Shown: positions 1 to 47,213 of the stretch, piece by piece | Layout: each line of letters starts with the position of its first letter | How positions within the stretch are numbered: the first letter of the stretch is position 1 | Source of the DNA: Lacticaseibacillus mingshuiensis | GTDB lineage: Bacteria > Bacillota > Bacilli > Lactobacillales > Lactobacillaceae | DNA length: 47,213 bases | Direction of reading: 5' to 3' | NCBI RefSeq assembly: GCF_016861785.1 | Contig: NZ_BOLS01000019.1 | Coordinates: forward strand, 1 to 47,213 | Notes under the pieces: generated by a model | Databases searched by the model: none | What the model saw: only the letters and a program-made list of their open reading frames with translations | What the model was told of the DNA's origin: nothing | Program-made: the position numbers and the translations under genes

Positions 1-65
1 AAACTGTTGATGATGGTGATCAGGTGTTCGTCGATGTGCAAAATGAAATCGATGAGTTGGGGCAT
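1..65 (-). CDS. DedA family membrane protein, N-terminal fragment
   Basis: The minus strand opens an ATG at 65 with a strong AGGAGG ribosome site at 71-76 and runs out of the window. The 21 visible residues start MPQLIDFILHIDEHL, which resembles the amphipathic N-terminus of DedA/SNARE-associated membrane proteins. DedA proteins are polytopic and are linked to undecaprenyl-phosphate or phospholipid flipping. Only the first 21 codons are present, so the family call rests on a short similarity that I recognise by eye. Confidence 0.55.
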   Translation of the reverse strand, partial: MPQLIDFILHIDEHLITIINS

Positions 66-255
66 GAGGCCCTCCTTCTAAACCTTATTTAACCAAGTAT
101 ACCGAAATTTCAGACCAATAGCCTATAAAAATACAAAATTTTCTCATGATCGAATATGGGCCCGTGTTCAAAAGCTTGTGTTCTTACAGTTATACCGGGC
201 ATACAATTGAGTCTGACTCTTCCGCTAGTACATTCTACTGACCTCTTGCATATAT

Positions 256-2130
256 CTAGATAACGACCACTGCCATTTTCCTTGAAGTATAGATGTCAGA
301 AAATTTCTTTACTGTCATCCAATATAGGCCATCAATTGGATCGGAGATATAGACCATCTGTTTAGTCTTATCGTACCCAGCAACAGTCACAGCATGGTTG
401 TTATTGGGTACGCGTCCAAATGGCCATTTCGCCCAGTCCAATGGAGCAAAGTGAACCGTGACAAATGCTACCACGGGGTTCCCGTCCAGGACCTGGCTTA
501 ATAAGCTGGAAACGGAGGCTCCAGAAATATTTCTAACGGTTCCATATTGGTTACCCCATTTGGCCAGAGGTGCGGCAAAAATTGCAGTATATAATGAGTT
601 GTTGGCAACAAACGGACTACCTACAAAACCGTTATAAGGCGATGACGCCTTCGGTATCTTTTTTAAAAATGTGGTAGGGGTCTCACGCTGCGCATATCCC
701 TTTGCCTTGAGGGCTTGAAGTAGCGCAACCCCTTCACACCCAACAGGAATGCCCCACGCGAATTGCTTATAATTGGGTACCCGAGACATCTTTATATATG
801 AGCGTGAAGCCGTTCGAGTTGCGTTGCTATTTAAATACCCAATCCACTTACCTGCATTTGTGTACAGCGAGAGGTATGCATACCCCCCAAATTGATAGTA
901 TGCAATGCGAGCTGTCACTGTTTGATCATAATATTGCGAGGTGGTTGCTTTTTTATGTCCCGCAAAATCCGCCCAAATCGAAGAATTTTTACTGGTGATT
1001 CGCACCTTTTCAACATATTTAACCGCTCCCCCCTGCTCACCGACAGCCCGTTTGATTGCGTTTAAGTTCAAATAGCCAACGAACATGCCTCTGTTATCCC
1101 AAAGGCCGGCATAGACAAATCCATCAAACCCATAGTTCAAGCTCTTTATGCGTAGGGTCTGATGAAAGTACTGAGTAGAGGAAGCAGTCGCAGGTTGACC
1201 AAAGGCACGATAGATTTGCCAATTCTGCTTTACAATTGTAGCAAACCCACTTGAGCCAAAGCTGACCCCAACTTTACCGACGCCCTCCTTCAGAGAGGTA
1301 GCTGGGAAATAGCCTATCCAGTGATTGTCCGAATCATAAACAGAGTCTATTTCACGGCCATCAAAAGTGTTATAGATAATGCGAACGCGCAAAGTCTGTT
1401 TATAGTACGCCCCAGCGGCTTTGCGAACTGTCCCATTGAAGTTTGAAAAGCTGGCTTGCTGAGCGTCCACAACCGATTTATAGGTGTCAACTGCTATTGC
1501 TTTACCCTGTGGGACATTTCCCAACGCAAGTGCTTTTGCGTTGATAAATCCAATCACTTTACCGGTTCGATCAACAAGCTTGTAGTAAATCCACCCACTG
1601 GGCAACGTAGTCCTGCTAATCACTTTAAGTGTTTGGCGATAATACGCTGTTGTGCTGAGTGGAGCGGAGCCTTTCAGATCAGGATAATGACTGTATCCCG
1701 CATTTAAAATTGTTGCATATAAAGATACTGATTCGGTTTTAGCAGACTCTTGCCCGGCCACAATATCTTTAGTCCCAACACTGCCCTGGGATAAAGCATT
1801 CCCACCCTCTGAAACTCTGGAATTGTTAGAATCAGCGGGTTTCTCTTCGGTATCTGGCATATCGTTTGAGTTGCTTATCGCTGACGCCGGCACAGATTCT
1901 TGATATTGTAAACTGTGCAGATCTGGTTGATCAGTACTTTCACCCGTTTCTTTAGGACTTGTTTTGCCCTGCGAAATTTGGTTATCATCTTCAGGCTGAG
2001 CCGAAGACGTGTGGGTGTCTGTGGTCTCGATGTCAGCTGCCAACACAGGCTCCGCTGAAAATGGCCTGGCAAAACAGCCCATCCAGAAGGCTATCGTCAG
2101 CCCTATTGCAATAACATCCCTTTTCTTCAC
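256..2130 (-). CDS. Secreted GW/SH3-repeat protein with C39-like cysteine peptidase domain
   Basis: This 624-residue exported protein starts at a GTG (2130) behind an AAGGGGG ribosome site. Residues 1-32 form a signal peptide, and about 33-133 are a Ser/Thr/Glu/Asp-rich low-complexity linker. Roughly 134-445 hold four repeats of about 75 residues, each with a YY.QTL motif and ending in a W/F-I/V-GYLN motif. These are GW-like SH3 modules, which in this family bind teichoic acids. From about 450 onward there is a Peptidase_C39_2-like domain with the expected Cys (IPVGCEG), His (NNNHAVTVAGYD) and Asp (YISDP) order. The same repeat type recurs in the muramidase at 13222-15495. A wall-anchored hydrolase or processing enzyme is likely, but the substrate is unknown. 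I see no clear terminator after it. Confidence 0.85.
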   Translation of the reverse strand: MKKRDVIAIGLTIAFWMGCFARPFSAEPVLAADIETTDTHTSSAQPEDDNQISQGKTSPKETGESTDQPDLHSLQYQESVPASAISNSNDMPDTEEKPADSNNSRVSEGGNALSQGSVGTKDIVAGQESAKTESVSLYATILNAGYSHYPDLKGSAPLSTTAYYRQTLKVISRTTLPSGWIYYKLVDRTGKVIGFINAKALALGNVPQGKAIAVDTYKSVVDAQQASFSNFNGTVRKAAGAYYKQTLRVRIIYNTFDGREIDSVYDSDNHWIGYFPATSLKEGVGKVGVSFGSSGFATIVKQNWQIYRAFGQPATASSTQYFHQTLRIKSLNYGFDGFVYAGLWDNRGMFVGYLNLNAIKRAVGEQGGAVKYVEKVRITSKNSSIWADFAGHKKATTSQYYDQTVTARIAYYQFGGYAYLSLYTNAGKWIGYLNSNATRTASRSYIKMSRVPNYKQFAWGIPVGCEGVALLQALKAKGYAQRETPTTFLKKIPKASSPYNGFVGSPFVANNSLYTAIFAAPLAKWGNQYGTVRNISGASVSSLLSQVLDGNPVVAFVTVHFAPLDWAKWPFGRVPNNNHAVTVAGYDKTKQMVYISDPIDGLYWMTVKKFSDIYTSRKMAVVVI

Positions 2131-2335
2131 TCAACAAGACCCCCTTGTTTGTTAGTGTCTGGTTATCCTCATTATACCCCAATCCAGCGGCCTTCCTGTA
2201 ACCAAACTGCTTATGAGAGTGGCGGTTAGCCTAACCAATACAATAATTGGCTTGTGGCCTCTTGTGTCGAGCCTCACTCGAGAATAGACCCAACACGATC
2301 CGTTTTTCTGCTACTCGATCGTCTATGCTGTATAC

Positions 2336-2363
2336 AAAAAGGGACCCTCAGATCGAGGATCCC
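2336..2363 (-). terminator. Intrinsic terminator of the cold-shock gene
   Basis: On the minus strand GGGATCCTC (2363-2355) pairs with GAGGGTCCC (2349-2341), with one G-T pair, and is followed by five T (2340-2336). It lies about 30 bases past the cspA-like stop codon. Confidence 0.85.
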
Positions 2364-2395
2364 CGAATTCAGCGTGTGCCTGAACACAACGACTT

Positions 2396-2596
2396 TTAGT
2401 CCTTGTTAACGTTCGTTGCCTGAGCGCCGCGGTCGCCTTGCTCAACTTCGAAGGTCACAGATTGGCCTTCATCAAGCGTCTTGTAACCGTCGCCTTGAAT
2501 CGCTGAGAAATGAACGAAAACATCGCTGCCATCCTCACGTGTGATGAAACCATACCCTTTATCAGCGTTGAACCATTTAACTGTACCGTGTTCCAT
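2396..2596 (-). CDS. cspA: Cold-shock protein, CspA family
   Basis: The 66-residue product is a complete single OB-fold cold-shock domain. It begins [18 protein letters not shown] and carries both RNA-binding motifs, KGYGFI (RNP1) and VFVHF (RNP2). The family acts as RNA chaperones that melt secondary structure in mRNA at low temperature or in rapid growth. The ATG at 2596 follows AGGAGG at 2607-2612. It is monocistronic, with its own promoter (2715-2743), a leader of roughly 110 bases and a terminator. The symbol is generic, because lactobacilli carry several csp paralogues. Confidence 0.95.
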
Positions 2597-2611
2597 TTTT
2601 GAACATCCTCC

Positions 2612-2627
2612 TTACGCCGAAGCGTAA
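2612..2627 (-). promoter_or_regulatory. UUCG-capped hairpin abutting the cspA ribosome site
   Basis: In the cspA leader, TTACGC pairs with GCGTAA around a TTCG tetraloop, directly before the AGGAGG (2612-2607). The helix ends where the Shine-Dalgarno sequence begins, so it could stack on or compete with ribosome binding. A role in temperature or growth control is inference only. Confidence 0.6.
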
Positions 2628-2714
2628 CAAAATAATAATTGCATTTCTGTTCGGTGCAAACGAGAGAACGCTCGAAGAACGATCAGGCCCCGCCCCGTCA
2701 AAAAGCATATGTAC

Positions 2715-2743
2715 AGTCTAACACCGCTGCTTGACTCGTTCAA
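2715..2743 (-). promoter_or_regulatory. Promoter of the cold-shock gene
   Basis: Minus-strand TTGAAC (2743-2738), a 17-base spacer, then TAGACT (2720-2715). This gives a 5' leader of about 110 bases, typical of csp genes. Confidence 0.65.
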
Positions 2744-2886
2744 TCAATCAGCATTTTCATTATTATTTATCACGAACACCAGCAACAGGGAACGTTTTCT
2801 CTAGGGCCAAAACGACCGGTCTCATTTTTCCTAGTAATCTATAGAAAGATACGCTACGATTGACTTAGCGAAGGGAGCTGAACGGA

Positions 2887-3519
2887 TTGAAGCGACTCAT
2901 TTTTCTCATTGTCAGTCTTGTGCTACTACTGACAGCATGTGGCCCGGCATTTGACCAAAAGGCGCAGCTAGATCACCAAACCAAGGTCGTACTGGCCAGC
3001 CTGAAGACTGAGACCCAGCAGATGCAGGTCATTGATGATACCACCTCAGCGTTTCCTTCAACGTTCGAAAGTGCGTTCAAAGACGACCCTACCGGCAATC
3101 TCAAACACGATGCAGACGTTGCAGCGCTGATCGATCGACGCAGCGCTGCCTATCAGAAGTTGTCCAATGCGCAAAGCGATCTGCAAAAAGCCACAACCGG
3201 GTTGAACAAGCTCAGTACGCAAGATCACGGCGATCTACCCAGCGCGCAACTGAAATCTGTGCTCAGCAGTCTCAAGTTAGCCCTTCTGGATTTCAAGACC
3301 TTCGACGAATACTACAAAGAGATGCAAAAAGCCGAGACGACCTTTTTCAGCGACGTCACGGCTGCCAATGGCGATCATGCGTTGGTTGATGAAGCGCTCG
3401 GACGCGTTAATCAGTTTGGCAGCTCCCTGAGTCAACAAGCCGAGATCATCGTGGCCAACTACGCCACAATGACCGGTGAAGTTGAAGCACTTCAAACCGC
3501 ACTTAAGCAAATGAAATAA
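2887..3519 (+). CDS. YkyA-like lipoprotein
   Basis: This 210-residue protein starts at a TTG (2887), placed by AAGGGAG at 2871-2877. The N-terminus is a lipoprotein signal with lipobox LLTAC (Cys18), so the mature protein is tethered to the outer face of the membrane. The remainder is predicted to be almost wholly helical and rich in Gln, Leu and Lys, matching the pattern of YkyA-type putative cell-wall-binding lipoproteins. The molecular function of that family is not established. A strong terminator follows at 3532-3562, so the gene appears monocistronic. Confidence 0.8.
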   Translation: MKRLIFLIVSLVLLLTACGPAFDQKAQLDHQTKVVLASLKTETQQMQVIDDTTSAFPSTFESAFKDDPTGNLKHDADVAALIDRRSAAYQKLSNAQSDLQKATTGLNKLSTQDHGDLPSAQLKSVLSSLKLALLDFKTFDEYYKEMQKAETTFFSDVTAANGDHALVDEALGRVNQFGSSLSQQAEIIVANYATMTGEVEALQTALKQMK

Positions 3520-3531
3520 GTTCGTGCCTTC

Positions 3532-3562
3532 GACCGCCGCGATGAGCCGGCGGTCTTTTTTG
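3532..3562 (+). terminator. Intrinsic terminator
   Basis: GACCGCCG (3532-3539) pairs with CGGCGGTC (3548-3555), followed by six T. It terminates the YkyA-like gene. Confidence 0.9.
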
Positions 3563-3680
3563 TCTTCAGAAGTCATTAAGATTGGTGCCATTGTGTCCTT
3601 TTTAATGCAGTCAGTCATTAAGCACGTTATACTTATCCTAGTTGCGTGGGGACTTCCCCGCTGTGAGGAGGAAATAAGCA

Positions 3681-4535
3681 ATGAAAAAAACAGGATGGAT
3701 GATCCCGGTCGTTTTGCTAATTGTCGGCATTGCCGCCGGATGTGGCAATCAGAGTACTAGCCAATCGAAGTCAAACAGTTCCGAAAAAATTTCAACAAAA
3801 TCGTCTTCAAAAAAGACTGAGGCATCAAGCGATTCATCAAGCAGTGACACTTCAAGTAGCAGTGATGAAAGTAGCAGTGCGTCGACATTTTCCGACACTG
3901 AGTCAACCAGTTCATCAACAAAGAAGCCAACCATTTCTCGTATTACCGAGCTTAATCAGCAGATTCATGCCAAACTGACGGTCGCTAAATTGCCAACCAC
4001 CGTTTCAACCGCGACCGGCAAAGTGCTGAATGCGGCCATTTCAGGCACCAACGAGGCATATACGGTCAACTATAGTGAAGGCAGTCAAGAAGTTGCGCTG
4101 AACGTCGCTTCTGTGGCCCCAATTTTGGAGCTCACAAAGAAGACTTATTCAACAGCTGCCGCCGCACAATCGCAGATCAATTATCAGCAGATTCAAAAAG
4201 GCTTGCCAACAGTCTCGCTGGGCTATGGGATGACGGCGACGCAAGAAGGTGCGGCAGGGTCCTCGTACACCACTTGGCACGAAGGTAACTGGTCCATCAC
4301 CGTGGTCTCATCGAATGTCCAAGGTGAAGATGGTCTGCCATTAGCAAAACAGGCGGCGGCCTATTTCAATCGCTACGCCCTACCAGCGCCTGATGGTCAA
4401 GCAACGGTTCAGCTTTATGTGGCGAAGTCTTCGGACTTGATGAACGTGATCACTTGGCGCAAGGGTACAGCTCTGTATACAGCGTCGGGCACGGATGCCA
4501 TGAAGCTTTTGCAAGCAGCGGTCACCATTCGCTGA
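3681..4535 (+). CDS. Lipoprotein with Ser-rich linker, function unknown
   Basis: The 284-residue product starts at ATG 3681, nine bases after AGGAGG (3666-3671). A lipoprotein signal ends in the lipobox GIAAGC (Cys21). A low-complexity Ser/Lys/Thr/Asp tract follows to about residue 80, probably a wall-spanning linker. A globular domain of about 200 residues then ends in VQLYVAKSSDLMNVITW. I do not recognise the family. Similar short lipoproteins with Ser-rich stalks are common and uncharacterised in lactobacilli. A TATACT element at 3628-3633 may be the -10, and a terminator follows at 4559-4594. Confidence 0.85.
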   Translation: MKKTGWMIPVVLLIVGIAAGCGNQSTSQSKSNSSEKISTKSSSKKTEASSDSSSSDTSSSSDESSSASTFSDTESTSSSTKKPTISRITELNQQIHAKLTVAKLPTTVSTATGKVLNAAISGTNEAYTVNYSEGSQEVALNVASVAPILELTKKTYSTAAAAQSQINYQQIQKGLPTVSLGYGMTATQEGAAGSSYTTWHEGNWSITVVSSNVQGEDGLPLAKQAAAYFNRYALPAPDGQATVQLYVAKSSDLMNVITWRKGTALYTASGTDAMKLLQAAVTIR

Positions 4536-4558
4536 TTATATTCAAGAATATCTTTCAC

Positions 4559-4594
4559 AGCCAAGGTGCGGTTCTCCGCTTCCTTGGCTTTTTT
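4559..4594 (+). terminator. Intrinsic terminator
   Basis: AGCCAAGG (4559-4566) pairs with CCTTGGCT (4582-4589), followed by a run of T. It closes the lipoprotein gene and marks the left edge of the gene-free repeat region. Confidence 0.9.
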
Positions 4595-4849
4595 GTTGTG
4601 AGAAGGTTGACGCTGGCGAAGAATCCAGGAACGGTGCCGTGTGACGCCATCACAAAAGTTTATGCCGCACGCCCATGATGCGTAGCACTCGAAATCGCCG
4701 TCGAGTTTAGACCGGTTAAATTTGCATCGTTTATTCTATCTTGTGTGCCTCCATGACCACTAATTTCAGTATAAAGCATGAACTATTCGCGGATTTTCAG
4801 CGATTGCCGGAACCCGCAGTACATCAACGTTTTAAAATTTCCGATCACA

Positions 4850-4876
4850 TTTTCCGGCTCCCGTTCGCTTTATATT
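4850..4876 (+). promoter_or_regulatory. Candidate promoter of structured RNA unit 1
   Basis: TTTTCC (4850-4855) and TATATT (4871-4876; an overlapping TATTAT sits at 4873-4878) lie just before unit 1. They align base for base, at an offset of 921, with a matching pair before unit 2. The -35 is poor and the start site is not resolved. Confidence 0.4.
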
Positions 4877-5070
4877 ATGTAAGGGTCAGGAAGGTGGGCT
4901 CTTACCGACACCCGAATGAGCATGCCCCAAGTGGAGACTGTCGCATGCATATTCATTCGACTCCATGGGCGGTCGAGGGAAACAGCACACCAACAGAACA
5001 CCTAAATGTACAGCAGGCGTTCAGCACACGTACCATGGGAGTCCGGACTCCCACTAGTCTTTCATCAAAC

Positions 5071-5213
5071 TGTCGTGCAGCCCACCTTCGTTTGCAGGAG
5101 CTGAATGCGGCCCATCTTAAGAACGACACCCTACTCTTCGGAGGAGGGAAGGTCACCGAAATTCTAAGCCTATATGTCACCCAACTTGCACCAGCGTCCG
5201 ATATGGCGGCGAC
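5071..5213 (+). repeat. Internal repeat R, copy 1 (unit 1, first)
   Basis: First of four copies of a module of about 145 bases, running from TGTCGTGCAGCCCACCTT to GATATGGCGGCGAC. It has GTCGT/ACGAC ends around a variable arm, then a UUCG hairpin, then the near-invariant GAAATTCTAAGCC. The next copy begins 271 bases on. Confidence 0.85.
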
Positions 5214-5341
5214 CCAAAGATTCAACCAAGATGATAGGCGTGTGGCCTACCTCGGCAGGTCGCTACAAATGCGACGTCACTGGCTGAAAAGCCAAGTCAC
5301 GCTCTTTGACAACTGAATAGCACTACCGGCATCCACACAAA

Positions 5342-5487
5342 TGTCGTGCAGCCCACCTTTGTTTGCAGGACCTGGAATGCGGCCCATCTTGAGATGGACG
5401 CCCGAGTCTTCGGATAAGGGAAGGTCAACGAAATTCTAAGCCAAGATTTCCTATGCTGACTGCACAAGCGATCGATATGGCGGCGGC
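5342..5487 (+). repeat. Internal repeat R, copy 2 (unit 1, second)
   Basis: Second copy of the module, 271 bases after the first and more diverged. The UUCG hairpin is GTC-TTCG-GAT here, and the ACGAC strand has decayed to GGACG. It continues into GATGCCACAAAAGTTTTTCAAAGAGCA, cut here into two blocks (GATGCCACAAAAG and TTTTTCAAAGAGCA), which is shared only with copy 4. Confidence 0.85.
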
Positions 5488-5770
5488 ACGGATGCCACAA
5501 AAGTTTTTCAAAGAGCAATGCAATCACACAAGTTGCGACTGGCGAGGGCCTGCCGTTCGCAACTTGTGTGGCCCCTGGTCCGGTCAAAGGCCCGACTGGA
5601 TCGGGGGTACATAGCGGATCGCTGACAGCTGAAATGATCCGACGAGAAGGAGCGTGGTCTAATCCGTAGAATTAAAATTTGAAAAGATTTTGGCCGAATT
5701 GATCCGTCCTAAAGCCCGTCATCTCGGCATCCAGAATCTTTTACAAAACATTTACGAGAATCACTTCACA

Positions 5771-5798
5771 TTTGACCCCTTTGCAAACGCTTTACTAG
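5771..5798 (+). promoter_or_regulatory. Candidate promoter of structured RNA unit 2
   Basis: TTTGAC (5771-5776), a 16-base spacer and TACTAG (5793-5798) stand in the same position relative to unit 2 as the elements at 4850-4876 do to unit 1. Confidence 0.4.
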
Positions 5799-5991
5799 TG
5801 TAAGGCCTGAGAAGGTGGTGGCCTTACCGACCCTCTGGGAGGCATGGCGGCATCCAGATAGTGCCGTCTGCGCATTCCCCTATCTGACTGGGCTGACGAG
5901 AAACAACCACACCTACAGAGCGCGCGCCTGATCAGCCGCGTTCAGCACACGCACCATGGGAGTCCGGACTCCCACTAGTCTTTCATCAAAC

Positions 5992-6134
5992 TGTCGTGCA
6001 GCCCACCTTCGTTTGCAGGAGCTGAATGCGGCCCATCTTGAGAACGACACCTTCTTCTTCGAAAGCGGGAAGGTCACCGAAATTCTAAGCCTATATGTCA
6101 CCCAACTTGCACCAGCGTCCGATATGGCGGCGAC
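5992..6134 (+). repeat. Internal repeat R, copy 3 (unit 2, first)
   Basis: Third copy of the module, 921 bases after copy 1. The flanking GGGAGTCCGGACTCCC and CACTAGTCTTTCATCAAAC are identical to those of copy 1. The UUCG loop here has a C-A closing mismatch. Confidence 0.85.
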
Positions 6135-6262
6135 TCAAAGGTCCACCCGAGATGAAAGACGAACGACTCGCTTTGGCGGGTCATAATTGTTGCTCTGTCC
6201 CCGGCGGCAACGCCACGTCACGCTCTTTGAAAGCTGAATAGTTCCACCGGTATCCACACAAA

Positions 6263-6409
6263 TGTCGTGCAGCCCACCTTTGTTTGCAGCACCGGGTATG
6301 CGGCCCATCTTGAGAACGACGCCTTCTTCTTCGGAAGCGGGAAGGTCACCGAAATTCTAAGCCTACATGACCTAAGCTTACTGCACCAGCAATCGATATG
6401 GCGGCGACA
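6263..6409 (+). repeat. Internal repeat R, copy 4 (unit 2, second)
   Basis: Fourth copy, 271 bases after copy 3 and 921 after copy 2. Its UUCG hairpin is the most regular (CCTT, CTTC, TTCG, GAAG, bulge CGGG, AAGG; 6322-6345). Confidence 0.85.
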
Positions 6410-6609
6410 CGGATGCCACAAAAGTTTTCAAAGAGCACTTTATTCACATCTGATTCGACTGGCGCCACAGTCGCATCACGTGCGAATCCTTCCACCAAGC
6501 CGTGGCGCCGGCCTGGCGGAAGTACATAGTTGAGCGCCATCAGGCATGAAATTGAAGTCGCACACATCCAACGCACAACACCAGGACGCTCAAACAGGCT
6601 GAATCAAAT

Positions 6610-6630
6610 GGCCCGAGTTGTCCTCGGGCC
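6610..6630. terminator. Strong hairpin between RNA unit 2 and the ECF gene
   Basis: GGCCCGAG (6610-6617) and CTCGGGCC (6623-6630) form a perfect 8-bp stem. Neither side has a proper T-run. The minus-strand tail ATTTGATT is slightly better, so it may end the ECF gene rather than the RNA. Confidence 0.4.
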
Positions 6631-6693
6631 AGCACGACCTGCCAGCTAAAGCACCGCTGCACGGGTCTCACTTCTTATTGACTCATCAACCAT

Positions 6694-7299
6694 TCACCGT
6701 TTAAACCGCATCAGTCCCTGCCCGATCACAGGCGTCACAACGCCCGCCATCAGAGTCTCAAGTGCCGCATTGGTTGCAAAGGCCACCATCAGAAGCCACC
6801 ACAAATTGGCTGCGTTGGCACCGGCAAGCACCTGTGTCGCGTTATGAGCGAAAAATAGCCAGGTGAACAGGATCACCAACGCCGTGTTCGTCAATGCGCC
6901 GGCCACCCCTGCCGCGATCATCTTCACGGTTGCGCCGACGCCGTGCAGAACAGACGGTGCGATGTGATTGAAAATGGCCCCCGCCACGATGCCCACCATC
7001 ACGCGCGGGATGATCGCGATCACCGGATTTTGGAAAAGTAATAACGTGAGCGGATCCGTCGCATCGGTGTAAGCTTTGACCAAACTGATCACACCCCACA
7101 TCAGACCGAGCCCTGCCCCGCCGCGCACGCCCAAGATCACTCCCGCCATGATCACCGTCAGATGCATGGTCGAGATCGCAGGCAGGCCCGGAATGATGCG
7201 AATGTAGCCGACCATTGGGATGTACGCCTGCATGATGAGTAGCGCACCGAGCACGCCGATGATACTGATGGTGTAAGCGGAACTAGACTTGTGCGTCAT
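6694..7299 (-). CDS. ECF transporter S component
   Basis: A 201-residue, very hydrophobic protein with about five or six membrane segments. The pattern (MQAYIPMVGYIRIIPGLPA, HLTVIMAGVILGVRGG, FQNPVIAIIPRVMVGI) is that of the substrate-binding S subunit of energy-coupling factor importers. S components capture a vitamin or trace substrate and dock onto the shared EcfAA'T module, which is not encoded nearby. The substrate cannot be read from sequence; the pantothenate- or riboflavin-type groups are possibilities only. The ATG at 7299 follows a GGAGG at 7306-7310. It appears monocistronic and faces the structured RNA region. Confidence 0.8.
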   Translation of the reverse strand: MTHKSSSAYTISIIGVLGALLIMQAYIPMVGYIRIIPGLPAISTMHLTVIMAGVILGVRGGAGLGLMWGVISLVKAYTDATDPLTLLLFQNPVIAIIPRVMVGIVAGAIFNHIAPSVLHGVGATVKMIAAGVAGALTNTALVILFTWLFFAHNATQVLAGANAANLWWLLMVAFATNAALETLMAGVVTPVIGQGLMRFKR

Positions 7300-7357
7300 T
7301 AGAAACCTCCGGAGAAATCCGAAACGAGCAATCTAACAAGACTGAAATATATGTTTT

Positions 7358-7385
7358 AAAAAACCGCCCCTCAAAGAGAGACGGT
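7358..7385 (-). terminator. Terminator of tRNA-Leu
   Basis: Minus-strand ACCG...CGGT hairpin (with inner CTC/GAG pairs) followed by six T, immediately after the tRNA. Confidence 0.75.
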
Positions 7386-7390
7386 CAAAA

Positions 7391-7476
7391 TGCGGGCGAA
7401 AGGACTTGAACCTTCACGGCCTTAAGTGGCCACAAGATCCTTAATCTTGCGCGTCTACCAGTTCCGCCACGCCCGC
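7391..7476 (-). tRNA. tRNA-Leu (anticodon AAG)
   Basis: Minus strand GCGGGCG...CGCCCGC acceptor stem, D arm GGCGGAACTGGTAGACGC, anticodon stem CAAGA/TCTTG with loop TTAAGGA (anticodon AAG), long class II variable arm and T arm with GGTTCAAGTCC. Discriminator A; CCA is not encoded. Reads leucine CUU codons. Confidence 0.95.
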
Positions 7477-7629
7477 ATTGCGCTAATAAGCACAAAAAAT
7501 AGTATATAATCTAGCTAGAGGAAAGTCAACGATAATCGAGAGCAAAATCGATTTCGCAAAAAGTCCCAGCCCGGATTCCATCCTGCACATAAATTACAGA
7601 CTATTCACACATCAGAAAGGAGAAACAAG

Positions 7630-8103
7630 ATGACAGTACGCCCAGCCACTTTATCCGACCTAAAGATCATCAGCCAGATGCAAAAGAAATTAAATTTCGA
7701 AATGGCCAAATTGGTGCCTGACATGATTCGATTCAACCAGCAAGATGCTACAGCGGAGCTTGCAGATGCACTAGTTATGCCACAGCGCCAATATTTCATA
7801 GCACTATCCGAACTCCGTCCAGCCGGCTTTGCAGCAGCCTTTGAGGCTACTGTGTCTGATAATCCAAGCTTCGTCCCGCACCGTTTGTGTGTGTTAAGCG
7901 AACTTTGGGTCGACTCTAATATGCGTCGTCAACATCTGGGAACAGCATTGCTCCATGCAGTGGATGACTGGCGAAACAACCGCCAGCTGGAGTATTTACA
8001 ACTGGATGTCTTGGCAGAAAATAAAGGGGCTCTAGCTTTTTATCGCGCATCGGGCTTTCTTGAGACACAGCTGACCATGGTACGGGGTCGAATACCAAAT
8101 TAA
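7630..8103 (+). CDS. GNAT family N-acetyltransferase
   Basis: A 157-residue single-domain acetyltransferase. It starts MTVRPATLSDLKIISQM, a typical GNAT beginning. It has the motif A region LCVLSELWVDSNMRRQHLGTAL, whose R-R-x-x-L-G loop binds acetyl-CoA pyrophosphate, and ends with LDVLAENKGALAFYRASGF. The acceptor is unknown; family members acetylate small amines, antibiotics or protein termini. AAAGGAG at 7616-7622 supports the ATG at 7630. It converges with sprT two bases away and I see no terminator between them. Confidence 0.9.
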   Translation: MTVRPATLSDLKIISQMQKKLNFEMAKLVPDMIRFNQQDATAELADALVMPQRQYFIALSELRPAGFAAAFEATVSDNPSFVPHRLCVLSELWVDSNMRRQHLGTALLHAVDDWRNNRQLEYLQLDVLAENKGALAFYRASGFLETQLTMVRGRIPN

Positions 8104-8104
8104 T

Positions 8105-8605
8105 TTATTTTGTTGAAAAATCTCGCCTTGGAAACAGCTTCAGTTTCCCGTGGCACTGACCGCAACCATACCGCCGCGTATCGATGCGACGCTGGCGGGG
8201 GTAGTCCATCCCACACTGCTGACAGCGGTACAGATAGCGTGGCTGACGATTCGGCAAGGCTGGCGCAAACCGGCTCCCACCGACTGCCGCCAGCAGCTGC
8301 TTGAAGTCGGCATCCCCGTGGCGAAATCCGCGATGTGCGCGGTACAAATGGTAATGGCATAATTCATGCTTGATCACCCCGATCTGAGCCGCCGCATCGA
8401 TCGCCGCAAACAGCGTTGGGTTAAAATCGAGATTTTCGTCTGGTAAATGAAAGCGGCCACCTGTCGTCCTGAGCCTTGCATTAAACACAGCATGATGCTG
8501 GAAAGGTAGCTTAAAGAAGAGGAGTGAGGTTCTAGACACCAGAGCTTGCAAATCAGAGTTTGACTGCGGGATCGTAACACCCTTCTTGCCATCCAGGTTA
8601 ACCAT
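8105..8605 (-). CDS. sprT: SprT family protein
   Basis: A 166-residue SprT-like protein. It has the family's N-terminal block (LFFKLPFQHHAVFNARLRTTGGRF), a HExxH zinc-metalloprotease motif (IKHELCHYHLY) and a C-terminal Cys4 zinc ribbon (CQQC...CGQC). In eukaryotes SPRTN-type members digest DNA-protein crosslinks; the bacterial role is not settled. The ATG at 8605 shares a base with the gtrB stop (TGATG), so translation is probably coupled to gtrB. A start a few codons further in is possible. The link to a glycosyltransferase operon is unexpected. Confidence 0.9.
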   Translation of the reverse strand: MVNLDGKKGVTIPQSNSDLQALVSRTSLLFFKLPFQHHAVFNARLRTTGGRFHLPDENLDFNPTLFAAIDAAAQIGVIKHELCHYHLYRAHRGFRHGDADFKQLLAAVGGSRFAPALPNRQPRYLYRCQQCGMDYPRQRRIDTRRYGCGQCHGKLKLFPRRDFSTK

Positions 8606-9609
8606 CAGGCGTGATTACTCGACAGATCATTGTCTTTAGGGCTTGAGGCCTCCTCTGCGGAGTTATCATCCAGAGAGCGATGATAAATATCCTCTATGAA
8701 ATATAGCGGGCGCTGCTTGGTTTCATTAAAAATTCTGCCAAGATATTCACCGAGAATACCAATCGATATTAGCTGCACGCCACCGATAAAAAGAATGAGA
8801 ATCACTAGCGTGGGGAAGCCCGAGGTATCAGAGCCATACAGGAGCGTCTTGATAAGCACATAGAGCAAATAAATAAATGCCGCAAGCGAGATAGCAAACC
8901 CTGAGTATGTTGATACCTTGAGAGGTGCAGTGGTATATGAAGTGATGCCTTGCATAGCCAAGCCAAACAGCTTCCGAAAATTCCATTTTGTCTGGCCATG
9001 CAGCCTAGGAAGCGCATCAAACTCGACCTGGGCCTTCTTAAAGCCGACCCAGCTGTAAAGTCCCTTAGTGTATCGCTCACTCTCTCGTAATTGACAAATA
9101 GCAGCAACCACTTTCTTATCAAGTAAACGAAAATCGCCAGCGTCGGCTACAACAGGCGCGTGTGAGACAGATTGCAATGTTTTATAGAACCATCGGGAGG
9201 TAGCCTTTTTTAGCCAAGACTCCCCCATCCGCTTATTACGCTTAGCGTATACGTCCTCATACCCTTGTTCCCAAAGATTAATCATATCTACGATTGTGGA
9301 AACTGGCATCTGAAGATCAGCATCTATAGTTACCATTGCGTCATGGTGAAAGTAGTCAAATCCAGCTGTCATTGCAATTTCTTTGCCGTAGTTACGGGAC
9401 AGATCGAGTAATGAGACTTCGGGAGCGGTCTCCATCAAGGAGCGAACTTGTGCCACAGTATCGTCCTTGCTACCATCATTGATGTACAGAAATTCAAAAT
9501 CATATTTGGCCCATACAGGCTTTAGTCCTTCCTTTAAAGCGTTATAGAGCGGAACCACGTTATCAGCTTCGCTATACGCTGGTATAGATATCAAAATACG
9601 CTTCATCAT
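8605..9609 (-). CDS. Polyprenyl-phosphate glycosyltransferase, family 2 (GtrB/CsbB-like)
   Basis: A 334-residue enzyme. It has a cytoplasmic GT2 domain (residues 1 to about 225; start MKRILISIPAYSEADN, DGSKDD, the donor/metal motif TIDADLQMP, and the acceptor region RLLDKKVV) and two C-terminal membrane segments (about 235-260 and 270-295). This is the DPM1/GtrB/CsbB architecture, which loads a sugar from a nucleotide donor onto undecaprenyl phosphate. It overlaps gtrA by four bases (ATGA), and AAGGAGG precedes the start. With GtrA as flippase and a GT-C partner, such systems glycosylate teichoic acids or wall polysaccharide outside the cell. The sugar is unknown. Confidence 0.9.
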   Translation of the reverse strand: MMKRILISIPAYSEADNVVPLYNALKEGLKPVWAKYDFEFLYINDGSKDDTVAQVRSLMETAPEVSLLDLSRNYGKEIAMTAGFDYFHHDAMVTIDADLQMPVSTIVDMINLWEQGYEDVYAKRNKRMGESWLKKATSRWFYKTLQSVSHAPVVADAGDFRLLDKKVVAAICQLRESERYTKGLYSWVGFKKAQVEFDALPRLHGQTKWNFRKLFGLAMQGITSYTTAPLKVSTYSGFAISLAAFIYLLYVLIKTLLYGSDTSGFPTLVILILFIGGVQLISIGILGEYLGRIFNETKQRPLYFIEDIYHRSLDDNSAEEASSPKDNDLSSNHA

Positions 9610-10046
9610 TCTTCAGTGTCCTCCTTCTTACTGCGATTAAAAATCAACAGCTTGCTAAATAAATAATTGGCAACCAGTACAAACACCTGGGTCATAAGCT
9701 TTGAAATAAAATCACCGATATGAAGCCCATCGATGAATAAAAGCATCATGCCCTGATCAATACCAAACGAAACCAACCGGTAGAACACAAATTTGAAAAG
9801 TTCAAGAAGCGTGGCGTATATGGTTGAAGTCTTGGAGTGAAAAACCCAGCGCTTATTGGTGAAAAATGCGAACAGCACTGAGGCTATCCAAGCAAAACTG
9901 TTACTGGAGAGAACTCCCCAACCCAACCCACTCCTGAACAGAAAGTAGACAACAAAATTAACAACTGTCGTCCAACCTCCGAAAAAAACATACCAGAACG
10001 TCTCCTGAAATCTACTATCCTGCCATACCCGTTTTAACCAATTCAT
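9606..10046 (-). CDS. GtrA family polyprenyl-linked sugar flippase
   Basis: A 146-residue membrane protein with four predicted membrane segments and the GtrA signatures WYVFFGGWTTVVNFVVYF near the N-terminus and FFTNKRWVFHS in the loop. GtrA-like proteins are thought to flip glycosyl-undecaprenyl-phosphate across the membrane for a third enzyme. It is the first gene of gtrA-gtrB-sprT. The AGAAGG before the ATG at 10046 is a modest ribosome site. The promoter at 10159-10187 and a terminator-like hairpin at 10086-10111 precede it, so expression may be attenuated. Confidence 0.9.
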   Translation of the reverse strand: MNWLKRVWQDSRFQETFWYVFFGGWTTVVNFVVYFLFRSGLGWGVLSSNSFAWIASVLFAFFTNKRWVFHSKTSTIYATLLELFKFVFYRLVSFGIDQGMMLLFIDGLHIGDFISKLMTQVFVLVANYLFSKLLIFNRSKKEDTEE

Positions 10047-10085
10047 TAGGTGCCTTCTCTCAGCTGTTTTGCGTTATTCTTTATC

Positions 10086-10111
10086 AAAAAAGCAACTCTG
10101 TAAGAAGTTGC
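10086..10111 (-). terminator. Terminator-like hairpin in the gtrA leader
   Basis: Minus-strand GCAACT (10111-10106) pairs with AGTTGC (10097-10092), followed by six T. It ends the trpXYZ transcript but also lies between the gtrA promoter and the gtrA start, so it can act as an attenuator. Upstream, CTGAGTA/TATTCAG can form a second hairpin. Confidence 0.75.
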
Positions 10112-10158
10112 CTTTACTAGATTCTGAATACCCGCAGATACTCAGACTACATTATAAA

Positions 10159-10187
10159 ATTATAGAAGACACGTCGATTCAAGTCAA
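10159..10187 (-). promoter_or_regulatory. Promoter of gtrA-gtrB-sprT (or of a short RNA)
   Basis: Minus-strand TTGACT (10187-10182), a 17-base spacer, and a consensus TATAAT (10164-10159). Transcription would start near 10152 and meet the hairpin at 10111-10086 within about 65 bases. Confidence 0.75.
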
Positions 10188-10204
10188 TGAGAGCCAGTCG
10201 GCAC

Positions 10205-10981
10205 TTAACCAAAATATTGAAGCAGATCCGCTCGTGTCAGCTGCGCCTTAGCCTCGCCGCTGTAATCCGCGACGATGTGGCCTGCTTGCAGAACGATCAA
10301 ACGCGAGCCATAGGTCAAGGCATCCTCAAGCTGATGGGTGATCATCAGGCACGTGAGCTGTTCGCGCGCGACGATCTGCTGGGTCAGAGTCATGATGGCC
10401 TCTGAAGTATGCGGATCCAGCGCCGCCGTGTGCTCGTCCAAAAGAAGCAGCTCCGGCCGCCGCATCGTCGCCATCAGGAGACTCAGGGCCTGGCGCTGGC
10501 CACCGGAAAGTTCTTCGGTGGGCTTATTCAGCGCCTTTTCCAAGCCGTTGCCAGTTTGCGCGGCCAATTTTTCAAAAGCCGAGAACTGAGCTTTGAGTTG
10601 ACGCGAGGCAAGGGTCAGGCGTTGGCCGCGGCGTGAGGCCAAGGCCAAATTCTCCGCGACTGTCATTCGCGGCGCCGTCCCCATTTTCGGATCCTGAAAG
10701 ACCCGGGCGATCAGATGAGCGCGGCGCTCGCGCTTAGCGGCACTGATGTCATGGCCGGCCAGCGTGATCGTCCCGCCGGCCAATGGCACATCGCTGGTGA
10801 TCGCGTTGAACAAGGTCGATTTGCCGGCCCCGTTTGCGCCGAGCACCGTGACAAACTCCCCCGGTTGGACGGTCAAGTCGATGTTTTGGAGCAGCGGCCG
10901 CACGCTTTGGCCAACGACCACGTTGACGGCGACTTGGTTCAATTGTAATTGCGCGGCTTCTTCGTTATTTGGTTGTTGCAT
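10205..10981 (-). CDS. trpZ: ABC transporter ATP-binding protein, TrpZ-type
   Basis: A 258-residue ABC ATPase with Walker A (GANGAGKST, about residues 49-57), the signature motif ELSGGQRQALSLLMA, Walker B (LLLLDEHTAAL) and the switch histidine (MITHQLEDAL). Together with the permease and periplasmic-type binding protein upstream it matches the TrpXYZ family of aromatic amino acid importers in Firmicutes. The ATG at 10981 overlaps the permease stop by 17 bases. Substrate specificity for tryptophan is inferred from family resemblance and from the Trp-codon leader ORF at 13060-13107. Confidence 0.85.
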   Translation of the reverse strand: MQQPNNEEAAQLQLNQVAVNVVVGQSVRPLLQNIDLTVQPGEFVTVLGANGAGKSTLFNAITSDVPLAGGTITLAGHDISAAKRERRAHLIARVFQDPKMGTAPRMTVAENLALASRRGQRLTLASRQLKAQFSAFEKLAAQTGNGLEKALNKPTEELSGGQRQALSLLMATMRRPELLLLDEHTAALDPHTSEAIMTLTQQIVAREQLTCLMITHQLEDALTYGSRLIVLQAGHIVADYSGEAKAQLTRADLLQYFG

Positions 10982-11876
10982 CGCTCTTCACCCCATTTTT
11001 CAAGACCCGGCGGATATGTAATTTGTTTTCAAATGACGGCACCATGATGGCGATGGCCAAAACGATCGCGGAAATGACCTTCAGATCGTCCGGCGCAAAG
11101 CCAAGCGCCAGCACCAACAACAGGACGAAGCGGTAGACGATGCTGCCCAGGACGACGGCGATCAGGCGCTGGCTCAAGGTCAACTCGCCGAACAGCACTT
11201 CGCCGATGATGATCGCGGCCAGCCCGATGACGATGATGCCGATGCCGGAATTGACATCCGCGAAGCCGTTGTTTTGCGCCAGCAGCGCGCCGGCCAGCCC
11301 GATCAGGCCGTTGCCGACGACCAGTCCCAAGATCATCTGGTTGTCCGGGTCGATGCCCAGCGAGCGGGCCATCGTCGGATTATCGCCGGCCGCAATGAAG
11401 CCCTGGCCGATCTGCGTGTTGAGAAAGACGATCACCAACGCCACCACGATCACGGTGACGATCAAGCCGACCACCACGCTGTCAAAATACGGTGGCAGGG
11501 CCTTCAAGATCTTGGCGTTGAACAAATTGGGCTGATGCAGCAGCGACAGATTGGCCCGCCCCATCACGCGCAAGTTGATTGAAAACAGCCCGGTCATGAC
11601 CAAAATGCCAGCAAGCAGCACCGGAATGTGCCCCTTTGTCGCGAGCAGGCCGGTGATCAGCCCGGCGAGCATCCCCGCCAGCATTCCCAGCAATGTTGCG
11701 ATCAGTGGATCAACCCCATGCGTCAAGGCGCTCACAGCGACCGCCCCGCCAAACGGGAACGTGCCTTCAACGGTCATATCTGGAAAATTCAAGATGCGGA
11801 ATGTCAGAAACAGGCCGACGCCTAAAATGCCATACATCAAGCCTTGCCCAATTGCGGAAACCCCTAAGCTGATCAT
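10965..11876 (-). CDS. trpY: ABC transporter permease, TrpY-type
   Basis: A 303-residue integral membrane permease with about eight or nine membrane segments. It resembles the branched-chain/BPD_transp_2 class: FRILNFPDMTVEGTFPFGGAV near the start, and FIAAGDNPTMARSLGIDPDNQMILGLVVGNGLIGLAGAL, given here as separate parts, in the middle (AAGDNPTMARSLGID; GNGLIGLAGALLAQ). It forms the membrane channel of the TrpXYZ importer. The ATG at 11876 overlaps the trpX stop by four bases (ATGA), with GGGGAGG just upstream, so expression is coupled. Confidence 0.85.
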   Translation of the reverse strand: MISLGVSAIGQGLMYGILGVGLFLTFRILNFPDMTVEGTFPFGGAVAVSALTHGVDPLIATLLGMLAGMLAGLITGLLATKGHIPVLLAGILVMTGLFSINLRVMGRANLSLLHQPNLFNAKILKALPPYFDSVVVGLIVTVIVVALVIVFLNTQIGQGFIAAGDNPTMARSLGIDPDNQMILGLVVGNGLIGLAGALLAQNNGFADVNSGIGIIVIGLAAIIIGEVLFGELTLSQRLIAVVLGSIVYRFVLLLVLALGFAPDDLKVISAIVLAIAIMVPSFENKLHIRRVLKNGVKSDATTK

Positions 11877-12874
11877 TTGATCACCTCCCCATTCTTCTCT
11901 GCTTCTTTCAGCAAGCTAGCCGGCAACTTGATGCCCAGCAACTTCGCCTGTTTCGTGTTCAAGATCAACTCACCTGTCGTTTCAAAGTGAATCGGTGTCG
12001 TGGCCGGCTTCGACTTGCCGGATAAAACGTCCGCCGTCATTTCGCCGGTGACAACGCCTAAGTGGAACTGGTTGATGCCGATCGTGGCGACCCCACCGTC
12101 TTTGACCATTGTGTCGACAGTCGGGAAAACAGGGACTTTTTTGACATTGGCGACCTTGACCAGCGTCTGCATCGCGCTGGCGATCGTGTTGTCCGTTGGC
12201 ACGAAGACCGCATCCACCTGGTTGACCATTTGGCCGCCAACTTGGGCGAGATCATTGGTCGAGCTGATCGTGTAATTCTTCACCGTAAAGCCCTCGTTCG
12301 GCGCTTCCTTGGTGACCAGGCGCGCCTGGGTCTGCGCCGAGTCATCGCTGGAAGTGGAGATCACGCCGAGGGTCTTGGCGTCTGGCATCAGTTGCCGGAT
12401 CAGCTTCAACTGCGCCTTGACTGGAGCCTGGTCGGAGACACCGGTGATGTTGCCACCGGGCTTGGTGTTGTTGTTGACAAGCTTGGCGCCCTTTGGATCG
12501 GTGATGGCGCCCAAGATGATCGGCGTGGTGCTGGTCACGTTGGCCAAGGCCTGCGCGGAAGGTGTCGCGATGCCGATCATCGCGTCTGCCTTTTCGCTGG
12601 CAAAGCGCTGGGACATGGTCTTGAGGTTGCTTTGATCGTTTTCTGCATTTTGAAAATCGATCTTGAGGTTCTTCCCGACCGTGTAGCCCTTGTTTTTCAA
12701 TCCCTGAATAATTCCTTTATGAATGGCGTCAAGGGCGGGGTGACTCATCAATTGCAAGATTCCCACGGTTTTGACACTGCTGGTCTTGGCGGCTTGCTCC
12801 GGTTTACTCTCAACGCCGAACGCGACGCCGAGAAACACGACCAAGACCGCGATCAATGCGATCATACGTTTCAT
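11873..12874 (-). CDS. trpX: ABC transporter substrate-binding protein, TrpX-type
   Basis: A 333-residue exported binding protein of the ABC_sub_bind family (VGILQLMSHPALDAIHKG, IGIATPSAQALANV, FVPTDNTIASAMQ). An open reading frame extends 28 codons upstream, but that extension lies inside a terminator. The ATG at 12874 has a good GGAGGA site and begins MKRMIALIAVLVVFLGVAFG, a signal sequence. There is no lipobox Cys, so the protein may be held by an uncleaved signal or released, which is unusual for a Gram-positive binding protein. First gene of trpXYZ; expression is probably set by the leader at 12905-13165. Confidence 0.87.
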   Translation of the reverse strand: MKRMIALIAVLVVFLGVAFGVESKPEQAAKTSSVKTVGILQLMSHPALDAIHKGIIQGLKNKGYTVGKNLKIDFQNAENDQSNLKTMSQRFASEKADAMIGIATPSAQALANVTSTTPIILGAITDPKGAKLVNNNTKPGGNITGVSDQAPVKAQLKLIRQLMPDAKTLGVISTSSDDSAQTQARLVTKEAPNEGFTVKNYTISSTNDLAQVGGQMVNQVDAVFVPTDNTIASAMQTLVKVANVKKVPVFPTVDTMVKDGGVATIGINQFHLGVVTGEMTADVLSGKSKPATTPIHFETTGELILNTKQAKLLGIKLPASLLKEAEKNGEVIK

Positions 12875-12904
12875 TATTTTTCCTCCAAACTGACTTGCGA
12901 CAAA

Positions 12905-12935
12905 CAAAAAGACTCCCGCACAGGTCGCGGAAGTC
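12905..12935 (-). terminator. Second leader terminator upstream of trpX
   Basis: Minus-strand GACTTCCGC (12935-12927) pairs with GCGGGAGTC (12919-12911), with one G-T pair, followed by TTTTTG. It lies just upstream of the trpX ribosome site, in tandem with the hairpin at 12942-12995. Confidence 0.8.
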
Positions 12936-12941
12936 CCGAAA

Positions 12942-12995
12942 AGACAAAACGTCCGCATAGCTCCTGAAGTATGACTTCAAGTATCTATGCGGACG
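12942..12995 (-). terminator. Leader terminator (attenuator) upstream of trpX
   Basis: Minus-strand CGTCCGCATAG (12995-12985) pairs perfectly over 11 bp with CTATGCGGACG (12960-12950), followed by TTTTGTCTTTT. Its 5' strand can alternatively pair with TGTCTATG (13021-13014), giving an antiterminator of 8 bp with one G-T pair. Confidence 0.85.
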
Positions 12996-13059
12996 CAACT
13001 GAATAGCAGCCAACATAGACACGACCTGCGTATCTGGCAGATCGCGTCTTGCGACCCAC

Positions 13060-13107
13060 CTACTGTTGGCTTTGCCAGCTCTTCAACTGTAGGGTGATGT
13101 TCGTCAT
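13060..13107 (-). CDS. Putative trp leader peptide (15 codons, one Trp)
   Basis: ATG at 13107, eight to nine bases after AAAGGAG, opens a 15-codon reading frame, MTNITLQLKSWQSQQ, ending in TAG. The single Trp codon (13077-13075) is followed three bases later by AGCCAACA (13071-13064), which pairs with TGTTGGCT (13015-13008). That second strand overlaps TGTCTATG, the antiterminator strand. A ribosome stalled at the Trp codon would cover AGCCAACA, free TGTCTATG and block the terminator. This is the logic of ribosome-mediated attenuation. Existence of the ORF and hairpins is seen; the mechanism is inference. The region does not carry the T-box consensus. Confidence 0.6.
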   Translation of the reverse strand: MTNITLQLKSWQSQQ

Positions 13108-13136
13108 GTTGATTGCTCCTTTGATTTAATGCCCTG

Positions 13137-13165
13137 AGTTTACGCGAGGGATTGCGGGGTGTCAA
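13137..13165 (-). promoter_or_regulatory. Promoter of the trpXYZ leader
   Basis: Minus-strand TTGACA (13165-13160), a 17-base spacer, TAAACT (13142-13137). Transcription should start near 13130, giving a leader of about 255 bases before trpX. Confidence 0.85.
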
Positions 13166-13221
13166 GGGCGAATTTTTCAAAATTCATCAACCCGTGCAAG
13201 CCCGTCGTCTATTTGATGCGA

Positions 13222-15495
13222 TCAGCGGTCAAGAATCGCGTCTGTATTTCCTGCGTTGAGATATCCCAGCCAGTGGCCCTTCGTATCATAGGCCGAGAGA
13301 TAGACAAAGCCATTGCTGTGGTAATAGACCAGCGGCACAACGATCTTTTGGCCGGTGTACGCGCTGACCTTATTGCGTTCCTGCCAGTCAAAACTGCCCC
13401 AGAAAGAGCCGGTCTTGCCGGTGACTCGCACCGTCTTGTCGTATGCGATCGCACCGCCTTGCTTGCCAGCGCCTGCTTTCGCGTAACCGACATTCATATA
13501 GCCGACCCATTTATTGTTCGCATCATAAAGCGAGTAATACTGGAAGCCGTTGAAGTTGCAGTAGACATACCGCGCCATCAAGGTCTGATGATAATACTTG
13601 CTGGTCTTGTTACGGATCGTCCATGAAAAATCACTGAAGATATTGCCGGTCTTGTCGGTGATCGTGACGTACTGGTTGATCGTAAATGCTGCACCCGCCT
13701 TGCCATCATTCACGCGGACATTGCCGCTATTCAGATAGCCCAGCCACGTCCCGTCTTTATCATAGAGCGACAGATACGTACTGCCGTTGTAATTGCGATA
13801 GGCGTATTTGGCGAGGAACGTCTCGTGGTAATGGTCGGCTACTTTCGCGCGTTCGTTCCAGGAAAAATCGCCCCAGATCGACCCCGTGTTGGCGGTTATG
13901 GTCACATACTGGCCATAGCCATAACCGATTCCCTGCCGGCCCTCACAGACCTCGGTATTGCCCGCATTGATGTATCCCTGCCAGTTGCCCTTCGCATCGT
14001 AAAGCGACAGATAAGTTGAGCCGTTGTAGGCGTGGTAAGCATATTTTGCAAGATACGTATTGTGCGTATGTGACGCGATCGTGGATTTTTGTTGCCAGCT
14101 AAAGTTCTGCCAGACACTCCCTGAATTTGAGGTCACGGTCACGTACTTGCCGTATGAGAAGCCTACGCCTCCAACATTGTCTGCCTCAGTACCATAACCA
14201 GTATTAACATAGCCAACAAACTTGCCATTCGAGCTATAAAGTGCGTAATACACATACCCGTTTGATGTGTAGGTGATTGTCTTAGCAAGATAAGTCTTTC
14301 GGTACAAACCGGTCAAAGGCGTCGAGGCCCCATTACTGAGAGAGGACCAGGCCGAACCACTGTTTTGAGTAACCGTCACATACTTGCCGTAATTGATCGG
14401 CTCATCGACTGGCGGCACGCCAGTCAAGAGCCCGGTGTAGTCGTGCGAGACGTCAAGAACTGAAGAGGAACTAGCCCCTGTCAATGTGGCGTTTGAGGAA
14501 AATTGCCAAGCGCCATAATCGCTATTCCACATATCCTTATTGGTCGTATTGTATGGGTAGCCGGCAAGCCACGAATTTGCCTTGCCAACAACACTGACCA
14601 TTTGCGGCGTAGAGCCGTAACCCATCGAGGTATAGAGCCCATGCGAATGATAGCCGAGTGAATCTAAGGCATTGAAATAGGCTTGCAGATTGGCCTTGAC
14701 CCCACTGTCATTGATCACGGTTGGCTCTTCCATATCCGCAAAGATACGAGTGTTCTTTGGCAGACCGAGTTTCTTCATCGCCGCAGCCGTATAGCGCGCC
14801 TCAGCAGCAGCCTGGCTCGTAGTGGTGAACCAGGCATAGTGATAGACGGATACCGCCATCCCTGCTGCCTTGGCCCGCGAGATCTGAGTGGCAGCCACAG
14901 GACTCGTATAGCTATCAGCCTCAGTGACTTTGACTGTGATTCCCTTAACGCCTGCTTTGACAAAAAGTTTATAGTCGTTGGCAGTCAGCCAGGACTGGTA
15001 ACTGGAAACATCAGTTGCAGAGACCGACGGAATGCCCGCTTGCCCGATCTTGATCTTGGCAACAGTCGCATCAGAGCGAATGATCTCCTGAACACGGCCA
15101 GTCTCTTCTCGGTCTTCTGTGGCGACGGCCTTCGCCTGAGCGAGCCAAACTGCGGCATCCGTCGCAGACAGCCCCAGTGGCTGAACAAGCGTGTTCGTGT
15201 CGGGATCCTCACTGATAGGCGTTGCCTGAATCGACCCAAGCGACACACCAGCCGAGACTGGTTCCGTTTGATAAGCAAAGCTCCCAGAAGGATTCAAATT
15301 ACTGTGACTATTGACCACTTTGACCTGCTGAGCAGTTGACTGTTCAGTGTTAGCGTCAGTGGTCGCACTCACAAGAGCTGTGTGTTGCGCGCTGACAGCA
15401 AACACCGCGCTTGCTAGGACAAGCGCAAAAAGTGTTTTGGTGGTCCGCGATGTTGTCCGAGAAGGTCCACTGTGCTTTATGTTTATCATAACCAT
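13222..15495 (-). CDS. GH25 muramidase with five GW/SH3-like wall-binding repeats
   Basis: A 757-residue exported lysozyme. The signal peptide ends near residue 45, and a spacer runs to about 155. The glycoside hydrolase family 25 domain (about 157-350) begins at SATDVSSYQSW with the conserved Asp162 and has the catalytic D-x-E in FADMEEP (Asp254, Glu256). Family members cleave the MurNAc-GlcNAc bond of peptidoglycan. Residues about 369-757 are five repeats of roughly 78 residues (YVTVT...GS.W..F.W..R...YH.T.LAKY...GS.YLSLYD..G.WLGYLN), the same class as in the protein at 256-2130. Teichoic acid binding is the expected role. It lies directly downstream of the teichoic acid operon. A second ATG two codons in is equally possible as start. 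Confidence 0.93.
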   Translation of the reverse strand: MVMINIKHSGPSRTTSRTTKTLFALVLASAVFAVSAQHTALVSATTDANTEQSTAQQVKVVNSHSNLNPSGSFAYQTEPVSAGVSLGSIQATPISEDPDTNTLVQPLGLSATDAAVWLAQAKAVATEDREETGRVQEIIRSDATVAKIKIGQAGIPSVSATDVSSYQSWLTANDYKLFVKAGVKGITVKVTEADSYTSPVAATQISRAKAAGMAVSVYHYAWFTTTSQAAAEARYTAAAMKKLGLPKNTRIFADMEEPTVINDSGVKANLQAYFNALDSLGYHSHGLYTSMGYGSTPQMVSVVGKANSWLAGYPYNTTNKDMWNSDYGAWQFSSNATLTGASSSSVLDVSHDYTGLLTGVPPVDEPINYGKYVTVTQNSGSAWSSLSNGASTPLTGLYRKTYLAKTITYTSNGYVYYALYSSNGKFVGYVNTGYGTEADNVGGVGFSYGKYVTVTSNSGSVWQNFSWQQKSTIASHTHNTYLAKYAYHAYNGSTYLSLYDAKGNWQGYINAGNTEVCEGRQGIGYGYGQYVTITANTGSIWGDFSWNERAKVADHYHETFLAKYAYRNYNGSTYLSLYDKDGTWLGYLNSGNVRVNDGKAGAAFTINQYVTITDKTGNIFSDFSWTIRNKTSKYYHQTLMARYVYCNFNGFQYYSLYDANNKWVGYMNVGYAKAGAGKQGGAIAYDKTVRVTGKTGSFWGSFDWQERNKVSAYTGQKIVVPLVYYHSNGFVYLSAYDTKGHWLGYLNAGNTDAILDR

Positions 15496-15676
15496 TTCTG
15501 ATCATTCGCCCCCTTCAATGCGACTTCCGTTTTTTTGTGAACGTGTACATTGAGGCTACCATCATTCTGCACTTGATTTCAAGGGTTTTTTTGGTTTTGT
15601 AAATATTGACGTCCAAATGAAATCTGTGACTTATTCGCGTCAGCCTTGGCAGATCAAGAAATGGTTACCACATGAA

Positions 15677-18600
15677 CTAGTCCTTGTGCTCAGAACTCAT
15701 CTCCAAAAATTGATCGACCACCTTTGCCGCGGTGTGCGGTCCATCCAGTGGCGTAAACCGATTCTGAAAGTTGGTATAAGCGTCGCGATAATGCTGCCAG
15801 TAACTGGCGCTATCAGCAATCGATTCAAGCAACTCATCCGCAGTCCTAACGATCGGCCCCGGCACCTCTTTAACAAAGTCGAAGTAGGTCCCGCGTTCCG
15901 CAACATACTGCTCCAGATCGTAGCAGAAGAAGTAGATCGGGCGAGAGAGATTGAGGTAATCAAACATGATCGAGCTGTAGTCAGTGATCAACATGTCACT
16001 TGCAAGCATCAGTTCCTGAACGCTCGGGTAATTGGAGACATTTTTAATATTATGCCGATAATCCGTTGGAATTTGGAGCTTGCTGGCCACGATCACATGC
16101 TCGCGCATCAACAGGACATGGTCGTCGCCTAATATCTTCTCAAACGCATCGAAATCCAGCTCATTGCGCATGACAAACTTATTGCCCACGTTTTCATAAT
16201 CCCGGAAGGTCGGCGCGTATAAGATCACTTTCTGGTCGTCGGCAATGCCCAAGCGTTTGCGCGTTTCGTCGCGAATCACTTGCGCTTGCGGGCCATAGAA
16301 GACATCATTGCGCGGATAACCTTGTTCGATCACGGGACCTTCGTATTGGAAGGCCGAGCGGAACGCTTTGGTCGCATAGTCAGATGGCGAGACCAGGGCA
16401 GACCATTGATCTTTGGCATGCGTCACACGCTTTAGATAGCCAGGGGTGCGGCCTTCGATGACTTGCTGGTCATGCTGCATCTTCTTCAACGGCGTCCCGT
16501 GCCAGGTCTGCAGGTAATCCGTCCCCTTGCGCTTGGTGATATAGGCAGGGAAGTTCTGATTGTTGACCCAGTACCGGCTCGTCGCGAGCGCACGATAATA
16601 ATCGATCGACAAGCGCTTGATGATCTTCGTGGTCGGATTGGCCTTTAATGGCTGGTTAGAACTTGACACCCAGACATAGTGAAGATCTGGATGCGTTTTG
16701 ACCATGTCTTCGTAAATGATCCGCGGGGAGTCCTCATACCGTTTGCCCAAGGAGCTCTCAAACAGAATCTGATTCTCTTTGATCGGTGAAAAATGACGCC
16801 ACCACCAATACGCAACACGCATGGCCGGAAAATAAACACGCCGGGTGCGGCGGAACTTGGACATGATCTTCAGATAAAGCGTGTTACTGTGCAGTTTTTC
16901 CGAGCGCGTCTTATCAGGGATCTTCAAGACTGCCTGATAGATTCGATCAGAGGACTGGGTGTCGCGATGATCGATGAACCGGTCTGCCTTCACCACATCT
17001 TCAGGACGCATCTGGAAGTCACGCTCGCCCGATGCATCAAGGTACGCGAAGATCTGGTCCAGCTGATCAGTGATCGGGCCAGGCAGCTCACTGTCCAGAT
17101 CAAGATGAGAGGGATATTTGCCCAGAAAACGGCTCCGGTCAAACTGATAATAGATCACCGGTTTGTGCAGGAAGCTGAAATCAAAGGCCACACTCGAATA
17201 ATCCGTCAGCATGATCATACTTTCCTTGATCAAGTCCTGAACGTTGACATCGCCCTGACGAACGATCGTCACTGGCGCATCTTGGAAATACTCGACGTAA
17301 TCCTGCATGTTAGGATGCAGGCAGAAGATCAATTCGATATGGAACTTCTCGGAGAATGCCTTAAGCCGTGGGTCAAACAAGAGCTCACGGTATCGTTGCA
17401 GATAGTCGCTCTGCTCAAAGATCTCGTCATTGGTGATCCAATCCCGCCAAGTCGGAATGATCAAGAGCTGGCGCTTGACTGGCAGATCATTTGCAAACAG
17501 CGTGTCGAACCGGGCCAACCCAGTGACCGCGACCTCCTGATCGCTATAGCCGAGATCGGTGATCGCGATCTGTTTCTCTTTCCGTGAGCTAGTGATAAAC
17601 AGATCCGTGTAAAATTCATTGACCCATTTGCCATAGATCGGCGCAATATTTTTGGTGCCAAAGACCCCATGTTGCAGAAAAACTTTCTTGGCCGTGATAC
17701 GCGAGATATATTGGCGGCTCCGCGTCGGATACAGGGAATCCGGATGGTGGGTCCCGCAGATGTATTTGGCCTGCATGACCTTTTCAAAATGCTCACGGGA
17801 GTTGAAAAAGATGACATTGCCAAGCGGCGCAACGTTTTTCAGCTCAGGTGAGTTCTTTCGAATCACATAATAGGCTTCCACCTCTGGCCGGTGCTCACGC
17901 AGATACTTGAAGAAATGATACCCATTGTCCTGCGCTTTATATGAGCGCTCGCCAATGATCCAGATATTGCGGTCGCGGCCCTGTTTCGCCACTTGCTTCC
18001 AATTGTTCTGATGCGCTCTGAAGTAGTCATAAGCCTCCTTCTCATAGACATTGAACGTAAATGAGAGGTTGGTCGCCTTGAGCGTCAGGTATGGGACAAG
18101 TGAGATCCAATGCGTCTGATCAGCCGAGAGACATGCCAACTGCCCCTTCATCGTATAGTTGGCCATAAACTTCGGGTTCCCGACCCGGAATGACATCGCC
18201 GCATCCGTTCCAGCCAGCTCGCCAACAATAAAGAGATCCAGGCTCTGTTCCTCAGCGTCAGGAAACTGCTCCAAAAACGGCCGAAGCGTCTCGACCTCCA
18301 GATCGATCTGGTAGTCATACCGCCGCTTGTAACTATTGCGCTGCTCGTTGAAGCTAAAACTGACCGGCAGTTCGACCCGGTGATCCCCGCCGCGTTCAAC
18401 GATCTCAAGATGGGCATCCGCTAACTGGAAATAGTTCACATCAAAACAGCCAGTGACGCGCATGCCACTTTCTTGAAACACCATATTACGAATCATTTTA
18501 TATGGGACATACTGAACGCCGCGAACTGGGCGATCGACCAAAAAGGCCAACGCCCCTTTACGCGTCACGTATGGGGTCAGGCAATGCTCATGGGCATCAT

Positions 18601-18991
18601 CCCAATATGTATCGATATGATTCAATGAAAAATCAGTATTTTTTCGTAAGGTAAGCGTCTTATGGACATCACGAACAAATGGTTGTTCATTTTCTGGCGA
18701 CTCGGCCAGCTCGGTTTGAACCTGATAGTCCTGATACACCGTAAGTCTCGCAGCTAAAACATCATCTATGGTTGATGCTGTCCTGAGAATGTTTTCAAGG
18801 ATCGGCGACAAAGCCAACGAAAAATGGTAATCGGCCATGCCTTCAGTGATAGCATCAGAGCTCACCACCTTTGTAAATTTAAAACAATGGTCTTCGTTTG
18901 ATAAAGACAGATTCAGCTCCTCATGGCTGTCGGCCTGTTGATAGTCGATCTCCAAATTACCATTTTCAAAAACTACATCTACCTTAGTCAT
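15677..18991 (-). CDS. Double-domain CDP-glycerol:polyglycerophosphate glycerophosphotransferase (TagF-like)
   Basis: A 1104-residue protein with two complete Glyphos_transf (TagF-type) domains. Residues 1 to about 335 form a beta-rich N-terminal region. Domain 1 (about 343-690) has GERSYKAQDNGYHFFKYL, LQHGVFGTK and MLTDYSSVAFDF. Domain 2 (about 735-1095) has ILFESSLGKRYED, WHGTPLKKM, GYPRNDVFYG and ITDYSSIMFDYL. Such enzymes transfer glycerol-3-phosphate from CDP-glycerol onto the growing chain at the inner membrane face. Residues 1-690 resemble the whole protein at 27366-29315, and the C-terminal part resembles the protein at 18984-20186, so it looks like a fusion of the two types. The ATG has GGGGGAGAAGC before it and overlaps the upstream stop by eight bases. 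Confidence 0.92.
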   Translation of the reverse strand: MTKVDVVFENGNLEIDYQQADSHEELNLSLSNEDHCFKFTKVVSSDAITEGMADYHFSLALSPILENILRTASTIDDVLAARLTVYQDYQVQTELAESPENEQPFVRDVHKTLTLRKNTDFSLNHIDTYWDDAHEHCLTPYVTRKGALAFLVDRPVRGVQYVPYKMIRNMVFQESGMRVTGCFDVNYFQLADAHLEIVERGGDHRVELPVSFSFNEQRNSYKRRYDYQIDLEVETLRPFLEQFPDAEEQSLDLFIVGELAGTDAAMSFRVGNPKFMANYTMKGQLACLSADQTHWISLVPYLTLKATNLSFTFNVYEKEAYDYFRAHQNNWKQVAKQGRDRNIWIIGERSYKAQDNGYHFFKYLREHRPEVEAYYVIRKNSPELKNVAPLGNVIFFNSREHFEKVMQAKYICGTHHPDSLYPTRSRQYISRITAKKVFLQHGVFGTKNIAPIYGKWVNEFYTDLFITSSRKEKQIAITDLGYSDQEVAVTGLARFDTLFANDLPVKRQLLIIPTWRDWITNDEIFEQSDYLQRYRELLFDPRLKAFSEKFHIELIFCLHPNMQDYVEYFQDAPVTIVRQGDVNVQDLIKESMIMLTDYSSVAFDFSFLHKPVIYYQFDRSRFLGKYPSHLDLDSELPGPITDQLDQIFAYLDASGERDFQMRPEDVVKADRFIDHRDTQSSDRIYQAVLKIPDKTRSEKLHSNTLYLKIMSKFRRTRRVYFPAMRVAYWWWRHFSPIKENQILFESSLGKRYEDSPRIIYEDMVKTHPDLHYVWVSSSNQPLKANPTTKIIKRLSIDYYRALATSRYWVNNQNFPAYITKRKGTDYLQTWHGTPLKKMQHDQQVIEGRTPGYLKRVTHAKDQWSALVSPSDYATKAFRSAFQYEGPVIEQGYPRNDVFYGPQAQVIRDETRKRLGIADDQKVILYAPTFRDYENVGNKFVMRNELDFDAFEKILGDDHVLLMREHVIVASKLQIPTDYRHNIKNVSNYPSVQELMLASDMLITDYSSIMFDYLNLSRPIYFFCYDLEQYVAERGTYFDFVKEVPGPIVRTADELLESIADSASYWQHYRDAYTNFQNRFTPLDGPHTAAKVVDQFLEMSSEHKD

Positions 18992-20186
18992 GCTTCTCCC
19001 CCAATTTACTCATTAGATCAACAACCTGTTCCGCCGCAGTTCCCTGTTCCCACCCGCAGAACTCATCTCGGAAGTGTGCTTCCTTCTCCTGATACTCGGG
19101 CCAACCGCCCGATCGCATAAATCGTTTCAGCTGTTCATAAAATCCCTCAGCTTCCGTGACAATTGGGCCAGGCACAAGGTCGTAGTCAAAGTAAAATCCT
19201 CGGATGTCCTGCTGATAATGCGCCCTGTCATAAGGATAGAACAACATCGGCCGAGCCAGAATCGCATAGTCAAACATCACCGAGGAATAATCCGTGATCA
19301 AAAGATCTGCGATCAGGTACAACTCGTTGATATCCGTGTCAGGCAAGATCTTGACTCGCCCCTCATAATCTCTGATCGTGAGACTATCCGCGACCAAGTA
19401 ATGCGGGCGAATGATGAAGGTGTCCTCTGGGCCCAGCAACTTGACCACCGTATCCAGATCAAATGGCAGGTTCATGCGATATTTGCCGACTTCAACATAG
19501 TAATCATCACGCCAAGTCGGCGCATAGACGATCACACGACCCGTTGCGTGCCCGACGATCTTCTGTTTCAACGAAGCGATCAATTCGTCGTCAGAACGGT
19601 GATTGACCAAAACATCATTGCGGGGGTAGCCGGTCTCTAGAAAATGGTTTGAAAAGTCAAATGCGTGTTTGAAGATATCTTCAGAATACTGATTTGGGGC
19701 GATTAGATAATCCCAGCGATGGCTCTCAGTAATGAACGCCTTGTGGTACTTTTTTGTGTCCGTGCCAGGCATCGCCACGTCGCTGATGTCGAGCCCAAGC
19801 CGTTTCAAAGGTGTCCCATGCCAGGTCTGAATGTACGTCGTCCCGCGATTCTTATGGAGCCAAAATGGCATACGCGCATTTGCGACCCAAAACTGCGCGC
19901 GCGGCAAAAGAAAGAGCCACCGCACAGAAAAACGCTTGACGAACTGGACGGTTGGATGCAGCTGCTGTGCTTCCGCCAAAGTCCCTGGCTTGACGCTCCA
20001 AAACACGTTCCAATCAGGATGCGTCGCTTTCAGTTGGTCATAGATCGCCAATGGGCTGTCACTGGGCAACTTGCCATCAAAGCTCTCGAATACCACGGTA
20101 TGAGGCCTGACAGGCAGAATCAATGCCATCCCATTAAAGATAAAACGATAGATATAACTGAGAAGCTGCTTAATGGCCTTCTTCAA
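18984..20186 (-). CDS. CDP-glycerol glycerophosphotransferase family protein (TagB/TagF-like)
   Basis: A 400-residue single-domain enzyme. It has an N-terminal amphipathic/hydrophobic segment (YIYRFIFNGMALILPV) for membrane association, VVFESFDGKLPSDSP, TWHGTPLKRLGLD, GYPRNDVLV and the C-terminal ITDYSSVMFDYAIL motif. Family members prime or extend poly(glycerol phosphate). I place the start at TTG 20186, because GGGGGA sits eight bases upstream; an in-frame ATG at 20210 lies inside that site. A hairpin with a short T tail (20208-20237) separates it from tagG, so this gene and the next may be expressed at a lower level than tagBDHG. Confidence 0.9.
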   Translation of the reverse strand: MKKAIKQLLSYIYRFIFNGMALILPVRPHTVVFESFDGKLPSDSPLAIYDQLKATHPDWNVFWSVKPGTLAEAQQLHPTVQFVKRFSVRWLFLLPRAQFWVANARMPFWLHKNRGTTYIQTWHGTPLKRLGLDISDVAMPGTDTKKYHKAFITESHRWDYLIAPNQYSEDIFKHAFDFSNHFLETGYPRNDVLVNHRSDDELIASLKQKIVGHATGRVIVYAPTWRDDYYVEVGKYRMNLPFDLDTVVKLLGPEDTFIIRPHYLVADSLTIRDYEGRVKILPDTDINELYLIADLLITDYSSVMFDYAILARPMLFYPYDRAHYQQDIRGFYFDYDLVPGPIVTEAEGFYEQLKRFMRSGGWPEYQEKEAHFRDEFCGWEQGTAAEQVVDLMSKLGEKHD

Positions 20187-20207
20187 AAGATTTCCCCCAT
20201 TATATAA

Positions 20208-20237
20208 CAAAAGACGCGACCGCCTTCGCGGCCGCGT
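20208..20237 (-). terminator. Intra-operon hairpin between tagG and the TagF-like genes
   Basis: Minus-strand ACGCGGCCGC (20237-20228) pairs with GCGGTCGCGT (20223-20214), with one G-T pair, followed by CTTTTG. The T-run is short, so partial termination is likely. Confidence 0.65.
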
Positions 20238-20249
20238 ACATTGAATGTC

Positions 20250-21059
20250 TTACGCTAGATCAACAAAACGCGCGCGGAATTTCACATGCAGATGGCATCC
20301 GATCACCAAAATGATACTGGTTATCAGCCAAAAAAGCAATGTCGCCTTCTTGTTCTCCCAAATGAGGCCATCTGAGAGAAAGGCCGAGCGGTACCCGTTG
20401 ATCACATAATAAATGGGGTTCAATTGCAGAAATTTGACCAGCTTCGGTGGTAAGCCAGAACCCGTTAAGTTCCAGATCGCACCAGAGAGATACAGCATCA
20501 CACGCAAGATCGATTGCAGAATGAACTGATAGTCGCGGACTAGGACAGTCATGGTCGCAGAGAAGATCGCCATGGCAAAAGTAAATGCGATCATACAAAT
20601 AAAGTAGTAGAAGAACTGCAACCAATAGATCGTGATCGGTACGCCCGAGACCAGCACACTGAAAACTGCGACGGCGAGCATGGCCCAATAGGCAGTTAAA
20701 TTCGAGACGATCGTGACACTCGGCAATGTGCTGACTGGAAATTGCATCTTCGAGATCACGTAGAGCTTGCCCGTGATACTCTTTGAGCTGCGATTCATGG
20801 AAGTATTCATGAACAGCCATGCGGACATCCCGATCAGCATCCAGGCGATGAACGGCACCCCGTTCACGCTACGATTGCCGCGCAGTCCCATGCCAAAGAC
20901 CAAGTAATAAACCCCAACTTGAATGATCGGGTTCAGAATTTCCCAGGCAAGGCCGAGATAGTGGCTCTGATACTCGGCATGTTCATCGTACCGAGAGATA
21001 CGAAAGATCATGCCAAGATTGCCAAATTGCTCTTTTAAAACGATCCAAACAGATTTCAA
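20250..21059 (-). CDS. tagG: Teichoic acid ABC exporter permease TagG
   Basis: A 269-residue ABC-2 type permease with six membrane segments and the family block YQSHYLGLAWEILNPIIQVGVYYLVFG. It forms the channel that exports undecaprenyl-linked wall teichoic acid, with TagH as ATPase. I choose TTG 21059 as start: it lies 11 bases after the tagH stop, with GAGGAAA overlapping that stop, and gives KSVWIVLKEQFGNLGMIFRIS, the usual N-terminus of the family. A longer frame from ATG 21119 would overlap tagH by 50 bases and has no obvious ribosome site. Confidence 0.9.
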   Translation of the reverse strand: MKSVWIVLKEQFGNLGMIFRISRYDEHAEYQSHYLGLAWEILNPIIQVGVYYLVFGMGLRGNRSVNGVPFIAWMLIGMSAWLFMNTSMNRSSKSITGKLYVISKMQFPVSTLPSVTIVSNLTAYWAMLAVAVFSVLVSGVPITIYWLQFFYYFICMIAFTFAMAIFSATMTVLVRDYQFILQSILRVMLYLSGAIWNLTGSGLPPKLVKFLQLNPIYYVINGYRSAFLSDGLIWENKKATLLFWLITSIILVIGCHLHVKFRARFVDLA

Positions 21060-21069
21060 AGCACTTTCC

Positions 21070-22143
21070 TCAAATCTTCCATGGTCTAGACGGGGTTTCC
21101 GTCGCAATTGTTTGTACAACAGCTGTCGGTGCAGGGAGTGCCGACTTGAGCGGCTTTGGCGAGCGAACCATCTCAGTTCCCAGTGCCAAAGCGGCCAAGA
21201 TCATCGCGATCAAGAAGAACCATGTTGTTTTCGACATGGGGTCCCCAATCGAGTTACGGGCACAGAGCTGCTTTAGTTCGGCGTCGGAGACAGGGCGCGG
21301 CAATGAGGATTCCGCCTTCTCCCGCGCATAGAGATCGTCGAGCGTGAAAACAGCTTGCTTGTGCTTGGCCTCATTTTGATAGGCCCGCTTTTCCTTCTTC
21401 GACAAATTGTTGAAGCGGCCGGTAAACGTCCGATAATGAGTCAGCACTTCTTCAGTGTCCCCATATTCACGAACATCGCCATAATGCATCCACAGCACTT
21501 TATCACAGAACTGTTCGACCTGAGCCAGTGCATGACTAATAAAGATGATCGTCTTGCCTTCGCTCTTAAACTCATCCATCTTTTCCATACACTTTTCATA
21601 GAAAGTGGAATCGCCGACAGACAGTGCCTCATCGACCACAAGAATATCAGGATGCTGATGAACAGCGATTGCGAACCCAAGACGGGAACGCATCCCGCTT
21701 GAATAGCTTTTGACCGGCTGATCGATGAACGCCCCAATATCAGCGAAATCAATGACGGGCTGGATGATCTCATCGATCTCTTGATTGGTCATCCCGGACA
21801 TCAGCGCCTTGACTCGGATGTTCTGAAGGCCTGTCAATTCACCTTTCAGGCCAGCCCCAATGGCAATGATCGAGACATCCCCGTGAATCTCAAGATCACC
21901 GGATGTTGGCGGGATAATGCCACTGATAATGTTTGAAAAAGTCGATTTACCAGATCCGTTGATTCCAATAATACCCAACGCTTCACCGGAGTGCACCTCA
22001 AGTGAGACACCCTTTAACGCCCAGAAATCTGGGGCTTTGCCCTTATGAACGCTGAGCATTGCTTTGACTTTGTCCGCGCGTGTTTTGTACATGTCGTACT
22101 CTTTTGTGATCAAGCGCGCGCGAATCTTAACTGTATCATCCAA
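21070..22143 (-). CDS. tagH: Teichoic acid ABC exporter ATPase TagH
   Basis: A 357-residue ATPase of the polysaccharide/teichoic acid exporter group. It has Walker A (GINGSGKST), a signature YSSGMRSRLGFAIAV typical of TagH/RfbE-type proteins, Walker B (ILVVDEALSVGD) and the HALAQVEQFCD switch region. After the ATPase domain comes a charged linker, one membrane segment (TTWFFLIAMILAALALG, about 305-325) and a short Pro-rich tail. B. subtilis TagH is longer, with a large external SH3-like tail, so this version is shortened. tagG follows 10 bases downstream. Confidence 0.95.
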   Translation of the reverse strand: MDDTVKIRARLITKEYDMYKTRADKVKAMLSVHKGKAPDFWALKGVSLEVHSGEALGIIGINGSGKSTFSNIISGIIPPTSGDLEIHGDVSIIAIGAGLKGELTGLQNIRVKALMSGMTNQEIDEIIQPVIDFADIGAFIDQPVKSYSSGMRSRLGFAIAVHQHPDILVVDEALSVGDSTFYEKCMEKMDEFKSEGKTIIFISHALAQVEQFCDKVLWMHYGDVREYGDTEEVLTHYRTFTGRFNNLSKKEKRAYQNEAKHKQAVFTLDDLYAREKAESSLPRPVSDAELKQLCARNSIGDPMSKTTWFFLIAMILAALALGTEMVRSPKPLKSALPAPTAVVQTIATETPSRPWKI

Positions 22144-22189
22144 GTCTTTTGTTTCCCTTCATTACTACTAAAGTCGTGCTACAAAGCCA

Positions 22190-22588
22190 TTACTGGATAT
22201 TCAAGTCGTGTTTGATCTTGGTCGTGGAGATCTCTGGGGTCCGCGGCAAATAGATCACATCGACGCCAGTTTGCTCATGCAAGAAATCAAACTTGCCTTT
22301 CCAGTCATCGCCCATGACAAAGGTATCGACCTGGTAAAGGCCCATGTCTTTGACTTTTTGATCCCAGGAGCTTTCTGGTATCACAAGGTCGACGTAGCGA
22401 ATCGCTTCAAGCAATTGCTTCCGCTTTTCGTATGGGAAATAAGCCTTCTTTTGCTTGTCATCCCAGTTGAATTCATCCGTCGAAAGGGCAACAATCAGGT
22501 AATCGCCGAGCGCCTTTGCGCGTTTGAGCAGTTCAATATGCCCGTAATGCAAAAGGTCAAAAGTCCCGTATGTAATAATGCGTTTCAT
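22190..22588 (-). CDS. tagD: Glycerol-3-phosphate cytidylyltransferase TagD
   Basis: A 132-residue enzyme of the cytidylyltransferase family: [21 protein letters not shown] contains the HxGH nucleotide-binding motif (HYGH), and the C-terminal [11 protein letters not shown] is the conserved R-T-x-x-I-S-T-T signature. It makes CDP-glycerol from CTP and glycerol-3-phosphate for all the TagB/TagF-like enzymes in the window. I prefer the ATG at 22588, with AGGAGA about 11 bases upstream. The GTG at 22597 sits too close to that site. Confidence 0.96.
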
Positions 22589-22606
22589 GATATCCACTTC
22601 TCCTGT

Positions 22607-23749
22607 CTATTTTTCATTGATTGTTAAATACTGCTGAATTAATGCCGTAACACGTGCTTTAACATGGCCATCATTGTACTGATTCCATCGAGCGGCGAGT
22701 GCGTCCGTCAGTGTATCATCTGACCCAAAACGGCTCCGTACAATTGTATCATACAACTGCGCCCCGTCAACGACGAGCGGCCCCATCTGACCGTCCTCAA
22801 ACGACGCCTGCAAGCCAGGTTTTTGTTGGTAGGACAACAGATCCGGACAAAACAAGATGGTCTGTGGATGGGGGCGGACAAGCAGATAGTCAAATAACGT
22901 TGAGGAATAGTCGGTGATCAGCACCCGACTGCGATCCAATAGCAGGTTCAAGCTTTCTTGACTGACCTGAACATTGTCCGGCAGGCGAAGCAAAATATCG
23001 TGAGGTACTGAGGGGTGAAGCTTAATGACAAAATGATGCTGCTTCACACGTTCAAAAACATGGAGCGCCATTTGCAGTACACGCTGCATCTCCCCCGGCG
23101 CGTCCCGATACGTCGGTGCGTAGAGAAAATCGATCGGTGCCCCATCGCTGGGTTTTGCATTGACCAACGTGTCCGAGCGCAGAAACCCGATTGGCCGAAT
23201 CACCGAAGCAGGCACCGCAAAGCTCTGTTGGAAGATCTGCCCCATGGTATCCGAACCCGTTAAAATGTCTGTGTAGCGGCTGTAGACCTGCTTGAAGCGG
23301 CGCTGATCACCGGCCGGCCGCTCGCGATTGGCGGGGTCCTGCCAGCCGAAGCGTTTGATCGCACCATTGGCATGCCACAGCAGAATCACACCGCGGGCCT
23401 TTTTGGCGAGGACCAATTCGGGAAAATAATCATCGGTGATGACGACGGTCGCTTGTTTGAGGTAACTGATCGCGTTTTGCAGCAACAGTTTTGAACGCCC
23501 AAGCAAGACGACATGAACACCGCTTGCCGCCAGCGCGCTGGCTTGTGGTTCAGCCTTCGGGGTGGCAAACACCACAAAGTCCTGACCGAACTGGCCGGCC
23601 AGATTCTGAATCAGCCCCGCATCATTATCCGCAAACGTCATATAATAGACGATTGTCGCTTGCTTACGCCGGCTCGGCGGCAGCAGGCGCATCACACCCA
23701 AATAGCTTTCCTTCACGGTCGTGGCCAGAAGGACTTTCAATGGTGACAT
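22607..23749 (-). CDS. tagB: TagB-like CDP-glycerol glycerophosphotransferase (teichoic acid primase)
   Basis: A 380-residue protein with a short N-terminal region and a Glyphos_transf domain: VVITDDYFPELVLAKK, LLWHANGAIKRFGWQDP in place of the usual WHGTPLK, RPIGFLRSDTL, YAPTYRD, HFVIKLHP and VLITDYSSTLFDYLL. First gene of the leftward tag operon and next to tagD, it most likely adds the first glycerol phosphate to the ManNAc-GlcNAc-lipid made by TagO/TagA. The assignment as primase rather than polymerase comes from gene order, size and the altered WHG region. I could not find a convincing promoter in 23750-23910. Confidence 0.8.
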   Translation of the reverse strand: MSPLKVLLATTVKESYLGVMRLLPPSRRKQATIVYYMTFADNDAGLIQNLAGQFGQDFVVFATPKAEPQASALAASGVHVVLLGRSKLLLQNAISYLKQATVVITDDYFPELVLAKKARGVILLWHANGAIKRFGWQDPANRERPAGDQRRFKQVYSRYTDILTGSDTMGQIFQQSFAVPASVIRPIGFLRSDTLVNAKPSDGAPIDFLYAPTYRDAPGEMQRVLQMALHVFERVKQHHFVIKLHPSVPHDILLRLPDNVQVSQESLNLLLDRSRVLITDYSSTLFDYLLVRPHPQTILFCPDLLSYQQKPGLQASFEDGQMGPLVVDGAQLYDTIVRSRFGSDDTLTDALAARWNQYNDGHVKARVTALIQQYLTINEK

Positions 23750-23910
23750 CCAGTTCCCAGCTTTCTGCGCTTTTCATGAAACTAACCTATCTTTGCCCAA
23801 TGCGGCCGTCAGCGCTACTGCTTCCGCAGACTTTAGCGAAAACTTAACCGAAAGACGGCTGACCCGCTTCCCCGCTTTCATAAAAAAGTCGGAAGCGGCC
23901 ACCCCGCTAC

Positions 23911-23969
23911 AAAAAGCTCCGGCCGACCCTGGCGCTACGCAAACTGCGCGTGACAGGGTCGGCCGGAGC
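23911..23969 (-). terminator. Strong terminator after the ATPase operon
   Basis: A perfect 16-bp stem, GCTCCGGCCGACCCTG/CAGGGTCGGCCGGAGC (23916-23931/23954-23969), with an inner GCGC/GCGC stem, followed on the minus strand by five T. It insulates the tag operon from the ATPase operon. Confidence 0.92.
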
Positions 23970-23988
23970 GATTGGATCTGCAAAGACG

Positions 23989-24426
23989 TTAGACTAACGC
24001 AGAGATGCGCTGCAGGTACTTCATCAGCTTGTCGGTGGCCTCATCCTGCGCCGCCTCGGCACTGTTGAAGGCCGCGACATCCAAGTCCGCCGGGGCATCC
24101 CCGAGGCTGGCCGTCATTGCCTGACAGCCCGCCACAAAATCCGCGTAAGTGTTTTTCAGCAGCACATGGTTGCCCATCAGGCGTGCCGGGGCAGCTAAGG
24201 CGGCCAGTTTGTCGCTGAGCGACGCATACACCGCCGTGCCGGCTGTGAAGGCTGTCTTGGTCTCGGTGTAAGTCTCGGCATCAAAAGCCTGTTCGGTGCC
24301 TGCATCGATTGCGCTGCGCAGCGCCTCAAACAATGGGCTGAGCACCTCTTGCTGGGCTTCGGTGTCCTTCATCACTTTGTCGATCGTGGTGCCATAGTGC
24401 ATCATTTTGAGCTGATTTTTATTCAT
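23989..24426 (-). CDS. Small helical protein of unknown function, downstream of the P-type ATPase
   Basis: A 145-residue protein, acidic and Ala-rich, predicted all-helical without membrane segments. The ATG at 24426 is set by GGAGG a few bases upstream, and the longer frame to 24495 would run into the ATPase gene. It follows the ATPase stop by 22 bases and ends at a strong terminator, so it is co-transcribed under the riboswitch at 27178-27298. The overall shape recalls the helical YlbF/YmcA type but I cannot confirm homology. A role in metal homeostasis is inferred from position only. Confidence 0.75.
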   Translation of the reverse strand: MNKNQLKMMHYGTTIDKVMKDTEAQQEVLSPLFEALRSAIDAGTEQAFDAETYTETKTAFTAGTAVYASLSDKLAALAAPARLMGNHVLLKNTYADFVAGCQAMTASLGDAPADLDVAAFNSAEAAQDEATDKLMKYLQRISALV

Positions 24427-24448
24427 GACAAAACCTCCAGCCAAAAGT

Positions 24449-27106
24449 TTACGCCTTTTTGACGTGGCGCTCCACCAATTTGACCAGCTCGACAATAATG
24501 ATCATCAGCAGGCCTGCACCCAGCACCAGCGCCCACTGGAAGCCATCCAGGCTCGTCACATGGAACAGCGAGTTGAAGCCTGGCACGAGGATGGTCACGG
24601 CAAGCAGCAAGAATGACACGAGAATCGCCCAGTTGAAGGCCTTGTTGTGGAAGGCGCCGACTGTGAACAGGCTTTGGTGAATAGATTTGACGTTAAAGGC
24701 GTGGAACAGCTGGATCAGCCCCAGCGTCGCGTACGCCATGGTCAAGGCGTCTGCGTGAATCGCGGCGTTGCCCGTGTGAACGGGCCATGTGATGCCGACA
24801 AAATAGACACCCAGGGTCAGGAGTCCTTCCAGCATCCCCTGCCAGATCACGGCTGGCCCGACGCCACCGGAGAAGAAATTCGAGGCGCGGCCACGCGGTT
24901 TTTGCTTCATGATTCCGGGTTCGGTCGGTTCAACGCCCAGCGCGATCGCCGGAATGGTGTCGGTCACCAGATTGATCCAAAGAATGTGGACCGGTGCCAA
25001 GATATCCCAGCCCAGCATCGTCATCATGAACAGCGTCAAGACTTCCCCAAGGTTGGCCGACAACAGGTACTGAATGGCCTTTTGAATGTTGGAAAAGACT
25101 TTGCGCCCTTCCTCCACCGCGACCACAATGGTACTGAAGTTATCGTCAGCCAGCACCATGTCTGACGCCCCTTTGGACACTTCCGTCCCGGTGATGCCCA
25201 TGCCGATGCCGATGTCGGCGGCTTTCAGGGCTGGCGCATCGTTGACGCCATCGCCGGTCATCGCAACGACCTTGCCGCGTTTTTGCCAGGCATTGACGAT
25301 GCGGACCTTATGCTCAGGCGCCACCCGCGCATACACGGAATACTTCACGACATTTTTTTCAAATTCGGCATCGCTTTGCTGGTCGAGTTCGGCTCCGGTG
25401 ATCACCGCAGCGTCATCGCCAGGTTCAATGATGCCAAGCCGCCCGGCGATCGCCTCAGCAGTATCCTGATGGTCGCCTGTGATCATCATCGGGCGAATCC
25501 CAGCGGCCTTCGCTTCCGCGACCGCTTGGGCAGCTTCTGGACGTTCCGGATCGATCATGCCGACCAAGCCGGCGAAGATCAGATCCTGCTCGATGGTGTC
25601 CGAGTTCACCGGGTCCGGAATGGCATCGATGATCTTGTAAGCCATCCCCAGAACCCGCAGCGCCTGTTTGGCCATGCCGGTGTTGGCGGTCAGCAGCGCC
25701 TGCTTACGGTCCTCAGTCAGTGCGGTGACGGCGGTATCGTCGACGATCTGGGTGGTGCGCTTGAGCAGCTGATCCGGCGCGCCTTTCGTGGCCACGAAGA
25801 AGGTTCCGTCGCCGAGGTCATGCACCGTTGACATCAATTTGCGTTCAGAGTCGAATGGCACTTCCGCCACACGCGGCATGTTAGCCAGTTCGGCATCGAT
25901 GTTATAGGCATGCGCCTTGCCAAATGCGACCAGCGCCGTTTCGGTCGGGTCACCAAGCATTTTGCCATTTTCTTGAATCTTGGTGTCGTTGGCAAAATTC
26001 ATGATCTGCATCAGCGGATTGGTGCTTTCAACACCGGCCTTCGCGTCATGCAGCCCGCCATCATACCAGGTCTTTTCAACCGTCATCTTGTTTTGGGTCA
26101 AAGTACCGGTTTTATCCGAGGCAATGATATCGGTGGAGCCCAGCGTCTCGACCGCCGGCAGCTTACGAACCAGGGCGTTCCGTTTCGCCATTTTCTGCGT
26201 GCCAAGCGCCAAGATGATCGTGACGATGGCTGGCAGCCCTTCCGGAATCGCAGCCACCGCCAAGGAGATCGCGGTCAAAAACATTTCCGGCAAGCTGGCC
26301 GCCTGGCGCCACATCCCAACGGCAAAAACGATCGCCGCGATGATCAAGATCATCACCGTCAGCTGTTTGCCCAACTGGCTGAGGTTTTCCTGGAGCGGGG
26401 TGCTGGTCTCTTTGGCCGAGTTGATCATGCCGGCGATGCGGCCGACCTCGGTCTGCATCCCTGTCGCCACAACGACGCCGGTGCCGCGGCCATAGGTGAT
26501 GTTCGAATTCATGAACGCCATGTTGGTGCGATCGCCGATGCCGACCTCAGTTTTCGAGATAACTGCGGTGTCTTTTTCAACTGGCACGGATTCGCCGGTC
26601 AAAGCGGACTCCTCGATCTTAAGGTTCGCGCTTTCGATCAAGCGCAGATCCGCCGGCACCACATCACCGGCTTCGAGCAACACGATATCCCCGACAACCA
26701 ATTCGTTGGACGGAATCGTGAGCACCTCGCCATCTCGCAGCACGTGGGCATTCGGCGTCGCCATTTTCTGCAAGGCATCGATTGCCTCTTCAGCTTTGCT
26801 TTCCTGGAAAACACCGAAGATCGCATTGATGATGACCACGGCCAAAATAATACCGGCATCGGCCCATTCATGCACCACCAGCCCCGCGATCAGCGCGGCC
26901 GCCAGCAGCACAATGATCATGAAATCCTTGAACTGGTCCAAAAAGCGCTGGGCGAGGGTCTTTCGTTTACCCTGGGCCAAGCGGTTAGGGCCGTTGGTCG
27001 TCAGGCGCGTTTGGGCCTCGCCTTTCGTCAGGCCGCGGGCAATGTCAGATGACACATCCGCCACCACGGCCTCTGGGGTCTGGGCATAAACAGGTTGATC
27101 GGTCAA
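24449..27106 (-). CDS. P-type cation-transporting ATPase, Ca2+/Mn2+ type
   Basis: An 885-residue P2-type ATPase with a complete set of domains: TGES (170-173) in the actuator domain; membrane helix 4 with the ion-binding PEGLP (288-292); the phosphorylation site DKTGTLT (Asp331); KGAPDQLL in the nucleotide domain; MITGDHQDTA and the hinge MTGDGVNDAPALK. PEGLP and the overall length are typical of SPCA/PMR1-like pumps that move Ca2+ or Mn2+ out of the cytoplasm. TTG 27106 is the start, with AGGAGGAG directly before it. The yybP-ykoY-like leader upstream argues that manganese export is the physiological role, as for the riboswitch-controlled ATPases of lactococci and streptococci. Confidence 0.93.
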   Translation of the reverse strand: MTDQPVYAQTPEAVVADVSSDIARGLTKGEAQTRLTTNGPNRLAQGKRKTLAQRFLDQFKDFMIIVLLAAALIAGLVVHEWADAGIILAVVIINAIFGVFQESKAEEAIDALQKMATPNAHVLRDGEVLTIPSNELVVGDIVLLEAGDVVPADLRLIESANLKIEESALTGESVPVEKDTAVISKTEVGIGDRTNMAFMNSNITYGRGTGVVVATGMQTEVGRIAGMINSAKETSTPLQENLSQLGKQLTVMILIIAAIVFAVGMWRQAASLPEMFLTAISLAVAAIPEGLPAIVTIILALGTQKMAKRNALVRKLPAVETLGSTDIIASDKTGTLTQNKMTVEKTWYDGGLHDAKAGVESTNPLMQIMNFANDTKIQENGKMLGDPTETALVAFGKAHAYNIDAELANMPRVAEVPFDSERKLMSTVHDLGDGTFFVATKGAPDQLLKRTTQIVDDTAVTALTEDRKQALLTANTGMAKQALRVLGMAYKIIDAIPDPVNSDTIEQDLIFAGLVGMIDPERPEAAQAVAEAKAAGIRPMMITGDHQDTAEAIAGRLGIIEPGDDAAVITGAELDQQSDAEFEKNVVKYSVYARVAPEHKVRIVNAWQKRGKVVAMTGDGVNDAPALKAADIGIGMGITGTEVSKGASDMVLADDNFSTIVVAVEEGRKVFSNIQKAIQYLLSANLGEVLTLFMMTMLGWDILAPVHILWINLVTDTIPAIALGVEPTEPGIMKQKPRGRASNFFSGGVGPAVIWQGMLEGLLTLGVYFVGITWPVHTGNAAIHADALTMAYATLGLIQLFHAFNVKSIHQSLFTVGAFHNKAFNWAILVSFLLLAVTILVPGFNSLFHVTSLDGFQWALVLGAGLLMIIIVELVKLVERHVKKA

Positions 27107-27177
27107 TTGAACTCCTCCTCTGGGTGGTCACTTGATTGCGCCACCGTTCTTTCTAGCCATCAGGGCCGCCTAGCGGT

Positions 27178-27298
27178 AAAAAAAGAGACTCATGCCTGCA
27201 CATGCAGACATAAGTCTCACTAATTAAGACAACACCAGATTAACTCTCTAGTTGGTGGCGTTGCCGCGGTTAGACCGCTAGTTACTCCCTTATGCGTT
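27178..27298 (-). promoter_or_regulatory. yybP-ykoY-type manganese riboswitch with terminator
   Basis: The minus-strand leader has P1 CATAAG/CTTATG (27294-27289/27214-27209), with GGGAGTAAC just inside it. It then has a GCGGT-CTA-ACCGC arm, CAACGCC, and a CACCA/TGGTG arm followed by GTTGTC. This order fits the yybP-ykoY class. The 3' strand of P1 is shared with a terminator, GAGACT...AGTCTC plus seven T (27218-27178), so metal binding to the aptamer would favour read-through into the ATPase. Family membership is by eye; no covariance model was run. Confidence 0.72.
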
Positions 27299-27304
27299 AT
27301 GGAC

Positions 27305-27333
27305 ATTATAACGGACTGACACGGGATGCACAA
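27305..27333 (-). promoter_or_regulatory. Promoter of the riboswitch-ATPase transcript
   Basis: Minus-strand TTGTGC (27333-27328), a 17-base spacer, consensus TATAAT (27310-27305), placing the start at about 27298, immediately before the aptamer. Confidence 0.8.
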
Positions 27334-27365
27334 GAGACCCAAGAGCCGTTTTGTCTCGCCTCAGA

Positions 27366-29315
27366 TCAAAACGCTTTCATCACATCGACGATTCTCTTGC
27401 AAGCTTTTGTATCCCGGAATTCGTACAAACTTTTTTCGACAATGGTTCGATACTGGTCGTCCAGCACATTGCGCCGGCGCTTAGTCGCCAGATAATCAAT
27501 GACCTGACTTTCCTCGGCATAGGCAGGACCTGGAAGATATAACTCCCCTGTTTTTAGATGATCATTCTCAGGGGCAAATTGATAGTAGACAACGGGGCGT
27601 CCTAGCAGCGCAAAATCGATGCCGACGCTCGAGTAATCAGTGACGAGTGTGCCATGCGTGAGCAACAGCTGCTGAACATCAGCCTCGTCCTCAGAGATCA
27701 CCCTGACGTTAGGCGCGTGAAAGAGGTGCGAAAACTTTTGGAAGTTGTGATGGAGATACAGGTCCACGGTAAAATCGAGCGCCGCCAGTTCCTTTGACGC
27801 CAAAAAGTGTGAAAGCTGCTGATAGAAGTCCGTTTGCATAAAGTCTGTATCTGACAGCTTCACCAATTTCTGACGCCATGTTGGCATGACCAGTAGCGAG
27901 TTGCGATAGCGGAAAGCCGATAAGCGACCTCTGTGGCGAAGAAGTTTATCAAAACGCGCAAACCCTGTAATTGCCACTTCATTTGGTAAATAGCCCATTT
28001 CGTCTATGACCAGTTGCCGTTCACGCTCGGAACAAACAAGAAACATATCAGTAAAATTCGGATCGGCAGTTTTCCCATAAACCCAACTAACATTCTTGGC
28101 GGCCGTTATTCCATGCTGAAGAAAGATCTTGTGCATCTGAGTTTTTTCGGTCAAAAAGTCATTTCTCCACATCGGGAGCGCAAAAATTGAAGAGTGACTG
28201 TGACACAGGAATTGGGCTCTGCGGAAAAGGCTGAAATGCTCTTTTGAGCGATAAAAGACCACATTGGCCCGATAGTCCGCTAAGTTCTTGAGATCGGGCG
28301 AATCCCGACTGATCAGGTAATAGCTCTCAAAATTCTTCTGTTCGTGCTTCTGTAAATACTTAAAGAAAGCGAGGCCATTGTCTTGCGCTTTTTCAGGATA
28401 TTCGCAGACTAGGACAATGGGTCGCTGTGAGGCCGCCGTTTCTTGGGGCATTTGCTGGAGGTAACTGACAGCCTCCTCTGGAATGACAGTCTCTCTGAAA
28501 GAAAGGTTGCCGTACAGTGTGAGGTACCAATAAAACGACGCCGAGAAGCCGGGTTTGTAAGGGACGATCGTTGTCTCAGTTGGCAATGCAGCCTCTTGAG
28601 CAGATAACCTCAACCAGGGCCGAGCAAGCGCAACGCCTTCTTTCGAGAAACGGATAAAGACGTCATACAGCGAGGTGTCATAGGTGTTGTCGAGTTGGTC
28701 AGGCTTGTCAAACAGCGTTGAAAAAAGACTTTCTGGTGAAAAGCAGATCTCCGCCGTCTGGTTTCCACTTGCCGTCAACTCGCTCAACGGAAAGGCTGTT
28801 GACTCGTAGACCCGGTCTGTGTCGCGGACCCGAACTTGCAACTGAACGGATGATAGCGCCAAATAGCGTGGCGTGACTTCGACCCCAATTCGTAGGCCAT
28901 CTGAATCCCCACCTAAAGTCGTGGCTTGCCAGCTAGTCAGATAGGTCTTGATGCTTGGCAACAGGCTGTGAATCAGACGTAACTTACCATCAAACGCAAC
29001 GTAAAGGGAGACAAGGTCATCGCCCACTTTCACCGCCAAAGCGTTCGGATGCGCGTCCAAGCAAAATGTAAAATCATCCGTTGAAACAGGCTCGGCTTCT
29101 CCGAAGAGAATATCCGCGCGATCTTTGATTCCCACCTCAAGCACGCCATCTAACTCGGCCGCCGTCAGTTGGTAGCGATTAGCCCCACAGTCAGTGAATG
29201 AGACAGTCTTGGCTGTCTTTTTTCCAATAACGCGAATGTTGGGGAGCGGTGTTGTCGCCTTAATGACCAGCAAGCCATCCGCGGTTGTATAAGCGTCCAG
29301 ATTCTGCTTGACCAA
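27366..29315 (-). CDS. TagF-like CDP-glycerol glycerophosphotransferase with beta-rich N-terminal domain
   Basis: A 649-residue protein. Residues 1 to about 300 are beta-rich and unlike known catalytic domains. About 310-645 are a Glyphos_transf domain with EYPEKAQDNGLAFFKYLQKH, LQHGITAAKNVSWVYGK, ITGFARFDKLL, VMPTWRQ and LVTDYSSVGIDFALLGRPVVYYQF. It matches domain 1 of the double enzyme at 15677-18991 along its length. TTG 29315 is the start, because AGGAGG lies six bases upstream; the frame is open further to 29351. It is the last gene of tagA-pncB-nadE-tagF-like. It may extend or start a glycerol-phosphate polymer. Confidence 0.88.
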   Translation of the reverse strand: MVKQNLDAYTTADGLLVIKATTPLPNIRVIGKKTAKTVSFTDCGANRYQLTAAELDGVLEVGIKDRADILFGEAEPVSTDDFTFCLDAHPNALAVKVGDDLVSLYVAFDGKLRLIHSLLPSIKTYLTSWQATTLGGDSDGLRIGVEVTPRYLALSSVQLQVRVRDTDRVYESTAFPLSELTASGNQTAEICFSPESLFSTLFDKPDQLDNTYDTSLYDVFIRFSKEGVALARPWLRLSAQEAALPTETTIVPYKPGFSASFYWYLTLYGNLSFRETVIPEEAVSYLQQMPQETAASQRPIVLVCEYPEKAQDNGLAFFKYLQKHEQKNFESYYLISRDSPDLKNLADYRANVVFYRSKEHFSLFRRAQFLCHSHSSIFALPMWRNDFLTEKTQMHKIFLQHGITAAKNVSWVYGKTADPNFTDMFLVCSERERQLVIDEMGYLPNEVAITGFARFDKLLRHRGRLSAFRYRNSLLVMPTWRQKLVKLSDTDFMQTDFYQQLSHFLASKELAALDFTVDLYLHHNFQKFSHLFHAPNVRVISEDEADVQQLLLTHGTLVTDYSSVGIDFALLGRPVVYYQFAPENDHLKTGELYLPGPAYAEESQVIDYLATKRRRNVLDDQYRTIVEKSLYEFRDTKACKRIVDVMKAF

Positions 29316-29368
29316 AGTGATCCTCCTCATCCGATGAATGACACCAAGCAAGCATCAACCAAAAATGC

Positions 29369-30196
29369 TTATTTCCAGAAATCATCAAACACTGTGATCG
29401 GCAGGTGGCGTTTGTGCTGCGTGCGCTGATACCAGCCTTCGATTGTCTCGGCCGCCTTCACATCGATGTCTTTGCCTTCCAGATAGTCATCGATCTGGCG
29501 GTACGTGACTCCCAATGCGACCTCGTCAGGAAGCGCCGGCCGATCCTCTTCAAGATCCGCAGTCGGCGCTTTTTCATAGAGATGGGCCGGGGCGCCAAGC
29601 GCCTGCAACATCGCGGCGCCTTGTCGTTTGTCCAACCGACTCAGTGGCGTCACATCCGCGCCGCCATCGCCGAACTTGGTGTAAAAACCCGTCACAGCTT
29701 CTGCGGCATGATCTGTCCCGATCACAACACCATTGGTTGCCCCAGCGATTGCATACTGGGCGATCATCCGAGCGCGCGCCTTGATGTTGCCCTTATTGAA
29801 GTCGGAGATCTGCAGATCATTGGCCGTCACGGCAGCTGTCATCGCATCCACGCTGGCCTTGATGTTGACGCGCATCGTCTCATCGGCCTTCATGAAGTCG
29901 ATGGCCGCCATGGCATCTGCCTCATCCGCCTGTTCCCCATATGGTAGGCGAACCGCGATGAAGCGAAGATCCGGCTGGCCCGTTTCCGCGCGCAATTCGG
30001 TCACCGCACGTTCCGCTAAGGCCCCGGCCAAACTGGAATCCTGACCGCCGGAGATGCCCAGCACATAAGTCTTCAATCCAGGATAGCGGCGCAAATAGGC
30101 CTTCAGAAAATCGACACTGCGACGAATCTCCGTTTGCGGATCGATCGTCGGCTGCACCTGCAAGGCCGCGATGATCTCTGCTTGTTTTTCTCTCAT
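29369..30196 (-). CDS. nadE: Ammonia-dependent NAD+ synthetase
   Basis: A 275-residue enzyme, usual length for NadE. It carries the PP-loop [16 protein letters not shown] (about 40-55), [38 protein letters not shown], cited in parts ([24 protein letters not shown]), and the C-terminal [12 protein letters not shown]. It amidates nicotinic acid adenine dinucleotide with ammonia and ATP, the last step of NAD synthesis. ATG 30196 with GGAGG eight bases upstream is the start, not the longer frame. It directly follows pncB, so the pair makes a nicotinate salvage unit. Confidence 0.96.
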
Positions 30197-30229
30197 AAAA
30201 AATGCCTCCATTGATGAGCGACGCCGCAC

Positions 30230-31693
30230 TTATGCACGGTGCTTGTTGACCTTCGCACGAATCTGATTGATCAGATTCATCTTGTTGTCCCATGCTTTTT
30301 GCGATAGATCGACTGGGTAATCTTGTGGATTGAGCACACGGGTGTATTCATCCCACAACGAATCCACACTGTGCATCCCAAATTCGCGGATGTCGGTCAG
30401 CGCCGGCAACTGATAGACCAGCTTGCCGTGATCAAAGATCGGCTGAAGCACCGGCCGCGCGTCAAAATCCGTCACGGTCTTGTTGATGTAGGGATAATTG
30501 GGATGGAACATGTACAGGGAGTCGAGTTCGCGCGGATCTTCATCCGCCAAGGCGATCCAGTCGCCTTCTGACTTGCCATTGCTGTGGCGGGTGATGCGCC
30601 AGACTTGTTTCTTGCCTGGGGTCGAGACCTTTTCAGCGTTGCTGGACAGCTTGATGGTGTCCACCATCTCACCATTTTCATCCTCGATCGCGACCAGCTT
30701 GTAGACCGCACCCAGGGCTGGGTGATCATACGCGGTGATGACCTTGGTGCCCACGCCCCAGGTATCGATCTTGGCACCTTGCATCTTGAGGTTCTGAATG
30801 GTGTTTTCATCCAGGTCGTTTGAGGCGATGATCTTCACATCGGGGAACCCGGCTTCGTCGAGCTGCTGGCGAACGCGCTTGGAGATATAGGCCATATCGC
30901 CCGAATCGATGCGCACCCCTTGAAAATTGATCTTGTCGCCCATTTCGCGTGCCACACGAATCGCGGCCGGCACGCCCGAACGCAAGGTGTCATAAGTATC
31001 GACAAGGAACGTGACATCGCGGTTCGCTTCGGCATAGGCCTTGAACGCGGTGTAGTCATCGCGATACGCCTGCACCAAGGCATGCGCATGGGTACCAGAG
31101 ATCGGAATCCCGAAGACTTTGCCAGCGCGGACGTTTGAGGTCGCGTTGAAGCCGCCAATGTAGGCTGCCCGCGTGCCCCACATCGCGGCCTCAGTTTCCT
31201 GGGCGCGGCGCGTGCCAAATTCCATCAGCGCGTCATCCCCAACGACTGCGCGAATCCGCGCCGCCTTGGTGGCCACCAATGTTTGATAATTGATCATGTT
31301 CAGAATCGCCGTTTCGACCAGTTGGCATTGCGCCAGCGGGCCTTCGACTTGGAAAATCGGCTCATTGTTGAAGACAAGGTCACCTTCCACCGCCGAGCGC
31401 ACCGAGGCCGTGAAGCGCAGGTCGCGCAGGTATTGAATGAATTCCGGCGGATACGTCGTGGTCGTTTGCAAATAAGCCAGATCGGATTCGGAAAATTGCA
31501 AGTGGGTCAGGTAATCGACCACGTGCTCCAAACCCGCAAAAACAGCGAAGCCACTGCCAAATGGAAGATCGCGAAAATAGCATTCAAACACGGCATTTTT
31601 TTCCGCAATGCCTTGCTTCCAGTAAGTCCACATCATATTCAGTTCATAAAAATCGGTATGAAGCGCTAATCCATCGTCTGGATAAGTCGTCAT
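30230..31693 (-). CDS. pncB: Nicotinate phosphoribosyltransferase
   Basis: A 487-residue enzyme. MTTYPDDGLALHTDFYELNMM is the N-terminus of the bacterial PncB family, and FGTRRAQE, VDTYDTLRSG, GVRIDSGDMAYISK and SNDLDE are its active-site blocks. It converts nicotinate and PRPP to nicotinate mononucleotide, the entry step of NAD salvage. ATG 31693 is preferred (AAGGAG eight bases upstream). The longer frame to 31762 would overlap tagA, and an ATG two codons upstream sits inside the ribosome site. It is transcribed with tagA in front and nadE behind. Confidence 0.96.
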   Translation of the reverse strand: MTTYPDDGLALHTDFYELNMMWTYWKQGIAEKNAVFECYFRDLPFGSGFAVFAGLEHVVDYLTHLQFSESDLAYLQTTTTYPPEFIQYLRDLRFTASVRSAVEGDLVFNNEPIFQVEGPLAQCQLVETAILNMINYQTLVATKAARIRAVVGDDALMEFGTRRAQETEAAMWGTRAAYIGGFNATSNVRAGKVFGIPISGTHAHALVQAYRDDYTAFKAYAEANRDVTFLVDTYDTLRSGVPAAIRVAREMGDKINFQGVRIDSGDMAYISKRVRQQLDEAGFPDVKIIASNDLDENTIQNLKMQGAKIDTWGVGTKVITAYDHPALGAVYKLVAIEDENGEMVDTIKLSSNAEKVSTPGKKQVWRITRHSNGKSEGDWIALADEDPRELDSLYMFHPNYPYINKTVTDFDARPVLQPIFDHGKLVYQLPALTDIREFGMHSVDSLWDEYTRVLNPQDYPVDLSQKAWDNKMNLINQIRAKVNKHRA

Positions 31694-31709
31694 GATCATT
31701 CTCCTTAGG

Positions 31710-32450
31710 CTACTTGTGAGCTTGGCGTTCAGCGCGCCGCTGCTTTCTGACAGCAAAAACAAATTGCGGCAGGACCATCATCCGGCCGAGTCGACTGGGT
31801 TGTTTGATGAGCCGATACAACCATTCAAGATGCGCGTGCTGCATCCACCCTGGCGCGCGCTTGGCGACGCCGGCCAGCACATCAAAGCTCCCGCCGACCC
31901 CCATCAACAAGGCATGCGGCAGCTGCGCGCGCAATTGGGTCAAAAATTGTTCCTGTTTTGGCGCCCCCAGCGCGGCAAAGACCATGTCCGGGCGCGCAGA
32001 GGCCACGGCGTCAATGACGCTGGTATCGGTCAGGTCGAAATACCCATCGCGGGCCCCGGCCAGGACCAGTTGCGGATACGTGGCTTGCACCTTGGCCGCG
32101 GTCTGGGCGATCACCTCGGACTTGGCGCCGATGAGGAAAACGCGAAGGTGCTTCTCATTGGCCAGCCCCAGCAAGTCCACGAGCAGGTCGTAGCCGGTCA
32201 CGCGTTCCGGCAGCGGCCGACCCAGCATCGCGGCGCCTTGCACGACCCCGATGCCATCTGCGGTGACCAGATCCGCCTGCTTGACCAGCGCGGCAAAATC
32301 GGAATCACGCCGCGCCTTCATCACGATCTCGGGATTGGCGGTGACGACGAATGTCCCTTGCCGCGCCGCCAATCTGCCCGCGAGCTGAGCCAGCACCGCC
32401 TGCTTTGTGCCGGCGTCAAACGTCACGCCAAGCACCTCGATCTTTTTCAC
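31710..32450 (-). CDS. tagA: WecG/TagA/CpsF family glycosyltransferase TagA
   Basis: A 246-residue GT26 enzyme: VVTANPEIVMKARRD, ADGIGVVQGAAMLG, RVTGYDLLVDLL, PDMVFAALGAPKQEQF and GVGGSFDVLAGVAKRAP are the family blocks. TagA transfers ManNAc to GlcNAc-PP-undecaprenol, committing the lipid to wall teichoic acid. The likely start is GTG 32450, with AAGGTGG about eight bases upstream; GTG 32462 lies within that site. It is separated from the main tag operon by 8 kb and shares a transcript with NAD salvage genes. Confidence 0.93.
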   Translation of the reverse strand: MKKIEVLGVTFDAGTKQAVLAQLAGRLAARQGTFVVTANPEIVMKARRDSDFAALVKQADLVTADGIGVVQGAAMLGRPLPERVTGYDLLVDLLGLANEKHLRVFLIGAKSEVIAQTAAKVQATYPQLVLAGARDGYFDLTDTSVIDAVASARPDMVFAALGAPKQEQFLTQLRAQLPHALLMGVGGSFDVLAGVAKRAPGWMQHAHLEWLYRLIKQPSRLGRMMVLPQFVFAVRKQRRAERQAHK

Positions 32451-32499
32451 ACCCTCACCCACCTTGGTCGCCCGCCACGCACGGGGCTATTTGTGAAAT

Positions 32500-32508
32500 A
32501 TTATACCA
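32500..32508 (-). promoter_or_regulatory. Extended -10 promoter of tagA-pncB-nadE
   Basis: Minus-strand TGG followed by TATAAT (32508-32500), about 50 bases before tagA. There is no good -35, consistent with an extended -10 promoter. Confidence 0.6.
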
Positions 32509-32579
32509 AATTCAGCGGGCAAGCTCACCTTTTCTGCAAGGCGTTAGGAATACTTTACTGCGCCGCCCAATCGGGATGC

Positions 32580-32622
32580 AAAAACGGTGCCACGGCTCAC
32601 CGAATTGTGAGTCGTGACACCG
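32580..32622 (-). terminator. Terminator of the GntR gene
   Basis: A near-perfect stem, CGGTGTCACGACTCAC/GTGAGCCGTGGCACCG, on the minus strand, followed by five T, ten bases beyond the regulator's stop. Confidence 0.9.
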
Positions 32623-32631
32623 TCGATTATT

Positions 32632-33333
32632 TTAGCGTTCCAGGAAAAATTCAAACCGTTCGCCCACATACTGGGTGCGGACATATTCAAACGGCCGGCC
32701 ATCCTGCAGCAGTGAGATCTGGCGCAAGCGTAAGATCGCCTCACCGCGTTTGATGTCGAGGTATTCTGCAATGCGCTCACTGGCCAGCATGGCGGAAACG
32801 GTCTGCGACGCGCCGCCGATGTGGAAGCCGCCTTTTTTCTCCAAGGCGTGGTAAAAGGACTTGGTCACTTCACTTTTACTGAAATCCTTGACGAGATCAT
32901 ACGGCACCGTGGCGACCTCAAAACAGATCGGCACCTCATCGGCAAAGCGAATCCGCTCCATCCGCAAGATCTGATCGCCGTCGTTCAACTTCAACTTCTC
33001 ACTTTCGGACAAAGACGGCTTGGCGACATGATACGAGATCGTTTTGCTCGAAGGGACTTTGCCCTGTGCGAGCATGAGGTCGGTAAAACTTGTGACCCCG
33101 GACACCCGCTCTTGCACCTTCTGGTTGGCGACATAGGTCCCAGCGCCGATGCGACGCTCGAGAATGCCTTCATCCACCAGGGTCTGAATCGCCTGCCGCA
33201 GCGTCATTCGCGAAACGCTGAACGACTGGGCGAGGTCGCGCTCAGAGGGGATACGATCACCGATCTGCCACTTACCTGCCTCGATGTCCTGCCGGATCTG
33301 ATTATGAATCTGAATATAGACTGGAGATTCCAC
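32632..33333 (-). CDS. GntR family regulator with UTRA effector domain (NagR/YvoA-like)
   Basis: A 233-residue HutC-type regulator. The winged-helix domain occupies residues 1-70 (IPSERDLAQSFSVSRMTLRQAIQTL is the helix-turn-helix, given here in parts: IPSERDLAQSF; SRMTLRQAIQTL), and a UTRA ligand domain follows (about 90-233). Members of this type sense sugar phosphates such as GlcN-6-P or GlcNAc-6-P and control amino-sugar use. GTG 33333 is the start (AAAGGA nine bases upstream). Its promoter overlaps a dre-like site at 33383-33394, which suggests autoregulation. No metabolic target lies next to it, so targets are elsewhere. Confidence 0.9.
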   Translation of the reverse strand: MESPVYIQIHNQIRQDIEAGKWQIGDRIPSERDLAQSFSVSRMTLRQAIQTLVDEGILERRIGAGTYVANQKVQERVSGVTSFTDLMLAQGKVPSSKTISYHVAKPSLSESEKLKLNDGDQILRMERIRFADEVPICFEVATVPYDLVKDFSKSEVTKSFYHALEKKGGFHIGGASQTVSAMLASERIAEYLDIKRGEAILRLRQISLLQDGRPFEYVRTQYVGERFEFFLER

Positions 33334-33374
33334 TGCGCTCGTCCTTTCCTACTTGCTCTGCTGATTACCTGTCC

Positions 33375-33403
33375 AGTATAAATGGTATAGACCAACAAAA
33401 CAA
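33375..33403 (-). promoter_or_regulatory. GntR promoter with dre-like operator
   Basis: TGGTATAGACCA (33383-33394) matches the TGGTnTAnACCA operator of NagR/DasR-type regulators. It sits between a minus-strand TATACT (33380-33375) and a weak TTGTTT -35 seventeen bases upstream. Confidence 0.7.
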
Positions 33404-33420
33404 GCACCGTTGTGACTCAC

Positions 33421-34221
33421 TCAAGCACCCGCCTGGTCTTTGGCGATCGTCGCATCGACCCCAGCCACAGTCGCTGTGGAAAAACCATGCGCCTCCATCG
33501 CCAAAATTCCTTCCACCGTTGTGCCACCGGGGCTGGAGACTTTGTCGATCAAGTCGAACGGGCTTTCATCGCTTGCCAGCACCATTTGCCCGCTTCCAGC
33601 CAGCATTTGAGCCACGATCTCGGTGGCTGCTTGCTTGGTCAACCCATGCTTGACGCCGGCGCGGGCCAACGCGTCGATAAACAGATAGACGAAGGCCGGG
33701 GCACTGCCTGCCAGCGCGCCAAATGTGGCAAAATCCGCTTCTGGCAACTCGGTCAGCCCGCCGAGTGGGGAAAAGAGATCGATCACCTGCTGGGCCTGCG
33801 CCGCCGCGACCTGGTTGAGCGCATAGGCCGTCATCCCCGCGTTGATCGCGACGTTGAGGTTTGGCATCAGGCGCACCAGCGGCAAGGCGGCATCGCCCAA
33901 CAGCGTGGCGAGTTTTTCCAGGGAGACCCCTGCCATCAGAGAGACGACCAGTGGGCGATGTGCTTGCACCCCTTCCGCGATCTCGGCACAGACCGATGCG
34001 GCCAGCGTCGGCTTGACTGCGAGAATCACGACCTCACAGCTGGCAGCCACCGTCGCGTTATCCGGCGCGACCTGCAGCCCATGTGCCTCGGCGTATGGCT
34101 GAAAATGCGCAGCGTGTCCGCCATGAACTAGGATGGTACCTGGCGTCAGGGCCTGCGCCTTGAGCAAGCCTTCGATGATGGCCTGAGCCATATTGCCCAC
34201 GCCGATAAAGCCAAGTTTCAT
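33421..34221 (-). CDS. proC: Pyrroline-5-carboxylate reductase
   Basis: A 266-residue NAD(P)H-dependent reductase. The Rossmann motif GFIGVGNMAQAI stands at the N-terminus, then ILAVKP, RLMPNLN, and the C-terminal signature SSPGGTTVEGI with ALAGSAPAFVYLFIDAL before it. It reduces pyrroline-5-carboxylate to proline. It is the usual length for ProC. No other proline synthesis genes (proA, proB) are in the window. Confidence 0.96.
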   Translation of the reverse strand: MKLGFIGVGNMAQAIIEGLLKAQALTPGTILVHGGHAAHFQPYAEAHGLQVAPDNATVAASCEVVILAVKPTLAASVCAEIAEGVQAHRPLVVSLMAGVSLEKLATLLGDAALPLVRLMPNLNVAINAGMTAYALNQVAAAQAQQVIDLFSPLGGLTELPEADFATFGALAGSAPAFVYLFIDALARAGVKHGLTKQAATEIVAQMLAGSGQMVLASDESPFDLIDKVSSPGGTTVEGILAMEAHGFSTATVAGVDATIAKDQAGA

Positions 34222-34292
34222 ATTGTTTTCCTCCGTTGATCACTGTCAGATCGCGCAACCGGCCACGATTGGGACGGCGATGCGCCAAAAAA

Positions 34293-36245
34293 TTAGCGAT
34301 GGGCCTCAAACCAATCCGCGATCGCATTCAGGCGGGCGATGCGCAAATGCGGCATACCGGACCGCGATAACTCGTGATTTGAGCCAGGGAAGCGCATGAA
34401 TTTCGTGTCAACGCCATGCATTTTTAAGCCCGTGTAGAACTCTTCGCCTTGCCCGATCGGACAGCGCTGATCCTCTTCGCCGTGCAGCACCAAGGTCGGC
34501 GTCTTGACGTTTGCAATGTACTTCAGCGGGGAAAAGTTCCACAGGGTCTGAACGTCTTCCGTGTCGCCGGACCAGGTGCCCTGCAATTCCCACGGCGTGA
34601 AGTAATAGCCGATGTCTGAGGTCCCATAAAAACTGATCCAGTCTGAGATCGAGCGCTGGGTCGCCGCCGCCTTGAACCGGTCTGTGTGCGTCACGATCCA
34701 GTTCGTCATGAAGCCGCCATAGGAGCCGCCGGTGACATAAACATGAGTCGCATCGATCTGCGGATCCAGCCGCAGCGCCTCATCCACCCCGGTCATCAGA
34801 TCTTGATAATCATCCTCGCCGTAATGCTGAATGACAGCCGCCGTGAACGCCTGCCCATAGCCTGCCCCACCGCGCGGATTGAGGCAGATCACACCGTAGC
34901 CCTTGCCTGCGAGAAACTGCATCTCATGAAAGAACGTGTCGCCGTACCCCACCTGCGGGCCGCCATGAACATACAGAATCGCGGGATGCTTTTCAGCGCT
35001 GGCCGTGGCCGGTGCATAGTACCAGCCCTCGATGTTGAACTCACCGCGATCAAAGTTGAACTCCTCAGGGGCCACCAGCGTATGCGAATTTTCATAGCGC
35101 GTGTTCGGGTCGACCAGTAGCATCTCGTCTTCGGTGATCAAGTCAAAATAGCGCAATTGGCTTGGGACAACGGGGTCGCTGCAGGTGAAAATTAGGCCGT
35201 GTCCATCCGGGGTCAGCGCCCAATCCGTGATGTGCCGGTCGCCGCCCAAAAGCACGTGAAGCGGCTCATCCGGCCCGCCGACATAAAGGCTCGCGCGGCC
35301 ATGGTCAAAGCCGGTCGTCACATAATAATCGCTAGTCGCAAAGGCGGCGCCGCGACCGGACAGCCCGCGCTGGCTATCGCCGGTGATCATCCCGGTGATG
35401 TCCAGATCGAGGTCCGCGGTCGTATCCGTCAGCTCGCCAGTCGACAGGTCGGCGTGCCAGAGATGATTTTGCTGCACATTCGGCAGTCGGCCTTCATTAC
35501 CAAACAACAGGAGCTGGGTGCCATCCGGACTGAACGTCAATGCCTCCAGCGCGCTTTGCGGGGCCTCAAGCGCCAGCAGTGTCACCTTGCCTGTGGCCAA
35601 ATCAAACAGCCCCACCTGCGAGCCAAAATTCTTGTCATCCTTTTCATCACGGCCAAGCGCCAAGGCGATCGTGTCGCCTGCCGGAGAGACTGCGGCCAAG
35701 CCGAAGCCGTCTGGGTTGGTGTACAGCGTCTGCCCCGTTTTATTTGCCAAGGTCTGTTGCTTCAGTGAACTCGTCAGCCCTTCTGGCAACACGCCGGCCC
35801 CGTTGAGCTTGTACTGCGCCTTGGTCACTGTTTTCACCGCCGGCCGCTTTGGGTCTGGCTTTGCCGGCGTTGTCTGGGTCTGGTAAAAAATAGAGGCATC
35901 ATCGGCCGCCCACAGAAAATCGCCGACACCATCTTTTTCATGGGTCAACTGGCGGGCTGAACCGCCATCAGTCGCCTGGACGAACACTTGAGGCTGGCCA
36001 TCTTTATCCTGGCTGAGGAACCCAAGCGTCGTCTGGGCATGATCAAGTTTTGGCGCATGGTCATGTTGCTGGTCGTGACCAAATGGCACTTGACGGCGCG
36101 TGGCACGATCCAGCTTCCGCAGCCGCGAGTAATAGGCATTGTCCGCCTCATCGATCCAATTCTCTTGATAAAAAATCGTCCGCCCGTCGCCCTGCGGCTG
36201 GCTCAACGTCTTGATTTTGAAGATATCGTCTGCTTGTACGTTCAT
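34293..36245 (-). CDS. S9 family serine peptidase (acylaminoacyl-peptidase type)
   Basis: A 650-residue cytosolic protein with an N-terminal beta-propeller region (about 1-380, with FSPDGTQLLLFG-like blades) and a C-terminal alpha/beta-hydrolase peptidase. The nucleophile sits in GGSYGGFMTN, the acid in HGEEDQRCP and the histidine in GSNHELSRSG; ILYVHGGPQVGYG is the oxyanion region. Such enzymes release N-terminal residues or dipeptides from short peptides. No signal peptide is seen. Its promoter at 36275-36303 is close to consensus. It diverges from galU. Confidence 0.93.
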   Translation of the reverse strand: MNVQADDIFKIKTLSQPQGDGRTIFYQENWIDEADNAYYSRLRKLDRATRRQVPFGHDQQHDHAPKLDHAQTTLGFLSQDKDGQPQVFVQATDGGSARQLTHEKDGVGDFLWAADDASIFYQTQTTPAKPDPKRPAVKTVTKAQYKLNGAGVLPEGLTSSLKQQTLANKTGQTLYTNPDGFGLAAVSPAGDTIALALGRDEKDDKNFGSQVGLFDLATGKVTLLALEAPQSALEALTFSPDGTQLLLFGNEGRLPNVQQNHLWHADLSTGELTDTTADLDLDITGMITGDSQRGLSGRGAAFATSDYYVTTGFDHGRASLYVGGPDEPLHVLLGGDRHITDWALTPDGHGLIFTCSDPVVPSQLRYFDLITEDEMLLVDPNTRYENSHTLVAPEEFNFDRGEFNIEGWYYAPATASAEKHPAILYVHGGPQVGYGDTFFHEMQFLAGKGYGVICLNPRGGAGYGQAFTAAVIQHYGEDDYQDLMTGVDEALRLDPQIDATHVYVTGGSYGGFMTNWIVTHTDRFKAAATQRSISDWISFYGTSDIGYYFTPWELQGTWSGDTEDVQTLWNFSPLKYIANVKTPTLVLHGEEDQRCPIGQGEEFYTGLKMHGVDTKFMRFPGSNHELSRSGMPHLRIARLNAIADWFEAHR

Positions 36246-36274
36246 CGATATCGCCTCCTGAATAATCTATAGTT

Positions 36275-36303
36275 AGCGTATCTTTTGGCCAGTGGCGTGT
36301 CAA
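36275..36303 (-). promoter_or_regulatory. Promoter of the S9 peptidase gene
   Basis: Minus-strand TTGACA (36303-36298), a 17-base spacer, TACGCT (36280-36275). Confidence 0.7.
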
Positions 36304-36317
36304 TCATGCGTCTGCCT

Positions 36318-36345
36318 ATCATCTCGGCCGATGATACCGTATACT
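36318..36345 (+). promoter_or_regulatory. Dyad and -10 element upstream of galU
   Basis: The inverted repeat ATCATCTCGGCCGATGAT (36318-36335) lies directly before TATACT (36340-36345). It occupies the spacer, so it may be an operator, but the regulator is unknown. Confidence 0.4.
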
Positions 36346-36372
36346 TAAGAGGATCAAGAAAGGATGGAGCAC

Positions 36373-37272
36373 ATGAAAGTTAGGAAAGCCGTCATCCCGG
36401 CAGCTGGCCTCGGGACCCGTTTCTTGCCCGCCACCAAAGCGCTCGCGAAGGAAATGCTGCCGATCGTTGACAAGCCAACGATTCAATTCATCGTCGAAGA
36501 AGCCAAGGCTAGTGGAATCGAGGATATTCTCATCATCGAGGGCAAATCCAAGCGCTCGATCGAGGATCATTTCGACTCGGCTCCTGAACTCGAAGCCAAT
36601 CTTGAAAGCAAAGGGAAAACTGACCTGCTCAAACTCGTTCACGAGACCACCGACATCGGTGTGAACATGTTTTTCGTGCGCCAGCCTTACCCACGTGGGT
36701 TAGGCGACGCGGTGCGCCTGGCAAAATCATTCATCGCCGGCGAGCCATTTGTCGTGATGCTCGGCGACGACCTGATGAACGATGAGGTCCCGTTGACCCA
36801 GCAGTTGATCAACGAATACGATAAGACCCACGCCTCAATTCTCGCGGTCAAAAAGGTGCCGCACAAGGATGTGTCTTCCTATGGTGTCATCGACCCCGGC
36901 AGTGAAGTCGCCCCAGATCTTTACAACGTGCGCAAGTTTGTCGAAAAGCCAGCGGTCAAGGATGCCCCAAGCGACCTGGCGATCATTGGGCGGTACCTGC
37001 TGACGCCTGAGATCTTTGACGTACTGGAACACACCAAACCGGGCAAAGGCAATGAGATTCAGCTCACTGATGCCATCGACACTCTCAACCAGACGCAGCG
37101 TGTTTTTGCCCATGTATTCAAAGGCGAGCGCTTTGATGTCGGCAACAAGGCCGGCTATGTTGAGACCAACATCGAATATGGCCTGACGCATCCGGAAGTC
37201 AAAGACGAGTTGCGGGCTTATATTTTGGCGTTGGCCGATCGCCTGCGCCAGACACCACCGACGGAAAAATAA
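36373..37272 (+). CDS. galU: UTP-glucose-1-phosphate uridylyltransferase
   Basis: A 299-residue enzyme: [22 protein letters not shown] is the nucleotide-binding start, given in parts ([16 protein letters not shown]), with [24 protein letters not shown] and [10 protein letters not shown]. It makes UDP-glucose, donor for glycolipid anchors, exopolysaccharide and wall polymer glycosylation, including any GtrA/GtrB route. The start is ATG 36373, set by AAAGGA and GGAG upstream, rather than the ATG at 36364, which overlaps that site. Confidence 0.96.
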
Positions 37273-37308
37273 CCACGCTCGATCGCGGATTAATAAATCA
37301 TAGAAAAA

Positions 37309-37365
37309 GAGAGGCCATCGCTATCGCCACGATATTCGTGTGCGAGATTGCGATGGCCTCTTTTA
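37309..37365. terminator. Bidirectional terminator
   Basis: GAGGCCATCGC (37311-37321) pairs with GCGATGGCCTC (37340-37350). T-rich tails flank it in both directions, serving galU (+) and the serine hydrolase (-). Confidence 0.85.
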
Positions 37366-37394
37366 GATGAATAGACCTTTAAACGAAATGATGA

Positions 37395-38567
37395 TCAGCT
37401 GTAGACATACCGTGAGGCTAGCTCATCTGCAACTTTCAACCATGGATTACTGGCAGGTTGAATATTTGTGAGTAGGGCTACCGCCTCCTGCCCATCTGGA
37501 CTAACTCGCAAAAAGGCACAATAGCCATCCCCGTAGCCTTGTGCTCGCCGGAAGTTTCCAGACAGGTACAAGCCCCCACCATAGGCAACTTTGCTCGTTA
37601 CAAGTGATTGATAGAGTAATCCCTTTTCAGAATGAGACAGCAGCCGGCCGTCCGCGATCGCGCATTCGATTTCAGCGAGATCATGCGCAGTCAATAATAA
37701 TTGTCCCGTACCAAGCTCAGAATGTGCCTTTGCTGCCGATACCGCTACAGGCCGAGAAAAGTCCTGTATGGTATAATCTTGGCCGCGCATATAGCCCGTC
37801 GTCTTCGTGCCGTTCCCAGCATCATAAGCAAAAGCGTAGTTTGTGATACCTAATGGCTGCATGATATCTGATCTTAGCAGCTCGGGATATTGTTTGCCGG
37901 ACACCTGAGAGATGATTGCCGCAAGGAGCGCATAATTAAACCCGTCGTAATGCCATTGCCCCCTTACTGCCGGATCGTAGCTGAAAAACGGCACCAATTG
38001 ATTACCCTCATCCACATCGTTAATATATGCTGTCGGATGATAAGCTTTCGAGATTCTGAGCCCACTCGTCATGGACAGCAAGTTTTTGATTGAGATCTCA
38101 CCACTTCCAGGAATAGCGGGAAAGAACTGGGCGAGTTTACTTTCGAGAGTCAACTGCCCCGCACGAATCTGGTGCATTACCAACACCGCCGTCAAGCTTT
38201 TTTGAACGGAATCAATCTCAAAAGTTGAGTTCTGATCGATACGTCGATCTGTGCTAGCATCGGCGATGCCATGGGCAAAGCTTGCAATGACCTGGCCGTT
38301 TTTGACGATCACTGCAGAGCCATTGAAATGACTGCCAGTTAGTCGTTCTGATAGATCCCGCTGAACAGCATTCTCTGGCTGACTCAAAGATGAGTTTTGT
38401 ATTGTTGGTCGTTGCCCAGACGTTCTCGTATCAAAAGGTCTTTGGGATGAGCTGCTAAACTTCACAATACCCATGGCGTTGATTGCCACAAGAAGGCCCG
38501 CTAGTATCACGCCTCTCCTTCTCAATCGTTTGTGTCTGGACAAATACTGTGTTCTTCGTTGCCGCAT
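37395..38567 (-). CDS. Membrane-anchored serine hydrolase, beta-lactamase/FmtA-like fold
   Basis: A 390-residue protein with an N-terminal signal anchor (GVILAGLLVAINAMG, about 19-33), a polar linker and a class C beta-lactamase-like domain from about 75. The nucleophile motif SxxK is SVQK (Ser120-Lys123). The expected Y-x-N position reads YDG (about 207-209), followed by FNYALLAAI. Relatives include penicillin-binding-like esterases and S. aureus FmtA, which removes D-alanine from teichoic acids. An esterase acting on wall polymer would suit this locus, but that is inference. Promoter not identified. Confidence 0.85.
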   Translation of the reverse strand: MRQRRTQYLSRHKRLRRRGVILAGLLVAINAMGIVKFSSSSQRPFDTRTSGQRPTIQNSSLSQPENAVQRDLSERLTGSHFNGSAVIVKNGQVIASFAHGIADASTDRRIDQNSTFEIDSVQKSLTAVLVMHQIRAGQLTLESKLAQFFPAIPGSGEISIKNLLSMTSGLRISKAYHPTAYINDVDEGNQLVPFFSYDPAVRGQWHYDGFNYALLAAIISQVSGKQYPELLRSDIMQPLGITNYAFAYDAGNGTKTTGYMRGQDYTIQDFSRPVAVSAAKAHSELGTGQLLLTAHDLAEIECAIADGRLLSHSEKGLLYQSLVTSKVAYGGGLYLSGNFRRAQGYGDGYCAFLRVSPDGQEAVALLTNIQPASNPWLKVADELASRYVYS

Positions 38568-38762
38568 CGCATACCACCTCTTCAGCCTGGCAAAATCGAT
38601 TCACGAAATTGCCTTTTATTACCGTCCTAGGCTATCAGAATGGTCGGGGTGATTCCCCTATAGAGACATTTGCTTTCCATTAAAAAATCTCAGAAAGTTA
38701 TTGGTGAAAAGAACCTGTGACACCTGTACAAATCAATCGTTGATAGACAATGCAAGGCCATA

Positions 38763-40262
38763 TTACTTGGCAAATTTGGCATACAAATACCATTTTGAGA
38801 ACGGAACAAAAACAAGCTTGGTCTTTGTTGGAATCGCCATCCGCGACTTATACATTGAATACTGAAAGCGATAGACAGCTGGGGAAGTGTCCCAATTATA
38901 TTGTTCAAACGGTAATTTCCGCACATACACAGTTTCAGGCGAGTTGCTTAATTGATTTTGAATAGCCGCAGTTCGCGAATGGTCGACTATTCCATTTGCG
39001 CTCATTACAATCACCATAAATACCATGGTAATCACTCCAAAACTAGGTAGAACGGCAAACGGAAGATTCGGCATTGTCTTGAATACACAATTAAGTGCCA
39101 CTAACGCTGCAATCAATATGAATGTGATAGTAGAAAATGCAGAACGGGGTCCGTATGGCTTAATGGCAACAAATGGCGCAGTCACAAGGACGGCTGATAC
39201 TATGCAGAACCAGATCGTGTTTCGGACGGTTGAATCAGCAATGCTAACAGAGATTGCGACAATCACTGCCACAAGAAACAACACTGCCATCAGGCTCTCT
39301 GCGACTGCGATACGCGATGTATCGAAATTTGTACTGGGAAAAAGGTTCCGGACCGCCAGCGCAAAGAATGCGTACCCTACCAAGACAAGCGAGCACCCCC
39401 AACGTATAATTGCCGGGCCTGTCTTATCCGCAGCCATCAACCAGACGAGACTGACAGCAAGTACGCTAAGAATAACCCCATTTTGCTGGAATATGTACTT
39501 ATACATCTGTGTAGTATACAACATTATCGCATCAGAAATCAGGTGTCCTCCAAGCGTGGTCTGACGTACAGCATAATTACCCGTGAAGATCTGTATATAG
39601 GCTTGGTTGTCAAACATAGCAAAGGCGCCGATACCCATACCCACCAAATAGCCAATGGCGCCAGCACGACGCCGAAGAGAGCGATGTCGGAGAAACCAAC
39701 AAACGGCAATGGCTAAGAGCACACCATAGAATGTAATATTTTCGACGTTCAACGCGGACACGACACCAAGAGCCAATAATGCGAGTGTTAATCGCCAACC
39801 AACCTTCGGGTTGTCCTTGCCCTCCTTAACCCAAATAAGATATACCAAGACTGGCAGCAAACTAAAGATATAGTTGACCGTCCCGGCAAACCACCCAAAG
39901 GTCTGGGCGTATACTTCGGTGGAGATGGTCACGAACAGGCCAGTGGTCAACAGAAAAAAGCCTGACAAGTGAATTGATTTTCCGACCGCAAATCGGGTGG
40001 TAAGGTAGACCAACCCCGCATTAGTAACTCCAATTACTAGAACTCTGGCGATCGTGCTCCGAGTGATAAGAAGCTCAATCGTATTGCTCAAGAGCCGGCC
40101 ATTATATCCCTGAAAATGGTTTTTAAGACGTAACAGTCCCCGTGCAGAAGCCCACGTCCAATCATCTCCTCCTAAGGGTGTTACAAATGCCAGTATCAGA
40201 AAGAAAATAAGAACAGCGCTCATTCCCCAAAAGGGATTGGTGTGATGTTGAACTTTTTGCAT
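38763..40262 (-). CDS. Polytopic membrane protein, DUF6056/GT-C-like
   Basis: A 499-residue protein with about 11 or 12 membrane segments. After the first segment comes VTPLGGDDWTWA, with two acidic residues (Asp33, Asp34) in the first external loop, where GT-C glycosyltransferases keep their catalytic acid. The overall look is that of the DUF6056/GtrII-like family. I infer an external glycosyltransferase that uses lipid-linked sugar, possibly the missing third partner of GtrA/GtrB at 8605-10046. ATG 40262 with GGAGG eight bases upstream is the start. A promoter-like TTGACC/TATAGA pair lies at 40301-40327. Confidence 0.75.
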   Translation of the reverse strand: MQKVQHHTNPFWGMSAVLIFFLILAFVTPLGGDDWTWASARGLLRLKNHFQGYNGRLLSNTIELLITRSTIARVLVIGVTNAGLVYLTTRFAVGKSIHLSGFFLLTTGLFVTISTEVYAQTFGWFAGTVNYIFSLLPVLVYLIWVKEGKDNPKVGWRLTLALLALGVVSALNVENITFYGVLLAIAVCWFLRHRSLRRRAGAIGYLVGMGIGAFAMFDNQAYIQIFTGNYAVRQTTLGGHLISDAIMLYTTQMYKYIFQQNGVILSVLAVSLVWLMAADKTGPAIIRWGCSLVLVGYAFFALAVRNLFPSTNFDTSRIAVAESLMAVLFLVAVIVAISVSIADSTVRNTIWFCIVSAVLVTAPFVAIKPYGPRSAFSTITFILIAALVALNCVFKTMPNLPFAVLPSFGVITMVFMVIVMSANGIVDHSRTAAIQNQLSNSPETVYVRKLPFEQYNWDTSPAVYRFQYSMYKSRMAIPTKTKLVFVPFSKWYLYAKFAK

Positions 40263-40300
40263 ATTTTTACCCTCCAGTAAAGTGCTTGACAATCACCAGC

Positions 40301-40327
40301 TCTATAGCATCCCCGATAGAAGGTCAA
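40301..40327 (-). promoter_or_regulatory. Candidate promoter of the GT-C-like gene
   Basis: Minus-strand TTGACC (40327-40322), then TGC-TATAGA (extended -10, 40306-40301), with a short 15-base spacer. The interval 40293-40466 holds no other convincing feature. Confidence 0.45.
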
Positions 40328-40466
40328 TGTTTCGAAGATTGCTATTAAGATACTGCAACCCAACAACAGGTATTCCATAGGGTATGTGACCAAAGGGTGC
40401 CCCTTAACCTTTAGCCGATAGTTTTGATGCATCGCTGGTTTTTGGCAGAATAGAGCTCTTTTGTCC

Positions 40467-41369
40467 TTACGCCCTAGCCCCCTGCCAAAAGAAGCGATGT
40501 GGCTTGTGAATCTTTGAAAGTCTCTGGCCTACTGTCACGACCAATGGGCCAATAGCAATCAGCCGCTTCAGAATTCTTTCAACCGGTGCGTTTTCCTGAT
40601 ACTGCGGAGCTGAAGCTGAGTATTGTGCCAGTTCCTGTTGAAATAGACCTACATTGGGATTGCCAGAAAATAAGTACTTTGAGGGGTCTCCTTGATACAC
40701 CATTGAAGCATCGGAGGCCTCTACATCAAATCCGTGCGTAGGGGTACGCGTCCAGAACACCCCGCTTCGCACAACCTTACCAGGGTTACCCGCAAGTATC
40801 GTGTTTGATGGAACTCGACCAGCCACAATAGAACCTAGGCCGAGAATTGCCCCTGAGCCGACGTAGGCCCCTTTTAAGATTGTGCAATTCTGGCCAATCC
40901 AAACGTGATCGCCAAGCAAGATGTCCTTGCTTACATTCGAGCGTTCCAGGTCCTCTACGTTATAGATGAGGTGAGCATCAGCATTTCGAATCCAGCAATT
41001 AAAAGAAAACATACAATCCGCACCAATAACAACGTTGTGATGTTCAGAGAGCACAAGATTCAGCACACCATTAAATGTACAATCCTCACCAAAAAACAAG
41101 ATTGAGTTCGAATAGATACCTGCACTGATACTGACTTTACCATTTTTTGTTGCTCGAACGCAGATGCAAGAGTTATTCCCATGAAATTTTAAACGAGTTT
41201 TGTTCAGCCGCGCGTTGTTATCGAGAAAAAGCCGATTTCCCGATCCTTCGAATTGAATTGATGAATTAGTCATCTGTACGTTGTTTTCGCCGTTGATAAT
41301 CACACGATTGGTTGCGAGATTGTCAAAGTCACTAGTCTTAGTCACTATCTCCAAAAAATACACCACCAA
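40467..41369 (-). CDS. Left-handed beta-helix acyltransferase (hexapeptide repeat)
   Basis: A 300-residue protein. The first 110 residues are a run of short beta turns (INGENNVQM, FEGSGNRLFLDNNA, FHGNNSCICV). A hexapeptide-repeat acyltransferase domain then begins at about 90 and ends near 210 (NVVIGADCMFS, ILLGDHVWIGQNCTILKGAYVGSGAI, cited in parts: LLGDHVWIGQNC; AYVGSGAILGLGS), with SNTILAGNPGKVV as the typical closing turn. A His in SEHHNVVIG could be catalytic. Such enzymes O- or N-acetylate sugars of surface polymers. The start is unclear: TTG 41369 is the longest, and several GTG/TTG codons follow without a decisive ribosome site. Lower GC than the neighbours suggests accessory origin. 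Confidence 0.8.
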   Translation of the reverse strand: MVVYFLEIVTKTSDFDNLATNRVIINGENNVQMTNSSIQFEGSGNRLFLDNNARLNKTRLKFHGNNSCICVRATKNGKVSISAGIYSNSILFFGEDCTFNGVLNLVLSEHHNVVIGADCMFSFNCWIRNADAHLIYNVEDLERSNVSKDILLGDHVWIGQNCTILKGAYVGSGAILGLGSIVAGRVPSNTILAGNPGKVVRSGVFWTRTPTHGFDVEASDASMVYQGDPSKYLFSGNPNVGLFQQELAQYSASAPQYQENAPVERILKRLIAIGPLVVTVGQRLSKIHKPHRFFWQGARA

Positions 41370-41491
41370 TTCTAATTGTTATATGTATAGATTATAAGTC
41401 ACCCATAATCTTCTAACAAGCTTGTAAAGTTTCGGCGGCATATATTGAGACACGCCGATTTTGATAACTCTACCCACTACATTCAACCATT

Positions 41492-41519
41492 AAAAAAGCG
41501 AATGCAGATGCATTCGCTA
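41492..41519 (-). terminator. Terminator of tRNA-Tyr
   Basis: Minus-strand AGCGAATG/CATTCGCT hairpin followed by six T, four bases after the tRNA. Confidence 0.9.
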
Positions 41520-41522
41520 CGA

Positions 41523-41603
41523 TGGAGGATCTAGGATTCGAACCTAGGAACCCGAAGGAACGGATTTACAGTCCGTCGCGTTTAGCCTCTTCGCTAATCC
41601 TCC
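41523..41603 (-). tRNA. tRNA-Tyr (anticodon GTA)
   Basis: Minus strand GGAGGAT...ATCCTCC acceptor stem, anticodon stem ACGGA/TCCGT with loop CTGTAAA (anticodon GTA), short class II variable arm, T arm AGGTTCGAATCCT. CCA is not encoded. Confidence 0.96.
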
Positions 41604-41695
41604 AAAACGTGACCTAAGTCAACGTTAATCAGTGTACAGGGATTTCACGAAAGAATCAATAGAGATCGCAGAGACTGTGCGGCAAACCACCCGCC

Positions 41696-42505
41696 TTACA
41701 CATCCAATATCACCAGCGTCTTTTCCCATTCCGTGAAGAAGTCATGGCTTTGCCACTCAAAGCGGCGCCGCATGCCATAGCCGACCGGTTGATGATAATA
41801 AGTCACACCGTCGAGCTGCCAAGGCGTGTCGCGCTTGTGCAAATGGCCAAACGCCGCCGCCCACACGCCATATTTGGCAAGCAAGGCCCCAAGCTGGGCG
41901 GACCCCATCAACGCGGTCGCCATTTGCCACATGCGATGCCCCGTGAAATAGATATACGCGGGGTGCGGGACAAAATGCGTGAGATACAGCACTTTTTTCC
42001 CGTGGGCGGCGATCAGCGCCTGCTCAGTCGTGGACAGCACCCGCGCCATGCGCTCGCAGTCGCTCACTGGCTGGGGAATCTGACCATCGATCCAGTAGGC
42101 ACGCTTCCAGGTGGCATAGGCGGCATCGCTGCGCTGCGGGGGTTCGGCAAGGGAATAATCATACCACCCATTGTTGCCGATCACGACGGTCTCGCTGCCC
42201 GGCAAGCTGAGCGACTTTTCATGGAGATACAGCGGATCGGCGGCGGATTGCGCCTCTTCATATGAAATGCCGTTCACCAGGTCGTGATTGCCCGCGATAA
42301 ACCGGACTTGCGCGGCGGTGCCAAGGGCTTCTTGTAGCCGGCGAAAATAGGCCAGCGTCTTGCCAAAATCGTTGTAGGTATCCCCTGCGTTGAGATACAG
42401 GTCAACCCCTTGTTTGACCAGCAGTTCCGCCTGGCGCGGAATCAGCTCGGACTCGTCGACTTTGTTGATATCGAGATGATCATCGACACTGATCGCAATG
42501 CGCAT
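41696..42505 (-). CDS. Calcineurin-like metallophosphoesterase
   Basis: A 269-residue cytosolic protein with the full set of metal ligands: D-x-H in VDDHLD, LNAGDTYND (GD motif), IAGNHDLV (GNHD), YLTHFVPHP (the single-His block) and FGHLHKRD (GHxH). The fold uses two metal ions to cleave phosphodiesters or monoesters; the substrate is unknown. The ATG at 42505 is followed by MRIAISVDDH. It is close to the peptide transporter (66 bases) and on the same strand, but it is not clear whether they share a transcript. Confidence 0.9.
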   Translation of the reverse strand: MRIAISVDDHLDINKVDESELIPRQAELLVKQGVDLYLNAGDTYNDFGKTLAYFRRLQEALGTAAQVRFIAGNHDLVNGISYEEAQSAADPLYLHEKSLSLPGSETVVIGNNGWYDYSLAEPPQRSDAAYATWKRAYWIDGQIPQPVSDCERMARVLSTTEQALIAAHGKKVLYLTHFVPHPAYIYFTGHRMWQMATALMGSAQLGALLAKYGVWAAAFGHLHKRDTPWQLDGVTYYHQPVGYGMRRRFEWQSHDFFTEWEKTLVILDV

Positions 42506-42570
42506 GGCTGCCGCCTCCTTGCTGAAAGTACCGTCATTCTAACACGGCGGCGGCACGGCGACCAGCGATG

Positions 42571-44037
42571 TTAATTGACGCCGGCCATCAATTTTTCAAT
42601 GCGCGGCGACAAGAGCCACAGCACAACGGCGAAGACGGCCGTCACAATGGCGATCACGGCAAAATACGCGATCTCCGTTTGCGGCGTGTACCAGCGTACG
42701 ATCTGCGCGTTCACCGCCTGCCCAGCCGCATCGGCGAGGAACCACATGCTCATCATTTGCGAGGAAAAGGCTTTAGGCGCGAGCTTCGTGGTGACGGACA
42801 GGCCAACTGGCGAGATCAGCATTTCAGCGACCTCGACGATCGCCCAAGACAGCACCAGCCACAGTGGGGAGACTTTTTCATAAGGACCAAATAGCGCGAC
42901 GGGCGCAACCATCACCAGATAGGACAAGGCGGTGAAAATCAGTCCGTACACGAATTTCTTCGGTGAACTGGGCTGGCGCTTGCCAAGGCGCACCCATAGC
43001 AGCGCAAACAGCGGGCCATACACCAGAATGAAAAATGGGTTGAGCATTTGGAACCATCCCGGCAAGATGTGGAAACTGCCGATGTTCAGGCGCACCTGGG
43101 TATTCGCAAACGTGGCGAGGACCGCCGAGCCCTGCTCTTCGATCGCCCAGAAGATCACCGCCGCGATGAATAGCGGGACATAGGCCCACACCCGCGACCG
43201 CTCGATTTTTGTCACCTTGGGACTGGTCAGCATCATCACAAAATAAACAACCGGGACGGCCACGGCGATGATCGTGATCAGCAGAATCACATTTTCGATG
43301 GTCAACCCGTGAAGCCCGGCCATCGCCGCTAAGACGATCACCAGCGCGGCCAGGCCCAGGCCGACTTTTTTCAGTAGTGGCCGCAGCTCTTCTGGCCGCA
43401 ACGGGTCGGGCGCCAAATTGTCGATCGGATTGATCGTCTTTTTCCCAGACCAGACGTAATAGATCAGGCCGATAAACATGCCGATCGCCGCAAGCGAAAA
43501 ACCGGCGTGAAAGTTGACCTTGTCCTGCACCCAGGCCACGATCAGCGGGGCCAACAGCGAGCCGAAGTTGATGCCCATGACGAAAATGGAAAAGCCCGAA
43601 TCGCGGCGAATATCTTCCGGCGCGTAAAGGTCGCCCACCATTTCCGAGACGTTCGGCTTGAGCAGCCCGGTGCCCAGAACAATCAGCGCGATGGACACGA
43701 ACAGGCCGGTTGCGGCAAGCGGCAAAGCCAGCACGATGTGGCCGAACATGATCAGCACGCCGCCCCAAAAGACCGTCTTGCGCGGGCCAAGCAGACGGTC
43801 GGAGACAAACCCGCCGATCGTGCTGGCCAGGTAGACGAGCGAGCCGTAGATCGACATAATCGACAGGGCGGTCGGCTTATCAAACCCGAGGCCCCCTTCA
43901 CTGACGGCGTAGTAGATGTAATAGATCAAGATGGTACGCATGCCGTAGTAACTGAATCGTTCCCAGAATTCAGTCAACGACAAGGTCAAGAGGCCGCGTG
44001 GATGGCCCATAAACGTTTTTGGCGGTTGTTTAGACAT
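42571..44037 (-). CDS. dtpT: POT family di-/tripeptide:proton symporter
   Basis: A 488-residue major facilitator with about 14 membrane segments. The signature ExxERFSYYG is present (TEFWERFSYYGMR), followed by GGFVSDRLLGPRKT and GNGLLKPN-like GTGLLKPNVSEMVG. DtpT-type carriers import di- and tripeptides with protons, central to nitrogen supply in lactic acid bacteria. ATG 44037 is the start (GGAG six bases upstream); the open frame to 44088 is longer. The promoter lies at 44097-44125. Confidence 0.94.
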   Translation of the reverse strand: MSKQPPKTFMGHPRGLLTLSLTEFWERFSYYGMRTILIYYIYYAVSEGGLGFDKPTALSIMSIYGSLVYLASTIGGFVSDRLLGPRKTVFWGGVLIMFGHIVLALPLAATGLFVSIALIVLGTGLLKPNVSEMVGDLYAPEDIRRDSGFSIFVMGINFGSLLAPLIVAWVQDKVNFHAGFSLAAIGMFIGLIYYVWSGKKTINPIDNLAPDPLRPEELRPLLKKVGLGLAALVIVLAAMAGLHGLTIENVILLITIIAVAVPVVYFVMMLTSPKVTKIERSRVWAYVPLFIAAVIFWAIEEQGSAVLATFANTQVRLNIGSFHILPGWFQMLNPFFILVYGPLFALLWVRLGKRQPSSPKKFVYGLIFTALSYLVMVAPVALFGPYEKVSPLWLVLSWAIVEVAEMLISPVGLSVTTKLAPKAFSSQMMSMWFLADAAGQAVNAQIVRWYTPQTEIAYFAVIAIVTAVFAVVLWLLSPRIEKLMAGVN

Positions 44038-44096
44038 GAGAAGCTCCATTCCAAGATGCTGTCGCACCTGATTTTCGTTAAAAAACACATGTTAAA

Positions 44097-44125
44097 ATTA
44101 TAGCCGCATTTCACGGGCACCGCAA
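44097..44125 (-). promoter_or_regulatory. Promoter of dtpT
   Basis: Minus-strand TTGCGG (44125-44120), a 17-base spacer, consensus TATAAT (44102-44097). Confidence 0.75.
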
Positions 44126-44207
44126 TTTGCATGAGCTTTATTGCCATTTAACAACCGCTATCAAAAGAGAACTCTAATCTCAACCAAACGTTTTTTCATT
44201 TTTCATC

Positions 44208-44249
44208 AAAAAAGCCAGCCGGTGATCATCGTGATCTGCCAGCTGGCTC
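44208..44249 (-). terminator. Intrinsic terminator
   Basis: Minus-strand AGCCAGC/GCTGGCT stem around a loop with an inner GATCA/TGATC helix, followed by six T. It ends the lipoprotein gene at 44255. Confidence 0.85.
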
Positions 44250-44254
44250 TGAGG

Positions 44255-44764
44255 CTACTTGCCGTTGCGTTGCTTATAATAATCTTTGAAGGCTTGCGGC
44301 AGCCGATTATTGAAATTCTTTTTGGCAATCGCGCTTGTCTGATCGACAAACTTTTTGATTGCCTTGTCATACGCGCTTTGACTTTTCCCCTGCATTTTGG
44401 TCAGGGCGTCGTTGCTGAGTTTGACATATTCGGTCAATGTCTTGGTCAACGCAGGCTCAGTCTGATTGCCTTCAAGCTGCGCCTGCGTCGTGGCCAGTGT
44501 CTGCTGGCTTTTTTTCGCCAAGTCATTGACCTGCTGGCCGCCTTTGCCATCTGCCGCCGCGGAGATCGGATCGATCACCGCTTGCGCCGTCGAGTCGAAG
44601 CGCTGCTCGAGCTCATTTCTGGTATACTTTTTCTTAGTGACGACCACCTTCGTCGAACTGCTACTGGAACTGCTGTCTGCCGACTGCTGAGTCGTGTTTG
44701 CGCTACAGGCGCCCAATCCTAAGATCAGGGTCAGCACCAGCGCGGCGCGTTTTATTTGTTGCAT
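44255..44764 (-). CDS. Small lipoprotein, function unknown
   Basis: A 169-residue lipoprotein with lipobox LGAC (Cys20), a short Ser tract (about 30-38) and a helical domain of about 125 residues rich in Lys, Gln and Ala. I do not recognise a family. The ATG at 44764 has GGAGGGA upstream. It is monocistronic, with a terminator at 44208-44249, and diverges from the gene at 44819. Confidence 0.85.
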   Translation of the reverse strand: MQQIKRAALVLTLILGLGACSANTTQQSADSSSSSSSTKVVVTKKKYTRNELEQRFDSTAQAVIDPISAAADGKGGQQVNDLAKKSQQTLATTQAQLEGNQTEPALTKTLTEYVKLSNDALTKMQGKSQSAYDKAIKKFVDQTSAIAKKNFNNRLPQAFKDYYKQRNGK

Positions 44765-44818
44765 TTGATCCCTCCGCTCATATGAAGTCGATTATACACC
44801 AAAGGAGATGACCTCGTT

Positions 44819-45223
44819 TTGGCGCTTTGGCACCTCATGTTTCATAAACCCGCCTTTGACATCCGCCAAGTCAAACACTTGGTGTGGTACATCGATCGTC
44901 AAGGGAATTATGGCGGCTTCCCCGTTTCACACATCGGGCTCGTCCGCGACACCGATGAGATCAGTTACGTCGACATGGCTTTCGTTCAGGAAGTCGGGCT
45001 CACACAGCCGCTTTTTGAACAGATGGTCAAATACATCTTCGTGATCACCGCAGGACTCGAGGACGCCCCGCGCCCATTGTATTTCGCGGTGATGCAAAAA
45101 GACCTGACTGAAATGAAAGTCGACTATTACACCTACCCCGACCACAGTATCGACTTGATCTTTTGGCAGCATCTCAAGGATGTGCCGCATGTCGATCTGC
45201 CAAAGTTGCGGTTCAAAAACTAA
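44819..45223 (+). CDS. Hypothetical protein, 134 residues
   Basis: An uncharacterised soluble protein rich in aromatic residues, His and Asp (KHLVWYIDRQGNYGGFP, YYTYPDHSIDLIFW). The start is most likely TTG 44819, 11 bases after AAAGGAG (44801-44807). ATG 44837 in the same frame is an alternative, and ATG 44808 belongs to another frame. No signal or membrane segment. A terminator follows at 45239-45276. I cannot suggest a function. Confidence 0.75.
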   Translation: MALWHLMFHKPAFDIRQVKHLVWYIDRQGNYGGFPVSHIGLVRDTDEISYVDMAFVQEVGLTQPLFEQMVKYIFVITAGLEDAPRPLYFAVMQKDLTEMKVDYYTYPDHSIDLIFWQHLKDVPHVDLPKLRFKN

Positions 45224-45238
45224 CGCGAAAGTGACGAT

Positions 45239-45276
45239 GCGCGCGTCCAGTCGAGGCAACTGGCGCGCTTTTTTGG
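45239..45276 (+). terminator. Intrinsic terminator
   Basis: GCGCG and CCAGT pair with ACTGG and CGCGC across a short loop, followed by six T. Confidence 0.85.
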
Positions 45277-45289
45277 CGGCCACGGAAAT

Positions 45290-45322
45290 GAAAAAAGCTC
45301 CCGGATGGTGACGGGAGCAACC
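45290..45322 (-). terminator. Terminator of the nuclease transcript
   Basis: Minus-strand GCTCCCG/CGGGAGC hairpin followed by six T. It lies about 150 bases past the nuclease stop. Between them, 45323-45474 holds only a weak open frame with no ribosome site. Confidence 0.8.
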
Positions 45323-45474
45323 TTCTAGATGAGGCAGACGGGCTTTGACCAAGCCGGCTCGTCTGGGCGGGTGGCCGCGTAATCGTCCTTATTGCGTGTT
45401 GCGACGACTTGGATTCTTTATTGGTGCAAGCCGTCACCACGTAGCTAGCCATCACACTGACAGCCACTGCCGGC

Positions 45475-46302
45475 TTATTCTTCCTCTTTGACAACGACCT
45501 TATTGTCTACCACGCTTCGACCCGTTGCATAGTCATACCGGATACCATTTTGCACATTGAAAATATACACATTGAAATCCAGGTCACCATCTGTGGTCAA
45601 CGCACGTAGCCAGTACCCACGCGGCATGAGCTCGCTGCCGCGAAAAACCGTCGTGACCTTATAGATCAGCTTCTCCCCACTGGCGATCGCGTCGCGCGCC
45701 TGCTGCTCAAATGGCTGCATCAGGACCTGGTTCGCGTATTCGGTCTGACTGGCAAGATTTTTAGGATTATCGCTGGAGCCGAGGTTTCCCTGCGCATATT
45801 GGCCGTCGTTGTTCAAATTGCCCGATAGCGTATAGGCGATCAGATGCCCGCGGTTTTGGCGATTGACCTGTTTGCCATCGACATAACTGGTCCGATTATG
45901 CCATCCTGTTGGCTGCCAGTCCTGTCTAGGCCGCCCCGCCGACTTGATCAGCGTCTGGCGGTTAAGATAGCCAATATTCGTGGTCGTCCGGTTCAACTGA
46001 TCCAGATCACCATAGACAATGCGGGGGCCATTCCACGTGGCAGCGTCAAGGCCACTTTTGTTTTTCGCAAGCTCAAGCACCGGCTCACTATTATTTTGAT
46101 AATCTAGCCTGGCGAGATAGGCGTATTCCTCTTTCTCACTTCGCGTTTGCGTTTGGCCGACTGTCGCAGTTGTCCCGGCCGGTGCGGCATTTTGCGACCC
46201 ACCCGAATTCAGAAGGTGCGCCCCGCCGCCGACCAGTGCCATGATAATGACAACTGCCAGCCCAAGTATGGAATTCTGCCGCCGTTTACCCCGTTTTGCC
46301 AT
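45475..46302 (-). CDS. Membrane-anchored DNA/RNA non-specific endonuclease (EndA-like)
   Basis: A 275-residue protein with an N-terminal signal anchor (about 11-32), a short Ala/Gly/Gln linker and a beta-beta-alpha-metal nuclease domain. The catalytic motif reads NRGH (VNRQNRGHLIAY) where most relatives have DRGH, and the metal-binding Asn is in LASQTEYANQ. S. pneumoniae EndA and streptococcal Sda/Spd enzymes belong here; roles include DNA uptake and degradation of extracellular DNA. GGGGGAGAG precedes the ATG at 46302. A small open frame (46327-46494) lies just upstream. Confidence 0.9.
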   Translation of the reverse strand: MAKRGKRRQNSILGLAVVIIMALVGGGAHLLNSGGSQNAAPAGTTATVGQTQTRSEKEEYAYLARLDYQNNSEPVLELAKNKSGLDAATWNGPRIVYGDLDQLNRTTTNIGYLNRQTLIKSAGRPRQDWQPTGWHNRTSYVDGKQVNRQNRGHLIAYTLSGNLNNDGQYAQGNLGSSDNPKNLASQTEYANQVLMQPFEQQARDAIASGEKLIYKVTTVFRGSELMPRGYWLRALTTDGDLDFNVYIFNVQNGIRYDYATGRSVVDNKVVVKEEE

Positions 46303-46326
46303 GATCTCTCCCCCAGAAACGACGTC

Positions 46327-46494
46327 CTACATCAGGCGTCGTGTTTGTCTGCCCAGGTTGGCCTTGGGCTTTTCTACTGTGCTTGATAGATTACGCAGGC
46401 TGCGCCAAAAATGCGTTTCAACTGGCGCTTCTTTAACCGGTTGACCGGCTACGTACGAAAAACGCGCATGCGGTCCACACCGCTTTGCACGCAC
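46327..46494 (-). CDS. Possible small basic protein upstream of the nuclease
   Basis: GTG 46494 is preceded five bases away by GAGGG and opens 55 codons of a very basic, Arg-rich product ending 24 bases before the nuclease gene. The position suggests an operon partner or leader, but there is no recognisable domain, and the frame could be fortuitous. The stretch 46522-46713 upstream shows only a GAAAAGC/GCTTTTC hairpin (about 46624-46660) of unclear polarity. Confidence 0.3.
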   Translation of the reverse strand: MRAKRCGPHARFSYVAGQPVKEAPVETHFWRSLRNLSSTVEKPKANLGRQTRRLM

Positions 46495-46713
46495 ACCGTC
46501 CCTCAACAGAGGTTGTGGCATTCATGATGTGTTTCTGAAAAGGTGGCGGCTTCCGTTTTTATAGTATCACAACGTCGACACTCGGCCATGTATTACCGGG
46601 CTTTTCTAATAATGAAATCAACTGAAAAGCCCCGCGCACTCGCACGGCAACGGCGCTTTTCTCATGGAACCAAAAAGCCTGACCCACACGCGCAAAACGC
46701 CCTCAAAAAGGCC

Positions 46714-46742
46714 TTTACAGCATTTTGAGATTCCTGTATAAT
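46714..46742 (+). promoter_or_regulatory. Promoter of tRNA-Thr
   Basis: TTTACA (46714-46719), a 17-base spacer, consensus TATAAT (46737-46742), about 27 bases before the tRNA. Confidence 0.85.
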
Positions 46743-46768
46743 CATTCTTGTTGTTGCGACAACGAAAT

Positions 46769-46841
46769 GCCGGCTTAGCTCAGTTGGTAGAGCATCGGTA
46801 TCGTAAACCGAGGGTCGAAGGTTCGAGTCCTTTAGCCGGCA
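46769..46841 (+). tRNA. tRNA-Thr (anticodon CGT)
   Basis: GCCGGCT acceptor stem, D arm GCTCAGTTGGTAGAGC, anticodon stem TCGGT/ACCGA with loop ATCGTAA (anticodon CGT), T arm AAGGTTCGAGTCCTT, discriminator A; CCA is not encoded. Confidence 0.96.
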
Positions 46842-46858
46842 GCAGAAATTTCCCCATG

Positions 46859-46902
46859 AGTGCCCCGAATGTTGATTTATCAGCATTCAGGGCACTTTTT
46901 AT
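46859..46902 (+). terminator. Terminator of tRNA-Thr
   Basis: AGTGCCC and GAATG pair with GCATTC and GGGCACT, followed by TTTTT. Confidence 0.85.
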
Positions 46903-47213
46903 TTGGTATGTTTCCGTCTTGGAGACAACAGGACTCTTTGCGCCACAACTGCAACGTGTGTCTCAATGGGCGCTCGTGATTCTTTCCCAATGAGCGTGCT
47001 TTTGATGCTAGTCTTTAGCCACAACACAAAGGCATTCGGTAACGCCCGTTTCGTTGCCTACATCAATCTCTGTTCGATGTGCCTTCGCCCGGATCATCTG
47101 CATTGAAAATTTGCAAACAAAAAAGCCAACCTCGAATGCGGTCGGCCCTGTCAAGTTGACAGATGAAATAATATAAAATTTTGTCTGTTTCTAAATGGCT
47201 TCATTCCAGTATT
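46903..47213. other. Gene-free right end of the window
   Basis: No credible gene is seen in this stretch. Minus-strand GCCGACC/GGTTGGC followed by six T (about 47117-47146) looks like the terminator of a leftward gene beyond the window. A CTGTCAAGTTGACAG palindrome (47149-47163) stands next to it. Confidence 0.5.

Follow-up and report, generated by a model that had tools for sequence, protein, structure and literature searches.

The 47,213-nt window (the whole stretch of DNA analysed here, contig C19 of a 2.76-Mb genome from the same genus as Lacticaseibacillus yichunensis) contains two noncoding units that very probably belong to a new family of large RNAs. Our overall reading is that the units form such a family, would be transcribed within an alternative-sigma regulon and may act as folded scaffolds; we give this reading a probability of roughly 0.6. 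To our knowledge, few bacterial RNAs of such size and complexity have been described, and their functions are poorly understood. The promoter class, the associated operon and the type of sigma factor reported below are handles that could be perturbed; orthologous copies exist in L. yichunensis 33-1, and the natural variants can serve as a mutational scan.

The units, A and B, lie in a gene-free stretch (4536-6693) flanked by open reading frames (ORFs) of 284 and 201 aa; the upstream ORF ends at 4535, and a gene for an ECF transporter (PF12822) occupies 6694-7299 on the other side. As the original prediction had claimed, the units are collinear. Both contain a pseudoknot after the 5' hairpin and two more hairpins ahead of module M1; a linker separates M1 from module M2, which is followed by two 3' hairpins and the sequence GTACATA (Table 1). 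The units are offset by 915-922 (920-921 for the repeat families, 922 for the starts delimited by homology, and 915 for the GTACATA ends at 5607 and 6522). The duplicated internal module was likewise found in both units, at a spacing of 271-274. The predicted helix changes were present as well, the first hairpin going from GTAAGGG/CTCTTAC to GTAAGGCC/GGCCTTAC and a second arm from GAATGA/TCATTC to GGGA/TCCC. Two details required amendment. The 13-bp 3' helix exists, but the best hairpin of unit B is longer and interrupted (6442-6487), and is not only GATTCG/CGAATC; the UUCG hairpin differs in its details from the description given, the stem of 5994-6134 in unit B being imperfect.

Table 1. Positions of units A and B and of their parts in the window.
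Feature	Position	Strand	Sequence or remark
Promoter of unit A	4846..4872	+	CACATTTT 4846-4853, 12 nt, CGCTTTA 4866-4872
Unit A, large structured RNA (very probable)	4871..5613	+	743 nt as delimited by homology, not by transcript ends
Hairpin H1, unit A	4879..4905	+	GTAAGGG/CTCTTAC, invariant loop GAAGGTGG
Pseudoknot, unit A	4914..4966	+	GAATGA 4914-4919 with TCATTC 4953-4958
Pseudoknot, unit A, further arms	GCATGC 4920-4925 with 4943-4948; GTGGAG 4931-4936 with CTCCAT 4961-4966	+	
Hairpin H5, unit A	4996..5022	+	GAACACC..GCGTTC
Hairpin H6, unit A	5037..5052	+	GGGAGTCCGGACTCCC, palindromic, central CCGG
Module M1, unit A	5056..5239	+	closed by AGTCTTTCATC/GATGATAGGC; core 5073-5213 with CCACCTTC and UUCG hairpin
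Linker hairpin, unit A	5244..5261	+	GGCCTACCTCGGCAGGTC
Module M2, unit A	5301..5516	+	closed by GCTCTTTGA/TTTCAAAGAGC; core 5344-5487
3' hairpin S3, unit A	5525..5570	+	CACACAAGTTGCG..CGCAACTTGTGTG
Terminal hairpin T3, unit A	5571..5608	+	
3' end GTACATA, unit A	5607..5613	+	conserved; flanks past GTACATA unrelated
Promoter of unit B	5767..5794	+	CACATTTG 5767-5774, 13 nt, CGCTTTA 5788-5794
Unit B, large structured RNA (very probable)	5793..6528	+	736 nt as delimited by homology
Hairpin H1, unit B	5800..5827	+	GTAAGGCC/GGCCTTAC
Pseudoknot, unit B	5836..5886	+	GGGA/TCCC, GGCGGC/GCCGTC, CAGATAG/CTATCTG
Hairpin H5, unit B	5918..5943	+	
Hairpin H6, unit B	5958..5973	+	
Module M1, unit B	5977..6160	+	core 5994-6134
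Linker hairpin, unit B	6165..6182	+	
Module M2, unit B	6222..6436	+	core 6265-6408
3' hairpin S3, unit B	6442..6487	+	sequence type differs from unit A
Terminal hairpin T3, unit B	6489..6522	+	
3' end GTACATA, unit B	6522..6528	+	conserved

A whole-genome DNA search, with projection on the flanks, located 13 units at nine loci. Tandem pairs occur on contigs C19, C2, C11 and C4, and single units on C6, C14, C1, C9 and at a second place on C4; the tandem arrangement that the original prediction had singled out is thus real but not peculiar to this locus (four of nine loci are tandem pairs, five of nine single). One unit, C11a, is shorter by about 271 nt, having lost the stretch between its module repeats. 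We rejected a protein gene as the explanation of the units. The mechanical ORFs inside 4536-6693 were not conserved as frames across the aligned copies, 203 of the 229 gap runs in the alignment of 15 units were not multiples of 3, and none of the six frames was free of stops in any of the 15 rows. Approximately 180-230 nt on the 5' side of the unit (window 4639-4870) are common to the upstream flanks of C11, C4x and C6, suggesting that some copies arose as larger segmental duplications.

Conservation of the fold was examined with a helix-swap test, in which eight helical regions per unit were halved and the duplex energy of the native halves was compared with that of halves swapped between copies. 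Results showed that all eight regions, including the 5' pseudoknot, paired better natively than swapped. Permutations at least as good as the native arrangement numbered 0 of 5000 for both pseudoknot windows, S3 and T3, 1 of 5000 each for H5 and the linker, 12 of 5000 for H1, and 91 of 5000 for H6, where the test rests on five distinct variants. The windows for S3 and T3 came from native folds, which favours native pairing; the other windows were fixed by anchors. Alignment A3, comprising 15 units, excludes C11a (which was part of the hairpin reading and the helix-swap test) and the contig-end fragments of L. yichunensis. In it 97.0% of cells paired over the 15 copies, versus 34.9-46.7% when the partners were slid by 1-3 columns. 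Double-change cells numbered 69, compared with a shuffled mean of 25.2 (none of 500 shuffles reached 69), and 21 pairs had double changes, compared with 14.7 in shuffles (0 of 500); the count of further pair types was ordinary (78 vs 74.8, matched by 58 of 500 shuffles). RNAalifold, applied to a plain MAFFT alignment of the 15 units, returned 148 pairs, 21 of them with double changes; such an alignment is not structural and therefore serves the variable arms poorly.

These signals are unevenly distributed along the unit. Several unrelated sequence types exist for S3, and each of the 16 units read nonetheless forms a hairpin there, whereas the module interiors are nearly invariant and their stems rest mostly on energy and a few changes. 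Single-sequence folding gave a z of -4.95 for unit A and only -1.59 for unit B (20 shuffles each), such that unit B by itself folds just slightly better than shuffles. A closing 5'-3' pairing overlaps H1 and the promoter, and is broken in C2a. The variants look shuffled among the copies, and for this reason the copies are not independent lineages. We concluded that the conserved large fold proposed for each unit is borne out by the preference for native halves, the excess of double-change cells and the double changes found by RNAalifold, and that the comparison of copies argues strongly for a common fold kept by compensatory change in all of them.

Some unpaired segments of the predicted fold are complementary to one another. 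The H1 loop, GAAGGUGG, is present in all 14 units for which the 5' end is included, and 7-8 nt of it are complementary to CCACCUU(C) of both modules; CCACCUU has two sites in 14 of 15 units and one in C4b. Conserved unpaired segments contained three overlapping complementary 7-mers (two sites), compared with 0.06 in shuffles, a fraction of 0.001 of which reached this number. Hairpin H6 has a palindromic CCGG centre in 16 of 16 units read, while its stem varies. Because the kissing and CCGG pairings hardly vary, covariation cannot prove these pairings. Palindromic loops of a similar sort make intermolecular contacts in OLE and GOLLD, according to the portions of PMC12286853 consulted. The predicted loop complementarity and the CCGG palindrome suggest that the RNA forms homo-oligomers.

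All 13 units, together with six units of L. yichunensis, are preceded by CACATTTT or a variant, 12-13 nt, CGCTT and then GTAAGG, and all 13 units open with a GUAAGG hairpin. Close variants of the first element before units are CACATTTG, CACATTTC, CACATTCT and TACGTTTT. CGCTT and GTAAGG are the invariant parts, and the AT-rich segment between them varies. The strict pattern CACANWTTN{11,15}CGCTTW gave 12 matches in the whole genome and 0 in a reversed control; seven matches were unit promoters, one was a DUF1659 promoter and four were neither. The strict pattern thus covers 7 of 13 units, and a looser form covers 13 of 13. The four matches with neither a unit nor DUF1659 (C3, C4:48512, C10 and C26) were set aside as probably due to chance.

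At C9, a promoter of the unit type (L033:6758, minus strand) precedes a small operon that is divergent from the unit. The operon encodes an 80-residue DUF1659-like protein (E 0.0022, below the Pfam cut-off) and a DUF2922 protein (E 1.7e-10). Beyond it lies a convergent sigma-70-like gene (L033:5516-6080), in which region 4 (sigma70_r4, E 1.5e-7) and a region-2-like part (E 0.041, below the Pfam cut-off) are in different frames; a frameshift, a sequencing error or recoding might each produce such a split, and the sequence cannot distinguish these. Given the split gene, and given that a search for C9 in the L. yichunensis assembly found nothing, another sigma factor may act on the promoters. The operon (L033:6163-6710, minus strand) ends, as the RNA units do, with a GC hairpin and GTACATA, possibly an unusual 3'-end signal without a U tract.

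We found DUF1659 in 16 of 30 genus genomes (14 above the curated cut-off) and in 231 of 397 family genomes (201 above it). DUF1659 upstream regions share a promoter that ends in TGTARG and opens a GUAAG../CUUAC hairpin. Among the matches listed, this promoter-hairpin motif lay at most 350 nt upstream on the sense strand at 25 of 29 family-wide DUF1659 loci (30 loci less L132, which is at a contig start) and was missing at four, and the complementary hairpin arm was present at 24 of 29, compared with a motif background of 0.008 per 350 nt. The motif was written after the loci had been read, so that only the comparison with background counts as a test. As far as the DNA can tell, the RNA gene resembles a DUF1659 gene at its 5' end and then continues differently. 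The unit promoter ties the units to a DUF1659-type regulon, and membership of the same regulon as DUF1659 is probable.

The surroundings of DUF1659 in the genus provide a candidate for the regulator. A sigma-like gene was found within approximately 3 kb at 8 of 18 DUF1659 loci and at none of the other 10. Genus cassettes contain DUF1659 and DUF2922 in one or more copies each; some also contain a YvrJ-like protein of 55-56 residues (E 0.0003-0.005, below the cut-off, three tested), and some a GH25 lysozyme (E 2e-32 in L125). No divergent unit was recognised by motif at the 30 family-wide DUF1659 loci listed (1.7-3.2 kb each); L135 and L147 showed weak matches on the opposite strand, and L152 had a second promoter on the same strand. 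Upstream of the unit at C14, and of its L. yichunensis orthologue, is a decayed promoter of the DUF1659 type, which fits a spread of the RNA from a DUF1659 locus. In two related genomes, G010 and G005, a DUF1659-type promoter (TTTATATCGATGTAAGG; L089:1500 and L090:1500) is followed by a short noncoding stretch.

Further comparisons concerned the proteins and another regulon. Searches of DUF1659 and DUF2922 against PDB sequences gave nothing convincing, the DUF1659 matches under 0.05 being designed helical proteins, and one DUF1659 protein had no match in plasmids. The literature search found no paper combining any two of DUF1659, DUF2922 and a sigma factor. A ComX/SigH competence regulon was not indicated: CACATTTT..CGCTT was absent upstream of a T2SSE gene (L187), in a comparison of one com operon, its gene taken as comGA, that was read by eye. 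In L. sakei, sigma-H drives com genes (PMC3364868, consulted in part).

We propose that an alternative sigma factor of the type encoded at DUF1659 loci would turn on all copies of the unit along with the DUF1659-DUF2922 operon. Joint activation would bring the RNA to high amounts, and the abundant RNA might then work as a folded scaffold, in which the H1 loop could kiss CCACCUU in both modules (one loop with two receptors) and the CCGG centre of H6 could pair with itself between molecules. An oligomeric or scaffold function is put forward tentatively. A different use of the same regulon, which we regard as rather unlikely, is a monomeric regulatory RNA acting in trans, for example as a sponge that captures a protein, or mRNAs with the imitated hairpin. 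The unit promoter and first hairpin do imitate the 5' ends of DUF1659 mRNAs, and many copies would supply dosage; however, an ornate fold of 740 nt that includes a pseudoknot and duplicated modules far exceeds the needs of a sponge, and the H1 loop was not seen in the DUF1659 hairpins inspected. That is, because of the size, the pseudoknot, the duplicated module and the loop complementarity, a structural RNA fits better than a sponge.

The assignment to an alternative sigma factor could also be questioned, in that TATAAT-like strings (TATATT, TATAGT) follow CGCTT in some copies, as expected if the units had an ordinary housekeeping promoter that resembled DUF1659 promoters through shared ancestry only. 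We consider this improbable, because CGCTT and GTAAGG are invariant while the AT-rich part between them varies, and because the motif is kept upstream of DUF1659 at most of the loci tested (25/29).

The distribution of the RNA is narrow and its dispersal appears old. Units were matched in 2 of 30 genomes in the genus search and in 2 of 397 in the family search, the second genome (G021) being L. yichunensis 33-1. An exact 23-base pattern was found in seven stretches, all from L. yichunensis 33-1, among one genome per species of GTDB r220, a set from which the source genome of the window is perhaps absent. L. yichunensis has complete units on its contigs C1 and C6; the unit on C46 is nearly complete, and several others are cut by contig ends. 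A search of the 397 family genomes with R1, a covariance model built on the module core, retrieved this genome and L. yichunensis. A third R1 match, in genome G022 (E 1.1e-4), was taken as chance, the sequence being read as protein-coding; the gene is presumably mfd. Eight of the nine loci have flanks that align with L. yichunensis contigs in which the element occupies the corresponding position (approximately 82-97% identity); this places the dispersal before the split from L. yichunensis and disfavours recent mobility. For C9, the exception, no counterpart turned up in the L. yichunensis assembly.

These data bear on whether the units lack a cellular function and are simply a selfish or dispersed repeat, with a structure that promotes its own spreading or stability. 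The 13 units at nine places, the mosaic variants, the tandem pairs and the module loss in C11a are all what such a repeat might show. We judge this explanation improbable nonetheless, since the orthologous positions make the spread old, no ORF is conserved, the promoter motif and helices are kept in 13 of 13 units, and blastn found no match to units in plasmid records or among 50,697 phage records. One pattern likewise had 0 exact matches in IMG/VR. A gene for a primase-helicase of a TOTE conflict system adjoins the C4 pair (L029:4271-7054). Phage-type holin, DUF6275 and GH25 genes adjoin the C11 pair (L028:9733-11417), C11 being the one locus of nine beside genes of this type. The holin gene has no promoter of the unit type upstream, and we therefore rejected this lysis operon as a member of the regulon.

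Candidates for other RNAs of this kind were found in genome G004, which represents a third species. This one genome of the 30 in the genus contains, in four copies, a noncoding repeat of another type, approximately 550 nt long (L125:6726-7290 on C21, and in L128, L129 and L103), with UUCG loops and an internally duplicated module at 144-nt spacing. Among the matches listed, three of the four start at a promoter of the unit class, and the fourth reads N there; at C21 the repeat is divergent from a sigma/GH25/YvrJ/DUF2922/DUF1659 cassette. On C27 (L122:4964-5940, minus strand) a noncoding candidate of approximately 970 nt with a 287-nt tandem duplication lies opposite DUF1659. Both candidates fold better than 20 shuffles each (z -5.83 and -4.98), but three copies of the C21-type RNA gave no sign of covariation, with 0 compensatory, 33 one-sided and 45 broken cells. 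They are unrelated in sequence to the 13-unit family, and the R1 search did not find them. Evidence for DUF1659 with a divergent RNA thus comes from three loci in two genomes. The arrangement allows a bolder reading, possible though doubtful, of a lactobacillar regulon in which an alternative sigma factor co-expresses DUF1659/DUF2922 proteins and a divergent giant RNA. Position, promoter, 5' hairpin and duplicated module would stay between species while the RNA sequence turned over completely, and in two species the RNA would have spread to about nine loci. The product might be a ribonucleoprotein or an RNA-only assembly, with repeated modules joined by loop-loop contacts. Should the G004 candidates prove genuine, the presence of RNAs unrelated in sequence beside one type of operon would imply wholesale replacement of the RNA while the system persists.

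The likeness to GOLLD or ROOL raised in the original prediction holds as an analogy only. No Rfam model matched the units at the gathering score, and relaxing the threshold to E 10 yielded no credible match either; the three matches obtained (E 3 to 6.2) were eukaryotic lncRNA models far below their cut-offs and were discarded. We rejected identity with GOLLD, ROOL, OLE or HEARO because there was no Rfam match to any of them. A nearby tRNA had been offered as a hint, but this is the sole locus of the nine with a tRNA closer than 1 kb; at C11 one lies approximately 7 kb away, and the other seven loci have none in the flanks fetched. A very divergent relative of GOLLD or ROOL is highly unlikely: size, an ornate fold with a pseudoknot, the occurrence in lactobacilli and the phage-type neighbours of C11 speak for it, and the Rfam results, the phage and IMG/VR searches and the position outside tRNA arrays against it.

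The passages of PMC12286853 on GOLLD describe an ornate RNA of more than 800 nt in many members, whose function is unknown and which is reported to rise during phage lysis. Large size and an ornate fold are common to GOLLD and the units; in contrast to GOLLD, the units number 13 on the chromosome of one genome, have their own promoter type, and are found neither in tRNA islands nor in the phage records searched. GOLLD forms a homo-oligomeric cage, and for the units loop complementarity suggests oligomers. ROOL, at 520 nt in L. salivarius and 659 nt in a rumen member, is more abundant than 16S rRNA where measured, as given in the parts of PMC5643018 and PMC12286853 consulted. Like the units it occurs in lactobacilli, but it is borne by phages, prophages or megaplasmids and lies near tRNA islands, whereas the units are chromosomally dispersed in two species only. 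OLE is likewise a large and ornate RNA of bacteria, and it dimerizes (PMC12286853, same passages); the units resemble it in size and ornateness but have no match to its Rfam model. The titles and abstract openings covered by our literature search contained no description of this RNA family, and no noncoding RNA for sigma-DUF1659-DUF2922-YvrJ-GH25 loci turned up in the searches made. Those loci presumably resemble the Bacillus SigO/YvrJ locus. In Lactobacillaceae they have the same promoter type and first hairpin as the units, and the RNA at C9 is divergent from just such an operon.
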